Origin: Clitopilus passeckerianus
Taxonomy: Eukaryota; Basidiomycota; Agaricomycetes; Agaricales; Entolomataceae
Assembly (NCBI GenBank): GCA_944990035.1
Contig: CALYLX010000079.1
Coordinates: forward strand, 62,001-126,000
DNA: 64,000 nt
Reading direction: 5' to 3'
Position numbers and translations under genes: made by a program. Each line of letters begins with the position of its first letter. Position 1 is the stretch's first letter. The notes under the pieces are model-generated. The model did no database searches, was not told where the DNA came from, and saw nothing but the letters and a program-made list of their open reading frames with translations. Positions 1-64,000 of the stretch are shown here, piece by piece.

Positions 1-278
1 TCCGACATCCGAGCTATACGGGCGCACTCGTGGCTGGGACTGGAGCACTGATCTCGTACGGATCACCTGGTGCCCTCCTCACTGAAGCTGCTAGGAGTAG
101 CAACAGCATCTGGCCAACCATCGCTTTGGCATTCGAGGGCCTGCTTATGGTGATGCTCTTCAAGATGCTGCAGAAGAGGATGCAAAAGGAGGACGTTATG
201 TTGAGGGATGAGTTCCAGGACGAGTGGGATATGTGGGCTACACAGGTCCCGTACAAGCTTATACCTGGTGTGTACTAA
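1..278 (+). CDS. Protein-S-isoprenylcysteine O-methyltransferase, 3' part
   Basis: Only the C-terminal part is in the window, read in the frame starting at base 3 and ending at the TAA at 276-278. It begins with RHPSYTG, the conserved ICMT-family motif, followed by a hydrophobic segment (SIWPTIALAFEGLLMVMLF). It ends with the EFQDEWDMW / VPYKLIPGVY tail typical of the basidiomycete members. The family methylates the C-terminal prenylated cysteine of CaaX proteins such as Ras and mating pheromones, in the ER membrane. The N-terminal membrane segments lie outside the window. An upstream splice site near base 1 cannot be excluded. Confidence 0.85.
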   Translation, partial: RHPSYTGALVAGTGALISYGSPGALLTEAARSSNSIWPTIALAFEGLLMVMLFKMLQKRMQKEDVMLRDEFQDEWDMWATQVPYKLIPGVY

Positions 279-1087
279 GCAGTTCCGGACTTTGTATCAG
301 TAGGACTTAGGAGGATTATACTATTACTGTTTATATTTCGTAGAATACCACTAGTACATATTTTATTATTATGTGGAGACACTGGCTGAACTGTTGTACA
401 ACAATTAATACATTTGGATCCATTCCAAAACTACTCCTGCATTGAGACGGCTCACCCCATAAGCAAGAATCGTAATCGACGCACATCTAGACGCCAACGT
501 TATTATAACATGAAGAGAGCACGTTTTACTCAGTATTCCCACTGGAAGTCCAAAAGCGACGACGTAACGTTATGACGACGCCAGAACCAGCATACGGGGA
601 GCGCTGCGCTATATGGAACAATCGCTCAAAGAATTCTTGGCTGGGGCCCCAGGTTCTTCAATGCCAATTCAAGATTTTCACGTCCAGCTCCTCTCGAACG
701 CCGAGGTGTTCGCAGTTGATAACAATCAGAAGTCGACCAACTCAGAAAGGCGCCCCCTGAGAGACGGCGTGGTCAGGAGAGGGGCTAAGAACCGACAGAA
801 CCGTGCAGCAGGATTCAATTTGTTGGTAGAGACTCTACGGTCGGGTCGTTCGAATAGTATTACTCACACCAACGAGGGGCTCAGCTTGATCGCAAGCGAG
901 GAACGAAGTTGTTCATAATATACATTGAATGCTGACGATAGCGATTTTGAACCCATTACTCTCGGTAGGTCACGTTCAGAATGTGACCTACTGAGACTAA
1001 TGGGTGTTCACACCTTTTAATTATGGGAGAACTCGACAAAACGCTCAGACCACATCCACTCTCCAACGCACGTCTACAAAATAAGAG
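279..1087. other. Intergenic, no gene supported
   Basis: Short open frames around 572-918 show no recognisable family motif and no splice structure. The only clear feature is the hairpin at 951-1005, listed separately. Confidence 0.5.
951..1005. repeat. Strong imperfect-palindrome hairpin
   Basis: The arms 951-973 and 983-1005 pair over 23 positions with one mismatch and one G-U, around a 9-nt loop (974-982). Outer arms are ACCCATTA/TAATGGGT and inner arms GTAGGTCAC/GTGACCTAC. It lies about 80 bp past the stop of the MYND/DUF4470 gene. It could be a 3' RNA structure, a hairpin precursor or a tiny inverted-repeat element. Confidence 0.75.
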
Positions 1088-3500
1088 TCAACACTGGGAT
1101 GTGAATTCGAGTAAGAAAACGCTTACGTTGAGATACCAACGTTCGTTATCCTTGAGGAAAGCTGGAAGAGACTCGGCTGAATTTGATGCGCCTGCTGGCA
1201 CGCCGATGCGCTAGGAGTGAATTTAGGCGATAGTACGAGAAAAAAGGAGTCGCATCGTTTCTACGTACATGAGGCAGAACCATATGCTGGCCCCTCCGCT
1301 GAAGCCCAGCCTTCTTCAAGGCCTCTTCAAGACCATGCTTGCGAAGATAATCATTGAAAGAAGCCGAGTTTTCCATTGCCGCCGTGAGCGTGGTGAAATA
1401 ACCGGTAAGAATCCCCGCTTTCAAAAGGCAGCATTGGCCACATCGATTGGGAGCGAAAAGGGTGATACATACCAAGCCGTTTAACTTCTTGAGGAGACGT
1501 AGCGGAGTCGATCTTGGGTAACTGCGGATTCATTGTAAATTCGGTTGCATGGAAGAATAATGCCATAACATGGTTGCTTACCTTGCCTTCGTCAATGTAG
1601 CGTTGCAGGAGACCTGAAGTCTTGTCAGAAGAAATCGACTGCCAATTTGCGCCCTTCTGGGAGACCGGCCAGTTCATGAAGTACGCAAGTATGCAACTGT
1701 CCTCCTTGTCGTTCAACAGTGGGCCCCAGTCGTCAAGAACACTGGATATTCCGCAATAATTCTCATCCACAAGGTTGGATACGTGTATACGATCAAAACC
1801 ACCCCTGAAGGTCAGCAGACCTGGTGCCATGCTTGATGAGGGTGTTTTAAGAAGACGATGAGAGAGTTCGCTCGCATCAGAACAGAATAACTCGAAATTG
1901 ATCGAGAATCGGCGAAGACGGTCGATGAAGGTTCGGAAGGTATCGGAGAGGAAGAAGTAAAGGCACCCATAGAGGTCTTCCTTTGGGGCCCCATGCGTCT
2001 TTCCGGCCTGGATGACTGACTCGATGCTAAATGGATCATGAGAACAAGGTATCCATATACAGTGTCTCAACCTACTCCCAAGATTCGAGTGGAATAGCCA
2101 GATCATCTTGTAGCCACTGCCCACCAGGGGAGAATAAAAGGCGATTGGGAGTATTGAACATATCATTTCGGGCGCCGAATGGAAGAGTTAGGCCGAACCT
2201 CCGGTATTCCTCAAAGGCCACCCGATGCGAGGGTTCAAGTCGGCAATAATGACGATGGTGGCGGTCTTGACGAGTAGGGGCACGCCTGAAGGAGGTCAAT
2301 CGAGCGCCCAATAAGAAGGTATTAGACAGACCAACCTCACTCGTTTCATCTCGTCTGTTATCTTGTGGATGTCATGAGGCTGACGCTTGCCCCACTCATG
2401 CAAGCAAGCGAGGACCATTCCCGATAGAGACCCTTTTATTCTCGACTTCTCCCCGAGATGAATGTCGACTTTGATTTCATCGTCGTCCGGCGTATGCCCG
2501 GGGGAAGGTTGCGCGTCTAGGACAGCCGATAAAAAATTGGACAGTGTGAATACGAGCCGGAAGTCAGATTCTTCGGGAACGTAAATCGACGCCCAATAAT
2601 GAACTGCAATCTCCGCTGCGAGAGCGACGTCGAGAGGGGTGCCAGTTCCGGATCCTATCTGTGTATTGCCCATGAAGAGAAGGAGGAGGGCAATATTACG
2701 AGCGACAATAATCGCCTCTCGGTCGTTTAGGAGGACGTTCAGTGTTCCAGAGAAATCATCCGGCAGAGCATTTACTGTCATAATGATGTGGCGAAGGTCG
2801 CCAGACGCTGTATTCCCCCGTCAGCGTATTTTCAGACACCTTCCAGCGAGGACAACTCACCGACTGATGCCACATTCAGGTCGGACTGACGAGCGGATTC
2901 TGCAGGCAGATTGAGGAAATCCATAGCCGGAATATTACCCCAGCTTTTAAACATTACATCGTGCAAAATGCCTTATCGTCAAATGGCGCTTACAGATGAA
3001 GACCCATGGAAACGGGCACTTCCTCTTTCAGAGCGTTGAAATATGCGGAGGCGGTCGTTGTCTGGCTCGAATCGGACATGAATGTGGGCTTGCGATCTTC
3101 TACCACCCAGATCGGAGTCCAATCCTTGGATCGCAGCTCGGCTTTGCAATCTGAATGAGGTCTCAACAGGCGAGTTCACTTCAAGTTTTACCACTTACCA
3201 ATCTTGTGTGTTGTCCAGTGGCACTTCTGGCACTCCTGAGAACGCGGTGCTGAGCAACGATGACGGTCATATCAGTCAAATGCATAATACCTTGGAACAA
3301 TATGCAACGAGTCGACAACCAGCGCAAAACATCTTGCCCTGATTTGGGCAGCTCCATTGTTTGGCAGGAATCACGTATGCACAGGGAAGTTTCTCGAGTG
3401 CAGATGGAGGCGGTCGCATTTGAGTAAGAAGATCCGCCAGTTTGGCAGCATTTTCCCTTCTAGAATCCTCATCTATGTCCATGTTGAGGGTCAGGTTCAA
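1088..3500 (-). CDS. MYND zinc-finger / DUF4470-type protein
   Basis: Read on the minus strand in several exons. The N-terminus starts at 3500 (MNLTLNMDIDED) and carries a MYND-type finger: a CPNQG cysteine, CAGC, YCSK and, across an intron, ECQKCHW and H. A DUF4470-like region follows (NALPDDFSGTLNVLLND, IALLLLFMG, about 2781-2650), then the usual Agaricomycete C-terminal part (SSVLDDWGPLLND, SFNDYLRKHGL, RRGQHMVLPH). The last exon is taken to end in WYLN...TSQC at 1088. MYND fingers bind proline-rich partners; the role of this fungal family is unknown. Exon borders are partly inferred. The true ATG may be the second Met, six codons downstream. Confidence 0.75.
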
Positions 3501-5605
3501 GCCTGCACAACCTCTGAATCATGAGCTCGTGACCACCGACTGATCATCGATCGTATCAGGCAATGAGGCATGTTGCCGTAAGGTAACAAGTATGGGGTAA
3601 ATCTGGTAAAGGTTCTGAGAGAATTTCGTTAGGGGCCATCGTATAAACTATAATCCTGAGCTACCACAGTACTGGCTGGCCCGAAGCCAATCTGACCACG
3701 TACTTCAAGTTACGGTTCAGTCACTTTCACAATGGAAACCAAGTTATTCTCCCCCCGGGACCAGATTTATGATAGGACAAGAAGGAACACTTCTATTCTA
3801 GCTCCATTTCTCGCCTCCTGTTAGGAGAATGCAGCCAAAAAGCCTGGATATCGAGCTCTCTCGTCGCGGAAAGTTTAAATTTTAGATCATCGAGGTTCAT
3901 AATGTCACGGGTCACAGCTGTTATCCCGTACCCGTCACTCTGCCCAAGGATGCTGAAGCTAAATCCGACACCTTCGAGTCTGAGACTCTGAGCCCCAACT
4001 GAGCCCTTGACGAGTCTGCCTGGGGCTGCATATCGATCTCTTTTCAGGGAGGATACGAACTACTCATCTACTAGATGAACGCCGATGGGGCTCTAGATTC
4101 TGGACTTTTCCCCAACTTTTCCCGCATCTGTCTCGTTCTTCAAACAAGCTCTTCCGCTTCCTAGTTGTCCTAGTCAGCGCTAGTCAGCCGAGAGACGCTG
4201 TTTAGCTATCTAGTGTGTAGGATAGTAGCGCGAACGTGGTGGTTTGTACCCCGCTTTATCGATATCAGAAGCTTGAATATAGACCTCTCATCAAGAACAA
4301 TGGACGTAAGGCTGCGTTATGGCTACGAGGTGGTGGGTTCAGTTTTACCTGAAGTGATGTTTCTCGATGAGAAACCAGAGTGGGCGAGGAGTTCCCAGTT
4401 ACTTTTCGAGTCTGAGCTGTGACAACGGCTCTGATGTTCTCGACAACCCTCGAATAGCGTTTCTTTGAATGTTTTTGAAGCACCTATAGGATAGTTGGTA
4501 ACGTTAACGTTGATGCACTACATGGGGGGTGTTTGAGTACCCCGCGGTGCACCAGGACACCTTGGATCCTGTAATTTTCTTGCTCTCTTCCTGGTCAAGC
4601 TTCTGTGGGTGGACGTAAGCGCCGCTCGTCGATTCAAGCTGAGGTAGCAATCCCTACCTCCACCGTCGCGAGGGTAGACTAGACGTCTCGCACGCGTCTC
4701 AAAGGTCATCTGGGTTGTGAGCCCCCAAACGGACAGTTCTTTCTAAAGGAACTTGATGACTGTCACTCATCCACACCCAGCTCTCAGTCCACACTACGAG
4801 AATACTTGACCAAATCGGTAGTGGCAAGACATGGAGCTAGTCATGCACATGGTAAGAAGGCTCAGGAAGGAAAGCTACTGGTCAACGTATGGATAACTTG
4901 TGGGGAGCTAGCAGAGCCTAACGGATGTTCATTAAAGACACCCTGAAGAAGAGTGATGCTAAGCTTCGGCGCACGTAATACCTGACAGTCTATATGGTTC
5001 TCCGCTGCCTATGGCGGAGCCAAAGACTGATTTCAGCCAAGTGCAACTCATCATTGACGTGGATTGAACGTGGAACTGGTTAAAGTCGCTGAGCTCTTGG
5101 CCTCCTTAACTTGGGTACCCTGATGAGACTGTTCTGGAGAATACAGAAATCAATGCAGAATGAAGTGACCCCCATCTCCCACCTGCCAGCCCGTGCTAAA
5201 ATGAACATGACATTATTGTAAGTTCACCTCTACCTTCTTATTATTCATACCTGCTGTAACGTTTATCGCCAGGAATAGCCTATATCTACCTCACATGGCC
5301 AGCCATTGTGACCTCCATCATCCGCTATAACATTCTAATGCCGTCAGATGGTCTACGACCGAACAGAAGAACATTATACTCATAGGGGCAGATGGTCTAC
5401 GACCGAACAGAAGAACATTATACTCATAGGGGTGGACTCGGGGTGCTTCACGAAAAAGGCGCATCCTCACCCAATAAAGGGCTTGTTGCTGGCGTTTATT
5501 TCTCACCACCTTGAACCAACTCGGGATCTCAAGCACTTAACCACTCTCCGCTCTAACTGAATACCATGTGCATTGGTCAGTGAGCCTCTTTCTTTGAACT
5601 CGTAG
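3501..5605. other. Gene-poor stretch
   Basis: About 2.1 kb with only short, unrelated open frames and no family motif. It contains the 44-bp tandem duplication at 5345-5432. Unidentified first exons of the small gene at 5606-6193 may lie near its right end. Confidence 0.5.
5345..5432. repeat. Perfect 44-bp tandem duplication
   Basis: The units 5345-5388 and 5389-5432 are identical over 44 bases, beginning CAGATGGTCTACGACC and ending CATAGGGG. There is no third copy and the flanks differ. Perfect identity suggests a recent duplication or an assembly artefact. It lies just upstream of the small gene at 5606-6193. Confidence 0.9.
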
Positions 5606-6193
5606 CACTCGTTAAACAAAGATTCTATGCAGCTCCCGGAACCAACCAGATTGACCGTACGTCTTTTGTTCTTGGCCACGTGCCACAATTTGATTTTGAC
5701 ATCCTGACGCAGATCCCAAGTGGCTCAAGCACCACCACCGTGTTGAACCCCCCTCCCACCGTACTCATGGTGAAGAGATTCACGTCTTCGCCATCAAGGT
5801 TGGCGACGTATATGGCACCTCTCCCTTGGCCGAGAATTGCTACAAGACTGGCTTCAAGCTAGACCCAGTGGTCTTCACGGTAAGGATCCTCACCTTCAAT
5901 TAGTTCTGTCATTGACAAACAATTGTTTCAGCATTTAGATCGACCTCTGCTTCTACCCAGACACAGGAAAGCTCTCTGTCTGCGCCTACGGTGATATCCC
6001 CTTCGTCCCTACCATCAAGTTTGGATGCGTCGATGGAAGCCTCGAGGAGGACGTCACTCTCGAGTTCGACTTGGCGGTCATTTCTGGCTCTTTCAACTTC
6101 TACATCAAAGACGGTTGGTTGTGGGTTAAGTATGACGTCTCCGTCCTTGGAAAGCACTTGAAGAGTGACATCAAGTTGATTCCCAACCCGTGA
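5606..6193 (+). CDS. Small hypothetical protein (5' end unresolved)
   Basis: Three exons form a consistent frame: about 5606-5658 (...KQRFYAAPGTNQID), an intron with GTACGT donor, 5713-5879 (PKWLKHHHRVEPP, GEEIHVFAIKVGDVYG), an intron with GTAAGG donor, and a last exon from about 5940 to TGA 6191-6193 (IDLCFYPDTGKLSVCAYGDI, FYIKDGWLWVKYDVSVLGK). Regular alternating polar/hydrophobic stretches suggest a beta-rich fold, and several cysteines are present. I recognise no family. The start codon is unclear: ATG 5566 would require a 30-nt intron, too short for this genome. Confidence 0.5.
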
Positions 6194-6688
6194 TTCGCTT
6201 TCCCGAGGTAGCAGGTTCTAACGAGGAGTCAAGGTTCTGAGCCTACAGAAGCCTCCATTAGCCTAGGCTTGTAGTATATCCCATTTTATACGATTATGGC
6301 TTGCGCGAGCTCCATTGAATTTGATCTTGAAGCAGTTTTGTGCCTCATTGACATGCTCTGAAGGGTGAGGGAGTGAAATTTCTGAATGCATAACAGCTGT
6401 TATTCAGTCACATCTGTGCAACTAAATTCCCCAGAAAGACCAATCCCTCGAATGTTGAGCCTTCCAGCAGACTGGCCTGAAATTTATGATCTGCAGTGCG
6501 GCGGCATTTTGTCCTGGTAATCCACGACCACCAACGAATCATTCAAAGTCTTAGTTATCTTATCTACTACAGAAGAGGGCTAGAGTATACGGTGTACAAG
6601 TCGAGAAGAGGCGGATACGACGACAGGCGCAGCACATGCATCCTCCTCAATTATATGGAGCCAGAGGCGTATGATCCTCGCACCCACA
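6194..6688. other. Intergenic, nothing recognised
   Basis: The region between the 3' ends of two convergent genes (small unknown gene and ATG18). No motif seen. Confidence 0.5.
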
Positions 6689-8452
6689 TCAGTCCGTCGT
6701 CGAAGCCTCGTCACCAGAGTCAAGGAGGCTGTAATGAAAGACCGTGTAAGCCCAAGAATCGGTGGAGTAAAGCGGGTACTCCTAACCTATATTGCTTCAT
6801 CAAAGAGCATTCTCCGCCGTGTTCAAGATCAATGCTATAAGAATAGAAGTATCCTTCCGAAGAGATGACCATAACTTGAGGCATTGTCCTAGGAGCAAAG
6901 ACGTGGTCAGCTTCAACGAAATCAGATCAGGTAATAAAGAATACGCACGGGCTAAGTGCGACAATACATCGGGCTCCACTCGTCGGAAGCCGCAAGGATG
7001 CGAAATCTCGTGAAGGCTCCCACATCTCAGTCAACGAGTTGGGCAGATAGCCGCCTACGGAGTAGGTCAGACTCTTGGTCATTTGCATTGACTTCCGTCG
7101 GAGACTTGAACTAAGGGAGGCGCTTATTCAGCTTTTTGTTTGCCTGATACGCATGGTTGAACTTACGAGACGCCACTACCCTTCTTCTTCTCAATGTAGC
7201 CCTCGTATCCCCCTTCCATACCTTCCCTGCCATCAACAGATTCCGGTGGGCTTGAAGCCGCGCTATCCCTCGCGCCAGGCGACGGTGCAGATCCGCCGCC
7301 GCCGCCGCCACCACCACCTTTCTGCGAGCCAAGCTTGAAGATGTGTACTGTGTCATGAGCCGAGCTAACAGCAAGCAGCGACGACACGACATTGAAATTC
7401 ATCGAATAAATCTTCGCTTCTCTTGTTCCTCGCCTGAACTGGTACAGCTTCTCCGCTCCAGGGACACTCCATACTCTAATAACGGTTCCCTTGTCGGAGG
7501 CGGTAGCCAGGAGCGTTCCGGTGGAATTTATGGCAAGGAAGGAAATGGGAGCTTTGTGTGCTTGGATCACATTTGCCACAGTCAAGGACCGGGTGGAGAA
7601 AAGGAGAACGTCCCCGGATTGAGCTGCGGGGGCAGCGGCGGGTGCAGACGATGAAGGCGAGCTGTTGGATGGTCCAGCCAGTGGTGACGTCGGCGATGGT
7701 ACGGGAGACGGGTATGCGAGGTATGAACTATCCGCAGATGGCGAGAGTGCACAAACAGCTATATGAATCAGGTTGAGTCACGGAACTTGTATACCAGGAA
7801 TGGCTCATACCTTCTGGATTAGGGGTGGTCTCTATAACGTGCAGCAACCGCATATTGGAAATGTCGTAGATGTATATTTCAGTTTCCAGGACAATGACCA
7901 ATGTTTTGCGGTTGAGCTTGACTGCAAGAATCGAGGATGGAAACAGGAGCTCGCAGATCATAGATTGGCGCTAAATTTCGTAGAATTAGCCTTCTGTTGA
8001 TAGTCGGAGCGAATGTCATGGCACACCTTCGTGTTGACAATCTGCAGCTTCCGAGGACTGGATTGTGGCTGATCTGCGGCTCCAACCAGCGCGATAAGCG
8101 ACGTGCAAAACAGCATCTCGACTATGCCCCGAGCTCCATCGTCTATTTTCATGTCAGAACCATCGAAAAGAGCAACCATGAAACGGAACACACTCATGGT
8201 ATACACCCGCCCGAACGGGTCACAATTCGTGATGCTGTAGCCTTTCCGTGTGCCTACAGAGATACACCTGTAAGGCTTTGAGCAACATGGCTGCCTCCGG
8301 AGCATTAATACTTACGAAAAGTCCTGGTTGAAGTTGGCAAAAAGCATGTTGGTATTCGTTCGCTCAGCCATCGCAGCCGGAGTGTTCAAGGTGAAGCTTG
8401 AGCTAAAGCAGTCATGACCACAGACTGCTATTTCTGGTTGCTGAGTCATCAT
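6689..8452 (-). CDS. ATG18: Autophagy-related protein 18 (PROPPIN WD40)
   Basis: Starts at ATG 8452 (MMTQQPE) and ends at TGA 6689-6691 ([13 protein letters not shown]). Joined exons give an Atg18 order: [36 protein letters not shown] (GTGTGC donor), LYDISNM-like [16 protein letters not shown], then the diagnostic PI3P-binding motif QFRRGTRE in the 7185-7585 exon. A poly-glycine/serine 6CD loop follows ([13 protein letters not shown]), then [28 protein letters not shown] and the [19 protein letters not shown] blade. Atg18 binds PI3P at autophagosomal, vacuolar and endosomal membranes and works with Atg2. The poly-Gly stretch is a GGC/GGT microsatellite and may vary in length. It shares a 169-bp divergent promoter with the EZH2-type gene. 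Confidence 0.93.
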
Positions 8453-8621
8453 CTGTAAAGGGCCCAATTAGGTATGTTATTCCCAGGCCAATGCCAAGTT
8501 TGCACCGGCTCAGCGGCTGCAAGTATTTCCTCCACGATATACCTCCGTCGAGCTACCCCATATTCCCCAGGACGGTTCCTGGACCGATCGAGGTCTGGTT
8601 GCTACTCAGAAACGCGGGAGA
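8453..8621. promoter_or_regulatory. Divergent promoter ATG18 / EZH2-type gene
   Basis: Only 169 bp separate the inferred ATG of ATG18 (8452, minus) and of the SET gene (8622, plus), so both must use this interval, including 5' UTRs. I identify no consensus element with confidence. Confidence 0.6.
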
Positions 8622-11404
8622 ATGGATGACTTCAGTGATAAGGAAAGTGACCATCACGGTCGAGGCCTCGATCAACTCGATGGCTTGTCCAAACTCGCGG
8701 TCGAAATCTACCAGGAAACTTGGGAGGAATATTATACCTGGGAGAAGGGGTATTGCCTCAATGCGCTTCAGTCCCTGCTTCCCGAGCTTCCTGTAACGGA
8801 AAATGACGAAGAAGCTCTATGTTTCTCGGCCGATGATGGAGACCTAATTGAATTCGACGTTGATATGGATGTCAATTCATTCACGGTCCAAGAGTTTGAC
8901 TCCGACGAGCTCGTGGACATATATCGTTCCGTAGAGTCAACGGTTATTGAGGCAGACCTGATGAAAGGTCTTCCTCAGTACACAATCTGCACCTCTGCCT
9001 CCACTAATTACTTTGTCCCCGAGGAAGCGTCAACAAACGCCGTGACTGGGACACACTACGTTTCGTTCATACCCTTCTCCGACGACCCGAGCTTTCCCTT
9101 CGAGAGATACATCGGACTGTTTGGCACCCTACAATGGCAAGAAGATTTTCCTGATCCTGACTGTCAGTGCCGTCTTATGCTTTTCATTTGACTTAAAATG
9201 TGATAGAAATATCAAAGTGGAGATCATTCAATTAGAAACTGCAACCCGTCTCTATCACGACCACGGGTTCACGTTTACTCAGATCGACCGACTGAAGATG
9301 CTTCGGAAGATACGGATACAAAGGACCTCAGGCCTTCTATGGGATACGGCTCAGCGGTGAGGCTACTTTCTTTGGCCGTCATGTCCTATCACCGAGATCG
9401 TTGGCTCCGTAGAGATATACCCTGGTGGACAGGCATATCCACCGAGGAGCAAATCACTCGCGCTTTACCTCGGAAATCTTTCCTGTCTTCACCCCATGAT
9501 ATACCCGACCTCTTCATTGACCTGGATCAAGACCTCCCATATTTCTGTCCAAAGCTAAGTTGTTTACGTCTGCACTGCCCTACACATGGTAGGCTTCAAA
9601 CTCATCTTCCGACGAATGAAAAAAATGAACCACTTTCCTAGCTAGCTTATACCCAGGATTAGACGAGCCAAGACCTAAACTGACCAGCGAAGAGGTTCTA
9701 AATGCATGCAGAATGCCATGCGGGGACGAATGCATCTTCCACTATCAAGACGATAAAGATACCCTGATGGTAAGCCAAACCACCCGCTCAAACCGTCGTT
9801 TCACGAGAAAAATCCCAGTTCGATTCCGATGAAAGGAGCGCAATCGTTACGGCAAGAAGTATCCTCAAGGTATTACCCGATACCTCCCCTTGCGATCTTT
9901 CCATCATTTGTCAAATCTCGTGTCGAGAGGTGTTTGCCCTGAGATGCCAATTATTTGACGACACGAAGATTGAGAGGGACAGATATCGAGATCCTCCACC
10001 TCACTTGATCAGACGTCCGTTTGGTGAGTTCCTTTCCATGATATGGGTTGCCTCCAAATCTGACGAAGCGGGTTTTTCGAAATTGACTAGTGGACGGGAA
10101 AAGAGAAATGGCGTGCTCCAATCCGGACTTTGTCCCGTAAGTCTTCTTACTGACTCTTCCAGCGTTTCGAAACTCTCACTTATGCGAACTTCCATTTTTC
10201 CAGTGTCCCTCCATGTCATCATCCAGGTCCCTGCAATCAATTTGCCTCGTGTAAATGCTACGAAGCAAGCCAGCACTGTCAAAGATTATGCCGGTGTGAG
10301 GCAGACTGTGGGTTTCTATTCACTCAAAACATCACTCGGTCGTTTTCTGACTTACCCCAACTTCAATAGGTAAAATCCGTTGGAAGGGCTGCACATGCGG
10401 AAAAGGCCGCAAGGGGAAGAAGAAGAAGCGGAGAGTAAAGGGGCAATATTGTTTGGAAGAGGTTTGTGAATGCAGAGCCTCTGGAAGACAGTGCGATCCG
10501 GAGGTTTGTACTGGATGTGACGCTCGGTAAGTCTTCGGCGTTCCGCCAGTCATATTTCCTTGCGATAGCGATGAATGGTTCAATTAGAGGTACTACAGTT
10601 CTATTCAGGATTTCGACCCTGAGGCAATCTCACACCACCGTCTAGGAAGGACCAACAGCAAACTCTGCGGCAATGTAGATATGCTGCGGGGAAATTTCCT
10701 GGTCGGTCAAGATGTTATGTAGGTGTTGGTATAGCTAACAGGACTCTGCAGCCTCCGACGATAAAAAAGGGTGCCTTCGGGTTTGGTGCGTTTGCTGCAA
10801 AGCCCATGAAACCACGGACGATGTTTGGAGGTCTGCGCCTTCCGTTCTCGTTATCAAAACCACAGTTGTTCATCTCGTCCTGCCTTGCAGAATACGTGGC
10901 AGAGATTATTCCAGACTTACAGTCTTCATTTCACGAGAGGGTGTGAGTGTCTGCATGCGTTCTAAATCCTCGTGCGATGATTGACTATTTCTGAAGTGAG
11001 TTGTTGAATCAGCACACTGGGCTGAACTACATGTTTGGCTTGAACTCTTCCGAAGGGTTGGATGCACTGAAGTTGGGGAATGAGACTCGCTACATCAACG
11101 ATCCCAAGAATCTAGGGGTTCAACCGAACTGTGAAGCTCTGGGTAAGGCCGGAGTCATTTTCTTCAGAAACTTACCCTCAAGGCCCATTATCGTAGTTTT
11201 CAATGTCGATGGGGATCATCGGATTGTTCTAATGACTCTCAGTGAGCTGTCTTTACTTACCTTCTACTCCGCTTATTTCTCATTCCTGGTGCACTATCAG
11301 ACCAGAGAGTAGAAGCGGATCAGGAGCTCTATCTAGAATATGGCGAGGGCTACTGGAATCCTGTTCAGCCGTACCACGAAGGTTCGGATCCGGATTCCAA
11401 CTAG
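8622..11404 (+). CDS. EZH2-like histone-lysine N-methyltransferase (PRC2 catalytic type)
   Basis: Multi-exon gene from ATG 8622 (MDDFSDKESD) to TAG 11402-11404 (GSDPDSN). The acidic N-terminal region is followed by CLRLHCPTHG and MPCGDECIFHYQ, matching the EZH pre-CXC region. Then come the cysteine-rich CXC segments: CSPCHHPGPCNQF, CKCYEASQHCQRLCRCEADC, CTCGKGRKG and CECRASGRQCDPEVC. The SET domain has KKGAFGFGAFA, EYVAEII, LNYMFGLN, QPNC, GDHRI and ELYLEYGEGYW. By family this deposits H3K27 methylation in the nucleus. Oddity: the usual NHS before PNC reads NDP at 11097-11105, so the SAM-contact histidine is replaced. Activity may be altered, or a spliced variant may restore it. Confidence 0.85.
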
Positions 11405-11615
11405 CCAGTCTGTGTGGACTACTTGAAGGCGCTGCTGACGAGGTGCAACTAGTTTCCTTGCATTCTACTATGATAAATGGACGATGCTTGTATTGTCTTA
11501 TACTATACTATACACGACCAGATGCCTAAAACAGGTCCAGAATGCGGAATTATATTACATCTAAGGGAGTCCAACCAGCACCAATGTACATTATAATTTT
11601 ACATTTGGTGAATAA

Positions 11616-12817
11616 CTATACGGAAACGTCATCGGGGAACTTGCTCGGTAGCGAGCCAACTGTACTTGCGGGCACATCGTGGAGTGGTATGCTCAGCGTT
11701 GACGAGACTTGCCAATCGGATTCAACCCGGCCATGTTCTAGCGCTTGCGCTAGCTCCGGTGACCACGCACGGTCCTGAGCCATCCGCAGGACAATAAGCA
11801 TGCGGGTGAGACTCTGGAATGAGTTTAGAAGACGTAGAATATGTGGGCGGAGGGGCACATACCATGATTTGAGGCGCCGGAAGTAGGAATATTCCCTCAG
11901 CAGGGCTATCTTGAGCCAAGAGGATCACATAAATGACACCCCATATTGTGAATAATGCACCGGACTCCACAATAATTGTTGTACAGCCGGTGTAGAAAGC
12001 CGCGTGCACACGTCCCATCACCTGGTCAACCCGTTTGCGCTGCATAATCAGGCGGACGGTGATGGACAAAGTGGCCACTACGTTGAGCGAGATGCAAAGA
12101 GAGGAGAAGCAGGTCGCGTAAAGGTCAACCTTGGCATTCCATGGGGAGCCTTGAGGACTCGTCTGTGCAATTAGGAACGGTATTGACATCGCTGGAGCAT
12201 TCTAAGCTGATCCGTCCGGCATAGGAGAAAGCTGGAAACTCACCGCCCTGAGCGACGTAGAGCAACAATGGCAACGCAAGAGTGAACCTGCACTTATTCC
12301 ATACAACGTAAAGCCGATATAGCTGGGAAATCCCAAGTAAACCCATGAGGGTAGAGAACCAATGTCAACGGCACATACGATGAGGATATCCCCAACCCAG
12401 GGGATAAGGGTCACACTATTGAGTCCATTGAGTATATGAAGCTCCAGGACATAGACGAACGTACCAGATCTGGCTCATCACATGGACACTATCCCCTCCA
12501 TGCAGCTGAATGTATTCTTGTGGATCCCAGTCTCGGTGGAGAACGTACGACATTTCAGTAAATCGCAGGAACCCGCCGATAGTTATTGATGCAAGGGGAA
12601 AAAGGATGCTTGAGAAGAGGACAAGACCCCAGAATCGCCGCCCTCTTGTTGGGCGGGAAATAAACACTTGTATGAGCTGGAGATAAAGCATACACAGAGC
12701 ACCTGTAAGGACTGACTTAACACCGCCTTTAAATGGGTCACAAATACTCTACACACCGAAAGTGAGAATTGACACCAGCACGCCGTCAAACCAATACCGA
12801 TCTTCTGGAGAAGCCAT
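11616..12817 (-). CDS. Seven-transmembrane protein, Agaricomycete family
   Basis: Starts at ATG 12817 (MASPEDRYWFDGVLVSILTF) and ends at the stop 11616-11618 (SKFPDDVSV). Exons give successive hydrophobic helices: VLVSILTFGV, FWGLVLFSSILFPLASITIG, LIPWVGDILIVCAVDIG, LGISQLYRLYVVW, FTLALPLLLYVA, LCISLNVVATLSITVRLIM and IVESGALFTIWGVIYVILLA, then a cytosolic tail after an intron at about 11790-11860 (SLTRMLIVLRMAQDRAW). The layout and the RLYVVW and TTIIVESGA motifs match a large mushroom-specific 7TM family of unknown ligand. It is not the STE3 pheromone-receptor type. It converges on the EZH2-type gene, with 211 bp between stops. Confidence 0.75.
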
Positions 12818-13806
12818 GCTGGCTGGCGAGCTAACGCCAAATCTCGGTCACCGTATCCAGACTCTGGAGGACGTAGCCGCTAGAATGCTAGTGGTTAAGG
12901 AACAGAAATCCTTCGTTACCTTCCATGCCTCAAGGCTATATATATGACACGCCCAGAAATACTCCTGCGGGCATTTTGGCGTTGGCGTGATGGGACTTGG
13001 GAGCAGATTACGGCCACGGGTTGCGATCTACGCCGAGGATTTTTTTGTACCTTGTAATCATCTGGTTTGCCTCAGGTCACTGTCGATGGGGTATCTATTG
13101 TATACAACTCTTGCACCTCCCCCCTCAAAAATATGCGGTTGTGGGCGTCCATCCTATGAATGAAGGTGAACCTTCTGAGGAGCCGAAGCAGGGTCCGGGA
13201 CAGTCTTTAAGGGTTCGAAACATTGCTGTCTGCTGACCCTGAGGGTGATAGTGTGCACTGTGAACCTCGTGAACATATAAGGCGAAGTTCCCAGCATCCG
13301 CCACTCTCGGCCTTCTGACAATTCCCAGGTTACCGGCAACCTGAACACCCTTCCGAATAAGAATGAGTTCAAGCTATTCTTGGCTCTCTTGATCATAGCA
13401 AAGCATGACTACCTTTGCTTGGACATAAAATGTCAGAGTATGCTTCGATGGGCACCTGTCATTATTGCCTGTGTATCATTGAGGGGTTGGCCGCAAATTT
13501 CTAAGTCAAAAATCGTAGGAGACCGGACTAGACATGAGCGAAATTGCTAGAATTGATCCGTTTGATCCCCGGTCCAGTATGAATCTGTATGAATGGCTGT
13601 CTTTGAAAAGACGGAACCCTTGAAATTGAAATTGAACTTCAAGCAATCGAGATTTACACAAAGCTTTCAGCTTATTCAGGCGCCGCTCTGTTCCATTTTG
13701 TTTAACCTCATCCAAGCAAACATTCGAGTTGTCTTCGGAGGGGAAATCCGGTGATGATTTTGTGACATAAAAAGTACATAATTTACGAATAGGTATATTT
13801 TGACGT
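12818..13806. other. Intergenic, nothing recognised
   Basis: About 1 kb between the 7TM gene start and the 3' end of fungalysin A. Short open frames on both strands have no recognisable motif. Confidence 0.5.
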
Positions 13807-16033
13807 TTAGCAGCCAGAGGGGAGGGTGCTGCTGTCGGTGTAGCCAGAAGCACCAACACCGAGACCCCTGCTGGCGAAAGCCTTCCACAACAAGCACTTG
13901 TTCGCACCGCCGTACCTGTTGGCATCGGCCTGGATCCATGCATCACGAGCACTGGCGACTGAGGATTATGTTAGCGGTGAAAGAAGCCATCAAGGGAAGA
14001 TGGTGACTTACAGGTGGGATTGCAAGGTTGAAGAGCAAGAGCGTCGATGAAGAGGTGGAGGAAGACGGCGTTTCCGGCAGTGCTGCTAGGGGTGGTCTTG
14101 GCGTTGGCATCGAAGCCGTGTGCGGCAACGAGGGGTGCGTAGACGTTGTGGAGCATGTTAGCCCAGACCTCTCCGATGTCTGTCGAAGCATTCAGAACCC
14201 ATGGAAATCGTGATAGAGCAAGTTAACTCACTGTGGACCTCATTGAGGGACTTGATCGAAGAGTAGCGGAGGGGATTGGTGGATGCGGAAGTCGAATAAG
14301 GGTGAGTACGGATACCCTTAGAGCTGTTGATGACGTATTGACCAAGGACGTAGTCGCCGACGGTCGAAGAGGTGTGCTCTGTCCACTCGGCCATGGCATC
14401 AGACCAACCCTCACCCATACCGCCAGCCTCAGTGGTCTGGAGGCAACGGCCAGTTCCACCACCAGTCATGCGGTTGGTGATACCGTGGGTGTGCTCGTGG
14501 GTGACGATGTCGTTCTCGAGAGCACCATCACGCTGGGGAGAGGTGTAAGTCCAGGTGAACATCCTCATGTGTCCAGACTGGCCATCGGGGGGAGTCGAGA
14601 AATCAGCGTTGTTGGTACCAGCTGAGTCCTGGACGGAGATGGTGACACGGTCATTCTGTGCACCGCCCTTGCCGAAGTTGTTTTGCTGGAAGTTGTAGGC
14701 AGCCTCAGTGAAACCGTAGCTGAGATACCAGTTAGTCATGAAGAGCTATAAAATCAATCCAGACAAGAACATACCGGTAGGCGAAGTCATGGATCGTGTT
14801 AGCAACGTAGAAAGTGTTGACACGGGCGGCGTCAACGTTACCAGTGATGCTGGGTGCTGAACCGGCGGCTTGGGGGTAGTTGAAGTTCAAGGTTGCCGAG
14901 GATTGTTTGGTGGTTGCGCTAGTGGATCCCTTGTAGGTGATGACGTTGTTACCGCTGGTGTCACTGTCACAGGAGGTCAGAATGTGGTTGGCTTGCAGCA
15001 ATCTATCTGCCTACTCACGTGGTGCTGGTGGTTCCAGTCGAGTGCCAGCCGCTGGGAGAAGCGGTGGTATCTTGAGGGTCGGTGAGGGTCTCGAAACCTT
15101 GGGTCAAGATCTCCTTGGTGATGGGGAGGGCAAGGTACTACGATATCCCATTGTCAGATTTAGTTAAGGTGCAGAATACGACAGTTCAACTCACGGATGC
15201 CTGGGTAACGAAGTCGACGACGGAAACGACTTCACCGGAGTGGGCATCGACGAATGCCTCGTACCAGGTACCGGCTTCCTCGTTGCGGATTTGCATGACG
15301 TGGGTCAAAGCGGCGGTGCCGTCCTCCTTGGCGAGGTACTCAAGAGTTGCGGGGTGCTCGTTGTACTTGCCCTCGAGAGCCTTCTCAGCATTGGTGATGG
15401 CGACATCGAGACCGATGGTGGGCTTAGAGTCGGCAATCTTGGCTGGAATGAAGTCGTAAGGAAACTGAAATGGAAGGTGGAAAAGCTCCACGTACATGGC
15501 CTAACGAAGGAAGAACCGAAAGCAACAACCTTATCGTCGTGGCTGAAGTGGACGTTGGCAACTGCGTTGGCAAATGGGATGCCATCCTGGATAAGCGGAA
15601 TCATGTCAGCGCATTATCACGACCCAAACATGAAAGACGTACGTGAGTCTGGGTGAGGTATGCGTGCTTGGCAGTCTCTGCGGTGTATCCAGAGCGGAAC
15701 TTGGCAGCGCCAGTGCTGAGCCTGAGCTTCTCATTGAGGAAAGAGAGTGCAGCATCTTCGAGGCTCTCGGTAGCACGCTTGGCCAAGGGATGATCGACAC
15801 CGGTACCGAAGGTCTAAATCTCATTAGTTCCGATATTTCGGCGCTCCATCAGTCGGATAGCTTACCTCGTAGGTGGCTACGGGGTGGAAAGCCTCGAGCT
15901 TGAGGCCACGGCCGACAACTCTTGTTCGGTGAGTGGCGTGCTTGGGGGCAGTGGGAACTGCGAATGCCTGAACGGCAGACGCGTAGGTGATGGCGAGGAC
16001 GACCGAGGACAAGAACTTGTTGAAGGCAACCAT
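13807..16033 (-). CDS. Fungalysin extracellular metallopeptidase (M36), copy A
   Basis: Starts at ATG 16033 with a signal peptide ([20 protein letters not shown]) and ends at TAA 13807-13809 (DSSTLPSGC). It has an FTP-type propeptide ([29 protein letters not shown]), then the M36 domain with zinc site HEHTH at about 14490-14505, followed by GITNRMTGG and the third-ligand motif [10 protein letters not shown]. The C-terminal helical part has [44 protein letters not shown] and [13 protein letters not shown]. Eight or more exons. The family cleaves extracellular proteins at acidic to neutral pH after pro-domain removal. A diverged paralogue lies at 37577-39926. Nothing essential is missing. Confidence 0.93.
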
Positions 16034-17803
16034 TGTCAAGCAAGAGTATAGGACAGTCTTGTGGAAGCAAGAGCTGAGGTCTCTCGGTGAAAATGTACTC
16101 ATTTTATACTCGTTTTTGATGAGTTGCTCTTCATTCTGCGGGCTCTACGTGACCGAGAGCACCGCATGGCGCAAGGATGATAACAGAGAAGTATCAGGTC
16201 GTTGACGGCAAGGCGAGGACGACAGTGGATTGCTGACCAAACGGAGCGGGATTCTGCGACCCGAGGAAAGAATGATCGAAGTAACATGTTCTGAAGCTTC
16301 ATGTCAGAAATAACCATGCGTTTACAACACCTGATAAAGGCTGCTCCCGTCATCCCGGGATCGAGCCGTCCACAGCATTGAAAGAAGACACAGGAATAAC
16401 CATGCGGCCCTTTTTCCTATACACAACATGAGTAATGAGAACAAATATAATATTGAGACGACAGCTCACGATGGACTAGTGCGCAAGAGATGCCGGCACC
16501 TTGTAGTAGGAAATAGCTGTACTGTCGTCCATTCTCTAACGCGACAATCACATTAGCATAGTGACGTATGTCAGCTTGCACCATAGCAAAGCCACACGGA
16601 TATATCTGCCGGCGCCATGTCACTACGAAAGAGCAGCGATACCACATGAGGTCGGAATCTATACCATTCGATCAGTTGGTCTTGTGGCCACTCGGAACGG
16701 TAGGTAGGTGCTTCTTTTGATGCAATGGATGATTTACAGTCAAAAGAGGTTAGAGGTTTCCCTCAGCGCTAACCCCAGACTGTTGTCACTGTCTCAATGT
16801 TGTTGTTCAAGCGCATGCTTGCTTCAGTATGTTAGCCGACCAGATGTAAGTGGCGTCTGAGCAGTAGCCGCTTATAGACCCAAGTCATACGTTGCACTGG
16901 ATAGAATCTTCCGAAGAAACCGAGTCGTCATGAAGATGTACGTCGTGAACCACATGAAATTTTGATCAGACGATGATCGAAGCGCGATAGAACCAGCAAC
17001 TCAATGTTGAGAGTGTGTTAAGCATAGGGCGAAGCAGATAAAGGTTTACCGGATCTTCTGGCATCCTTCCAAGATAAGACGCATTGAGCATCCTGTGAGA
17101 GCCTGTTTCTACGTGAGGTGAATGTGCTAGGCAATAGAGAGGGTGAAAGAACCCTCAGGTGGCTGTGAGCCCCAGAGCAAAGCGCCTTTGTTTGCGTATC
17201 TTTGGTCCTGCCCTAAACGGGGAAGCTTCGGTCACTTGCCCTCCAAGGTCTCGACTGAGCGAGTCGCTGAAGGGTGAAAGTTGGAGCTCAATTATCCACA
17301 GAGATTATGACCATCCAAACCCCAAGATATGGCGCGCAACACTACGTAGTTCGTTCCACAACACGAGATTTTGCCGGCCAACGACATCGTTTAATGGAAT
17401 CATAAGATAGAGAGGCCCAGGGTTTAGTAAAGGCACTTATCTCTTCGGCCATAGCACATGCTGAGGAACGCTGAGCTGGGGAACAGGGTCAAATCAACCT
17501 GGCAGTGGAGTCAGAGTGCCATCTTCACCATCCAACACATACAGAAAGAAGCGTAATCGGCATGGCTGCTCGTTGGTTTACTCGCTCTAACGCCGTGCTG
17601 CTTCAGGATGAGTGCGTGGTCATTTCCTGAATCCAACCGGACGGCCCTGTCGATGCGTTTAGCGATTCTAAGAATAGCGCTCGAACTGTGGCGGATGTTC
17701 AAAGTATTTCTCTTGGCAGTGACTTGGCATTGTATCAAATGACGAGCGAATATCGTACATCAGGGGGGCACGCGATACGTTGGAAAGATAGACAGGCGTG
17801 CCG
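16034..17803. other. Intergenic, nothing recognised
   Basis: About 1.8 kb between the fungalysin A start and the EXO70 3' end. It probably holds the fungalysin promoter and EXO70 3' UTR. No coding signal or repeat is supported. Confidence 0.5.
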
Positions 17804-20198
17804 TCAACGGTATATACCCCGGAGCTGGTTTTCCACTGCATCCGGCGACAATTTGATATCTGCCAAAAGACGAGTATTAGCCATTTACGAGAATATCGGA
17901 ATATGTAGACCATTGAACGGAACATACATTTCTGCGGATCTGTTTTCCGGGAACGATAGAAAAGTGGTCTTGTGAGCACCCCACGTACTAGAACGCGTAA
18001 GATCCTTACTTTTACTGAATTCCTTGTCACGATGTTTCTGCAAAAAGCGTTGTAGAATGGGTACCACGAGCTTGACGATCTCTTCCCCGATCTGTTCTCG
18101 TCCGTCCCCGTCGTCCTCCATAACCTTTGCAAACTTATGGCGCTCCATGACCTCTTCCAGCAAGTCGTAGAACCTCGTGAGCTTCTCCTTTGTTGCTGCT
18201 CTATTCGCCTTCTCTTTGGGATCATCCGTCAGCGCCTGGGTGAGCGTGCCGAAGTTGGCATCAAAGTATCCAGCCTTCGCCTTGCGGAAGCTCTGGTCCA
18301 GGTGTTCCTTAGTCTGTTTCGAAAGCAGTAGCGGCAGCGAAGGATGCACTGGTTCCAGAAGTAGATGATGCCGTAAATACGAGATGTTGTTCAATAGAAA
18401 AATGGCGGCGATGGCGGGCCGCCGGGATGTCCGTGATAAGGTATTCAAACTGGTAGTCGCTGTCTGGACCACGTCGTCTGTGTATCACTCATCCATCAGT
18501 ATGCCATGCGGAAAAGATCAGCAAGGAGGATAGACGTACAGGTAAAGTGTTCTAGAATGACAGATTCTTCAGCAGATTCAGGCTTCGCGTTTTTGCTGCC
18601 CACTTGAACGCCTTCACCCATCTTCCAGTTACCGTCCCCGAGTGTCGTCAACGCGGATTCAACCGCGCTCTTGACGTCTGGCAGCCGTTCCATATATTTG
18701 ATAGTCTAGACACATTTGTATTGAGATGCTAGTGAGGGAGACGAACGTGCGTGACATACCGAAATCGAGAAATCTGTGAGCCCAGTGGTGACCAGTTCAC
18801 CACCCTTGCCCATCGAACCGAGTTTGAGGTCGGCAAGGAACTCTGGGAAGCTCCGCAGGCATACAGCACGAAGTGTGTGCAGTCCTTCCTTGAAGTCATT
18901 GGTGTCCTTTCTACTCTCGGCACCACGACGAGACAGGACATCTTCCCACCTGGGCTGAAGCGAGAGGAGTGCCTCGTAGGCAGATAGGGCCAAGAACGTA
19001 TATCTGTGAAGAGACCTCTTGATGAGGCCCACGAGGGACGTCAGGGTATTGTTGAAGAGCTTCAACAAAGGCGCCAGGAGCGCGTTATAAGCAGACGTGG
19101 CTTGCGACGGCAAGGGCACCATTTGCGTCAACAGCTGATACTCATCCTGAAAGTAACCTTTAGCGCGATCGACGAGCTTCCACTATTACAACGTACCTCA
19201 GCAACCTCCAATAGCAGCTCTACCCATTTTCCGAATTCCTTCCCTGCAGCCACTACGTCAATGGTATCAGCACGATCCACGACCCTCTTTCCCTGTCCCT
19301 CGAGGCATTTCTGGCCCCAGCTGCCTCTCATATCAGCATATCCCTTCTGCGCCTCTTTCAGAGTTGACAAGATGGAAGGAGCCGCAGGATGAGACGGGTG
19401 GGTTGCAGGTAATGGCAGCGTCCTCAAGAAACCAACAATTTGTCGTAGATTTGAGAGAATAGAGGGCTGGGGTGGGATCATGTGCCAGTCAGAGCCCGGA
19501 ACAGGGGTCGAACCAGAAGAAATCTCGGCTACAAGCTTGGTATACAGCTGGGAGAGTTTCTTCGCGCCAGTTTCAACTAGTTGCGCCTACCCATGTTGAT
19601 GAGCTTAGAAGTCACGTCTGGCCACCGTCATCTACGTACCGTTGTCTCTGTATCAAGGTCCGAGGATTTGAGAAGGATGCTGACATTGAGCCGTTCCAAT
19701 GCCTCCTTGTACCGTTCGAGCTGGCCGACCTGAGGTCTGGGGCAACCTTAGTGGACGAGCAAGGCATATGTAATAGACAGGACCTACCCACGTAGAATCA
19801 GCGTTTGCTCTGCAGCAATTCCGTCAGCACTACTCGAGACTTCACTGATTTTCAGCAGGGTTTTCTCAATATCTTCGGGGCCGAATTAACAGATGTTTTG
19901 ATGTGAGAGGAAGTCCGCCTACTCGATGCTCGTTTGTTGATAACCTGGGTCGAAGTATACAAAGGCAGTATTGACTTCTCTAGCTTGGCCAACCTGCCGT
20001 CAAAGCTGTCGAGAAGGGCTGAGGATATGAGGATTTGGACTGAAATGTTTGGAGGTTCACTTACATATCATTCGTTTGGATAGCTGGCGAGTCTTATTCA
20101 GATTTTGCTCTAGCTTCGATTTGTAGCGTCAGAAAAAGTTTCTCTGTAGCTTGTGCTAGCCATACCAGCTCGATTTCTGCGGTTTCGTCGTCCATCAT
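17804..20198 (-). CDS. EXO70: Exocyst complex component Exo70
   Basis: Starts at ATG 20198 (MMDDETAEIEL) and ends at TGA 17804-17806 (SPDAVENQLRGIYR). The N-terminal coiled-coil region (LEQNLNKTRQLSKRMI, LEKSILPLYTSTQVINKR) is followed by helical repeats with MIPPQPSILSNLRQIVGFL, FLLNNISYLRHHLL and LVVPILQRFLQKHRDKEFSK. The conserved tail NPQKYIKL...IYR is complete only if a 12-nt microexon (17928-17939) is included. Exo70 tethers secretory vesicles to the plasma membrane through PI(4,5)P2 and Rho GTPase contacts and drives polar hyphal growth. Many short introns. A transposon begins 130 bp upstream of the ATG, so little native promoter remains. Confidence 0.92.
17928..17939 (-). other. EXO70: 12-nt microexon of EXO70
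   Basis: On the minus strand the 12 bases ATCCGCAGAAAT are flanked by an acceptor CAG (intron 17940-18009, donor GTAAGG) and a donor GTATG (intron 17860-17927, acceptor CAG). Joining EFSK + NPQK + YIKLSPDAV restores the conserved Exo70 C-terminus in frame (phases 1 and 1). Without it the tail cannot be read. Confidence 0.85.
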
Positions 20199-20327
20199 AG
20201 ACAATACGACAGCCCGCTGGTGTAGGTAGCTGGTGGCCGGCAAAGCGACATACTTAGTGGCGCTGCACACCTGTAATAGGAAGATTTCCCCCACGGTCTT
20301 GCGTTTGGGGTCGCGAGCCTCTAGCTT
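20199..20327. promoter_or_regulatory. Residual EXO70 promoter next to transposon
   Basis: These 129 bp, including one copy of the 8-bp target duplication, are all that remains between the EXO70 start and the transposon. The other part of the original intergenic region is 33488-33525, so the ancestral gap was about 167 bp. Confidence 0.6.
20320..20327. repeat. 8-bp target-site duplication, left
   Basis: TCTAGCTT directly precedes the left inverted repeat and recurs directly after the right one at 33480-33487. Confidence 0.9.
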
Positions 20328-20357
20328 GGCACTTTAACTATGGCTGGGGGCCCGCGA
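20328..20357 (+). repeat. Left terminal inverted repeat
   Basis: Thirty bases starting GGCACTTTAACTAT, matching the reverse complement of 33450-33479 at 26 positions. All four differences (positions 15, 17, 24, 25) are transitions, with G or C on the left and A or T on the right. AT-rich subterminal sequence follows. Confidence 0.9.
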
Positions 20358-23300
20358 GACTTAATTTATTAATTTAAGTCTACTTACTCTTTTGAGTAAC
20401 TTTAAGTCCTCGTGTTCCGGCTAACTATTAATGTTCCGGCTAACTACTAATTTAGGCAATGAGGAGGCGGCCATCTGTCAACGACGACCAGCTCACGACA
20501 ACCAACAATCAGCACGTCCTCTTATGGAGCAAGACGCGACTGAAAGGACCAAACGCGGTCCAGGACGCCCGAAAGGGACCAAGAATAGGAAAGGCGCCCC
20601 TTCCGCGACCGGAAGGCCCGTTGGCCGACCTGCAAAGGCCAGGGTGGCAGCATCGAGCACGGCTCCAGGTGAGTGTTGGCAACCTTATTCAGTCCACGCA
20701 GCGCTGACAGCTGCTTCCATCAATCAGACGCCCATAACAAGGCTGTCGAGGCCTCTTGCCAGCCAATCACGGCTCCTGGTACGTTCACGCACGTGTAAGA
20801 GCAACCAAACGAGATTCTGATCCATCCCACCTACAGACAACGAGCCTGGCACAACTCCCTTGGCTCAGCATGCCCCAGCAGCCTCGCCACCTGTTGTAGT
20901 GGCCGAACCTTTGCCAAATGCACCAAGCGCGGCCGTTGACAAGCGCCCTGACAAGCGCTTGTCTCGTGCTCAGACTGGATCAGGCAGCGAGTCTCGCGAC
21001 TCATCTCCTGCTATTTATCCGCCTCGAAATACAAGGCAGATATCGCTCGAAGGTATGTGATCACTCAACATATGTTCGAAGGCCTCCTGACTAACAAACC
21101 TAGGGTTTTCTCTTCTCATTCGCGTGCTACCAGCGTCGCCGCAAGTGAACGCCATGGCACACCTACTGAACTACCATGTATGTTCTCTGGTAAAATTGAC
21201 ACTCTTACATTCTAATAATATATCTTAGTAACAAACCAAGCAAATACCACGACTGGAGAGAAAGGAAAGAGGCCGGCAACTGCCAATAAGAGCACGATGG
21301 AAGGGAGAGATCTCACAGAAGAGCCGGCCAATCCAGGTATGTTCATTTCACTTTATCGAAGATATATAAGCATGCTAACACCTATTTCCTACCCAGAACT
21401 CAATGTAGTCGACCCCAGGCTACGTGACAAAGACGTACGGCACGAGCATCGCGCTTTCGGCACCAGTGAGTTGCATTTCACTATTTGCTTGGATTTTGAC
21501 GCTAACCGTTGCTCAGCAGGAACACCAGCAGCTCCAACAAACCAGAGGAAGTTACATCCGCTGCCGGATGTAACTTCTAGAGCTCCACCGGAGCCGGTGG
21601 AGCTCACTTGCGATTTCTACGATTTCGATGATTTCGACGGTGGGTTGGACCAGGATTTGGGAGTGGGTGGCACGGATGCCTTTCAGGGCGAAGGAGAGGA
21701 CAGAGAGGACGAAGCAGACAACTTCGGGACCCTCCCAGACGACGACGAGATGTCTCCCGCAACGAGCAAACAACCGAACTCGACGCTACCCCACTGGCTC
21801 AAATCCAAATACAAGGAAATCTGCACCCACCTCCGTGAGGAGGCCGACAGGAACCGTTCCAAGCAGCCATCCTGCTATGAGAACGGATCGTTCTTCATTC
21901 GGCCAAAAAATCCGCTCTTCAAGGCCGCACGCATCTTTCAAATTGAACCCGAGATCTTCTATGAACCTACCTGGTTCGTATGGCTTCCGCATTTCTTTGT
22001 CGACAACCAGAGCATCCCGTGCCCAGAGTGTCGCAAAGCTGGGCGAACAGCTGGGAATCACATACCTGTCGCATTGCAGCTCAACGGCTGGACGGATTCG
22101 CCTCGAAGAATTGTTGACATTGACCAGAACATCTATATCATCGGGTACCGATATAAGTGCGGACGCTCGGAATGCAAGAAGACTTATCAAAGCTGGTCAC
22201 CCGCCCTCCTCGATGCCCTTCCCCTGCTGTTGCCTCACAATTCACATTCTACCTCACTCATCGTTGCGGTGTTACCGACCGCCTGATTGCTCTCCTTCGA
22301 TCCAGCTTTCAACGCGGTCATGGGCCATCTCCCTTTGCGGCCATGATTCGTACATTCTACATTCGTCGCCATGAAAAACTCCAGCTGCTGTACTACGAGC
22401 TCGTGAAAAGTCGGATGGAAACTGAGTCCATAAGAGGACTGCTAGTGCAGCATCCCCGGTTTGGGCTGTGGAATGACCGTGCTAAGTATGCAGGTTACGT
22501 CCCCTCAGGGCGCTACTTTGGAGATCTCTACAATGCATTTATGGAAAGACATGCATGCGAGATCGACCAACATATGGCAATGCTGTCTTGCCGGATACTG
22601 ACGATAGACCACAGTTTCAAGGTATGAACCTTTCTCCAACACATCATATGGGTGCTTATCAAGGTGCTCGTTGTTTTCCAGGTTCGAAGCACATCGGGAA
22701 GGTGAACGGCGAGCCCGTTTTGGTGCTCTACATACCGGCATCAATGAGTACAACGAGGTTCGAACCATGACCCTCACTCCCACAAAGGCCCACAACCAGT
22801 TCATGCCGGCATTGGCAACCATTCCTCACTCTCTTCGAGAGTATGGCCATGATGATATTGAACTGGTCTTCACAGATAATGTTCGGGGTGACAAGGCAGA
22901 GCTCGAGAAAGTGTTTCCGTCTCTTCGTCGTGATGTCAAGCCTATACTGTCATCGACTACACTGGATGCCCTTGTCATACCTTTGGACTGGACAATCGTT
23001 ATTCTGGAGTCATCATTCCAGATCACCTTCCAGATGAATCTCGTAATGGAGCAGGTTAGTCGGCTTGGAGATGGAGAATACTTTGATGTGGGGATGGACA
23101 TGGAATGGCCGGTCGATGAAGGAATCCAGGGTTACGTTGCCGTTGTTACACTTGTTGTGGATAAGAAGATTTATCTTATTTGTGTAAGCTGCATTGACTG
23201 CAACTATGTTCATCAATTAAATACTTTATAGCTTTCAAAACTTCCTCTTACAGCCACTGGATACCTCAACCCTCCCTCAGCCTTGCTGGCCTTGCTTCAA

Positions 23301-25722
23301 GCCCTCGGATCCGAAAATACGGTGTCCATATTAAAGCTGACTTCACCCGGCTTTTCAAAAACTGTGGGTTTGACACAAAACGTGACATCCCTCCATTTTC
23401 TGGAGCCATTGAGCTTGGCGCTATGGCCCATGAACGCAACCTGACTCAAAGATCCAACACCTCTCTGCAGGATCTTGTTGGCGTTCTGTTGAAGCGATAC
23501 ATTTCCAAGAATGAAACTGTTCGCATTAGTACAGCCTGGGTTGAGGATGAACTATCCAGTGATGCAATTCGGTATGCAAGCCTTGACGGATATGCAACCT
23601 GGACCCTCCAAGAGCACATCACCAGTGTGGCCTCACAGCGTCCCATATCCCTTGACACCCCTCCTGGCACTCAGGTGAAGTTGCTCTCACGGGATGGCTC
23701 TTCTGTTGTGGCCATTGGCTACGTTGCACCAGATCGTGCAAGCGTCAAGAAGCACAATGGTGTGAACGTCACCCGCACCCGCACTCTCATCAATATTACG
23801 GCCATTATCCAACCTGCATACCTGGTCCGAGGTGCCCTATTACCCTCGAAAGCGGACACAGCTATCTCTGAAGTGGCTCAGCCTCTTCCTTACCGGATGC
23901 TCTGTGATATGCGGGATGTTCAAATAGCACTTGGTATTGCACCTGTTCGTGATTTACCCCGCTGCCCCCTTCCACCCCACCCTTACACTCCCAACCATGA
24001 TCCCTACTCTGATCCTATTGAAGGTATTGAGCCCCATCCTGATCCCTCCTTATTATCTGAGGAGGAGAGTATGGATGATATTGAGCGGCTTCAATGGCCA
24101 GCATTGATCAGCCACGATGCGGAGACCGAGCAGTTGACAGCATCATCAGCTGCTGATTCTGCAGCAATGTCTCTGGCAGACAAATACATCCCGGCTGCCC
24201 TTGCCACTACTGCAGCTACCGTCTCTGGTCTCTACTCAGACCCAGAGTTACGCTCACGAGTGCTCGGGGACATTTGGCATCTTATGGATCAGTTCAAGAT
24301 TTCACGAACTCATGGTCTGCGTCATGCCTTTGCCCGGGCTCTTCGTGATGCTATTTTCATTCCGGACCCAGAGGATAAGGCTGCAGTAGAGCGGTTCTTA
24401 GCTACTCAAGGTATCACCTGGGATCAGATGGTTCTCTGGAAGTCCAACTGGGTCTGGAAGCGTGTTCGACGGTTTGTCCCCGGGCCGATGTTCTAGCTCC
24501 TCGAGTTGCACAGGTCATCCGTACCTATGGACCACTTGTTGATGCGACAACCAGTCAGCCACTTTTCAATGAAGCATCATTCTTGAAGGCAAAGAACATC
24601 CTTGAGAACATCCATGCGGGTTACTATTCTGACCCATGTGGAGTCAAACTCTACACTCCCGATCGCAAAGACAAGTTTGGTCTTCAACTCTATCACTGTC
24701 TTCGGGGCACAAATGGAGTTGAGGGTGGGGTGCACCAGAACATAGCAAGGCGCTTTGGCTCATATTGTGCCTCACCGCAGTTTGCAGCCAACCTCCTTCG
24801 TGATTACTGCAGTCATCACAACCTTGTAGTAAGTACTGTTATCCTTACAAGCTTAGTACAGTGGCATTCTAAACTACTTAGGTTGGGACTCTAAACCGCA
24901 CAGGAAAGCCGTTTCAAGGATCATTTGATATCTGGACTCGGAACCACCTTGCAGACCTTATCGATGTTACTCGAGACATGTTTGACCCAACTACCCTGGA
25001 ACCTTCTCTTGTTGGGTGGGTCAACGGTACTAACTACCGACCATCCCGGAGACCTTTGGTATTCTTCCTCTGTCTCCTGCTTCCAAACAAACCCTTGGTA
25101 TGGACAGCTTTTCCGTTCAGCATGCCAAAGACAACAAAATCCGCCACTATAACCTTGCTATACAACAAGAAACTCGGTTTGCTGTTCTCCCGTCCACACC
25201 CAAGAGGAACATGCTTTGTTCAGAGAGTTCCTCAGGCCGGATGGTCCCTTTACACATGGTTTAAAGCCAAATTGGATAACATTGACCGCTCAATGGTCTG
25301 CAAAATCTGACAGAGTAAAAGTGTTCTACAAGGTATGTCTATGTAGTACTTGAACATACGTTGATAGTACTAACTAAGTGCTCCATATTTGTTCCATTAG
25401 CTTCCTGAACACTTGAAGAACTTCTATAAATCATGGTTGGAAACAAGAAATGAGAAGAACAGCTTCGAACCCTATCGTGCTACATTCCAGCAAGTTGCCT
25501 CTAATCTTACTCCAGACCGCTCTGCTATCCCACCTATCCCAATTGCTGAGCGTACTCTGGTTGCTGCTCAAATCACGGCTCTCCCGCTACCACGTCCAGC
25601 TATACCCGCTGACTGGACAATGATCAATACATCCAACCCACCGGCAGAGCAGAGTGGACCTAGAAGCAGCACTGGTAGTCAGGCTCCGACTGCACTTGTG
25701 TTCAAGAATTCTTCAGCGCACC

Positions 25723-25727
25723 GTTTC
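25723..25727. repeat. 5-bp target-site duplication of the retroelement, left
   Basis: GTTTC precedes the LTR at 25728 and recurs at 32944-32948 after the other LTR. Removing one copy plus the element makes the host exon continuous (...SAHRF | QQTLPVAAG...). Confidence 0.9.
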
Positions 25728-25967
25728 TGTTAAGGCAGAGCCTAACAACTTAGGTAATACTGTTTACGCTCGATGTCTTTTGATAAACAAAGACAGAGAT
25801 TTGTCAGCAGCTGCGGCTGTACTGACGACCTGGTGAGATTGACGAAGCAAGGGACTTAAAGGCGAAGTAAAGAACTAAGCAGTTAGGTAGATTGCCTAGG
25901 TCAAGCTGAGGAGCCTTGACCAAATGGTACAGGTTTATATACCTATCTAGTAGTTCTAAATATAGCA

Positions 25968-26030
25968 CATGCGCAGCATGCTGAGTAAGTAATGAGTCAT
26001 GCGCAGCATGATGAGTAAGTACATGAGTCA
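25968..26030. repeat. U3 tandem repeats with bZIP-type sites
   Basis: Two near-identical units begin CATGCGCAGCATG at 25968 and 25998. Each ends in TGAGTCA (25993-25999 and 26024-26030), the reverse complement of the Gcn4/AP-1 core TGACTCA. A degenerate third unit lies near 26110. They sit in U3 upstream of the TATA box, so a stress- or starvation-responsive enhancer is a reasonable inference. The same array occurs in the other LTR. Confidence 0.7.
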
Positions 26031-26053
26031 GAAAGAGTCAGATAAGGTATAAG

Positions 26054-26073
26054 TCTCTCACGATCGTGAGAGA
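26054..26073. repeat. 20-bp perfect palindrome in LTR
   Basis: TCTCTCACGATCGTGAGAGA is self-complementary over all 20 bases. The other LTR has it at 32804-32823. It could be a protein-binding site or an RNA hairpin in readthrough transcripts. Confidence 0.85.
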
Positions 26074-26226
26074 TGCGGAGTAAGCATGGAAAAAGATGAA
26101 AAATGCGCAGTGATGCGCAGCATATGTGAGTAATCGTGCATAGGTAAGCGGGCCGGGGTATGTAAGGAGAAACATGTAAGCAAAATCATAACATTACCCT
26201 CTCGCTATCGTTGAAGTCTCCTGACT

Positions 26227-27093
26227 TCAATTCCTTCCTTTACCCCAGAAGTGACGGTCTATGCCCTTGTGGTAGCGTTGCGGGCAGCTAACCGGGTAAT
26301 GGCCTGGGCCACGATGATGGCACAGACGACACACAAAACGAAAGCAATGACACTGTCGGTGTCTGCCTCCACAAATGTAGCATCTGAACCATCTGGGTGG
26401 TGGTGGTCTGTTGGCAAGGTATCCGGTGCGCGGCGCCTTCTGGGACGATACTGTCGAGGAAGGTTCACCAGCGTTGGTGAGTCGGACTCTGGTGGGCTTT
26501 CGAATGCGGAGAGGTATGGCGTTGGAGGGTTTGCCATTGGGATTGATGTTTTCCTTGTTGTCGTTCTGTTCTTTTTTGACGAAGGGGTTATGTTTTATTT
26601 TTGCGGCGGTGTGTAAATTGGTGACGGGAGGAAATGCTCGTAGGGTTCCGCAAACTTGACGTGCAGTGAGGATTGTGACTTCCTCTTCTTGACTTTCCTC
26701 AGGCCCCCAGGGATTGGAGGCAAGGGTTTCGAAGTCTGTCTCCTCTGGGTTGTTGAACCAGTTTTGTCGTTCGGGGAAGAATTCGTCGAGGAAAGCTGTT
26801 CCTCCAATAGCAAAGAAGAGGTCTGTGAGGGTCTCCTCCGTTTCTCGATCAACTTTGTCCAAAAGTTGATCAAGATCGTCAGTGGTTTTCGCAAATTGGT
26901 GGCGCAGACGAGCCACTTCGTTGCGAGTTTCGGTTCGTCGGTTTTGGTAGAGGGTTCCTTGTTCTCCCACAGCGGTGAGAGGGTTGTCGTTGCTGCTCCA
27001 GGCAGTATGTGTACGGAGCGCCGTAATAGCGGTATCGGATTTGAAGGTGTTGCGGATGATGGTGCGGTCGTAGGAAGAGGCATTTTGAGACAT
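26227..27093 (-). CDS. Accessory ORF 3' of pol, coiled coil + zinc-cluster protein
   Basis: An intact 288-codon ORF in the same direction as pol, starting 38 bp after the pol stop. Residues about 50-95 are heptad-like and charged (NEVARLRHQFAKTTDDLDQL), probably a coiled coil. The middle is basic and proline-rich. The C-terminus holds a compact Cys/His cluster (CYICGGRHRQCHC, CRLCHHRG, HYPVSC), probably zinc-binding. It is not an envelope protein: no signal peptide or membrane segment. It is uninterrupted, unlike gag and pol. Function unknown; nucleic-acid binding is inferred from the cluster and basic charge. Confidence 0.75.
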   Translation of the reverse strand: MSQNASSYDRTIIRNTFKSDTAITALRTHTAWSSNDNPLTAVGEQGTLYQNRRTETRNEVARLRHQFAKTTDDLDQLLDKVDRETEETLTDLFFAIGGTAFLDEFFPERQNWFNNPEETDFETLASNPWGPEESQEEEVTILTARQVCGTLRAFPPVTNLHTAAKIKHNPFVKKEQNDNKENINPNGKPSNAIPLRIRKPTRVRLTNAGEPSSTVSSQKAPRTGYLANRPPPPRWFRCYICGGRHRQCHCFRFVCRLCHHRGPGHYPVSCPQRYHKGIDRHFWGKGRN

Positions 27094-27131
27094 TGTTATA
27101 TAGTGGATGTGAGTGGGTTTGCTATGTGGTG

Positions 27132-30100
27132 TCAGGTGAGTCTCTTCCTCTTTTTATACTCGGTGAGTATTTTCTTGGCGTTCCGCAGTTCCGACTCGGG
27201 CATCCATTCGTTGTCCGCTGATGGCCATCCCTTCCATTTTACGAGGTATCTGTGTCGCCCTTTGCCTTGTTTCTGATGGGCCACAATTGCTTCTATTTCG
27301 TATTCTTCTATTCCGTCGATTTCGTCAGGTGGCGGTTTAGAGAAGCTGGGTCCATGCGCTTTGGTGGAGATGTAACGGGTGAGAAGTGACGCGTGAATCA
27401 CCGGGTGGATCTTCCATCGTCTTGGCAGGTCGAGTTTATAGGTCAGGTGTCCTTTTACCTCAAGTATCTTGAAGGGTCCTTCTCGTTTGGGTGCTAGTTT
27501 CTTGGAGATGTTTCCTTGATTGAGATTTGTGGCTTCTAACCACACCTTTTCTCCGACTTTGAATGGGGTGAACTGTCGTGTGATCTTCTCTGCCATGCGT
27601 TGCGCAGCAAGTGCATGTGCAGCATTTGCTTCATCGCGTGCTAGCAGAAGTTCCTTGATCCGTTTGTCAACTGCGGGAATTTTGCTAGTGGGAGCAACTG
27701 ATGGGAGTGCAGGTGGTTCGTATCCCATCATTAGGTAGAATGGGGTTCGTTTGGTGACAGAGTGTGTTCGGCTGTTGTAGGAGAATTCTAGAGTGGTAAT
27801 CCATTTGGACCAGGATTCGGGGTTCTGTGCACAGAAGATGCGGAGATAGGCATCAATCTCCTGATTGATCCTTTCTGTCGCACCATCGGTTTGTGGGTGG
27901 TAGGCGGTGCTCATGTTGAGCTTGATTCCAAGGAGTCGTCCCATTTCTTGGAAAACTTTAGAGGCGAATTGAGGTCCTCTGTCTGAAATTCCTTTGTCGG
28001 GAAGTCCAAAGCGACGGTAAACGTTGTCAATGTAGGCGTTTGCAGTTCCTGTGGCGTCGATTTTCTTTGTGCAAGGGATGAAAATTGCCCCTTCGTAGCT
28101 CCATGGTCGACCACGGCCATAATGCTATCGAAACCATCACTCTCTGGGAGATCCGTGTGAAAATCGTGCGTCACTAGCGAAAATGGCCTAGTGGTTTCGG
28201 ATTTGATGGGCATTAATGGTGGAGCGGTGGGGTGGCGATTGATTTTCATTTGCTGGCACATTGCACAGCCCTGCACAAAGTTCTTGATGAACACTGACAT
28301 CCCTGGCCACCAGTAGTCCTTCCGGACTTTTTCCAGTGTCCCAAATTGTCCAGGGTGTCCTGCGCTGGGTAGATCGTGATAACGTTGGACTATCTTCCTT
28401 CGGAGGTCTTCGTCATCTGGTACCACACACTTGTCCTTGTAGTACAAGATGCCATCGTCAAATTTCCAGTCTTCCAGGTTTGATCGGATTGGTGGGGGTC
28501 CGTCTTCTTTGGCGGTGCGAATGGCGTCAACAATCAGTTTGTCATTGACCATCTTGTGTACAATTTCGTCCTTTAGTTCAATGTCAATTGAGCGAAGGAA
28601 GAGCTTGTCGGGGAGGAGAATGATGTCTTCGTTGTCGGTGTCTTCACCTGGGATGTGGTCTGGTCGTCGAGATAGTGCGTCAGATTGTATCATCTTTGCA
28701 CCAGGGGTGTGTACAAGTTTGATGTTAAACTGGGATAGCATCAAATTCCATCTTGCTTGTCGTCGGTTCAACTTCCGGGCTTCTCGGAAGTATGTGAGGT
28801 TTTGTGATCGGATAGAATCACAACTGAATGTTGGGATCCATGGAAGTAGTGTCGCCAGGTTTCTAATGCGCGGATAATGCCTAGAAGTTCTCGGTCGTAG
28901 ATTTCATAGTTCCGTTCTGTTTCCGAGAACGATTTAGATATGAAACCACATGGGTGCCATGATCCGTTGGCGTCACGTTGTTGTAGGACTGCTCCTGTTG
29001 CATGTTTTGAGGCGTCGCTTTCCACCACAAATGGCTTCGTGGGATCAGGCATCAGCAACACAGGCGCTTCCAGGAATTTGTCTTTCAGGGTAGTGAAAGC
29101 TTTGTGACATTCATTGGTCCATTCCCATTTCTTGTCTTTCTTGGTGAGTTCGTTCAGCGGTTTGGCAATTTCCGCATATTTTCCGATGAACCTGCGGTAA
29201 AAGTTTCCGAATCCTAGGAATGATCGGACTTCCTTTACTGTAGTTGGCGTAGGCCAGTCGCGCATCCCTGCAAGTTTGACAGGGTCCATGGAGATCTTGT
29301 TTGGTTCAATGATGAACCCAAGGTATTCCACTCTTGTGGTGTCAAATTGGCATTTCTCTGCTTTGAGGTAGAGATCGTTGTTTTGTAGTCTTTGTAAGAC
29401 TCTGCGTGTGCGTTCTCGGTGTTTTTCTGGATCGTTGGAGAAGATGAGGATGTCGTCCATGTAGATGATGACCCATCCTTCGTCTATCATGTCTCGGAAA
29501 AGGTGGTTCATCATTGCTTGGAAGGTACCGGGTGAGTTCATTAGTCCAAAGAACATCTCCATTGGTTCAAATAACCCTCGGTTGGTCTTGAACGCTGCTT
29601 TCCATTGGTCACCATCTTTGATGCGGATGTTGTGATATCCCCATCGAATGTCGAGTTTGGTGAAGACAGTTGCTCCTTTGAGTTTATCGATGAGTTCGCT
29701 AGCCAGCGGTAAGGGGTAAGCGTTAGGTATTGTTCCTTCGTTGAGTCGTCGGTAATCCTGACATGGTCTCAGGGCTTCCGAGTCTTTCTTTGCAACAAAG
29801 AAGAACGGAGATGCTTGTGGGGAGTTGGATTCTCGGATGTATCCTTTGGCTAGATTTTCCTTGAGAAACTCGTCGAGTTTTTCTTGCTCTAAGGGGCTGA
29901 GCGGATAGACCTTGCAGTCTTTTGGCACGAAATCTGTCTTCAGATCTATGGCGTGATCCCAGGGTCGGCTTGGTGGGAATCGTTCAGATGCTGCTTTCTC
30001 AAAGACTTTTCTGTAGTCTTGAAGATAGTCGGGGATGATTTCGTCAAGGGATTTCTTTGGTTCCTTATCTTCTCGTTTATGTTCCAGAGCTTGCGAAATT

Positions 30101-30963
30101 GATGTTTTCGCACGTATCCACACCTGCTGTGTGTGGTGTCTGGTTGCTGGATGGTGTGTTACCACCGTCTGTCGTATTGTGGTAGTTGGCCTGATTGGCC
30201 CGTACACAAGGTAATCCTTTGTGTGTTCCTGCGTAAGTGGGGGTTCCTCCTTGGTGAATATTCCGACTGCCGGTTCGTTCTGGCAGTATGCGATGAGAAA
30301 ATCTTCATTGATCTCTTCTCCGTCTTCGACTATTCGGAAATAGTCGCTAAGTCCTTCTGATTTTCCGGGATTCTCTTCGGAACAATCAGGTGCTGGGGTA
30401 GGTGGCGTGTTTTCCTCTAGTAGTTGTTCTCGGATGGCTCTCATCCGCTTGATGTCTACTGCTCGCATCAATGTTTGCGACAGTCGTTGGGTAATGCGTG
30501 ATTCGTCGATTTCGAGTGTGCCGTCGCTCCACGATATGATTGGATCTACCCGTTTTAGCCAGGGTAATCCAAAAATCAGGTGGTCTTTCCCGAGTCCAGT
30601 GACAAAACATCTTTCCTTGATGATGGCTGTCCCTATCTTGGCAATAACCCAGGTAAAGTGGGTAATAGTTCCTTGTTTGTTCAGGGTGCCATCAACGTTT
30701 CGTGCTGTAATCGGTTGTCGGAGTGGGAGTAGTGGGAGGTGATGTGTCTTGGCGAAGACGGAGTCGATAAATGACCCTTGCGCTCCAGAGTCAATGAGAG
30801 CTTTTGTGCCGGCGATTGTTGTATTTCCATCTAGGGGGTCTTGTAGAGAGATTGGGATACGCATAGATTCAGCATAAAAATCAGTAGCTACAAGTATACT
30901 GGAAATATCAATCGGGCGAGGAAGTACTGACGTCGGCTTTGCAGTCTTCCTCTTTAAAAACCC
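27132..30963 (-). pseudogene. pol polyprotein (PR-RT-RNaseH-INT-chromodomain), frame-broken
   Basis: Entered from gag by -1 frameshift at 30957-30963. Protease: ALIDSGAQGSFID near 30790. Reverse transcriptase: FTKLDIRWGYHNI, and YMDD on the minus strand near 29460. RNase H: YDRELLGIIRALETWRHY, broken at the run 28800-28803. Integrase: zinc-binding HPGQFG...CAMCQQ, then the catalytic core, broken at 28089-28092, continuing with TAYHPQTDGATERIN. C-terminal chromodomain: YLVKWKGWPSADNEWMP near 27220. Pol copies the RNA and integrates the cDNA; the chromodomain targets heterochromatin marks. The two breaks are single-base, and if real they disable this copy. Confidence 0.9.
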
Positions 30964-32260
30964 TCAGCCTCTGCTTCAGTGTAGAATTCAGCGGCTTCTT
31001 CTTGGGGCATGTCAGCTAGGACTGCTCTGACATATTTGATCAACTCGGCTCCCTTCTCAGGTTTCTTGTGGAATCGGCTGTCGTTGTTGCTAGGGTAGGT
31101 TCTTCCAAAATTCTTCCTTTGAAGACATTGTTGGATCGTGTGACCTTTCTTGGAGCAATAGTAGCACAAGTTGTTCTTCTTGTGATGTTCTCTTTCCTCC
31201 TGGGTGAGGCGGCGTTTGGGTGGATCAGTGGTGAAACGATCAACATCCATAGCCATTGGGTCTCGGGCTCCAGTAGGTGTTTTGTAAGCACCTTTGACCA
31301 TATCAGATGTCTTGATGATACGGGTATGTCCCATGATTGTCTTGGCACGTCGCCAGTTGTTGTCAAACTGGACGGCTTTCTTGACCCAATCGTCGAATGT
31401 GGTAGGAGGGGAATCGGAAAAGAGAATTTTCTCTCGGAGTTTGGGGTAAGTCCTTCCATGAAGATCTCAATCTTTGCAGTGTCACCGCTGAGATCAGTTC
31501 GTGCAAGAATATTCTTGAAGACGGTGACAAATTCGTCAGCTGTCCCATCCTGTCGTAAGGCTTTGAGTTGGAGGAGTGCGGCAGCTTTGTCGTCGGTAGG
31601 GAAAAGGCTTCTTTGAATTGGTTGATAAATTCAGCGTAGGTGGCTTTCCTTTCAGCTGCTGAATATTTATCGTGAAATTCTAATCCCCATGCTGCTGCAG
31701 TTCCTTCTTTGAGGAAGGATAGGGCGATGCGAATCTTCTTGTCATCTTCGAGTTGGTTGAGGTTGTTTAGGATGAGGTAGTCTTCAAGTTCCTGAATGAA
31801 CTTTCTGGTCTTGGATCGGTCTCCGGAGAACGTTTGGGGTTTGGCTCCAATGTCCTTCTTGTTGTTGTTGTCTTGTGACATTTCGTAGTCGAAATCGAAG
31901 TCGGTCTCTGGTTCAATTGTTTCTGCACTGGGGCGCTCCTCTGGCTCAGCTGTGGGGCTCTCCTCTAGCTGTTGTTGTACTTGGTGTTCTTCTTCTTCCT
32001 CTTCGGGCAAGACAGAAGCGCTGGTAGACGGGACTAGTGATGGGTTCCTGGATATTGCTGTGGGTAATGGTGCGAAGCGTCGCTGTTCCTCCTCGTCTAC
32101 TTCAATGTCGTGTTCTCGTTGAGCTCGGACAATAGCAGGGGTCTTATGAGGTCGTTCAGGGGTAGGGAAGTCTAGAGCGTGGAAGTGTCTGTTTTCAACG
32201 GCAACGGTGGTGAATGTGAATTTGCCAAGGGAGAGAGGCGTAGCACCAGCGGTTATTGTT
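30954..32260 (-). pseudogene. gag, with CCHC zinc knuckle, frame-broken
   Basis: Capsid region PQTFSGDRSKTRKFIQELEDYL and ALSFLKEGTAAAWGLEF (about 31850-31680), typical of Ty3/Gypsy Gag. The nucleocapsid knuckle CYYCSKKGHTIQQC lies near 31130-31170. The stop TAA is at 30954-30956. The N-terminal part (LGKFTFTT...HFHALDFPTPE) reads upstream of the acidic PEEEEEEHQ stretch; the true start is unresolved. Single-base breaks lie near 31597-31603 and 31440-31446. Gag forms the particle and packages the RNA. Confidence 0.85.
30957..30963 (-). promoter_or_regulatory. Slippery heptamer for -1 gag-pol frameshift
   Basis: On the minus strand the gag frame ends GAG GGT TTT TAA, giving G GGT TTT, an X XXY YYZ heptamer directly before the stop. 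The -1 frame is open from here into pol (GFLKRKTAKPT...) with no stop before the protease. Confidence 0.75.
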
Positions 32261-32464
32261 GTGATTAAAACCGCAGTAGCTTCCGTTGGTGAACTTGTAG
32301 ACGTTGTTGGTTCCTTCTACTAGAGTGGTATTTCGTGGCGGGTGGTCTGCCCTGTGTACGACCGTGGTGACTGAGTGGTAGCCGCAACGGCAATCGGCCT
32401 GTTGCGTGCTTCTGCTGTGTTGTCGTGGGGTGGGCCTGCGCTAACAATGAGCGGGCCTTCTGAA

Positions 32465-32475
32465 CAGCTTGACCT
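32465..32475 (-). promoter_or_regulatory. Self-primer binding site (Tf1-like)
   Basis: Starting 2 nt past the 5' LTR (minus orientation), AGGTCAAGCTG is the exact complement of CAGCTTGACCT inside the LTR (32658 down to 32648). No tRNA-like TGG start follows the LTR. Tf1 of fission yeast primes with the first 11 nt of its own RNA in the same arrangement. Confidence 0.75.
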
Positions 32476-32477
32476 TT

Positions 32478-32943
32478 TGTTAAGGCAGAGCCTAACAACT
32501 TAGGTAATACTGTTTACGCTCGATGTCTTTTGATAAACAAAGACAGAGATTTGTCAGCAGCTGCGGCTGTACTGACGACCTGGTGAGATTGACGAAGCAA
32601 GGGACTTAAAGGCGAAGTAAAGAACTAAGCAGTTAGGTAGATTGCCTAGGTCAAGCTGAGGAGCCTTGACCAAATGGTACAGGTTTATATACCTATCTAG
32701 TAGTTCTAAATATAGCACATGCGCAGCATGCTGAGTAAGTAATGAGTCATGCGCAGCATGATGAGTAAGTACATGAGTCAGAAAGAGTCAGATAAGGTAT
32801 AAGTCTCTCACGATCGTGAGAGATGCGGAGTAAGCATGGAAAAAGATGAAAAATGCGCAGTGATGCGCAGCATATGTGAGTAATCGTGCATAGGTAAGCG
32901 GGCCGGGGTATGTAAGGAGAAACATGTAAGCAAAATCATAACA
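32478..32943 (-). repeat. LTR (5' LTR of the element)
   Basis: 466 bp, no difference seen from 25728-26193. In minus orientation U3 runs from 32943 to about 32659, with the TATA box at 32685-32691 and the predicted RNA start at 32658. Confidence 0.95.
32658..32691 (-). promoter_or_regulatory. LTR core promoter: TATA box and predicted start
   Basis: TATATAA (minus) at 32691-32685 lies 27-33 nt upstream of C32658, the first base of CAGCTTGACCT that is complementary to the self-primer site. The spacing is the normal TATA-to-start distance, so two independent signals point to the same base. Confidence 0.7.
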
Positions 32944-33449
32944 GTTTCCAACAAACCCTGCCAGTGGCTGCAGGGTCAGCATCCTCAGGCTCTCGTGACA
33001 AGGGGAAGAAACGGGCTCAACCAAGTGATTTTCATCCAGGTCCAAACTTGGGCCTATCACGGGTGATGTACCACAAGCCCCGAACTTGTCTTTGCTGTGG
33101 CGGAGACAAATGTAAGGGGAGAGGCGGAGAACACTACTGTCCAAACTTTGCTGGCTCCAGTGCAAGCGGTTCATGAAGGTATGTTTGATATTTCTGTCTG
33201 TGTAGGTGTTCAAGTGCTAATTCTGACTCGGAAAACATTTTGCAGTCTACGAAACGCATTCCGATACTCAATTGCAATATAATCAATACTTTTCTTTGGT
33301 AAGGCTACCCGTTCACTGATTTCCTGCCGATTTCTTTGGTCTCGTCGGGCTGGTGGTTGCTACGATACGGTAGTACATGTACCTCATCAATTAATTTCCG
33401 TTCTCCCTCGCTCCATCGGCAATTAATTAATTAATTTTTTCGAAACGCT

Positions 33450-33479
33450 TCGCGAACCCCCAACTATAGTTAAAGTGCC
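33450..33479 (-). repeat. Right terminal inverted repeat
   Basis: Reverse complement begins GGCACTTTAACTATAGTTGG and matches the left repeat at 26 of 30 bases. An AT-rich stretch (AATTAATTAATTAATT) lies just inside. Confidence 0.9.
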
Positions 33480-33487
33480 TCTAGCTT
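33480..33487. repeat. 8-bp target-site duplication, right
   Basis: TCTAGCTT, identical to 20320-20327, directly after the right inverted repeat. Only 38 bp separate it from the ATG at 33526. Confidence 0.9.
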
Positions 33488-33525
33488 GACAAATTACTAC
33501 TACGCGTCGCGCTTTTGCTCTTACC

Positions 33526-35444
33526 ATGCCTGATTCAAAGGATAGCCACCTCGAACCATTCTGGATGTCCACCAATATTAAACGTATTGAGCCAGAATAT
33601 TATGTGTGCTGTTTTACCGTCACTTTAAGGTTTATTGGGTAAATTAGCTGCATAAGACTACTCGTTGTCTATGACGAAATATGGACGGGGTCCAATGAAG
33701 TGGCAAGTAATTAACATCGTAATTTGGCATTTCGTGTAATAATCATTTTCCGGCGGTTTGATCTGTGCCCCTTTGGCCCGCATCATTTCCAAGAGAACCA
33801 TGAGATACCTCCCTCAAAGGCTCAGAGCTGCCGCCTCCGCCCTGCATCGTCGCGTAAAGAGTTTCGTAACGCCGAGAACAGCAATCTGGCAAGTCTTACT
33901 GTCATTTTAAAACTGGACCACAGCGACTACGGCTTCAATTGCTTTGATTTACCACCATTCCCCCCGAAGGATGATCTCGGGACTAAATGGAAGGTTGCAC
34001 CGTGGACTGCACATCTCCGAATACCCAGCCGAATCCCTTCACATTCTATATCCGCGGGTTAGCCCTGGCCACAAACGCATTCTGTTCCCCTGCGAGTCAT
34101 ACATACATCAACGTCCATCCTACTATTCGCCGACCCGGTGCAAATGCTAGCAATCCTCCCCCAGCGGTGCTCAAGATGATCCTGCGGATGAGAGCCCTCC
34201 AATACCCTACGTATGGTATTTTGGACATGAGAATAATGACAGAGGTCCTCGAGTGTGGATTTGTCTGCAGGGGCATGGCTTGTGGCTCGAGAGACCTTCT
34301 TTGAACTCTTTGGACAATTTCGGGTGTGGCACATAAACGTCCGTGCTCATTCCGATTTTTTGGACGGTCACCCAGAACTCTTGACGCTCATTACCGCAGT
34401 CGACACTGAATTGTTCACTGCCACGTTTGCTACGAACGTCCCACCTAAGGATCCTTCGCGATGCCAATCTCGCGAGGCAATAGCTTCTATCATTACCCGC
34501 TCCCCGCGTAGAAAGACCTTACAAACAAGTCATTCGTTCATCCCGTTACTCAACACGGCTTTCACACGACTTTCCTTGCTCACTTCGCTGGCTGTGCACT
34601 TCCAGAGATGGTTTGATCCCCCTTGTACGAACTTCCACGAATTTTTTAGTATAATCAATAGCACCACAAGGCTAAAAAAGCTCCAACTCGTGTGTCTAGA
34701 ATACCTTATTGGTACTAAAAGGTATTCTTATGTTGGCTGCTCACAGATAACTATTAACTGGGTACGATGTTTCTAGTCATCAGGTACGTATGACGGCACC
34801 GTCGTATCTAGAAGTAGATCTGACTGCAGTCTCAGACTCAACCTCTAACTATCCAGCTCAAATCGTTGCATGTTGAGAGGTCTTGGATTCACGAACCGCT
34901 ACTGCTTGCGTTGATTTCCGGTCCCACCTGTCATCTTCGTAGTTTGAAGCTGGAGAACCTGGAGTCGAGTGGCATCTGCAATCGAGACCTGAGGACAGCA
35001 CTCTCCGTGATATCCCAATCTTTGGAGAAGTTATGGCTATGTGACTTCGACCTCGCTCCCGCCCTCGAATACCAAGAACGGCATGCTTTGGAAGTTGTTT
35101 TGCCGCAGATGGCTGTGCTGAGTGAATAACACGTTTGGAGGCAAGGGTTAAGCCCCTCCATCATTGCCGGAAAATCCCCGGGGGTGGGTTTCTCATGCAT
35201 GGTGGAAATTGTCGAGGTTGGGATTGGTATCATTTGGGACAATATGAGGCATATCAACTCACCGGATGCGATGTAAACGACTGGATGGACCGAAATCAGA
35301 ATGTACAGCGACGCCAATCTTTGTCTGTTTGACGTGGATGGGGTGCCAGTGTATATGTTGGCCAAGCAGGCGAACGATGTGGCTATACGTCGAGGTATCA
35401 AATTCACGTTTCCCAGAAATGACGACGGGCAGTGGAGGTTCTAG
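33526..35444 (+). pseudogene. F-box/LRR-like gene, copy A (degenerate)
   Basis: The possible first exon MPDSKDSHLEPFWMSTNIKR resembles the N-terminus of copy C at 46201 (W-x-S pattern and C..SVTM/C.FTVTL). Further segments: DYGFNCFDLPPFPP, the F-box-like PPAVLKMILRMRALQYPT, LLVARETFFELFGQF, then LRR-like SLKLENLESSGICNRDLR and HALEVVLPQMAVLSE, ending with LFDVDGVPVYMLAKQ at 35444. Several stops and frame changes interrupt the line, only some explainable by introns. F-box proteins recruit substrates to SCF ubiquitin ligases. The transposon sits 38 bp upstream of the first ATG. Confidence 0.5.
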
Positions 35445-35743
35445 AAGTTTCGTAACGTTGCGGTATGCTTGGGTACCAGTGTATATTTATGCTTCCATGA
35501 CCAACCCCTACATTATCCCGCCATCCCAGGATCGCTTGGATACCTACTTCGTTTGACTAGCTAGTTTCATCCGCTGGATCTTGTCCTTAGTCAACTTCAA
35601 ACACGCAAAGTTAAAGCGTTCGTCAAGCTCGACGTCCAACCGCGATGGGACGGTCCGAGTAAAAGGATAGAAGATGGTCTTGCAGATACTCTGGATATGA
35701 TCAGCCTTAAAACGACAGGTGATTAGACGGCCACGAACTCGCG

Positions 35744-37324
35744 TTGATGTTTTTGCTGACGAGATTACCTTTTTACTCCATGCTGGGAGTTAACGTAGAC
35801 GGCCACTCTTTTGGGTACTTCAAGTTGAGATTTACAGTCGCCTTCATTCTGAAAAGCTCAGGGGCGGCCCGACTTAAGCTCGAGATCTGCTCGAACTCTG
35901 TCTCCGATACCCCCAAGGCAAGCTATATAATTGCCTATGATTCCACATATCCGCTTTCCCCACACCAAAAATCTCTCCATGTAGTCCTCCAAGGAGCCGT
36001 TACACGCAGGAATGACTCCTTTGGTACACACATCCTTGAATTGATGCAGTCAAATATTACAGTTCATCTGCTTCCTTTCAACCAATATACTCGGAAACCA
36101 TGGACCAATCTCCCCAAAGAAATACTCCAAGCAATCGTTCGCTTCGTCTTTGAGCCAAATTTACGTTTCATCACAATATTTCATCACTCTGGCATGCGTA
36201 CTCTCCTGAACTATATGCTGATTTCCAAGGCATGGGTGTCAACCCTGGAGATTCTCTATGACCAGCCCGGATACAATCACTACATAGCGAAGCCGACAAT
36301 GCTATTGCGCTACATGGACCAGAACTCAACTCAAAGTACTTTGGTGACTCGAATGACCTTTAAGCATTTCTTAGAAAAGACAGACCTCGCTGCTGACTGG
36401 CATCTGGGTAAGGCTATCAATTTCTAGCTACCCAATTTAAGCTGATAGTACCACTCCCGATCGAAAGCCGAACTAGGAGCTTTTCGTCCTATTATATTCC
36501 GTAGTCCGCATCTTCGCGAGATGTGGTTGTCCTTCTTCCTTTTGAAAGAGCTTGGTTTATTGCTTTCAAGACAAGCAACCCTGGAGTCCCTCCATATCAT
36601 TTCAAGTTCTTCTTCACCCGGAATCCTCGACATCAGCGGGCCGAAGCTAGCCCAAGTCCTGCTCCATCTTAAGGATTGCCAAAGATCAAATCACTTGAGG
36701 TCAGTGGTTGGGGTATTACTGGGCAAGAATCGGAGGGCAGGTGAGTGGCAGAAGAGGCAAAGCGTGTCAATTATATGTTAACGACTTCACATCAACTAGC
36801 TTGAACATTGAGGACCAAATCCAACTCACCTCGTTGAGCCTCAGCACAGGTAAAACATCTGCCGACTGCTTGTTGCGATTACTCAACGGATGGGGAAACT
36901 GGCTACAAAACCTGGCGCTTGAAAAAGTGTACGCCCTGGGAGAAATGACCTCAGCTACATTATTCGCGAGACCTTAGTGAAGCTGCGTCTCATAGACATC
37001 CACTTTTCGTCCCCCATAGACGCAGGAGAAACACATGCAATTGACGCCATCCTACCCCAAATGACACATTTGGGGAGGCTCGCGGTCCAGGGCACATTGT
37101 GCTCACTGCGGGCCATAGCCGGGAAAACAATGTTTCCATGTACTGCTCGCAAAAAATCACTAGTCCTCTATAGCCCGCCGATTGAAATCTTCATCCTCGC
37201 GGAAGAAGGGAAGGCATTACTACAGGCGTTGGAGGTGACTGAATGGCGCACCATCACATTCATGGTCTCGAAGAGCGGGCTTCGCAGCAAGCCGGTACCG
37301 GAGGAAACGAGGCCGATATTTTAA
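35744..37324 (+). pseudogene. F-box/LRR-like gene, copy B
   Basis: The first exon runs to about 36409: a beta-rich N-terminal region (YFKLRFTVAFILKSSG), then F-box-like NLPKEILQAIVRFVFEPN and MLISKAWVSTLEIL. A GTAAGG donor at 36410 could remove the stop at 36425. Later exons carry LESLHIISSSSSPGILDISG and LRLIDIHFSSP, then HAIDAILPQMTHLG, the same motif as in copies A and C, ending in ...EETRPIF at 37324. One junction near 36960 needs an extra frame change, so this is either an unrecognised splice or a broken gene. It is the most intact of the three copies. Confidence 0.5.
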
Positions 37325-37576
37325 AAAGGCCGCGAGATTGCACATCGTCGAGGTTTTCAGCTGCATTCACAGGTTTTTGCAGGCTGAAATTGCATCGCCG
37401 TATCTTTCCGTATCTCTTCTCCCTTAGTACTCGTATCGTTTCACGAAACCCTTCAATTCCTCGTATTAGTTTATCTCTGAAAACCCAAAGTTGTAACTCC
37501 TGCATCTAGTGCAAATGTATGCAAAAGAATGGTTCCTCAACACGTCAAAATCCACAAACTCCCTCGAACCACAGAA

Positions 37577-39926
37577 TTAGCATCCGGCGGGAACATCGAA
37601 ATTGTTCTTGAAGTCAGCTCCAGCATTCAATCCCAAACCACGGCTAGCAAAAGCCTTGAACAATATGCACTTATTGGCTCCATTGAATCGGTTCTCATCA
37701 GCTTGAATCCAAGCGTCACGCGCATCGATGACTGTAGGTGCAAATAATTCCAGTCAGCCCACCGAGTAAAAGGGAAGAAGGATCGGAAGCAGTGACTTAC
37801 AGGTAGGGTTGCAGGGCTGCAACAGCAGGGCGTCGATGAAGAGGTGCATGAACACGACGTTGCCCTCCTCTGTATCAGGGTTCGTCAGCGCCTGGTTGGA
37901 GAAGCCACGTTCCGCAACGAGCTCAGCGTAGACATTGTGCAACATATTCGCCCAAATCTCGCCGATAGCATGAACCTCATTGAGCCTAGCAACGTCCGCG
38001 AATGTGAGAGGGTTGGTTTCCCTATTCGACGTCGATCAGCTTAAGCCTCTAAAATAGGTGGAAGGGAAGAACGTACGCATCCGTTGAGTAGGGGGCAGAC
38101 CTGATGCCCTTCGCGTTCTCGGTGACATACTGGCCGACGACGAAATCGTTGACAGTCGCTGACTTCTGCTGGACCCACTCAGCCATCGCATCCGACCATC
38201 CTTCGCCCATACCGCCTGCTTCGACAGTTTGGAGGCACCTGCCAGATCCGCCGCCGGTCATGCGGCTGGTAATACCGTGGGTCATCTCGTGTACGATGAT
38301 GTCGTTCTCCATAGCACCGTCTTTGCGTGGCTTTAGGCAGAGGTCAGCACAGGAGTCTCAGATGGAGAAGAAAGAGTGAACGAACGTTCGTCAAATCCCA
38401 GATGAACATTCTGCAAACACCAGATTGGCCACTAAAATCATCAATCCACATCAACACCATTCATCTCCAAACGAGCCAAAATAAAAGCCTACTCAGGCGG
38501 TGTCGCGAAATTCGCATTATTCAACCCACTCGCATCCTGCACCGAAACAAGCACACTATCCCCCTCCGCTCCTCCATTCCCGAAATTCGAATCCTGGAAA
38601 TTAAACGTCTTCTCCGTGAACCCATATCGATACGCGATATCATGAACCGTATTCGCGATATAGAAGGCATTCGTCAGGGAGGCTTGGATGTTGGATTCAC
38701 GGGTCGGGTCGAAGGAGTCGTCGTATTCGGTGTTGAAGTTCTGGCTGGCGGAGGTTTCCTGGGCCGTGGTACCCCTGCCGACGAAGGCTGCTGCGTTGTT
38801 GCCACTAGAAGGAAGGAGGGGGTGGTTAGCTGGAAGAGGCGAGAGGGAGAGAGGAGAAAGGAGTACAGGGTCTCATTGGTAGTATCCTTTCCATCGCTAT
38901 GCCAGCCAAAGGGGGAAGCCTTCAAATCCTGAGGGTCGGTCAAAGTCTCGACGCCCTCATCGAAGATCTGCTTCGTGATAGGGAGGACGGTGTACTAGAA
39001 CCAAACACATGTATCAGCCAGCGACTTGAAGGGAACAAGATATGGAGACTCACCGAAGCATGCGAAACAAAATCAGTAACAGAGAGCAGCTTCCCGGTAT
39101 GCGCACAAGCATAGGCCTCAAACCACGTTCCTTCAGTCTCGTTCCGGATCTGGACAACATGAACGAGGGAGACGGAGCCGTCTTCACGGGCGAGGTATTC
39201 CACGCTTGGGGTGTGGTTGTTGAAGTTACCGCCAAGCTGTTCCTCAATGGAGGGGAGGATAGAAGCGAGGGAGCGGCTCGGCTTGGAATCTGCAATCTTG
39301 GCTGGGGGGAGGAAAGAGTTGAGTTAGACAAGGTTAGAGGGTTGGGAATATGACGACGTACAGGTATTGACGAAGGAAGAACCATAGGAAACGACTTTCC
39401 CGTTGTTCCATGCGATGTTGGCTACAGCGTTGACGAAAGGTACGCCGTCCTAACAAATATCAGGTTAGGTTACACATAAATAGTAGAAGTCCAAGAAGGA
39501 AGACTTACATGGGTCTGCCTGACATACGCAAACTTGCTCTTCCCATCGATCAATCCTGACCTATACCCGACCTTGGTAGGATCCAATCCCAGCTCGGTTT
39601 CCATGAATGAGATTGCAGAATCATTGATGGCGGGTGTAGCAATGAGGGAGTTGACAGTAGGTGCCTTTTGAGCTATGCCGTTTGCACCGAAAGTCTTTGG
39701 GACATCACAATTAGTTTCAAGAAGAGAGGGAAACGAGGCCCAAAAATCGTACCTTGAAAGTAGTCTTGGGGTGATAAGTCGAAACCGTAAGTTGGCTGCG
39801 CCCGACATGTCGGACACGGTGGGTTGCATGCCTTGAATGGATAGGCCAAGGAGCAGCTTGGACAGCAAGAAGGTTCGATATCGCGATTGCGATGAACGTA
39901 AGGAATGCGGGGGTGAAAACTGCCAT
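37577..39926 (-). CDS. Fungalysin extracellular metallopeptidase (M36), copy B
   Basis: Starts at ATG 39926 with a signal peptide (MAVFTPAFLTFIAIAISNLLA) and ends at TAA 37577-37579 (NNFDVPAGC). The FTP propeptide includes TYHPKTTFK and KIADSKPSRSL. The catalytic zinc motif is HEMTH near 38280-38290, followed by GITSRMTGG and [10 protein letters not shown]. The C-terminus has [44 protein letters not shown] and [13 protein letters not shown]. The exon plan matches copy A, showing an old duplication; the motif differs (HEMTH versus HEHTH). Secreted protease, all active-site residues present. No symbol assigned. Confidence 0.93.
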
Positions 39927-41232
39927 TCTTGCGCTTGACCTCGTAGTTCTTTACTTTGCAACGGTTCTTGCCCGGTTCGATTCAACCCGTGATAAAAATA
40001 ATGAATAAAGTAGAATCCAAAGAATGTATTAGAAGATCGGAGGCACAACACGCAGTGAAGTGCAAAGCCGACGAAGAAGCAGAGAATGAAAGGGAAAGAA
40101 AGACGGAGGAGTCTTGGAAGAGAAAAGGAAGGGTGTGGTGAAGGAGGAACAGGAAACCCTGCTTTTTGAGTCCGCCATCGCTTTTATTGACAACGAGCAC
40201 TTGGACAATGCTAAGCCAATACGGCATAATCATTCCGGCCATGCTACGAAGGCTTGGCAGCACCCGGAGAAAAAATCGGAAAATACAATACAAATCGAGG
40301 AGGAACGGTGATGCGGGCGGCTCAAAGGAACAATAAAAGCTTTCAACGCGATCGAGTGGCCCGTTCTGAGTGTCTTTGTACGTTCTCAGCGGCCTTGGAC
40401 TTGCCAACTGTCAGAGTTTTCCAAGAGTTCAAGCAAGATTCTGTTTATGGGACCATGATGATGGTTAAAAGCCAAGGAGATGTAGAACGCATTTCGTAGC
40501 AATTACCCAAAGTACTGGTCGGCAGCTATGGGGATGGTGGTTGAGGAACAAGGTCGCGTGGCTTTGTGGCAGGATCAATCATTGATCCGGTTGCTGATCG
40601 GTTAGATCTCCGCAGTCGATTGATTTCCGCTCTCCGCCCCCGCACTTGCAGGCCTCCTTTGTCGATGTTCGTCATTGTCATTGGTCAAACATACCCTCAA
40701 GAGTCAAAGTATTAGAGGAATTGACGCAGAATAATAGATTTTCGGTCTCACAGCTGAACCTTTTCTGGGCCCAACATCCCATTCAGTGCAACTATCTTAC
40801 AGATAACCCCAATATCGAAGCGAGAATCCCACTTTGTCGTTGGAGAGACATTTGTGAATTCCAATGGACGATACTCTGCTCAATGGTACGATATCATACG
40901 CAATAGAGTGGCAATGTCTTATCAGATAACGGCATGCCCTTTCATCTCCGGTATCCGCGCCGATCCGTTCGGCTACAGAACCTTCGAAAAACACGCTGAA
41001 CAGGCCTAGACTCAACCTTCGATGTTGGTCGCTGCCAACGCTTTCTCCCACAGATCCATCCAATTCACCGTTCCAGTACTTCTCTGAACCTACCTGGCTT
41101 TCGAGAACATCTTGTCAACGCGTCGTTAACGCAGACTCTTGGTTCTGTGACTCACTTCGACGCAACCAGTGACCCAGGGCTTTGTGTTAGCAACTGTAAC
41201 TTGCTGAGATCCGGCGACCTCGTGAACAAGCC
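39927..41232. other. Intergenic, nothing recognised
   Basis: 1.3 kb between the start of fungalysin B and the start of NF-YB, which diverge. Open frames here have low-complexity or no recognisable content. It probably holds both promoters. Confidence 0.5.
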
Positions 41233-41840
41233 ATGTCTGAACTTCCACCGATCCATCCTGCCCAGTCAGGGTCTGTAGATGTCAGTACAACACCTCCGGA
41301 GGCGCCAGAACCAGCGCCGATAACGGAGCAAGAAGTCGGTGAATACAGAGAACAGGATCGGTTTCTTCCAGTGCGTTCACTTCCCTAACCTATTTCTCTC
41401 ATCGTTCACTCAAACAAGTTATTATTTTTGTTGTTATAGATTGCGAATGTAGCAAGAATAATGAAATCCTCAGTTCCGCCCACCGCAAAAATCGCCAAAG
41501 ACGCAAAAGAATGTGTCCAAGAATGTGTCTCCGAATTCATCTCCTTTATCACCTCCGAAGCAGCCGAGAAATGTCAACTCGAGAAAAGGAAGACTATAGG
41601 TGGAGAAGATATCCTTTATGCTATGTCCACGTTGGGGTTCGAGAATTACGCGGAGACGCTCAAGATTCATTTGGCGAAATTGAGACAGGTGAGTTGCGTT
41701 TACTTGCTTTTAGGATGGGGATGGTGGGGAGATGATGAATATGGCTGAAATTGTAGGAACAGAATGGAGGATCTGCGGCTGTCGCTGCTGCTGGCTCGTC
41801 GTCGTCAAGGGGAGATATGCATGGGCTCGAAGAGGAGTGA
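41233..41840 (+). CDS. HAP3: CCAAT-binding factor subunit NF-YB / HAP3
   Basis: Three exons: 41233-41370, 41440-41688 and 41757-41840, giving 156 residues. After an acidic proline-rich start ([14 protein letters not shown]) and YREQDRFLP comes the complete histone-fold core: [52 protein letters not shown] and [12 protein letters not shown]. This is the conserved B-subunit signature. With NF-YC it forms an H2A/H2B-like dimer that joins NF-YA to bind CCAAT in the nucleus. The C-terminal tail is Ala/Ser-rich. The first intron sits inside the motif (FLP | IANV). It converges on the F-box gene, 207 bp between stops. Confidence 0.95.
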
Positions 41841-42047
41841 GGGTTGTAGAAGTTCGAGGAGGCGTAAAGAGAGCTGGTTCCTTGCAAAGCAGAAGAGAAA
41901 ATAAATTGTACACTACCTATTTAACCATCCACTCTTTCGGATTTGTACCACCTTCAGCTCATCATAATGGAATGTCAATGTAATTCAATTCCTCATTATT
42001 GTTGTCCTCTACATATCCGAATATCCATCCGAGTTCTGTCTGGTGCT

Positions 42048-44171
42048 CTACACCTTAACCCTCCTAACCTCCCATCGAACCTTCTCCTTCTCCGCCCCCG
42101 CTGGCCAACCCGGGCCATGTCCATGTCCAGCACTCCCATCTCTATCCCTAACAAGCACAACCACCTTCCCACCACCATACGCGCCTCCCTCCCCACTCCC
42201 AGCCTCCCAATGATCCACCCTCCTCAACTTCGGGCACTTCCATGCCAACACCGCCGCAACCTCGTCATTCTTCCTAATTCTACTCCTATCCGCCATGGAT
42301 ATATTCGTGTTCGTCGCTGTGACGCCAGGCTGTGCAGCGAGTGGAGAGACTTCGTAGAAGAACTTGATACCGTGGAAAGTCGTAAGATCGGGTAGGGAGG
42401 ACAAGAGGGTCGCCCATTCGAGGGTATTGAACGCCGTTCCTGTCGCTGCGCCTGCTCCTGCCACGGCTCCCTGGTATTCCCTGGTGAGGGAACTCCCAGA
42501 TTTCCGGCCTACGTCGAACCAGGTCAAGCCGGGTGCACATTCTACCACCCTTCTGATATCCTCCATCTCGTTCCACCCCGTTAAGTCGATCCTCTTGATG
42601 CTCCGGGAGGAGTTACGGAGGTTGGCTAGGAACTCCAGATCTGAAGATGTTCGGTTTGACGTCGAGTGTCCAGAGAGCCTGAATCCTTTCAGGGTTTCTA
42701 GAGGCCTTGGGGTATCACAAGGACATCCAAGGACAGCGTTCATAACGTCCCTGTTCGCCTGGAGTTCCTTCAGACGAGGTAAGGTGTTCGGTGCCAACAC
42801 CAGCCCCGAGTGTCCTCCTTGTGCTTGTCCAGCACCTCCACCGGTGCCGATCCCCAAATCGAGGTGGAGTACCTCCAAGCCCGAATGGGCACCCAAGAAC
42901 CCGACGGCTGAATCAAATCCTCCAGCAGGTGAGCACCTGAGATTCGTCAACGTCAGCACCGTCAGATTGGGCCAGCGGCCTGAAAGGAGGAGGTCGTCTG
43001 CTTGCGGCCTGAGCGCTGGCCCACCACCGACGACGTGTGGTGTGTTGAGGTGGGAGGTGTGAGAAGCACGGGGGTGTTTGTATGTGATCTCGAGAGATTG
43101 GAGGTTGGGGCAGTGGTTGAGGATGTTGGAGATACGGGAGAGCGTGGGTTGCTTGGAGGAGCCGTAGATGTGCGGTGTCGAGCACATGGAGATGGTTGTC
43201 ATTCCTGGGAGCTGTGTGCACCGCGAAGACGGTGGGTTAGTACAGGAATTGCAGAAAGTCGGGCAGGGAAGACTTACAACAACGGGTTTACGCCGAGACT
43301 TGCTAGCGGACTCGACTCCAGTTGAATCTGCAAGCGCAGAAAAGACGAGATTATCGTTGATCTCGACTTCGTTTAGTGAATGGCACTTGAGGAGGGTTGG
43401 CCAGACATTGTCGATTGAGATAGGGGAATGGTTGCAGGACCATGAGAATGAGCTCAGTGCGGTCATCTTGTGCAATGCAGACACGAGATATCTTTCTTGC
43501 TTGTCATGCAATGCCAGCTCGTCATCTGTCGACTCCAGGTCGGTATCCGAGACCAAAATCCCAGGAGGGACAATCTCTGCCTCAGAGGTTGACCGCTCAT
43601 CGAGGATCTCCAACCGTCTGACGTTCTTCGCGAGCGAACGATACACGACCAAGTGGTTCCATACGCTTATCGACGACACGCGACACCGGATATGGCGATA
43701 ATTAAAGTGCCTCGGGAAAATAACATCGTACATCCGATGACACGAAAGAGCCAGGGAGAGCAAGTCGCGTCTGGAGGGGATATGGAAGATGATAGTGTCG
43801 AGGATTTCAGTCGGTTGACGCGTGATTGAGCGTCTGGACGCTGTTAGTCCGACGAAGGGCTCCACGATGGAGAGGAGGTGTAGGGAGAGCTTGTGCTCAT
43901 CCGGTGTGAACTTGAATTGACATCCTCCAATCCGAGAGGGTAGAGACCCGAGGAGCTTGATGAGGGTATTGAACGCGAAAAATGGGTCTGTGCGGTCGTA
44001 GGAGTTTAGGTTGGTGTCGACTAACGCGACTGGCTTCCGGTTGGCGTTTCGCGCTTTTGAGTCCTTGTGTATGAGGCTGGAAGGAGTTGTTCGCTGGCTA
44101 TAAGAGTCCTTTGAGGTTATGACAGCCTTGGCTTTGGCCTTAGAGGACCTGGCCTGCGAAGCGAGGGGCAT
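42048..44171 (-). CDS. F-box domain protein (large)
   Basis: Open from ATG 44171 to the stop 42048-42050. A basic N-terminus (MPLASQARSSKAKAKAV) precedes the F-box at about residues 115-155 (RQPTEILDTIIFHIPSRRDL, LALSCHRMYDVIFPRHF). Degenerate leucine-rich segments follow (LQSLEITYKHPR, NLTVLTLTNLRC, GLEVLHLDLGIG, LKGFRLSGHS). The codons GTAAGT...CACACAG near 43210-43276 look like a 66-nt in-frame intron, so the protein is probably about 685 residues. Likely a substrate receptor of an SCF ubiquitin ligase; the target is unknown. Confidence 0.75.
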   Translation of the reverse strand: MPLASQARSSKAKAKAVITSKDSYSQRTTPSSLIHKDSKARNANRKPVALVDTNLNSYDRTDPFFAFNTLIKLLGSLPSRIGGCQFKFTPDEHKLSLHLLSIVEPFVGLTASRRSITRQPTEILDTIIFHIPSRRDLLSLALSCHRMYDVIFPRHFNYRHIRCRVSSISVWNHLVVYRSLAKNVRRLEILDERSTSEAEIVPPGILVSDTDLESTDDELALHDKQERYLVSALHKMTALSSFSWSCNHSPISIDNVWPTLLKCHSLNEVEINDNLVFSALADSTGVESASKSRRKPVVVSLPCPTFCNSCTNPPSSRCTQLPGMTTISMCSTPHIYGSSKQPTLSRISNILNHCPNLQSLEITYKHPRASHTSHLNTPHVVGGGPALRPQADDLLLSGRWPNLTVLTLTNLRCSPAGGFDSAVGFLGAHSGLEVLHLDLGIGTGGGAGQAQGGHSGLVLAPNTLPRLKELQANRDVMNAVLGCPCDTPRPLETLKGFRLSGHSTSNRTSSDLEFLANLRNSSRSIKRIDLTGWNEMEDIRRVVECAPGLTWFDVGRKSGSSLTREYQGAVAGAGAATGTAFNTLEWATLLSSLPDLTTFHGIKFFYEVSPLAAQPGVTATNTNISMADRSRIRKNDEVAAVLAWKCPKLRRVDHWEAGSGEGGAYGGGKVVVLVRDRDGSAGHGHGPGWPAGAEKEKVRWEVRRVKV

Positions 44172-44833
44172 GATGGCGGGATATCAGAAGCCAGACGGGC
44201 GGGCATTTGTTGGGTTGTTTTTGAACTGACGGGGACCGTATCAAGGGTCTCTGGACTTGTCTTCTGACCACAGCAGTTGCACAGCATGCCGAACAGGATC
44301 AAGAGACCCTGGCAAAAGATTCGCTTGCGTCGTGAGAACCGGTCCGCGTGTCTGTCACGGTCAGATGAACGACCTGGGCACACACAGAGCTGGGTTTCCT
44401 TCTTCTCCGCGCGTTACTGGCTCGATCTTCTCGTTTCTGTTGGCTTGTGTTGGCTGAAGTCTGGACACCTTGTTACCGAAAATTAAGCAGACCTTGTAGG
44501 CTGAGTTTGGAAGTGCATCTACCCGTTGATTATTATCAACTCAGCCTCGTTTCCCGCACTGGTCTATACCGCACAATCAACTCACTTGCTAACGTTATAG
44601 ATAATCGAAGATCTGCACTTTGAGCCTTCAAAGAAGCGTCTCGAATTCCTTGACAGTTTCTGTCCAATGCCATGAACTCGAGAAGCACGTCATCCGCGGG
44701 TCAGCGTCATCCCAAGCCAACACGTTTCAATGCAAACAAAGGCAACTTTCCACGCCGACTTTCGATTTTGAATTGCATAAAAACTGGGTGACCTCTTATC
44801 TTCTTATCTACAACCAGGCGAACGAGACGAACT
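44172..44833. promoter_or_regulatory. Divergent intergenic region, F-box / membrane protein
   Basis: 662 bp between two divergent starts. A possible untranslated exon of the downstream gene cannot be excluded. No clear element seen. Confidence 0.4.
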
Positions 44834-45823
44834 ATGCTCTTCATCCCAATTCTCGCATCTCTAGGCGTGCTTCGGTTGGGCCTGTCAATCCTCACGTCTG
44901 AGGATAAAGCCGGGCATCCTCGAACGTACAAGAAGCTTGCATCTGCATTGTCGCTCACGCTCGCCAGTATTGGAACCCTCTTACTCGCCGCAACATATGA
45001 CGATGAAGACCTCCAGCGTCTTATCGATGTCATTGCGACGGAGGGTAAAGCACTATTCCTAGTTCTCTTCCCAGCTCTTCAGCTTCAGTTCACTCGCGCC
45101 GCCCATGGCTCCCGCCTTGACGAGATTATCAACTACCTTGTGGCTCTGCGACCTCTGGCACCGGGTGTCTCTCGTACACTCGCGTTTGTGCTCTTCTTCA
45201 AGGCGATTCTTATGGGCTCAGATGCCTTCCGTCGTGTACGTTAGAATTTCCTCTGACTGACTCGCCTTCCTAACTGTTTTTCAGTGCGACAGACTAGAGA
45301 ATATGGGACCCGCCTCCTATGACTTGATGGTGACGATTAGAGCTCTTGAGGGCACTGGAAAATATGTCAAGGACCATAATGGCGAGGTACGCACCACTGA
45401 TTCTATCCCGATACCTTTTCTAAAGCCACTCAGATGCAGGTTCGGGAAGCCACTGTCATCGTCAGCGACTCCGATACCACCATGGTGGAGATCTCTCCAG
45501 ATCTTCTGCCTCCTCCTTCAAAGGCACTCATTGCTCAAGCTAAAGCCATCAGCCGACCCAATGATACCGCTATTGAAAGCACCATCGTCATACAGCTCAA
45601 GTCTGATTCTGGCGTCGCTCTGAACCCAGCTCTTCTCTCCGCTCTAGACGCTGTGGTCACAGAAACTCTGACGGCGCTCATACCCGCCACTCTTCGAGTT
45701 ATGGCACCAACTCAGGCCTCTGGCAGTCACGGGAAGTTGAATGACAAGGCATTGGACAAAGTGATGAAGGGGTTGCCAGTGGGTAGGAGAGGATTTGCGT
45801 ATATAGAGGATTCAGATGTTTGA
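44834..45823 (+). CDS. Membrane protein of unknown function
   Basis: Three exons: 44834-45235, then from about 45286, and a last exon from about 45438 to TGA 45821-45823. Introns have GTACGT and GTACGC donors. The first half is hydrophobic with up to four membrane segments (MLFIPILASLGVLRLGLSIL, LASALSLTLASIGTLLLAAT, ALFLVLFPALQLQF, TLAFVLFFKAILMG). The second half is soluble with TIVIQLKSDSGVALNPALLS and ends ...RGFAYIEDSDV. I recognise no family. The order suggests an organelle or plasma-membrane anchor with a folded soluble C-terminus. Confidence 0.7.
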
Positions 45824-46200
45824 AATACCTTGTAGAATCTCTTCTTTATTTCATATAGAACTGTACAATCTATTCTGTTAACACACCTCTCTATGAGATT
45901 CTCCAACGTGTGACCTGTCTTCTGTTTGGTCAGCCTGATTAATGGACGCGTCTGTACATATGTACCTGCTACGCGTTTCGGTAACGTGCGCACGTGACCG
46001 ACGAGGGCTGATCAGATGGTCAGAATGGCCCAGAGAGCTATTCCATCGTCTGAACTTGCGCTTGCAACTCAACAGACATACCTCGGAAACAGGGATACGG
46101 AAGGCAATGCCTTGTATTTGGAATGCTTACTGATGTGCTGAACGTCTTTTCTTCTCAGGCTACCAAAGGGCTGGCACTAAAATAGCCGTCAGAATCCTAA

Positions 46201-48184
46201 ATGGCTGAGACCCGACAAAACCATGGTCCTCCAGACTGCTGGGTTTCTTGGAGTAACTCAACTCCAGGATCTTTCACGACTCGTTGGACAGATGTCTGCT
46301 TGCTCTCTGTCACAATGAACAAAGAATTGTCAAAAGTATATTCCTGTCTCCGAATTGTTATTGTCTGCAAAAAGGACCTCGAAGAACATTACGAAGAATG
46401 GGATTGTCTGCCTTTAGTAGGTTATGGTGTCCCCAAATCTCCCAACTCTGACTGAAGGAAGACTCCGGACATCAATAGCATATTCGCCAGTGCATCAAAT
46501 CAACCCAAGTCAATGGGTTCTCGGAGGTGGCCCGTGCAAGAACTTCGACGGCTGTTCTTGCACAGGCAAAGGCAACGGGAAGTATGCGAGAGGTCTGCAC
46601 GTTGATATTAGAGTTTAAATCCTGCAAGAAAAAGACCGATTCTGGCCTTTATATTCTGGCGCTCGTTGAAAGTACGGGAGTCGCATCGCCTGATGCGCTC
46701 AGAGCGACCCACGATGTTGCGTTTGATCGTGTTTTCCCCTCAACTTCATTTATCACTGCCCTGGAGAGCTCTTATCCCTTTATGCGAGAGCCCGTTGGCG
46801 TGTACTATGTACCTATTCCATCCTTTAGGTTCGAAATAGTACCTCTTCGCCGCGAGACTGGCGCAGCGACTTGGATTGATCGGCTCCCCTCCGACGTCCT
46901 CCTCAGTATCGTCCATCTGGCGTCGTCTCCGCAATGGCCAGACGATCGCAACTGGAGACGGCCCATCCTCTCATGTGCTTTGGTCAAGAGATCTTGGTAT
47001 TTTGTTTTGCGAGTATATTTCGAAAAAATTGGCACGAAATATACCATCCATAATCCACGCCCTCTCGCACGTTCTTTGGAGGCACAGCCAGCAATGCAAA
47101 ACCACATCAAAGAATTCAAAGCGTGGTTTGACTAGGCGGAGATTAACGAATCCAATACGTCCTCAACCAAGGACATTACCGCCTATGCTGCAGTCCTTCG
47201 GCTGGCACTACAGATCAAAGTCGTGGAGACTGGCCATCTGGTCATCCGGTTTCTCAAGGAACCCCTCTCCGAGCTTCAACAGGTTCTTCAGCTTTCCATA
47301 TCCCCTGGAATGTTTAACCTAGAGCCACAGCCATTCAACGTGATGTATGAAGCTATCGCAGGTTGGCAACGGCTTGAAACCCTGTCGATCCAAGGATATG
47401 CTAACTACGCCGGGACATTCCTGTATCTCGACTCCAACTCGGAGGAAGAAGACGAGTCGACCAGGTGTGTGAAATTCCGTCCAATGCCCACGTCTTATGA
47501 CTAAGGGATAATCAACGCGGCGACTCGGCACCCAGCCAAATTCGAGTCCGCAGTCCAGAACCTGCAGAACAACAAGACCCGAGCTTTTCTCTCAAATCGC
47601 TACTGCTCACCAGGTTAACTTACCCAAGCTATGGTATCCGCACACTCTTAATGTCTCCTGTACCCATGCTTCAGAGCCTCAGGCTTTGTGAAATCAGATC
47701 CATAACCAATCGCTATTTATTGTCAATCCTGACTTCGCATAGCTCTACTCTGGTCGACCTCTACCTACACCAATGCATAGAGTCTCCGCTCCCTGGGGAG
47801 CAATTTGCATTGGACGTCGTACTTCCCCAAATGTCCCAACTAAAGACGGTCCTCATTCCGTCCACCAGGTGCACACATCTCACCATCGCCAAAAGGCCTC
47901 CACTCCCAAACCATGAATGCGGTCCAATGTGCTGTTCGTTATTCATCGCTCGACCTGAAAGACGAAAATACGTCGATCGAAAGGAGGTCTGGTACGGCGG
48001 AGAGAAGGTTTCGGAAGCTTTAGAGGGGACTGGGTGGAAGCGAATTTATATGTATTCGCATGGGAATTGTACAGACCAGGAAATGCTTGAATGGGAGGAT
48101 ATCGGGGCCCGCAGAAGGGTGGAAGTTCGTATCAAACCGCGATATCGATGGCCAGGCTTGCATGGATGGCCCACAAAGTGGTAA
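46201..48184 (+). pseudogene. F-box/LRR-like gene, copy C, with in-frame TAG
   Basis: N-terminal fragment 46201-46455 (MAETRQNHGPP, CWVSWSNSTPG, DVCLLSVTM) resembles the start of copy A. From 46527 a continuous frame has the F-box-like WIDRLPSDVLLSIVHLASSP and ILSCALVKRSWYFVLRVYF, then TAG at 47133-47135 (AWFD stop AEIN). The same frame then continues uninterrupted with VVETGHLVIRFLKEPLSEL and QRLETLSIQGYANYAG. The last part has LRLCEIRSITNRYLLSILTS, FALDVVLPQMSQLK and CGPMCCS, ending ...GLHGWPTKW at 48184. The single in-frame stop suggests recent inactivation or an unusual splice. Confidence 0.55.
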
Positions 48185-48518
48185 TGGTGGCATTTTCACG
48201 CCGCAAAACCAACCAGTAGAATCCAAATTCTTGTGTACTAGTACATATGTATCGATGTTGTAACTCATATCATTATCGGGTGTATGTGTCATTGCCCATC
48301 TCGCAGCCAGCGGAGGTCAGGATGTTCCGTATGGAGAGTATTTCCAATACCTGGCATGCGGTCAGCGCGTGGAAGATAGTGAATATTATACGACGCACCC
48401 GGGATGGCGTAACGAAAATAGATATGGTATGAAGAGAACTCTGAACAACCACGGAAATTCCGGCCAGTACGGCTTCATTTCTGGAGGGACGTGGCTACAT
48501 TACTTTAGTGAATTACAC
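48185..48518. other. Intergenic, nothing recognised
   Basis: 334 bp between two convergent 3' ends. No feature seen. Confidence 0.5.
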
Positions 48519-49226
48519 TTATAACTTTCTAGGAAATAAATACCTGACAACGAAAGGAACCATGACGAAAGGATCAGCGGTCGATTCTCTGCATGTTCTC
48601 AGCCCGTTAATCAGATCCTTCATCTCCTGTTCGGAAAACCCGGCTGCTTTCAATGCCTGCGCTGTCATCTGGCTGGCTTCAGCGTCGAGTTTTGGGAACT
48701 GATACGATGCGTGCGCCATGAGTTTGAATGCGCTTAATATTACCAGGGACGCACCAGAGAATCACCCAATGCCACTAATTGCGACTTCATCACGCTGGCG
48801 TTAAACTTCGAATGGTCTGTCTTAGCTACCTCTGTTGTGGCAAGTATTTCGGGAATCGAGTCTTTAACCAACTTGAAATGCTCGTCGACGCCAGTAAATG
48901 ATATTCTCTGGGTCAAAAGAGGGTAGGTCACTTTACCCTGGCAAACGAGTATGAATCAGAGCTTATGGTATGTAAGTAAAGCCTACCTGAGTGTAGTGAT
49001 AACCTTTCGTAGCGAGCGCCCAGGCTTCACAGTATCCAAGGAAGTTATACAAATCGTCCACCGGTGGGTCCTCCAGTCTCTCCACAATACTCTTGTGGCC
49101 GAGTTTGAATACACTGTGGGCTTGAATATAAATAAATCTCAGCAGGTACGAAAACAAGACAAAATCGCAATCACCGTTCTTCATATTCCAGTGCAAAAGC
49201 CCATAGACATCCGTAGGCGGCTGCAT
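48519..49226 (-). CDS. Hypothetical protein
   Basis: Three exons join cleanly. 49226 to about 48989 gives MQPPTDVYGLLHWNMKNGDC...EAWALATKGYHYTQ. An intron with GTAGGC donor is followed by GKVTYPLLTQRISFTGVDEH...LVALGDSL. A second intron (GTGCGT donor) is followed by FPKLDAEASQMTAQALKAAG...VVRYLFPRKL, with the stop at 48519. The product is about 190 residues, mostly helical in composition, with no signal peptide or membrane segment. I recognise no family. The second exon start might instead be an alternative initiation (MTYPLL). Confidence 0.55.
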
Positions 49227-49360
49227 CTCGCTACGTAGGAAGGTAAACGGATTGGATCAAAACGTCGCCTTTAAATAGGACTGGTGGCCGCTTTCGATAG
49301 TCATCTCATCAGACCGTTATTTCTACATCGGGAGTGGCTAGGCGTTGTATGATGAGACCA

Positions 49361-50005
49361 TGATTCCATATCTGCCTAGGCTAAGCTTGCTTCAGAGGTT
49401 GGTTTACAACGACCGTCCATTTCTTGCACCTTGCCTTTCGGTTGCAATAAACGCGGATGCGAAAAGGTGTACCTTCCTTCACGGGGTGTTGACGGCTTGC
49501 TCTGCGAATGGGCCAGGTTGCGCCGCCGGAACTCCAGTTGAGTTTGTCTTCGCTTTTGGCGCAGGCAGTGAAAGCGCAAGACCAGATCATTTACTCGTAA
49601 GACTTGTGATACTAAATTCCGGATCACATACAGTGGGTTATCAAAAGCAACCCCGATGGCACCTTCACCATCCGCAACCAGGCCTGGGCTGATAATGCTA
49701 TGTCCCTGTCGACAGTGTCTCCTCTAGTCAGCAAGTTAAGGCCACTTCCGCTGCGACTCAGTGGAGGCAATTTGGCAATCAGGACGTTGCCGGTTGAGAA
49801 ATTTTGCCTAGCTAACTGACACTTTTCCTTTCAGAATTGTGGCCTCTGGTTATGCCTGGCAGCTCTCTGGTGACGGCAGTGTACGTAGTGCCATCAGCGC
49901 ATCTGACCGAATCGCCTCGCTAACGGGTTTTTGTCGCAGGTCATCCTCAAACCCACCCATTCTGTCGACACGAACCAGAGCTTCACCCTCCCCCAGGCCC
50001 AGTGA
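49361..50005 (+). CDS. Small probable beta-trefoil protein (lectin or protease-inhibitor type)
   Basis: The clearest exons read IPDHIQWVIKSNPDGTFTIR and NQAWADN (about 49618-49700), VASGYAWQLSGDGS after an intron ending near 49834, and VILKPTHSVDTNQSFTLPQA ending TGA 50003-50005. The repeating W-x-(I/L) ... G-x-(Y/F)-x-I ... NQ pattern is that of mushroom beta-trefoil proteins such as ricin-B-like lectins or I66-type serine protease inhibitors. The 5' part (from about 49361, LVYNDRPFLAPCLSV) is uncertain and may contain a frame break. Such proteins usually defend fruiting bodies against feeders; that role is inferred from the class only. Confidence 0.4.
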
Positions 50006-50905
50006 GCGCTCTGATTCGTACAATTCCCGGTGCTTTTCCGTCAAGGTATGATATATGCTTCGTAATAAACATTGTAAACCCCATATCCTGATACTCCTGT
50101 ACGTTGTTCTCTGTGTTTCCTCGAAATGTGATGTCGTATTGTTCGTATGCCCATGCATCCTCCATTGAACAGGTTCAACCTCTGTTCAAAAAAAAAAAAA
50201 ACCCCTACGAGATGGGCTTCACGACATGCTCAATTGGTAGACAAGAATTGCAACTAGAATAACGCTACAGGCAACCATGTAGTGCGGATGCTTTCGGAGA
50301 GTAACATCTACTGAATCTTGGAAAGCCCCCCTCAGATACCGTCTCTGCCATGCATGCCCTTGATCTCAGAAACAGGTAAATAATGCGCCAACGGTCGACC
50401 CGGCGGACAATTTGGCTCTAAGCAGTAGGCAAGTGAGCAAGCGGGATCATGCTTGAGGTAGAAACCACCAACCATTGTATAGTAATTAGACTGTCCGTTT
50501 CTGACCAAAGGTTAGATGGTTTCTTCGGGGTTCAAAACCATTCGATTGATCATGCGGACCACTACCCAGAAAGTATGGGTCGGAAAGGTGGTAAAGAGAA
50601 TAAAGGAGTAGGTACATACAGAGCCCTGGAAGTGACACTCAGTGGGCAAAGGTCCACGACGACCCACAACGGCCTCTTGCGTTGGCGAGAGGCCAAAGCG
50701 TGCTTGATGACACCAATTCGAACGCTCTGGAGGGGAAAGGTAGGAGAACAAAAAAAAGAGTTCAAGGTGGCAATTAACGCCCAGGAGCCGTAGTCGGTTC
50801 TTCGGTCGCGGTTGAGGTGGCCTCGGAATGTATTGACTGCGTTTACTTGACTATGACCATTTTCCGATTTGAAGACTTGAGATACGGTGGCGAAGTTGTG
50901 CGCTT
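50006..50905. other. Intergenic, poly-A tract only
   Basis: 900 bp between two 3' ends. It holds a run of about 14 A near 50188-50201 followed by CCCC. No coding signal. Confidence 0.5.
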
Positions 50906-51733
50906 TCACGCGCGGCCAGCTTGAGCGTTGTTATCAGAAGCTGTAGCCGCTTCACCAGCCGTACCATTCGCTTTCTTCGCGGCCAGCTCCCGTCTCTTGT
51001 GGCGCTGTTTCGCCGACTTGGTCAGTTTACGGATAGCAGGTGCTTGGTGACTAGAAATGAAATATTATTCTAATGTCAGCACTCAGAATAAGAACAGAGT
51101 GAGACTTGCGTTGCGCCTCTTTCAGTTAGTTCTGAGAGTGCACGGTGAGAGAGCGTGACTTTCAGGTATGGCGTTTGGTGCTGAGCAACACTACCAAGGC
51201 CGGTCAGAGTGAACCAATGCTGATGCAGAGGGTAAAACATACTGGTTTTTTCTGCTCAAAGCTTCCGCTATCGCAGTAGCTCTGTCTTTTTCGGGGACAC
51301 CAGTATTGTTTGAATACCCCAAATCCTCGAGGCATCCAAACTCATTGTACTGGTGTAATCCAGCCAATCTCGGCGAATGATTAGCTGCAAGTGCCTTCAA
51401 GAATTCCCGCTTGATAATCTCGACGATGCTTATGAGGCGAGGTATGGTCTTGGTGGTGCTCTGCAGCTTTTTCGTGGTCAAGGCTTCCACCTCGCTTGAA
51501 ACACCCCCGGTTGAAGGCTTTGCTTTGGCAGGAAATGTATGCAGAACAACAACAGCATCTTCATTCTCCTGTTTTCTTTATAAATTAGACGATGACATTT
51601 GTAGGCATTGCTCTAGACATACCTCGAACTTTTTGAGCACATAGCTGACGCAAGGCTGTAATCTTGTCTGAGGGCCAATCCTAATTTCCTCTTCAAGTGA
51701 GTCAACAGGCATGTTGACGTTCGGCGTCGCCAT
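50906..51733 (-). CDS. Alba-like nucleic-acid-binding protein
   Basis: Starts at ATG 51733 (MATPNVNMPVDSLEEEIRIG) and ends at TGA 50906-50908. Exon 1 ends ...VSYVLKKFE before a GTATGT donor. Exon 2 holds the Alba-fold core: ENEDAVVVLHTFPAKAK, then STTKTIPRLISIVEIIKREF, then LHQYNEFGCLEDLG. Later exons end HQAPAIRKLTKSAKQRHKRR and ELAAKKANGTAGEAATAS, a basic tail. The core resembles the Alba/Rpp20/Rpp25 superfamily, which binds RNA in RNase P/MRP or chromatin. The exact subfamily is not settled. Divergent from MIS12 across 168 bp. Confidence 0.7.
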
Positions 51734-51901
51734 TAGTGTCGTTAGTGCGTGCCCGCTGTGTTGGACGTTGCGGTTCAAGGAAGAGCGTGACGAGAAAACA
51801 CGTTACGAACGCGTTGCAACGTGACTTGGCCAATTCCTGAACGCGTCTTTCACCGCGACCACCACCACTACGGCGTTCATCAGCTTTGGTTGCTGACCTC
51901 T
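51734..51901. promoter_or_regulatory. Divergent promoter Alba-like / MIS12
   Basis: 168 bp between the two inferred start codons. No element identified with confidence. Confidence 0.55.
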
Positions 51902-52828
51902 ATGGCGACCAATGGCAGTGAAAAGGGAACCACGGCCTCAGTACCGCCTCTGCTACTACCCGAAATCCTAGGCTTTGTCCCACAACTCTTGCTAGATGAC
52001 ATTATAAACATTTCCAATAACGCCGTTCAAGATGGCGTGAACGGCATGGAAGAATTTCTAGACAAATGGACAGAGAAACAAGCGGAGAGTAAAGGCGATG
52101 ACTGGGACTGTACGCAGGAAGTGGAGCAGGGGCTTGTTGCCTTTCAGACTCTGCTGGAGCATCATACCGATCTGGCGTTTGACTTCTTCGAGGCTTGGTC
52201 GCTCAGAAACATATTTGCTATTCCTCCTGACCTGCCTATTGTGGTTCCGCACCAGCAGAACTTGGTCTTAACGCACTCGACTGAGAAGGAGAAGGAGCTG
52301 ATGGAGGAAATGGAGGAGCTGCGAAAGCAAATTGACAACGTAAATTTTCATCCACCTGCAATTCATTCAACGCTAATGGATGTTCGACAGCAACGAAAGC
52401 TCCAGCGAATGTACTCGCGAGCCTTCGCTGCTTCCGAAAAGCAGAGAAAACGCGCCGAAGACCGACTTAACCAACTCTCCTACCTCGAATCTCCCTCCAT
52501 CGCTGTTCTAGCCGGACTCCCAGCCAAAGTCACAAACATGCTCAAAACCGTAGCGATGCTTCCTCCATTAGACCCTGCTTCCGTCAACCAGAAACCGCTG
52601 GTCGATCCAGGTAAACGGCAGTGGGAAACCAGCAAGAGTGGATATCACAACTGGGCTGTTGACCGGTTGCTCACAAAGAATACCGCAGCGGTGGGAGGGA
52701 CAGGGAGGTCAGTGGTTGACAGTGTGGCCACTAAGGCTGAGGATATCGGGGCTACGGAACAGCTGCAGGCGGCTATTGCTGCTGCCCAAGGTCATCAGGT
52801 TGGAGATGATGCACCTAAAACGTCTTAG
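51902..52828 (+). CDS. MIS12: Kinetochore protein Mis12/Mtw1
   Basis: Single exon, 308 codons from ATG 51902 (MATNGSEKGTT) to the stop 52826-52828. The first 150 residues match the Mis12 family: LLPEILGFVPQLLLDDIINI, NNAVQDGVNGMEEFL, EVEQGLVAFQTLLEHHTDLA, FDFFEAWSLRNIFAIPPDLP and VVPHQQN. A charged coiled coil (EKEKELMEEMEELRKQID, RQQRKLQRMYSRAF) follows. Mis12 is the core of the MIND complex linking CENP-C/CENP-T chromatin to Ndc80 at kinetochores. The C-terminal third is poorly conserved. The ATG at 51821 in the same frame is less likely, being preceded by promoter-like sequence. Confidence 0.93.
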   Translation: MATNGSEKGTTASVPPLLLPEILGFVPQLLLDDIINISNNAVQDGVNGMEEFLDKWTEKQAESKGDDWDCTQEVEQGLVAFQTLLEHHTDLAFDFFEAWSLRNIFAIPPDLPIVVPHQQNLVLTHSTEKEKELMEEMEELRKQIDNVNFHPPAIHSTLMDVRQQRKLQRMYSRAFAASEKQRKRAEDRLNQLSYLESPSIAVLAGLPAKVTNMLKTVAMLPPLDPASVNQKPLVDPGKRQWETSKSGYHNWAVDRLLTKNTAAVGGTGRSVVDSVATKAEDIGATEQLQAAIAAAQGHQVGDDAPKTS

Positions 52829-52956
52829 CCAATATATCTGTATTGTTTTTTTGTGAGTACTGTACCATAATTGGTGTATTCAATGTCCTGGATCCAATGT
52901 TAGTGGGAAGAATCATTTTGCGAAGCCAGATACCAATAGCTGCTCCATGTGAGCAT

Positions 52957-53030
52957 GGCCGACTAGCTCAGTTGGTTAGAGCGTCGTGCTAATAACGCGA
53001 AGGTCTTGGGTTCGATCCCCACGTTGGCCA
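52957..53030 (+). tRNA. tRNA-Ile (AAT)
   Basis: A 74-nt cloverleaf. The acceptor stem GGCCGAC pairs with GTTGGCC (one G-U), discriminator A. D arm GCTCAGTTGGTTAGAGC. Anticodon loop CTAATAA with anticodon AAT, T arm with GGTTCGATCC. No intron. AAT (IAT after modification) decodes AUU/AUC/AUA isoleucine codons. Confidence 0.95.
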
Positions 53031-53317
53031 GTGGTTTTTGGCCCTCTGGTGGAGTTCAAGAAGTCTTTTGTTTGTTAGCTGCATACTCTCCCGCCGGAGT
53101 CCCACCGGCAGGGGACGTCTGGAGGCTTGTGCAGGCTCATTTTGACAGTACTTTCAGAATAGGTTTCTAATGTGAGGTATAGAGCACGGCTCTCTCGGCG
53201 GCGTTAATATCGCCCCAAACCAAACTATCTTGGAAGAAAGGCTGGAAAACTGGCCAATCAATTCAAAAAAGGTTAACTGCAGAAGGGTGGGGCAAAAATC
53301 AAGGTATGATCATGACC

Positions 53318-54875
53318 TCAAGGATCCCCATAATGATCCCCATCCACCAAATCCCATCCCTCCTCTCCTTCCTCTTCTTCAAACACAGTACTAACCTCCT
53401 TCCTCCCCGGCGTTACCACACTCATCCTCCTCGGCTTCCCGGCCCTCGACGGCCTGCTCCTCGTCCTCGAAGCCGGATTCGCAGTCGTAGCCTGCAACAG
53501 CTGCGCGAAATCCAACGGGAACGCCGGAGGTGTCGGTGGCAGTAGCGCATTCAACGTCCCTGTGCTTACTGCTGGGCCCATCATAATCGTTCCCGTAGTT
53601 GACGATACCACCGAAGATGCAGCAGCAATAGGGAGAGAAACGGACGTTTCGTGCGACTTCTTGCCTAGCTCGGCGCTGCAGCATACGCTCCATAGAATGC
53701 TGAGGACTTCGCCTGCTTGGCTGAGCGGGACCTCGACGTTCTGGGTGTAGGCGAGGTAGCAGACGTTGTAGAGGAGCATGGCTAGGGCTGTTGGAAACGA
53801 CGATTGGGGTCCTGGGTCTGCTTCAACGAAGGATTCGGATAAGGTGTGGGTGATGGGGATGAGTTTGTCTGACGTAGAATTGGTAGGTGAGGCCGGGGCT
53901 GGGTTCGAGGACAGATGTAGTGGATGCTTGGTGTGCCATCTCGTTGCAGGAAATTGTCAGTCAGTCTCCGGAAGAAAAGGAGGATACGAAAGCTTACTTT
54001 GCCCAGCCACCAGTTTCTGCACCCTTTCCGGCACCTATTGAAGGCTGCCCAACGCCAAGCTTACCACCCGACCAAGTTATCTCAAAAGGCAATTTAACGC
54101 CGAGATAGAATGTCAGAAGGGACAGGAAATGGATGGCATGAGTTATCACAGCATTGATATGATCTGGTGGATATCCTAGATTCAAGAGTCAGCGGGAGTG
54201 AAACAGAAGAGCTGAAAGGAATCATACTTCGTATGTCCCCTGGGACAGGTAATATGAGATCTCCTATTGTCCATTCACCCTTCGTCCCCGCTTTGCCACC
54301 GATGGGAGGCCGCCCACCGACTTCTACGACGTTGAACACTTCTACAAGTTCTTGTACAAGTCCCGATCGTGCCCTTGCTAACGTCACAGATAGCGAGCTC
54401 AACTCTTGTATCTCCCGTGCTGCAGCTTGATTGACGGCAGTCGGTTGTGGTAGCAATTTCGCAGCCGACAGTGTTCGTCTCCGTGCAGCCATATCTTCTC
54501 GTAGTTCCCTCAAACGATCCCTTTCTAAAATTACATGAATGAGCAACCTCGTGTATCGGATGATGGGCTTACTCTTCTCATTATCTCTCCGAAGTCGTGC
54601 AAGGCCATTCTGTACTTCCTCAACTCTATTCTGATACTCTGCAAGAGTCGCTCGTCGTCTCCGGCTTGGTTCAATCACCTCCAAGGCCTTGTTGGCTTTG
54701 TTGACCTGGTCTTGTCGGTCACTGACAAAGTGCTGTGTCTGGTGCTTCAAGTCCCGAATACTTGGGTTGAAAGTCATTAAGATTCAACATCGAGGAGAAA
54801 TTGAGCCTACTGTGTCTTCAAACAGTTCTCACAGAAGAACTGGCGTTGCCTGTGCTCGCAGTTGAGGCAATCCAT
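53318..54875 (-). CDS. ATG14/UVRAG-type subunit of the class III PI3-kinase complex
   Basis: Starts at ATG 54875 with an N-terminal cysteine repeat (MDCLNCEHRQRQFFCENCLK, CxxC twice), as in the Atg14/Barkor zinc knuckle. An intron (GTAGGC donor, AAG acceptor) leads into HIRDLKHQTQHF. Coiled coils follow (DRQDQVNKANKALEVIEPSR, RVEEVQNGLARLRRDNEK, RDRLRELREDMAARRRTL). The Atg14/UVRAG-like domain has LVQELVEVFNVVEVGG, WTIGDLILPVPGDIR, YPPDHINAVITHAIHFLSL and YLGVKLPFEITWSGG, then MLLYNVCYLAYTQNVEVPLS. It ends at TGA 53318-53320. It binds Vps34-Vps30/Beclin 1 and directs PI3P synthesis; ATG14 and VPS38/UVRAG roles cannot be separated by sequence here. Confidence 0.88.
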
Positions 54876-55453
54876 AACTCCGGTAGATGGTGGCTGCAAT
54901 AACGAACAGCAGGCTGCTGAAGCGGCACCGACCACAATCGCTGGCCAACAGACGCAAATAACGCGTGGTCCAGATATGGGAAAGCGCGTCTGGCCACACA
55001 GCACGATGGTTCTCGAATATGGGCTTTTGCACCTGTACAGGTGATGTTTCGAGGCAATTGTGGGGTCAAACAATCTTGTATAATAGCATAGAATATAACC
55101 CGGTTTCAGCCCAATAGAAATAGGTAATATACTCTATCTTCGTAGTTTGAACAGACGCAGACGGATTATCCTAGGAGATGCCACTTGGTTCTGAATTTAG
55201 CGATCATGGGATCTCTATTCAGTTACAGCAATATGATACTGTATTTTGAATGTATATACATACAAAGTTCTATGGATGAATGATGGTACACGATAATGAT
55301 ACAATAATAGCTGCCCAATGAGTATTAACAATAGTCCGTGCAAGGGCACGAATCTAGTATACAAGCCTTCCCCGAGGCGATAGCAAAAAAGCACCGTTTT
55401 CCCCGTAATTTTCACAATCTTCCCTGCGACGTCTCTCCCTGCACCGGGACCAC
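54876..55453. other. Intergenic, nothing recognised
   Basis: 578 bp between the ATG14-type start and the 3' end of the F-box gene. Presumably promoter of the former and 3' UTR of the latter. Confidence 0.5.
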
Positions 55454-57286
55454 TCAATTCAGCTCCCGCATCCTATCCTGCTTGGCCAGCCTCCTCTTAC
55501 ACCACTTATCTCCATCATACGCCCTCCTCCACACATAGTTATCCACGAACTGCACCTCCCTCAAGTGCGGACAATGTCTCCTCCAAGGCACAATCAGCTC
55601 TTTCACCTCCTCGTCCGATCCAGCACCGGGGCCCCTGGCAGTGGCATCATACTTGACCTTTGTATTAGCACGCGGAGTCAGGGCATGACTGAGCGCAAGG
55701 TTGATCAGCTCGGGTGCATTGTGGCCTCCTCCCTCTGTCGGGTTGGGAGGAATAGGCGGAACGAGGTAAAGGCGGAATGATTTGAGGTTAGGGAATCGCC
55801 AGAGGAACTGAGCGCCGAGACTGATGAGGGTTTGCTGAGAAGGTAAAGAGAGGGTCAGGGATAAAGGTCTAGACTAAAATAGAGATAAGGAGACATACCT
55901 CGGAAGGTGGGTTGTAGTTGTACTTGATCTCGATATCCCTCAAGTCGGTGAAGAGAGTGACTAGGGCGTAGATGATCTCGTCGTCCCACTCCCTGGTGAG
56001 GAACGACAACGTCTGCAGCCCAGGCCCGTAAAGTCCAACGCTGTTACTCAACGTCTTCAGCACCTCATTCGAACGCTTATCCACGTCGGTGATCTCCAGA
56101 TGATAGACTGGCCGGTTTGCCAAAACCGACGACAGCGTAGACGTGGGGCCAGAGTAGCTGTTAAGTTCCGGCATCACAATAATCGGGAGGTCAAACGGGG
56201 TCCGTCTGTTGACTACAGAGAACGTTCTAATCCTGGGACTAGACCCTAGGAACCTGGATAGTGGATTTGCTACGTTTGACCTCGCTTCGTCATCCTCCGA
56301 AGGCCAGAGTTTGGCTTGAGGGAACCGGAGCATCACTTCAACGAGGTTCGCGGGGAGGCTGATAGGTCCGGCGGCAGTGACGACTGAGTTGGATAGGGAG
56401 AGGAATCGGGCTGTGACGGAATTCCAGTCAATGCGCAGAACCCGAAGGTTGGTCGCTGTGCAGAGGAAGAGGACATAGACGTAGTTGGAGAGCGGGACCG
56501 AATCGGAGTCACCTTTATTCGCCCAAAGAGTGAGCTCTGTTATGGGGAGATCCGCAAAGGAGCGGTCTGGTTCCGAATACGTGGGTGGGAGTGTGCAGTA
56601 TTGGATGGCAAGCCTATCGAGACGAGGGAGAGCTTTGATGGCAGGGAAGATGGTGCTGGGAAGTTCAGCGCTGTGGAATATGAGTTCTCGCAGGTTGCAG
56701 AATGTCGCAATCCTCCTCGTCATTGATCGGTACATCTCCGGGGATGCAAAGAAGGCTAGCCTTTTGTTCTCTGACCGGAACCCGAAACTAGGGATATGGT
56801 TGACACTTTGCGGAGCAATTCTCCACGTCCCATCGGGGTCAACAATAGCTGCCCCAGGATCGAACCTCCCGAAAGAATTTGTGGTAAGAGTCGACACCGA
56901 AACTGTTAAAGACACTGGGACTTCCGTCATGGCTTGAAGTCTGTCGAAAATAGGGGTGCTTCTGAAGAACTGGAATGGTCCGTTCCATCGCATCTTGCGA
57001 TACAAGAGCCTGATTGCAAGCTCGTAGAAGCGCCTGTTGGTGAGGATGACTCTAAAGAGGTCTGAAGGGTCGTTCATGGTCTCAAATATTGAGAGCCACA
57101 TTTCGTTAGGTAGACCATATAGCCCACTGTTGTCCTCCACTGGATCTTGGTCCATTTGCGAATCAGTATCACTGTTTCGAGCATAAGCAGAGATTCACAA
57201 GTAGCAGAACTAAGAACTTACGATACTACTTCCATGTTATCGAGAGCAGCAGCTGTTGATTCTTCGTAATGTAGGTCCAAGTCCAT
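55454..57286 (-). CDS. F-box domain protein
   Basis: Start chosen at ATG 57286 (MDLDLHYEESTAAALDNMEV), spliced (GTAAGT donor, CAG acceptor) to SDTDSQMDQDPVEDNS. The internal ATG at 57155 would give a shorter form. F-box near residues 40-80 (LYGLPNEMWLSIFETMNDPS, LFRVILTNRRFYELAIRLLY). Leucine-rich segments follow (NLRELIFHSAELPSTIF, LDRLAIQYCTL, ITELTLWANKG, LRVLRIDWNSV). A second intron lies near 55835-55900, and the last exon ends HCPHLREVQFVDNYVWRRA...RMREL at TGA 55454-55456. Probably an SCF substrate receptor. Shares a 102-bp divergent promoter with the Kelch gene. Confidence 0.8.
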
Positions 57287-57388
57287 GGTGATGGTCGCAG
57301 TACAAGCTTAAAACCTTGCAAATGTCACAGGAGATTAGGCTGTGGCTGTGCATGTCACGTAGGCTCTGATTTGAATTATCACCGCTAG
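57287..57388. promoter_or_regulatory. Divergent promoter F-box / Kelch gene
   Basis: Only 102 bp separate the two start codons, the shortest divergent gap in the window. It must hold both 5' UTRs and promoters. Confidence 0.55.
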
Positions 57389-60337
57389 ATGGCCAAAAAG
57401 AAAGGTAGTGCGGCCAAAACTCAAGCCAAGGCTGCGAAAAAGGCCAAAGTAGCTGCCAAAGTTGAGAAGAAGGAAAAGAAAAAGTCCAAGAACAAGGACG
57501 TCGACGACGACGATGAAGATCTGGAAGGAATCCTCGAAAAGGTGCCTCCTTTGTGGACAATTCACAGCTGTTGATTTTGCTCAGATCGGTCATGAATCAG
57601 TAGATGAGAAGAGACTGGGAGGAAGCACATAAAGTGACAGAAGAACTGGTAGAAGGACCTCCAAGCCGTCGCGCGAATGCGACTTTGACAGCCTGTCCAA
57701 ACGGCAATCACCTTTGGTGCATCGGAGGAGAGTTCTTCAGCGACGACAAAAAGGCTGTGAGTTCTGAAGCTTTTATACGAGACTCTGCTAACTAATATGC
57801 GTAGTATTTCTACAATGATGTCTTTCGGTACTCGCCAGAGAAGGTGGGGTTGCTCCAGGAACCATTACCTTACCTGGATCGACTAAAGGAGAATCACAGG
57901 ATGAATGGCGGAAATTTGTCTCTCAGACCTGCCCAGGCCCTCGTTCAGCTCATGCAGTAGTTGCGACTCCTGCAGGTGGCGGGAAAATATTCCTATTCGG
58001 TGCGTTTGTTCCAGCCGTTACACTATTCGTCGGCTCACACGACATTTTCGTGCCAGGCGGAGAGTTCTCTTCCTTGCACCAGAACACTTTCCACCATTAT
58101 GGTGACTTCTGGTGCTTTGACATAACGACTCACAGCTGGGACCGTATTGATACGAAAGTTCATCCGAGTCCCAGGTCTGGTCACCGGTGTGTGCAAGGTC
58201 GAATGTATTTAACTTCCTTCTGACGTCGACATTAGAATGGCTTTCTGGAAACACTATATTGTCCTATTCGGAGGATTCTATGATCCCGGAATCACGAGTA
58301 TTTATTCTTCCCTCGCTGGTTCTCCGCTCTTTGTACTCATGGACCTATAGCTCGATATCACAGCGACCTATGGATATTTGACACCCAAGAGTATAACTGG
58401 CGGCAAATTGAGTTCAGGGAAAACGAGTCGAAACCCTCGTAAGCCTTGATCTTACATTTCGAACCGACCTTGGTAATAACGGAAACCATAGCCCTCGCAG
58501 CGGCTTTTCGTTCCTCCCATGCACTGATGGCATCCTACTTCATGGTGAGCAATTGTCCTGAAATCACAACCCACAATCTGATCAACCTATCACAGGCGGC
58601 TACTGCAAAGAATACGTGAAAGGCAAACGACCCGTTGGAGTAACGCTCGAAGATACCTGGTTCCTCCAGTAAGTCTTCTTCCCGTTTTCCAACTATCCTT
58701 CTCCTACTTACATACCTCTACGCCAGCATGTCGATCAACACCCCAACTGACCAGCCTACCACACCAGTCACCTCGAAATCGTCAAAATCCAAAGTCCCCA
58801 TCAACCCACTAGTGCTAAAATGGGAGCGTCGTAAGAAACCATCGTACGCGCCCTCCCAGAGATCAGGATGTACCATGGCATTGTGGGCGTCGAAGAACCA
58901 AGGGATTTTGTTCGGTGGTGTTACGGACGAAGATAGGCATGAAGAGACGCTGGAGAGTGTATTCTGGAATGACCTGTAAGTTTTACCCCTTGAGTCCCCA
59001 TGAATGAATGTTTTCTGATTGCGGGATATACAGGTACGGATACCAAATCTCTGGGAAAGGAAGATGGGTGTCCATGGCGCTGAAAAGGCCGAAGAAGAAG
59101 GGCGGTGCAGCGAAGAAGAAGCGGAAGAACGCCCCTGCTCAGCAGCAGAGGCGGGGTGGCAGTGATAGCGAGCCAGATGAGGACGATTTGAGTGAGGAGG
59201 AGGAGGAGGAGGAGGAGGAGGAGGAAGACAACAAGCGGAAGAAGAAGGGATCTAGCAAGAAAGCAAAGGTTGAAGATGAACCTGCTCCCCCACCAGCGGA
59301 GGAAATTGATCCTGACGATCCCATTTTGACGACCCCGATAGCGAGGTATAATGCCATGCTGTCTGTGTTGAGGAATACTTTGTATATGTATGTTTTTTCT
59401 ATTCCCGAGGCCTTGCCTGATGTATTTTCTATTAGCTATGGGGGTATATTCGAACGCGGTTCCAAAGAATATACCTTAGACGACTTCTACTCGCTGGCTC
59501 TTGACAAGCTTGACAAGTTTCACTGCCTAAAGCCGAGCAGCATCGTCATCGACGAGGGAGAGGATGAAAGCAGCAGCGAGGATGATGACGATGATGATGA
59601 CGACGACAACAATAGTGAGGATGAGGAGGACGAAGGTGGTGAGGGATCTGAGGATGGCGATAGGGAAACTGAAGATGGGGACGAGACTGAAGAGAAAGTC
59701 ACGAAGAAGGCGAAGAAATCGAAGGCAGAGGTAACTAAGGTGATAGAAGACCCGGTGGTTGAGGAGGCGGTCGAAGAGATAATTGAAGAGGAGCCTGAGG
59801 TAAGTAACTTTCTTTGGCTAAGGCTACTTACATGTATGTACATAGTCTCACCCATCGTGATCTCCAGAGCGAACTTCGCACGAAAGCGACTGAATTCATG
59901 GGAGTGTCCAAGGACGCAACTAGGTCTCCAGAAGACGTACTAAGCACCCCGCTCCCCGGTGAAACGCTAGCCATGTTCTATGCTCGTTCACGTTCGTCTT
60001 TTCTCATCTTTAATCAGCGCTCATACCACGAGTCTGAACTGCTACTCATCCAGGTGAACATTGGTCTCAAAAGGCTTTCTCGGCAGAAGGTGACAGTCGA
60101 GGGAAACAACTTCGTCAAGAAGGCTTCGGACTTGCAAAGGAACGATATGGTATGCTTCCAAAATCTTCTTCGTGATTTTACAGCCCATCTAATGATGCAT
60201 AAGAATCGTACAAACCCATCCTAGAAGAGGTTGAGAAGATTCTAGCAGAAGCTGGATTGGATGAGGCTGAGATGAGGAGAGTAGCGGCTGCTGGACCTGC
60301 GAAACAAGGTGTTACGGAGAGTCGCAACCGCCGTTAG
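57389..60337 (+). CDS. Kelch-repeat protein, KLHDC4 type, with C-terminal DUF4110
   Basis: Starts at ATG 57389 with a Lys-rich N-terminus (MAKKKGSAAKTQAKAAKKAK). Six Kelch blades follow across introns: PSRRANATLTACPNGNHLW, IGGEFFSDDKKAY, GPRSAHAVVATPAGGGKIFL, HRMAFWKHYIVLFGGFYDPG, PRSGFSFLPC and SQRSGCTMALW...ILFGGVTDEDRHEE. The rest is acidic/basic low complexity, with a poly-Glu run near 59195-59230 and an Asp run near 59580. The DUF4110 domain reads MFYARSREHWSQKAF and LAKERY before PILEEVEKILAEAG, ending at TAG 60335-60337. Fungal and human relatives are nuclear or nucleolar proteins of poorly known role. GAG and GAT microsatellites may vary in length. Confidence 0.9.
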
Positions 60338-60433
60338 CACCATCCAAATCTCATGTCTATGTTATTCCTTTGAAACGTACAGCTGAACTTGTCGCTCGCC
60401 GCCGAGGGCAAGTCAAATCAATCGCAAAGCACC

Positions 60434-60507
60434 AGCCGACTAGCTCAGTTGGTTAGAGCGTCGTGCTAATAACGCGAAGGTCTTGGGTTCGATCCCCACG
60501 TTGGCCA
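60434..60507 (+). tRNA. tRNA-Ile (AAT)-like copy with A1:C72 mismatch
   Basis: Identical to the tRNA at 52957-53030 except the first base, A instead of G, which breaks the first acceptor pair (A1 opposite C72). D, anticodon (AAT) and T arms are intact. Flanks are unrelated to the first copy. It lies 96 bp after the Kelch gene stop. It may be functional with weak 5' processing, or a pseudogene. Confidence 0.8.
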
Positions 60508-62651
60508 ACCATCTCATCATGCAACGAGTGCATATGCATTGCGATTCATTGCGCAGATTTTTTCCGTTATTTTCTCTGCCTGCAGGGTAACATATGTGTT
60601 TAATCAGCTTGACTATGACCCGTGGCAGACTTCTGCTTGAACTTCAATAATGATACATTCATGACGTTTCGCATCTGAGGACATTTTGTTTTTCAGCCTT
60701 GTCGATAGCCAATATCTACAGATCATTGGACGCTCTTCCTAATATCAAGAAAAGAGACACCAGCAATCAAGGGTGGCCTATAGGTCACAATTTTACCTCG
60801 AACTTGTATAAATCATATGAAGCTCCTCCGGTTGAAATTGCTTAGTACTGGTCAGGCGGTCAGCTAGATGATCATTGTGGCGCAAATGGCATAACGTACT
60901 GACTTCCTATGCCGTGAATCGATCCGTTGAAACATCCTATCTCATCTTATATGTACATATAGCCTCCAGATGCTTCCGAGGCATCGTACTAACTATGGAA
61001 CTGCTGAAGCTGGACGGAGTTTCGAACGCAATAAGGCATGAGTCAGAACGTTGGACGACCCCCCATCAGGTGCCAATACCCCCAAATCTTCTACATCTTG
61101 TTCAAGCATATCAACGTATGCACCGGCACCCGAGAAATATGCGACCTTGGCACAGTAGGCATGCAGTCCTAGAAGACCTGGTGATGAGCGCGTCGGGAAA
61201 TGAAAGGTAAGTGCGAACACCAATCAAATCAAATCCCAAAACCCTCAACGAGTACGTGGGGCTTAGTACAACTAATATCACACTTCACACAAGTACGTAG
61301 ACTATTGGATAGCCTTCGCAATGTAAAGTAGCGTTTCAAATGAATATATTGCGCTATAATGAACACAAATGCGATCTCACACGGCGGTAAGATCAAAACC
61401 CTCGGTAATCAATAGAAAGACTTCGAAACCACTTGGGATTGCGTCGTCTGACTCTAAGAAGTTCGCTCGCAACGAAATCTAGGCTTATCACACCCTGGGA
61501 TAGCTGAATCTCGTCTATAGAGTACTTGCATTTCTTCTACCAAATATACAGGCTTTTATAACTACGGAAATCGTGCACAGACCATGGTACATATAAGGAA
61601 CTCTTTCTATCTATGGTAAAGGTTAAAGGAATAGGAATATAAGTTTTAATGCCAAGAAACGAGCATATGGTGGACATCCGTCGAAAGTAATCGACTTTGA
61701 CGAATTCCAGGCGTAGCATTACCAAATATGGCAATCAACCGACGGATTGATGCGCGGGTACTCGGTTAGCGGTCCAAAGATATCTTTAGTATTCTAAATA
61801 TATCTCTGCCGTGTTTTCTTGGCTTCCGAGTGAGTCACTTCAATGAAAATTCTACTTCAAAACTTCCGGTTATTACTTTTGGCATAGCCGGTTTTCGAAG
61901 TCGTGAGGTTCGAAGTCTACAGAGCTCGGTCCGGACATAGCCGACGCGCGGCGATGTCATCAGCTGACTTTGAATACAACTTCAAGGCCTTTTGACGACT
62001 TCAAAGGCCTGTTTCTTTGGGTATATTGGCCGTCGTTTCAAGGTTAATAAAGTAGGTATTATCACAGGCAGTTACATTAGTAGAGACGACAGTATAATTG
62101 TACGAAATTGTGTTAAAATCGCAAAATTATAGCTATATTCGGCTCTGCCGTGTCATCTCCCCCACACCAAAAATGCAGACTGTCCTCAGTCTTTGCTCTG
62201 AGGGTCTAGATTCTCAATGGTATAACTGGATCCCGGATTGGTTCTGCTCGGCACCAAAAGTTCACCTTCTGCCGATGGATCGATCTTCGTTCCTTCCACA
62301 GTGATGTCATTTGTTCCTGAACCTCAAAGTCTATTTCCTCGATCAATGTCGCGTTTGCCACTCTATTGATACCGAGGAAGTTCATGCTCGTCGCTCACCA
62401 AGTCTTCGCTATGATAGTCACTCAGACTTGGGTGAGCTCGTGTCACGTCCTTTGCTGTATCTGGTCCGTTCTCTTGCTTTCTCGGTCCGCGTTGTGCAGA
62501 GCCTCCTGCATGCCGCTTCCCGGTTTCCGCTCGGAACTTTGTCATCTCTCTCCACTGGCGTGACTTATCAAAGTCTCCTCCAGGGATAAAAGGTGCGCAA
62601 TGTCCCACTCTTCGAACTTCAACACATCCTCATCGTTCATATTTCTTACTC
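60508..62651. other. Gene-poor stretch, nothing recognised
   Basis: About 2.1 kb, AT-richer than neighbours between 61300 and 62150. Only short open frames without motifs, no clear repeat. It may hold the promoter of the gene starting at 62652. Confidence 0.5.
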
Positions 62652-64000
62652 ATGCCTCGTCCCAAGAACAACAAGAACACCGACGCCAAGGCCGCTGAGG
62701 CTAAGGCTGCCGATGCTACTCCTGTTGAACCTGCGGTCCTCCCACCTCGCAAAAGCGCTTTCGAACTCATTCGTGCTTCAGTCATCAAGGGTCCCGGCGA
62801 CTCTGCCAAGATCAAGGCCATCAAAAATATCCCCGACTTTGTCGACGCTCTGGGTATATTCCTTTCAGAGCTCGAGGCGGTTGGGAATCCGACATTTGTC
62901 TCTCATATTATTGGTGGCATCGGCTTAGTGAGTGATTCCCTTTGGTCCCTTGATATTCATCGCTGATTTCGTTCCTAGGCCTTTGTTGACGACATAGACT
63001 TTCAAAAGGTTGCCGACCATTCTAAGAGTTATGACTACTGTGTGGCCATTAACAACTTAGCGGATCGCGACCTGATTGAACGGTCTTCTGGTGTCAAGAA
63101 TTGGTTCGATTTTGCTGATAGTATTATTCAGCGTGTCGAGACCAAGCGTCGCCTCCAGAAGGAGAAAGATAAGGCCGAGGTGAGTAACCTCATTAGCGTT
63201 CTTAGCCCTTCACGGCCCTTACTTCATCCATTAGGCGAAGAAGCGCAAGGAAGCTAAAGCCGCTCAAGAGGCTGCCCTGGCTGCCTCCTCCGATGTCGAG
63301 ATGACTAGTACGTCTACTTCTCGCTCTAAGAAGCGCAAGGCTGACGACGTGAGTACATTCCTCAGAAACTAAGTTGTCTTTTCTTATTGACAAGATCGAA
63401 CAACTTTCTATTTCTGTCGACACTATCAAGGCCAGCATTGATTCTATGTCCGTCGACAATCCCACCGGAACCGACAGCCCGTCTCCTAAGAAGCAGAAGA
63501 CGTCTGACAGTATTCGTGAGTTCCTTGGCATCACGGATTTTCAGTTACTGATTACTCTGCTTATTTGAAGCCAACTATACTCCCGGCTCCGTTTTCGCCG
63601 ATGATCTCCTCAAGCGTGTCGATGAGACCCTTGCCCTTGGTGGAGCGGCTTCCAAAGAGACTCTTCTAGAGTACTCTTCGCTCTTGGAAGAAACTGCACG
63701 TAACCAGTTCTTCCAGCTCGATATTGCTAACCATCTTTGCCGTGCATTGGTGCACCATCGAGATGGTATTCGCTCTGTCTTGGAAGGTCGTGAGGTTTCT
63801 CATGCCGTTCCTATTGAGAACTTGGCATTGAATGCCGTTGCTTCTAAGGTGCGTCATCTATTTTGTGGCGAAATCATTTTCTGATACTTTCTCCCCCAGA
63901 CCAAAATAGACAGCGCCCCTGCTGATCACAACGAAGACGATGTCAACGAAGACGGCTCCGGGGATGAAGAAGTGGTGGAGACTAGGGATCAAGCGAATCC
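62652..64000 (+). CDS. Hypothetical Lys-rich protein, 3' end outside window
   Basis: Starts at ATG 62652 (MPRPKNNKNTDAKAAEAKAA). Exons then give a helical region (SAFELIRASVIKGPGDSAKI, IPDFVDALGIFLSELEAVG, SHIIGGIGLAFVDDID, LIERSSGVKNWFDFADSIIQ) and a basic coiled coil with nuclear-signal-like runs (AKKRKEAKAAQEAAL, SRSKKRKADD). A further helical block follows (ANYTPGSVFADDLLKRVDET, ETARNQFFQLDIANHLCRAL). Introns have GTGAGT donors. The gene runs off the right edge in an acidic stretch. I recognise no family; the layout would fit a nuclear DNA-binding or Gag-like protein, but nothing decides it. Confidence 0.55.

Follow-up and report, generated by a model that had tools for sequence, protein, structure and literature searches.

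Features of the locus

The window (the whole 64,000-nucleotide stretch of Clitopilus passeckerianus DNA that was analyzed) contains a probable DNA transposon with a single large gene, into which an LTR retrotransposon has been inserted. The features are listed below by window position and strand, with the basis of assignment in brackets.

20320..20327, no strand: left 8-bp target-site duplication TCTAGCTT (direct reading of the flank)
20328..20357, +: left terminal inverted repeat, 30 bp (26 matches with the right one)
20524..33176, +: predicted transposase gene, 11 exons, about 1625 aa in the reading shared by the copies
20524-20668, 20728-20778, 20837-21052, 21104-21177, 21229-21336, 21397-21465, +: exons 1-6
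21520-22621, 22682-23183, 23232-24828, 24882-25332, +: exons 7-10
25401-25727, resuming beyond the retrotransposon to 33176, +: exon 11
20557-20577, 20611-20631, +: two AT-hook-like motifs (motif pattern)
22014..22160, +: Cys-rich DUF6729-like zinc region, CPxC ... RYxC (Pfam, motif)
22604..22621, +: IDHSFK, D585, predicted first catalytic Asp of the DDE core (residue conservation)
22866..22880, +: VFTDN, D655, predicted second catalytic Asp (residue conservation)
23067..23616, outer limits approximate, +: WRN-like DEDDy exonuclease domain within the predicted DDE core (Pfam, structure, motifs)
23091-23108, 23330-23350, 23573-23590, +: exonuclease motifs Exo I, Exo II and Exo III
23184-23231, +: intron inside the exonuclease coding region
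24263..24280, +: DIWH, D1104 and H1107, predicted C/DxxH motif of the DDE core (residue conservation)
24703..24729, +: RGTNGVEGG, E1255, predicted catalytic Glu (residue conservation)
25723-25727 and 32944-32948: 5-bp duplication GTTTC flanking the retrotransposon
25728..32943, -: nested Ty3/gypsy LTR retrotransposon, 7216 bp, foreign to the transposon (LTR pair, duplication)
25728-26193 and 32478-32943, -: its LTRs, 466 bp each, identical (sequence comparison)
33087..33113, +: C-terminal Cys cluster CLCCGGDKC (motif)
33450..33479, -: right terminal inverted repeat (pair comparison of the ends)
33480..33487, no strand: right 8-bp target-site duplication TCTAGCTT (direct reading of the flank)

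An earlier sequence-only reading had described 30-bp inverted ends and a perfect 8-bp duplication, and both were recovered. The ends at 20328 and 33479 are identical at 26 of 30 positions, a level of at least 26/30 being reached by none of 200,000 random pairs of 30-mers from the window. The 13.15-kb span between them had been taken as one element; the ends are real, but the span consists of a 5.9-kb element (about 5.93 kb without the insertion) plus the retrotransposon.

The single large gene of that reading was likewise found and is the only one seen in the element, and its AT-hooks, Cys-rich DUF6729-like region, DEDDy domain and C-terminal Cys cluster were all located; the two N-terminal motifs (20557..20631) are what we take to be AT-hooks. 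The window starts of exons 4 and 8 were read by eye. Short homopolymer indels disrupt the frame of the window copy, as does the retrotransposon, which cuts off about the last 75 codons. In the open frames of the window, Pfam scores were below the curated cut-offs for DUF6729 (22.7 bits, cut-off 27) and for the exonuclease family DNA_pol_A_exo1 (20.7 bits, cut-off 23.6). Both domains exceeded the cut-offs in relatives P0001, P0002, P0033 and P0042, and DUF6729 alone did so in P0043.

Copies and mobility in the genome

Target-site duplications flanked all 19 copies that were scored singly, with a length of 8 bp in 17 and 9 bp in two, and none was TTAA. Element-free alleles of insertion sites were found in the same genome. 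Ends, duplications and empty alleles together support the earlier proposal of a mobile DNA element with this gene product as its main protein. Recent activity of the system is suggested by its copies, which are nearly identical and mostly occupy one of two alleles. Two element-free alleles carry deletions at the site (10 bp and 3 bp), which are possibly excision scars or plain polymorphism. One head-to-tail dimer was found; its 6-bp spacer is identical to the 6 bp that open its right flank, and its other allele is empty. Four of the 50 exact matches to the end motif (L032, L033, L036 and L038) were without similarity to the element and were taken as chance.

The same protein also occurs in a second family in this genome, with similar ends and 8-bp duplications. 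The sequence-only reading had named relatives consistently lacking terminal repeats, or another transposase between the ends, as evidence against itself; within this genome neither was encountered, because the second family carries such ends and duplications and the gene is the only one in the element.

Predicted catalytic core and inserted exonuclease

Two halves of a predicted DDE transposase core, which the earlier reading did not name, flank the exonuclease. The D-D-DxxH-E residues are conserved to the same degree as those of the exonuclease, and in a diverged relative (L037) nine of ten catalytic residues are kept, Tyr replacing the His of DxxH. The predicted structure shows an IS256/Mutator core fold: in a structure search, the model of one relative matched the IS256-family ISCth4 transposase. 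For the other model, the best 50 structure matches were filled by exonucleases and included neither ISCth4 nor any other transposase. IS256/Mutator duplications are 8-11 bp long, and those of the element (17 of 8 bp, two of 9 bp) lie within this range.

The Pfam MULE profile PF10551 had no match in seven window frames, five relatives and five spliced sequences, and found one other place in the same genome. A Pfam scan of the spliced sequences lacking the exonuclease gave no transposase family, and PDB sequences searched with a profile yielded nothing. Comparison by hhalign with one MULE frame of the same genome gave a probability of 0.07% (E 0.71), a single sequence being a weak comparator.

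The inserted domain has the DEDDy residues in the alignment and a WRN fold in the predicted structure. Its five catalytic residues are kept in 45-48 of 47-48 rows, distant relatives included, the last Asp being Asn in two rows. It is predicted to be a WRN-like DEDDy 3′-5′ exonuclease nested between the second Asp (strand β4) and DxxH (strand β5). No relative without the exonuclease was seen among the 10 returned with query A3 (519 residues), a search limited to about 285-908 residues (0.55-1.75 times the query); P0052-P0054 start at or after the end of the exonuclease and look like fragments. No relative was confirmed in viral and prokaryotic contigs (a handful of short patterns each).

Proposed mechanism and alternatives

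The element is best explained (probability about 0.8) as an autonomous DNA transposon whose 11-exon gene encodes its own transposase, with a catalytic core predicted to be an IS256/Mutator-type DDE domain with an RNase H fold (D585, D655, D1104xxH1107, E1255) and the exonuclease nested in it. AT-hooks and zinc region would bind the element ends, which the DDE site would nick and join to the target at positions staggered by 8 bp. In the same complex, the exonuclease may trim 3′ ends, either on the DNA intermediate or on the donor flank; it could, for instance, remove flanking nucleotides left behind, and joining would then involve clean ends.

As to the route, eukaryotic Mutator elements move by cut-and-paste, which counts against an IS256-like copy-out/paste-in pathway in which a circular intermediate with a short spacer would be resolved with the help of the exonuclease. 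The deletions in element-free alleles, if excision scars, argue in the same direction. ISCth4, to which the fold was matched, is described as using copy-out/paste-in with 8-bp duplications and as integrating most efficiently with a 6-bp spacer (PMC7780238), the spacer length of the dimer; however, there is one such dimer, and a second insertion beside the first could mimic it. We regard this pathway as a tentative possibility.

Somewhat less probable is that the exonuclease is only structural, positioning DNA, with its activity dispensable for transposition or used for something else, for instance the degradation of competing DNA or host DNA. Insertion domains of known transposases, as far as the cited accounts go, mostly position DNA (PMC7780238, PMC7776569), but the conservation of the five catalytic residues exceeds what a structural role needs.

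The sequence-only reading had placed the transposase active site in the DEDDy domain, the remainder binding DNA. The exonuclease residues are conserved, the domain is the sole part of the core recognized by Pfam, and its general RNase H-like fold class is described as common to transposases (PMC3985635). This assignment was nevertheless dropped as very improbable because a separate, equally conserved D-D-DxxH-E set and the ISCth4 fold match were found; the exonuclease is predicted to be an inserted second nuclease. That the gene is cargo moved by another transposase, such as a KDZ of the same genome (30 profile matches; KDZ are reported with 8-bp duplications, PMC12730594, PMC12810828), was rejected as the least credible explanation, since none of the 30 KDZ places lies inside copies of either family and the gene fills the element as its sole gene, with its own D-D-E core.

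Comparison with known systems

Members of this mushroom family, labelled in the databases consulted only as DUF6729, 3′-5′ exonuclease or hypothetical protein, are likely to be transposon genes and not repair genes. The predicted structure suggests that a second complete nuclease can ride inside a transposase catalytic fold, an arrangement of which no description was found. The eukaryotic element and the bacterial IS256 family may be linked through their fold.

Like KDZ (Kyakuja-Dileera-Zisupton) elements, the element is fungal with a large transposase and a zinc region, and Zisupton makes 8-bp duplications; however, the KDZ descriptions, in the portions available, mention no exonuclease (PMC12730594, PMC12810828). 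KDZ membership was rejected at profile level: PF18758 had no match in window frames, relatives or spliced sequences, and gave 30 matches elsewhere in the same genome as a control. hAT elements are characterized by an 8-bp duplication made by a hAT transposase; the element has 8-bp duplications, and no hAT family was among the Pfam matches of its protein.

KolobokD and KolobokE are DDE transposons with an exonuclease and a C/DxxH motif (PMC9587614). Their exonuclease is described there as an accessory protein or downstream domain (DEDDh; PD-D/ExK), whereas the mushroom DEDDy domain is predicted to be nested in the core, and Kolobok membership is ruled out by duplication length (4-bp TTAA versus 8-9 bp without TTAA). 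WRN, EXD2 and RNase D provide the exonuclease type, but the mushroom domain is embedded in a transposase and not joined to a helicase.

In the P element, which makes 8-bp duplications, the RNase H core is split by a functional insertion domain, a GTP-binding domain between β5 and α4 (PMC7776569); the mushroom insertion is a nuclease predicted to lie before β5, a place that appears to differ from those given for other transposases in the accounts cited here. Eukaryotic Mutator elements (MuDR/MULE) are relatives of prokaryotic IS256, but the mushroom protein is without a sequence-level match to MULE. Compared with ISCth4/IS256, the gene is split by introns into 11 exons and encodes AT-hooks and a zinc region, and the exonuclease takes the place of the 21 residues that separate the second Asp from C/DxxH in ISCth4.

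Structure and copies of the element

The element is a real, recently active DNA transposon. As the sequence-only reading had proposed, it has inverted ends and an 8-bp target duplication: 26 of 30 terminal positions are identical, TCTAGCTT flanks both sides, and no pair among 200,000 drawn at random from the 30-mers of the window was as alike. The proposed span held for both ends but not for its 13.15-kb size as a single element, which was inflated by a nested retrotransposon. Without this insert, the element measures ∼5.93 kb. The following features were located in the window.

20328-33479: DNA transposon
25728-32943: Ty3/gypsy retrotransposon of 7216 bp within the transposase gene, with identical LTRs of 466 bp and duplication GTTTC
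52956-53031 and 60434-60507: two tRNA-Ile (AAT) genes (ARAGORN, bacterial code)

The element is filled by one gene of eleven exons (GT-AG introns of 48-68 bp), encoding a single transposase of ∼1625 aa. In the window copy, the retrotransposon cuts off approximately the last 75 residues.

The 11-bp end motif occurred 50 times in the 64.8-Mb genome. Forty-three matches came from 21 two-ended elements, one of which carries an extra end; three came from a diverged relative (contig C139) and two truncated copies (C123 and C126), and four lay in unrelated sequence. Nineteen elements were aligned and were 99.6-100% alike, leaving out the window copy and a copy on C142, both of which carry inserts; the C142 insert is 99.5% identical to the window Ty3/gypsy, in opposite orientation. 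Many differences between copies were short homopolymer indels, taken for read errors, and genuine substitutions were also present. All 19 singly scored elements (17 loci, the window copy and the C142 copy with its insert) had perfect target duplications, 17 of 8 bp and two of 9 bp, with 51.3% AT vs 50.6% in the window. The remaining two elements form a head-to-tail pair on C18. One copy (L022, C125:2578634-2584720) carries a direct duplication of its first 152 bp at the 5′ end, the whole lying within one pair of 8-bp duplications. KDZ transposase fragments were found at 30 places in the genome, separate from the window element.

Element-free alleles

For 18 filled sites, comprising the window copy and 17 loci, the two flanks were joined and searched against the whole genome. 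For 14 sites an element-free allele was present on another contig; none was found in the genome for L011, L013, L016 and the window. Twelve of these alleles were uninterrupted with a single target copy, the target letters being unchanged in nine. The other two carry deletions at the target, of 10 bp (L053, allele of L017) and 3 bp (L050, allele of L027), which are either excision scars or plain polymorphism. The C18 tandem site also had an empty allele (C111:707867-708166; 300/300 bases aligned, 97%). The suggested search for empty sites, carried out within one assembly, thus yielded a filled and a free allele at 15 of 19 sites, and transposition is thereby shown directly. The assembly appears to come from a fungus that is diploid or carries two nuclei.

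Related elements and proteins

Inspection of the flanks of relatives, also suggested earlier, was carried out within the same genome. A protein search revealed a second family at six places; its protein and the one encoded by the window family agree at 685 of 1358 aligned positions (50%). Two copies, L039 and L040, were read whole (∼6.1 kb, 99.6% alike) and the other four at their ends. GGCACTCTAACTATGG ends were present on both sides of all six, and perfect 8-bp duplications in four. The copies lacking their own duplications, L040 (C150) and L060/L064 (C157), have ATTTCCAT in common in the left and right flank, respectively, which suggests exchange of partners by ectopic recombination, or misassembly. 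A single diverged copy, L037 (C139:129000-137000, 1579-7259; 58% protein identity over 1382 codons), kept both ends and has no duplication. Another copy, on C146, is worn at its 5′ end and has gypsy-like sequence in place of its 3′ end.

The first protein search returned 48 relatives, 46 of them carrying names of Agaricomycete fungi, one from Rhodosporidiobolus and one environmental. Two more searches added one chytrid (Rhizoclosmatium), one aphelid (Amoeboaphelidium) and further environmental relatives, giving 62. In a Pfam scan of five relatives, DUF6729 and DNA_pol_A_exo1 recurred; the only other match was the aldo/keto reductase part of P0042 (Rhodosporidiobolus ruineniae), probably a gene-prediction fusion. 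DUF6729 was not mentioned in the openly licensed literature searched.

Conservation of two nuclease sites

The alignments revealed a second set of constant residues, in the motifs IDHSFK, TDN, DxFH and RGTNxxE, which no Pfam family covers. Among rows with a residue at the position, the DDE-core residues were conserved in 46/46 (D), 47/47 (D), 46/47 (D) with 47/47 (H), and 41/42 (E) in the 48-row alignment, and in 44/44, 44/44, 47/48 with 48/48, and 47/47 in a wider one of 49 of the 62 proteins. The exonuclease residues were as constant in the former (47/48, 47/48, 48/48, 47/47 and 45/47), and all 48 rows had 111-173 residues on the exonuclease stretch between the second D and DxxH. Between the window family and L037, silent sites were near saturation (pS 0.74-0.89), whereas pN was lowest between the first two D residues (0.04), higher in the DxxH-E part (0.18) and the exonuclease (0.24), and highest at the C terminus (0.37). 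L037 kept nine of ten checked catalytic positions, Tyr replacing His of DxxH. Both domains are therefore constrained by purifying selection, most strongly in the first half of the DDE core.

Proposed transposition mechanism and placement

The element is mobile, makes duplications of 8-9 bp and has a single gene, whose product combines two conserved nuclease sites. The DDE site would nick and join DNA, and the exonuclease would trim 3′ ends within the same complex; we put the probability that the exonuclease acts catalytically in transposition at roughly 0.7. The C18 pair (L009/L010, C18:40428-52306), with outer 9-bp duplication CTTTTTGTG, may be informative about the route of movement. A 6-bp spacer, CTTTTT, separates the two copies, and the right flank begins with the same 6 bp, a pattern expected from attack by one end at a position 6 bp beyond the other. 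An IS256-like copy-out route would fit this spacer, as an excerpt of PMC7780238 describes integration of ISCth4, a prokaryotic IS256-family transposon, as most efficient with 6-bp spacers. No second case of these end motifs abutting was found in the genome, and the pair is therefore a hint, not proof; we consider copy-out rather doubtful.

Sequence comparison did not assign the element to a described superfamily. No description of it, or of an exonuclease inside a transposase core, was found in the titles, abstract openings or checked passages of openly licensed papers. For the DEDDh exonuclease of KolobokD, degradation of DNA intermediates from the 3′ end was suggested by the authors in an excerpt of PMC9587614. 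The predicted fold assigns the transposase an IS256/Mutator-like core with a WRN-like exonuclease nested in it, and this nested nuclease is the surprising feature of the element.
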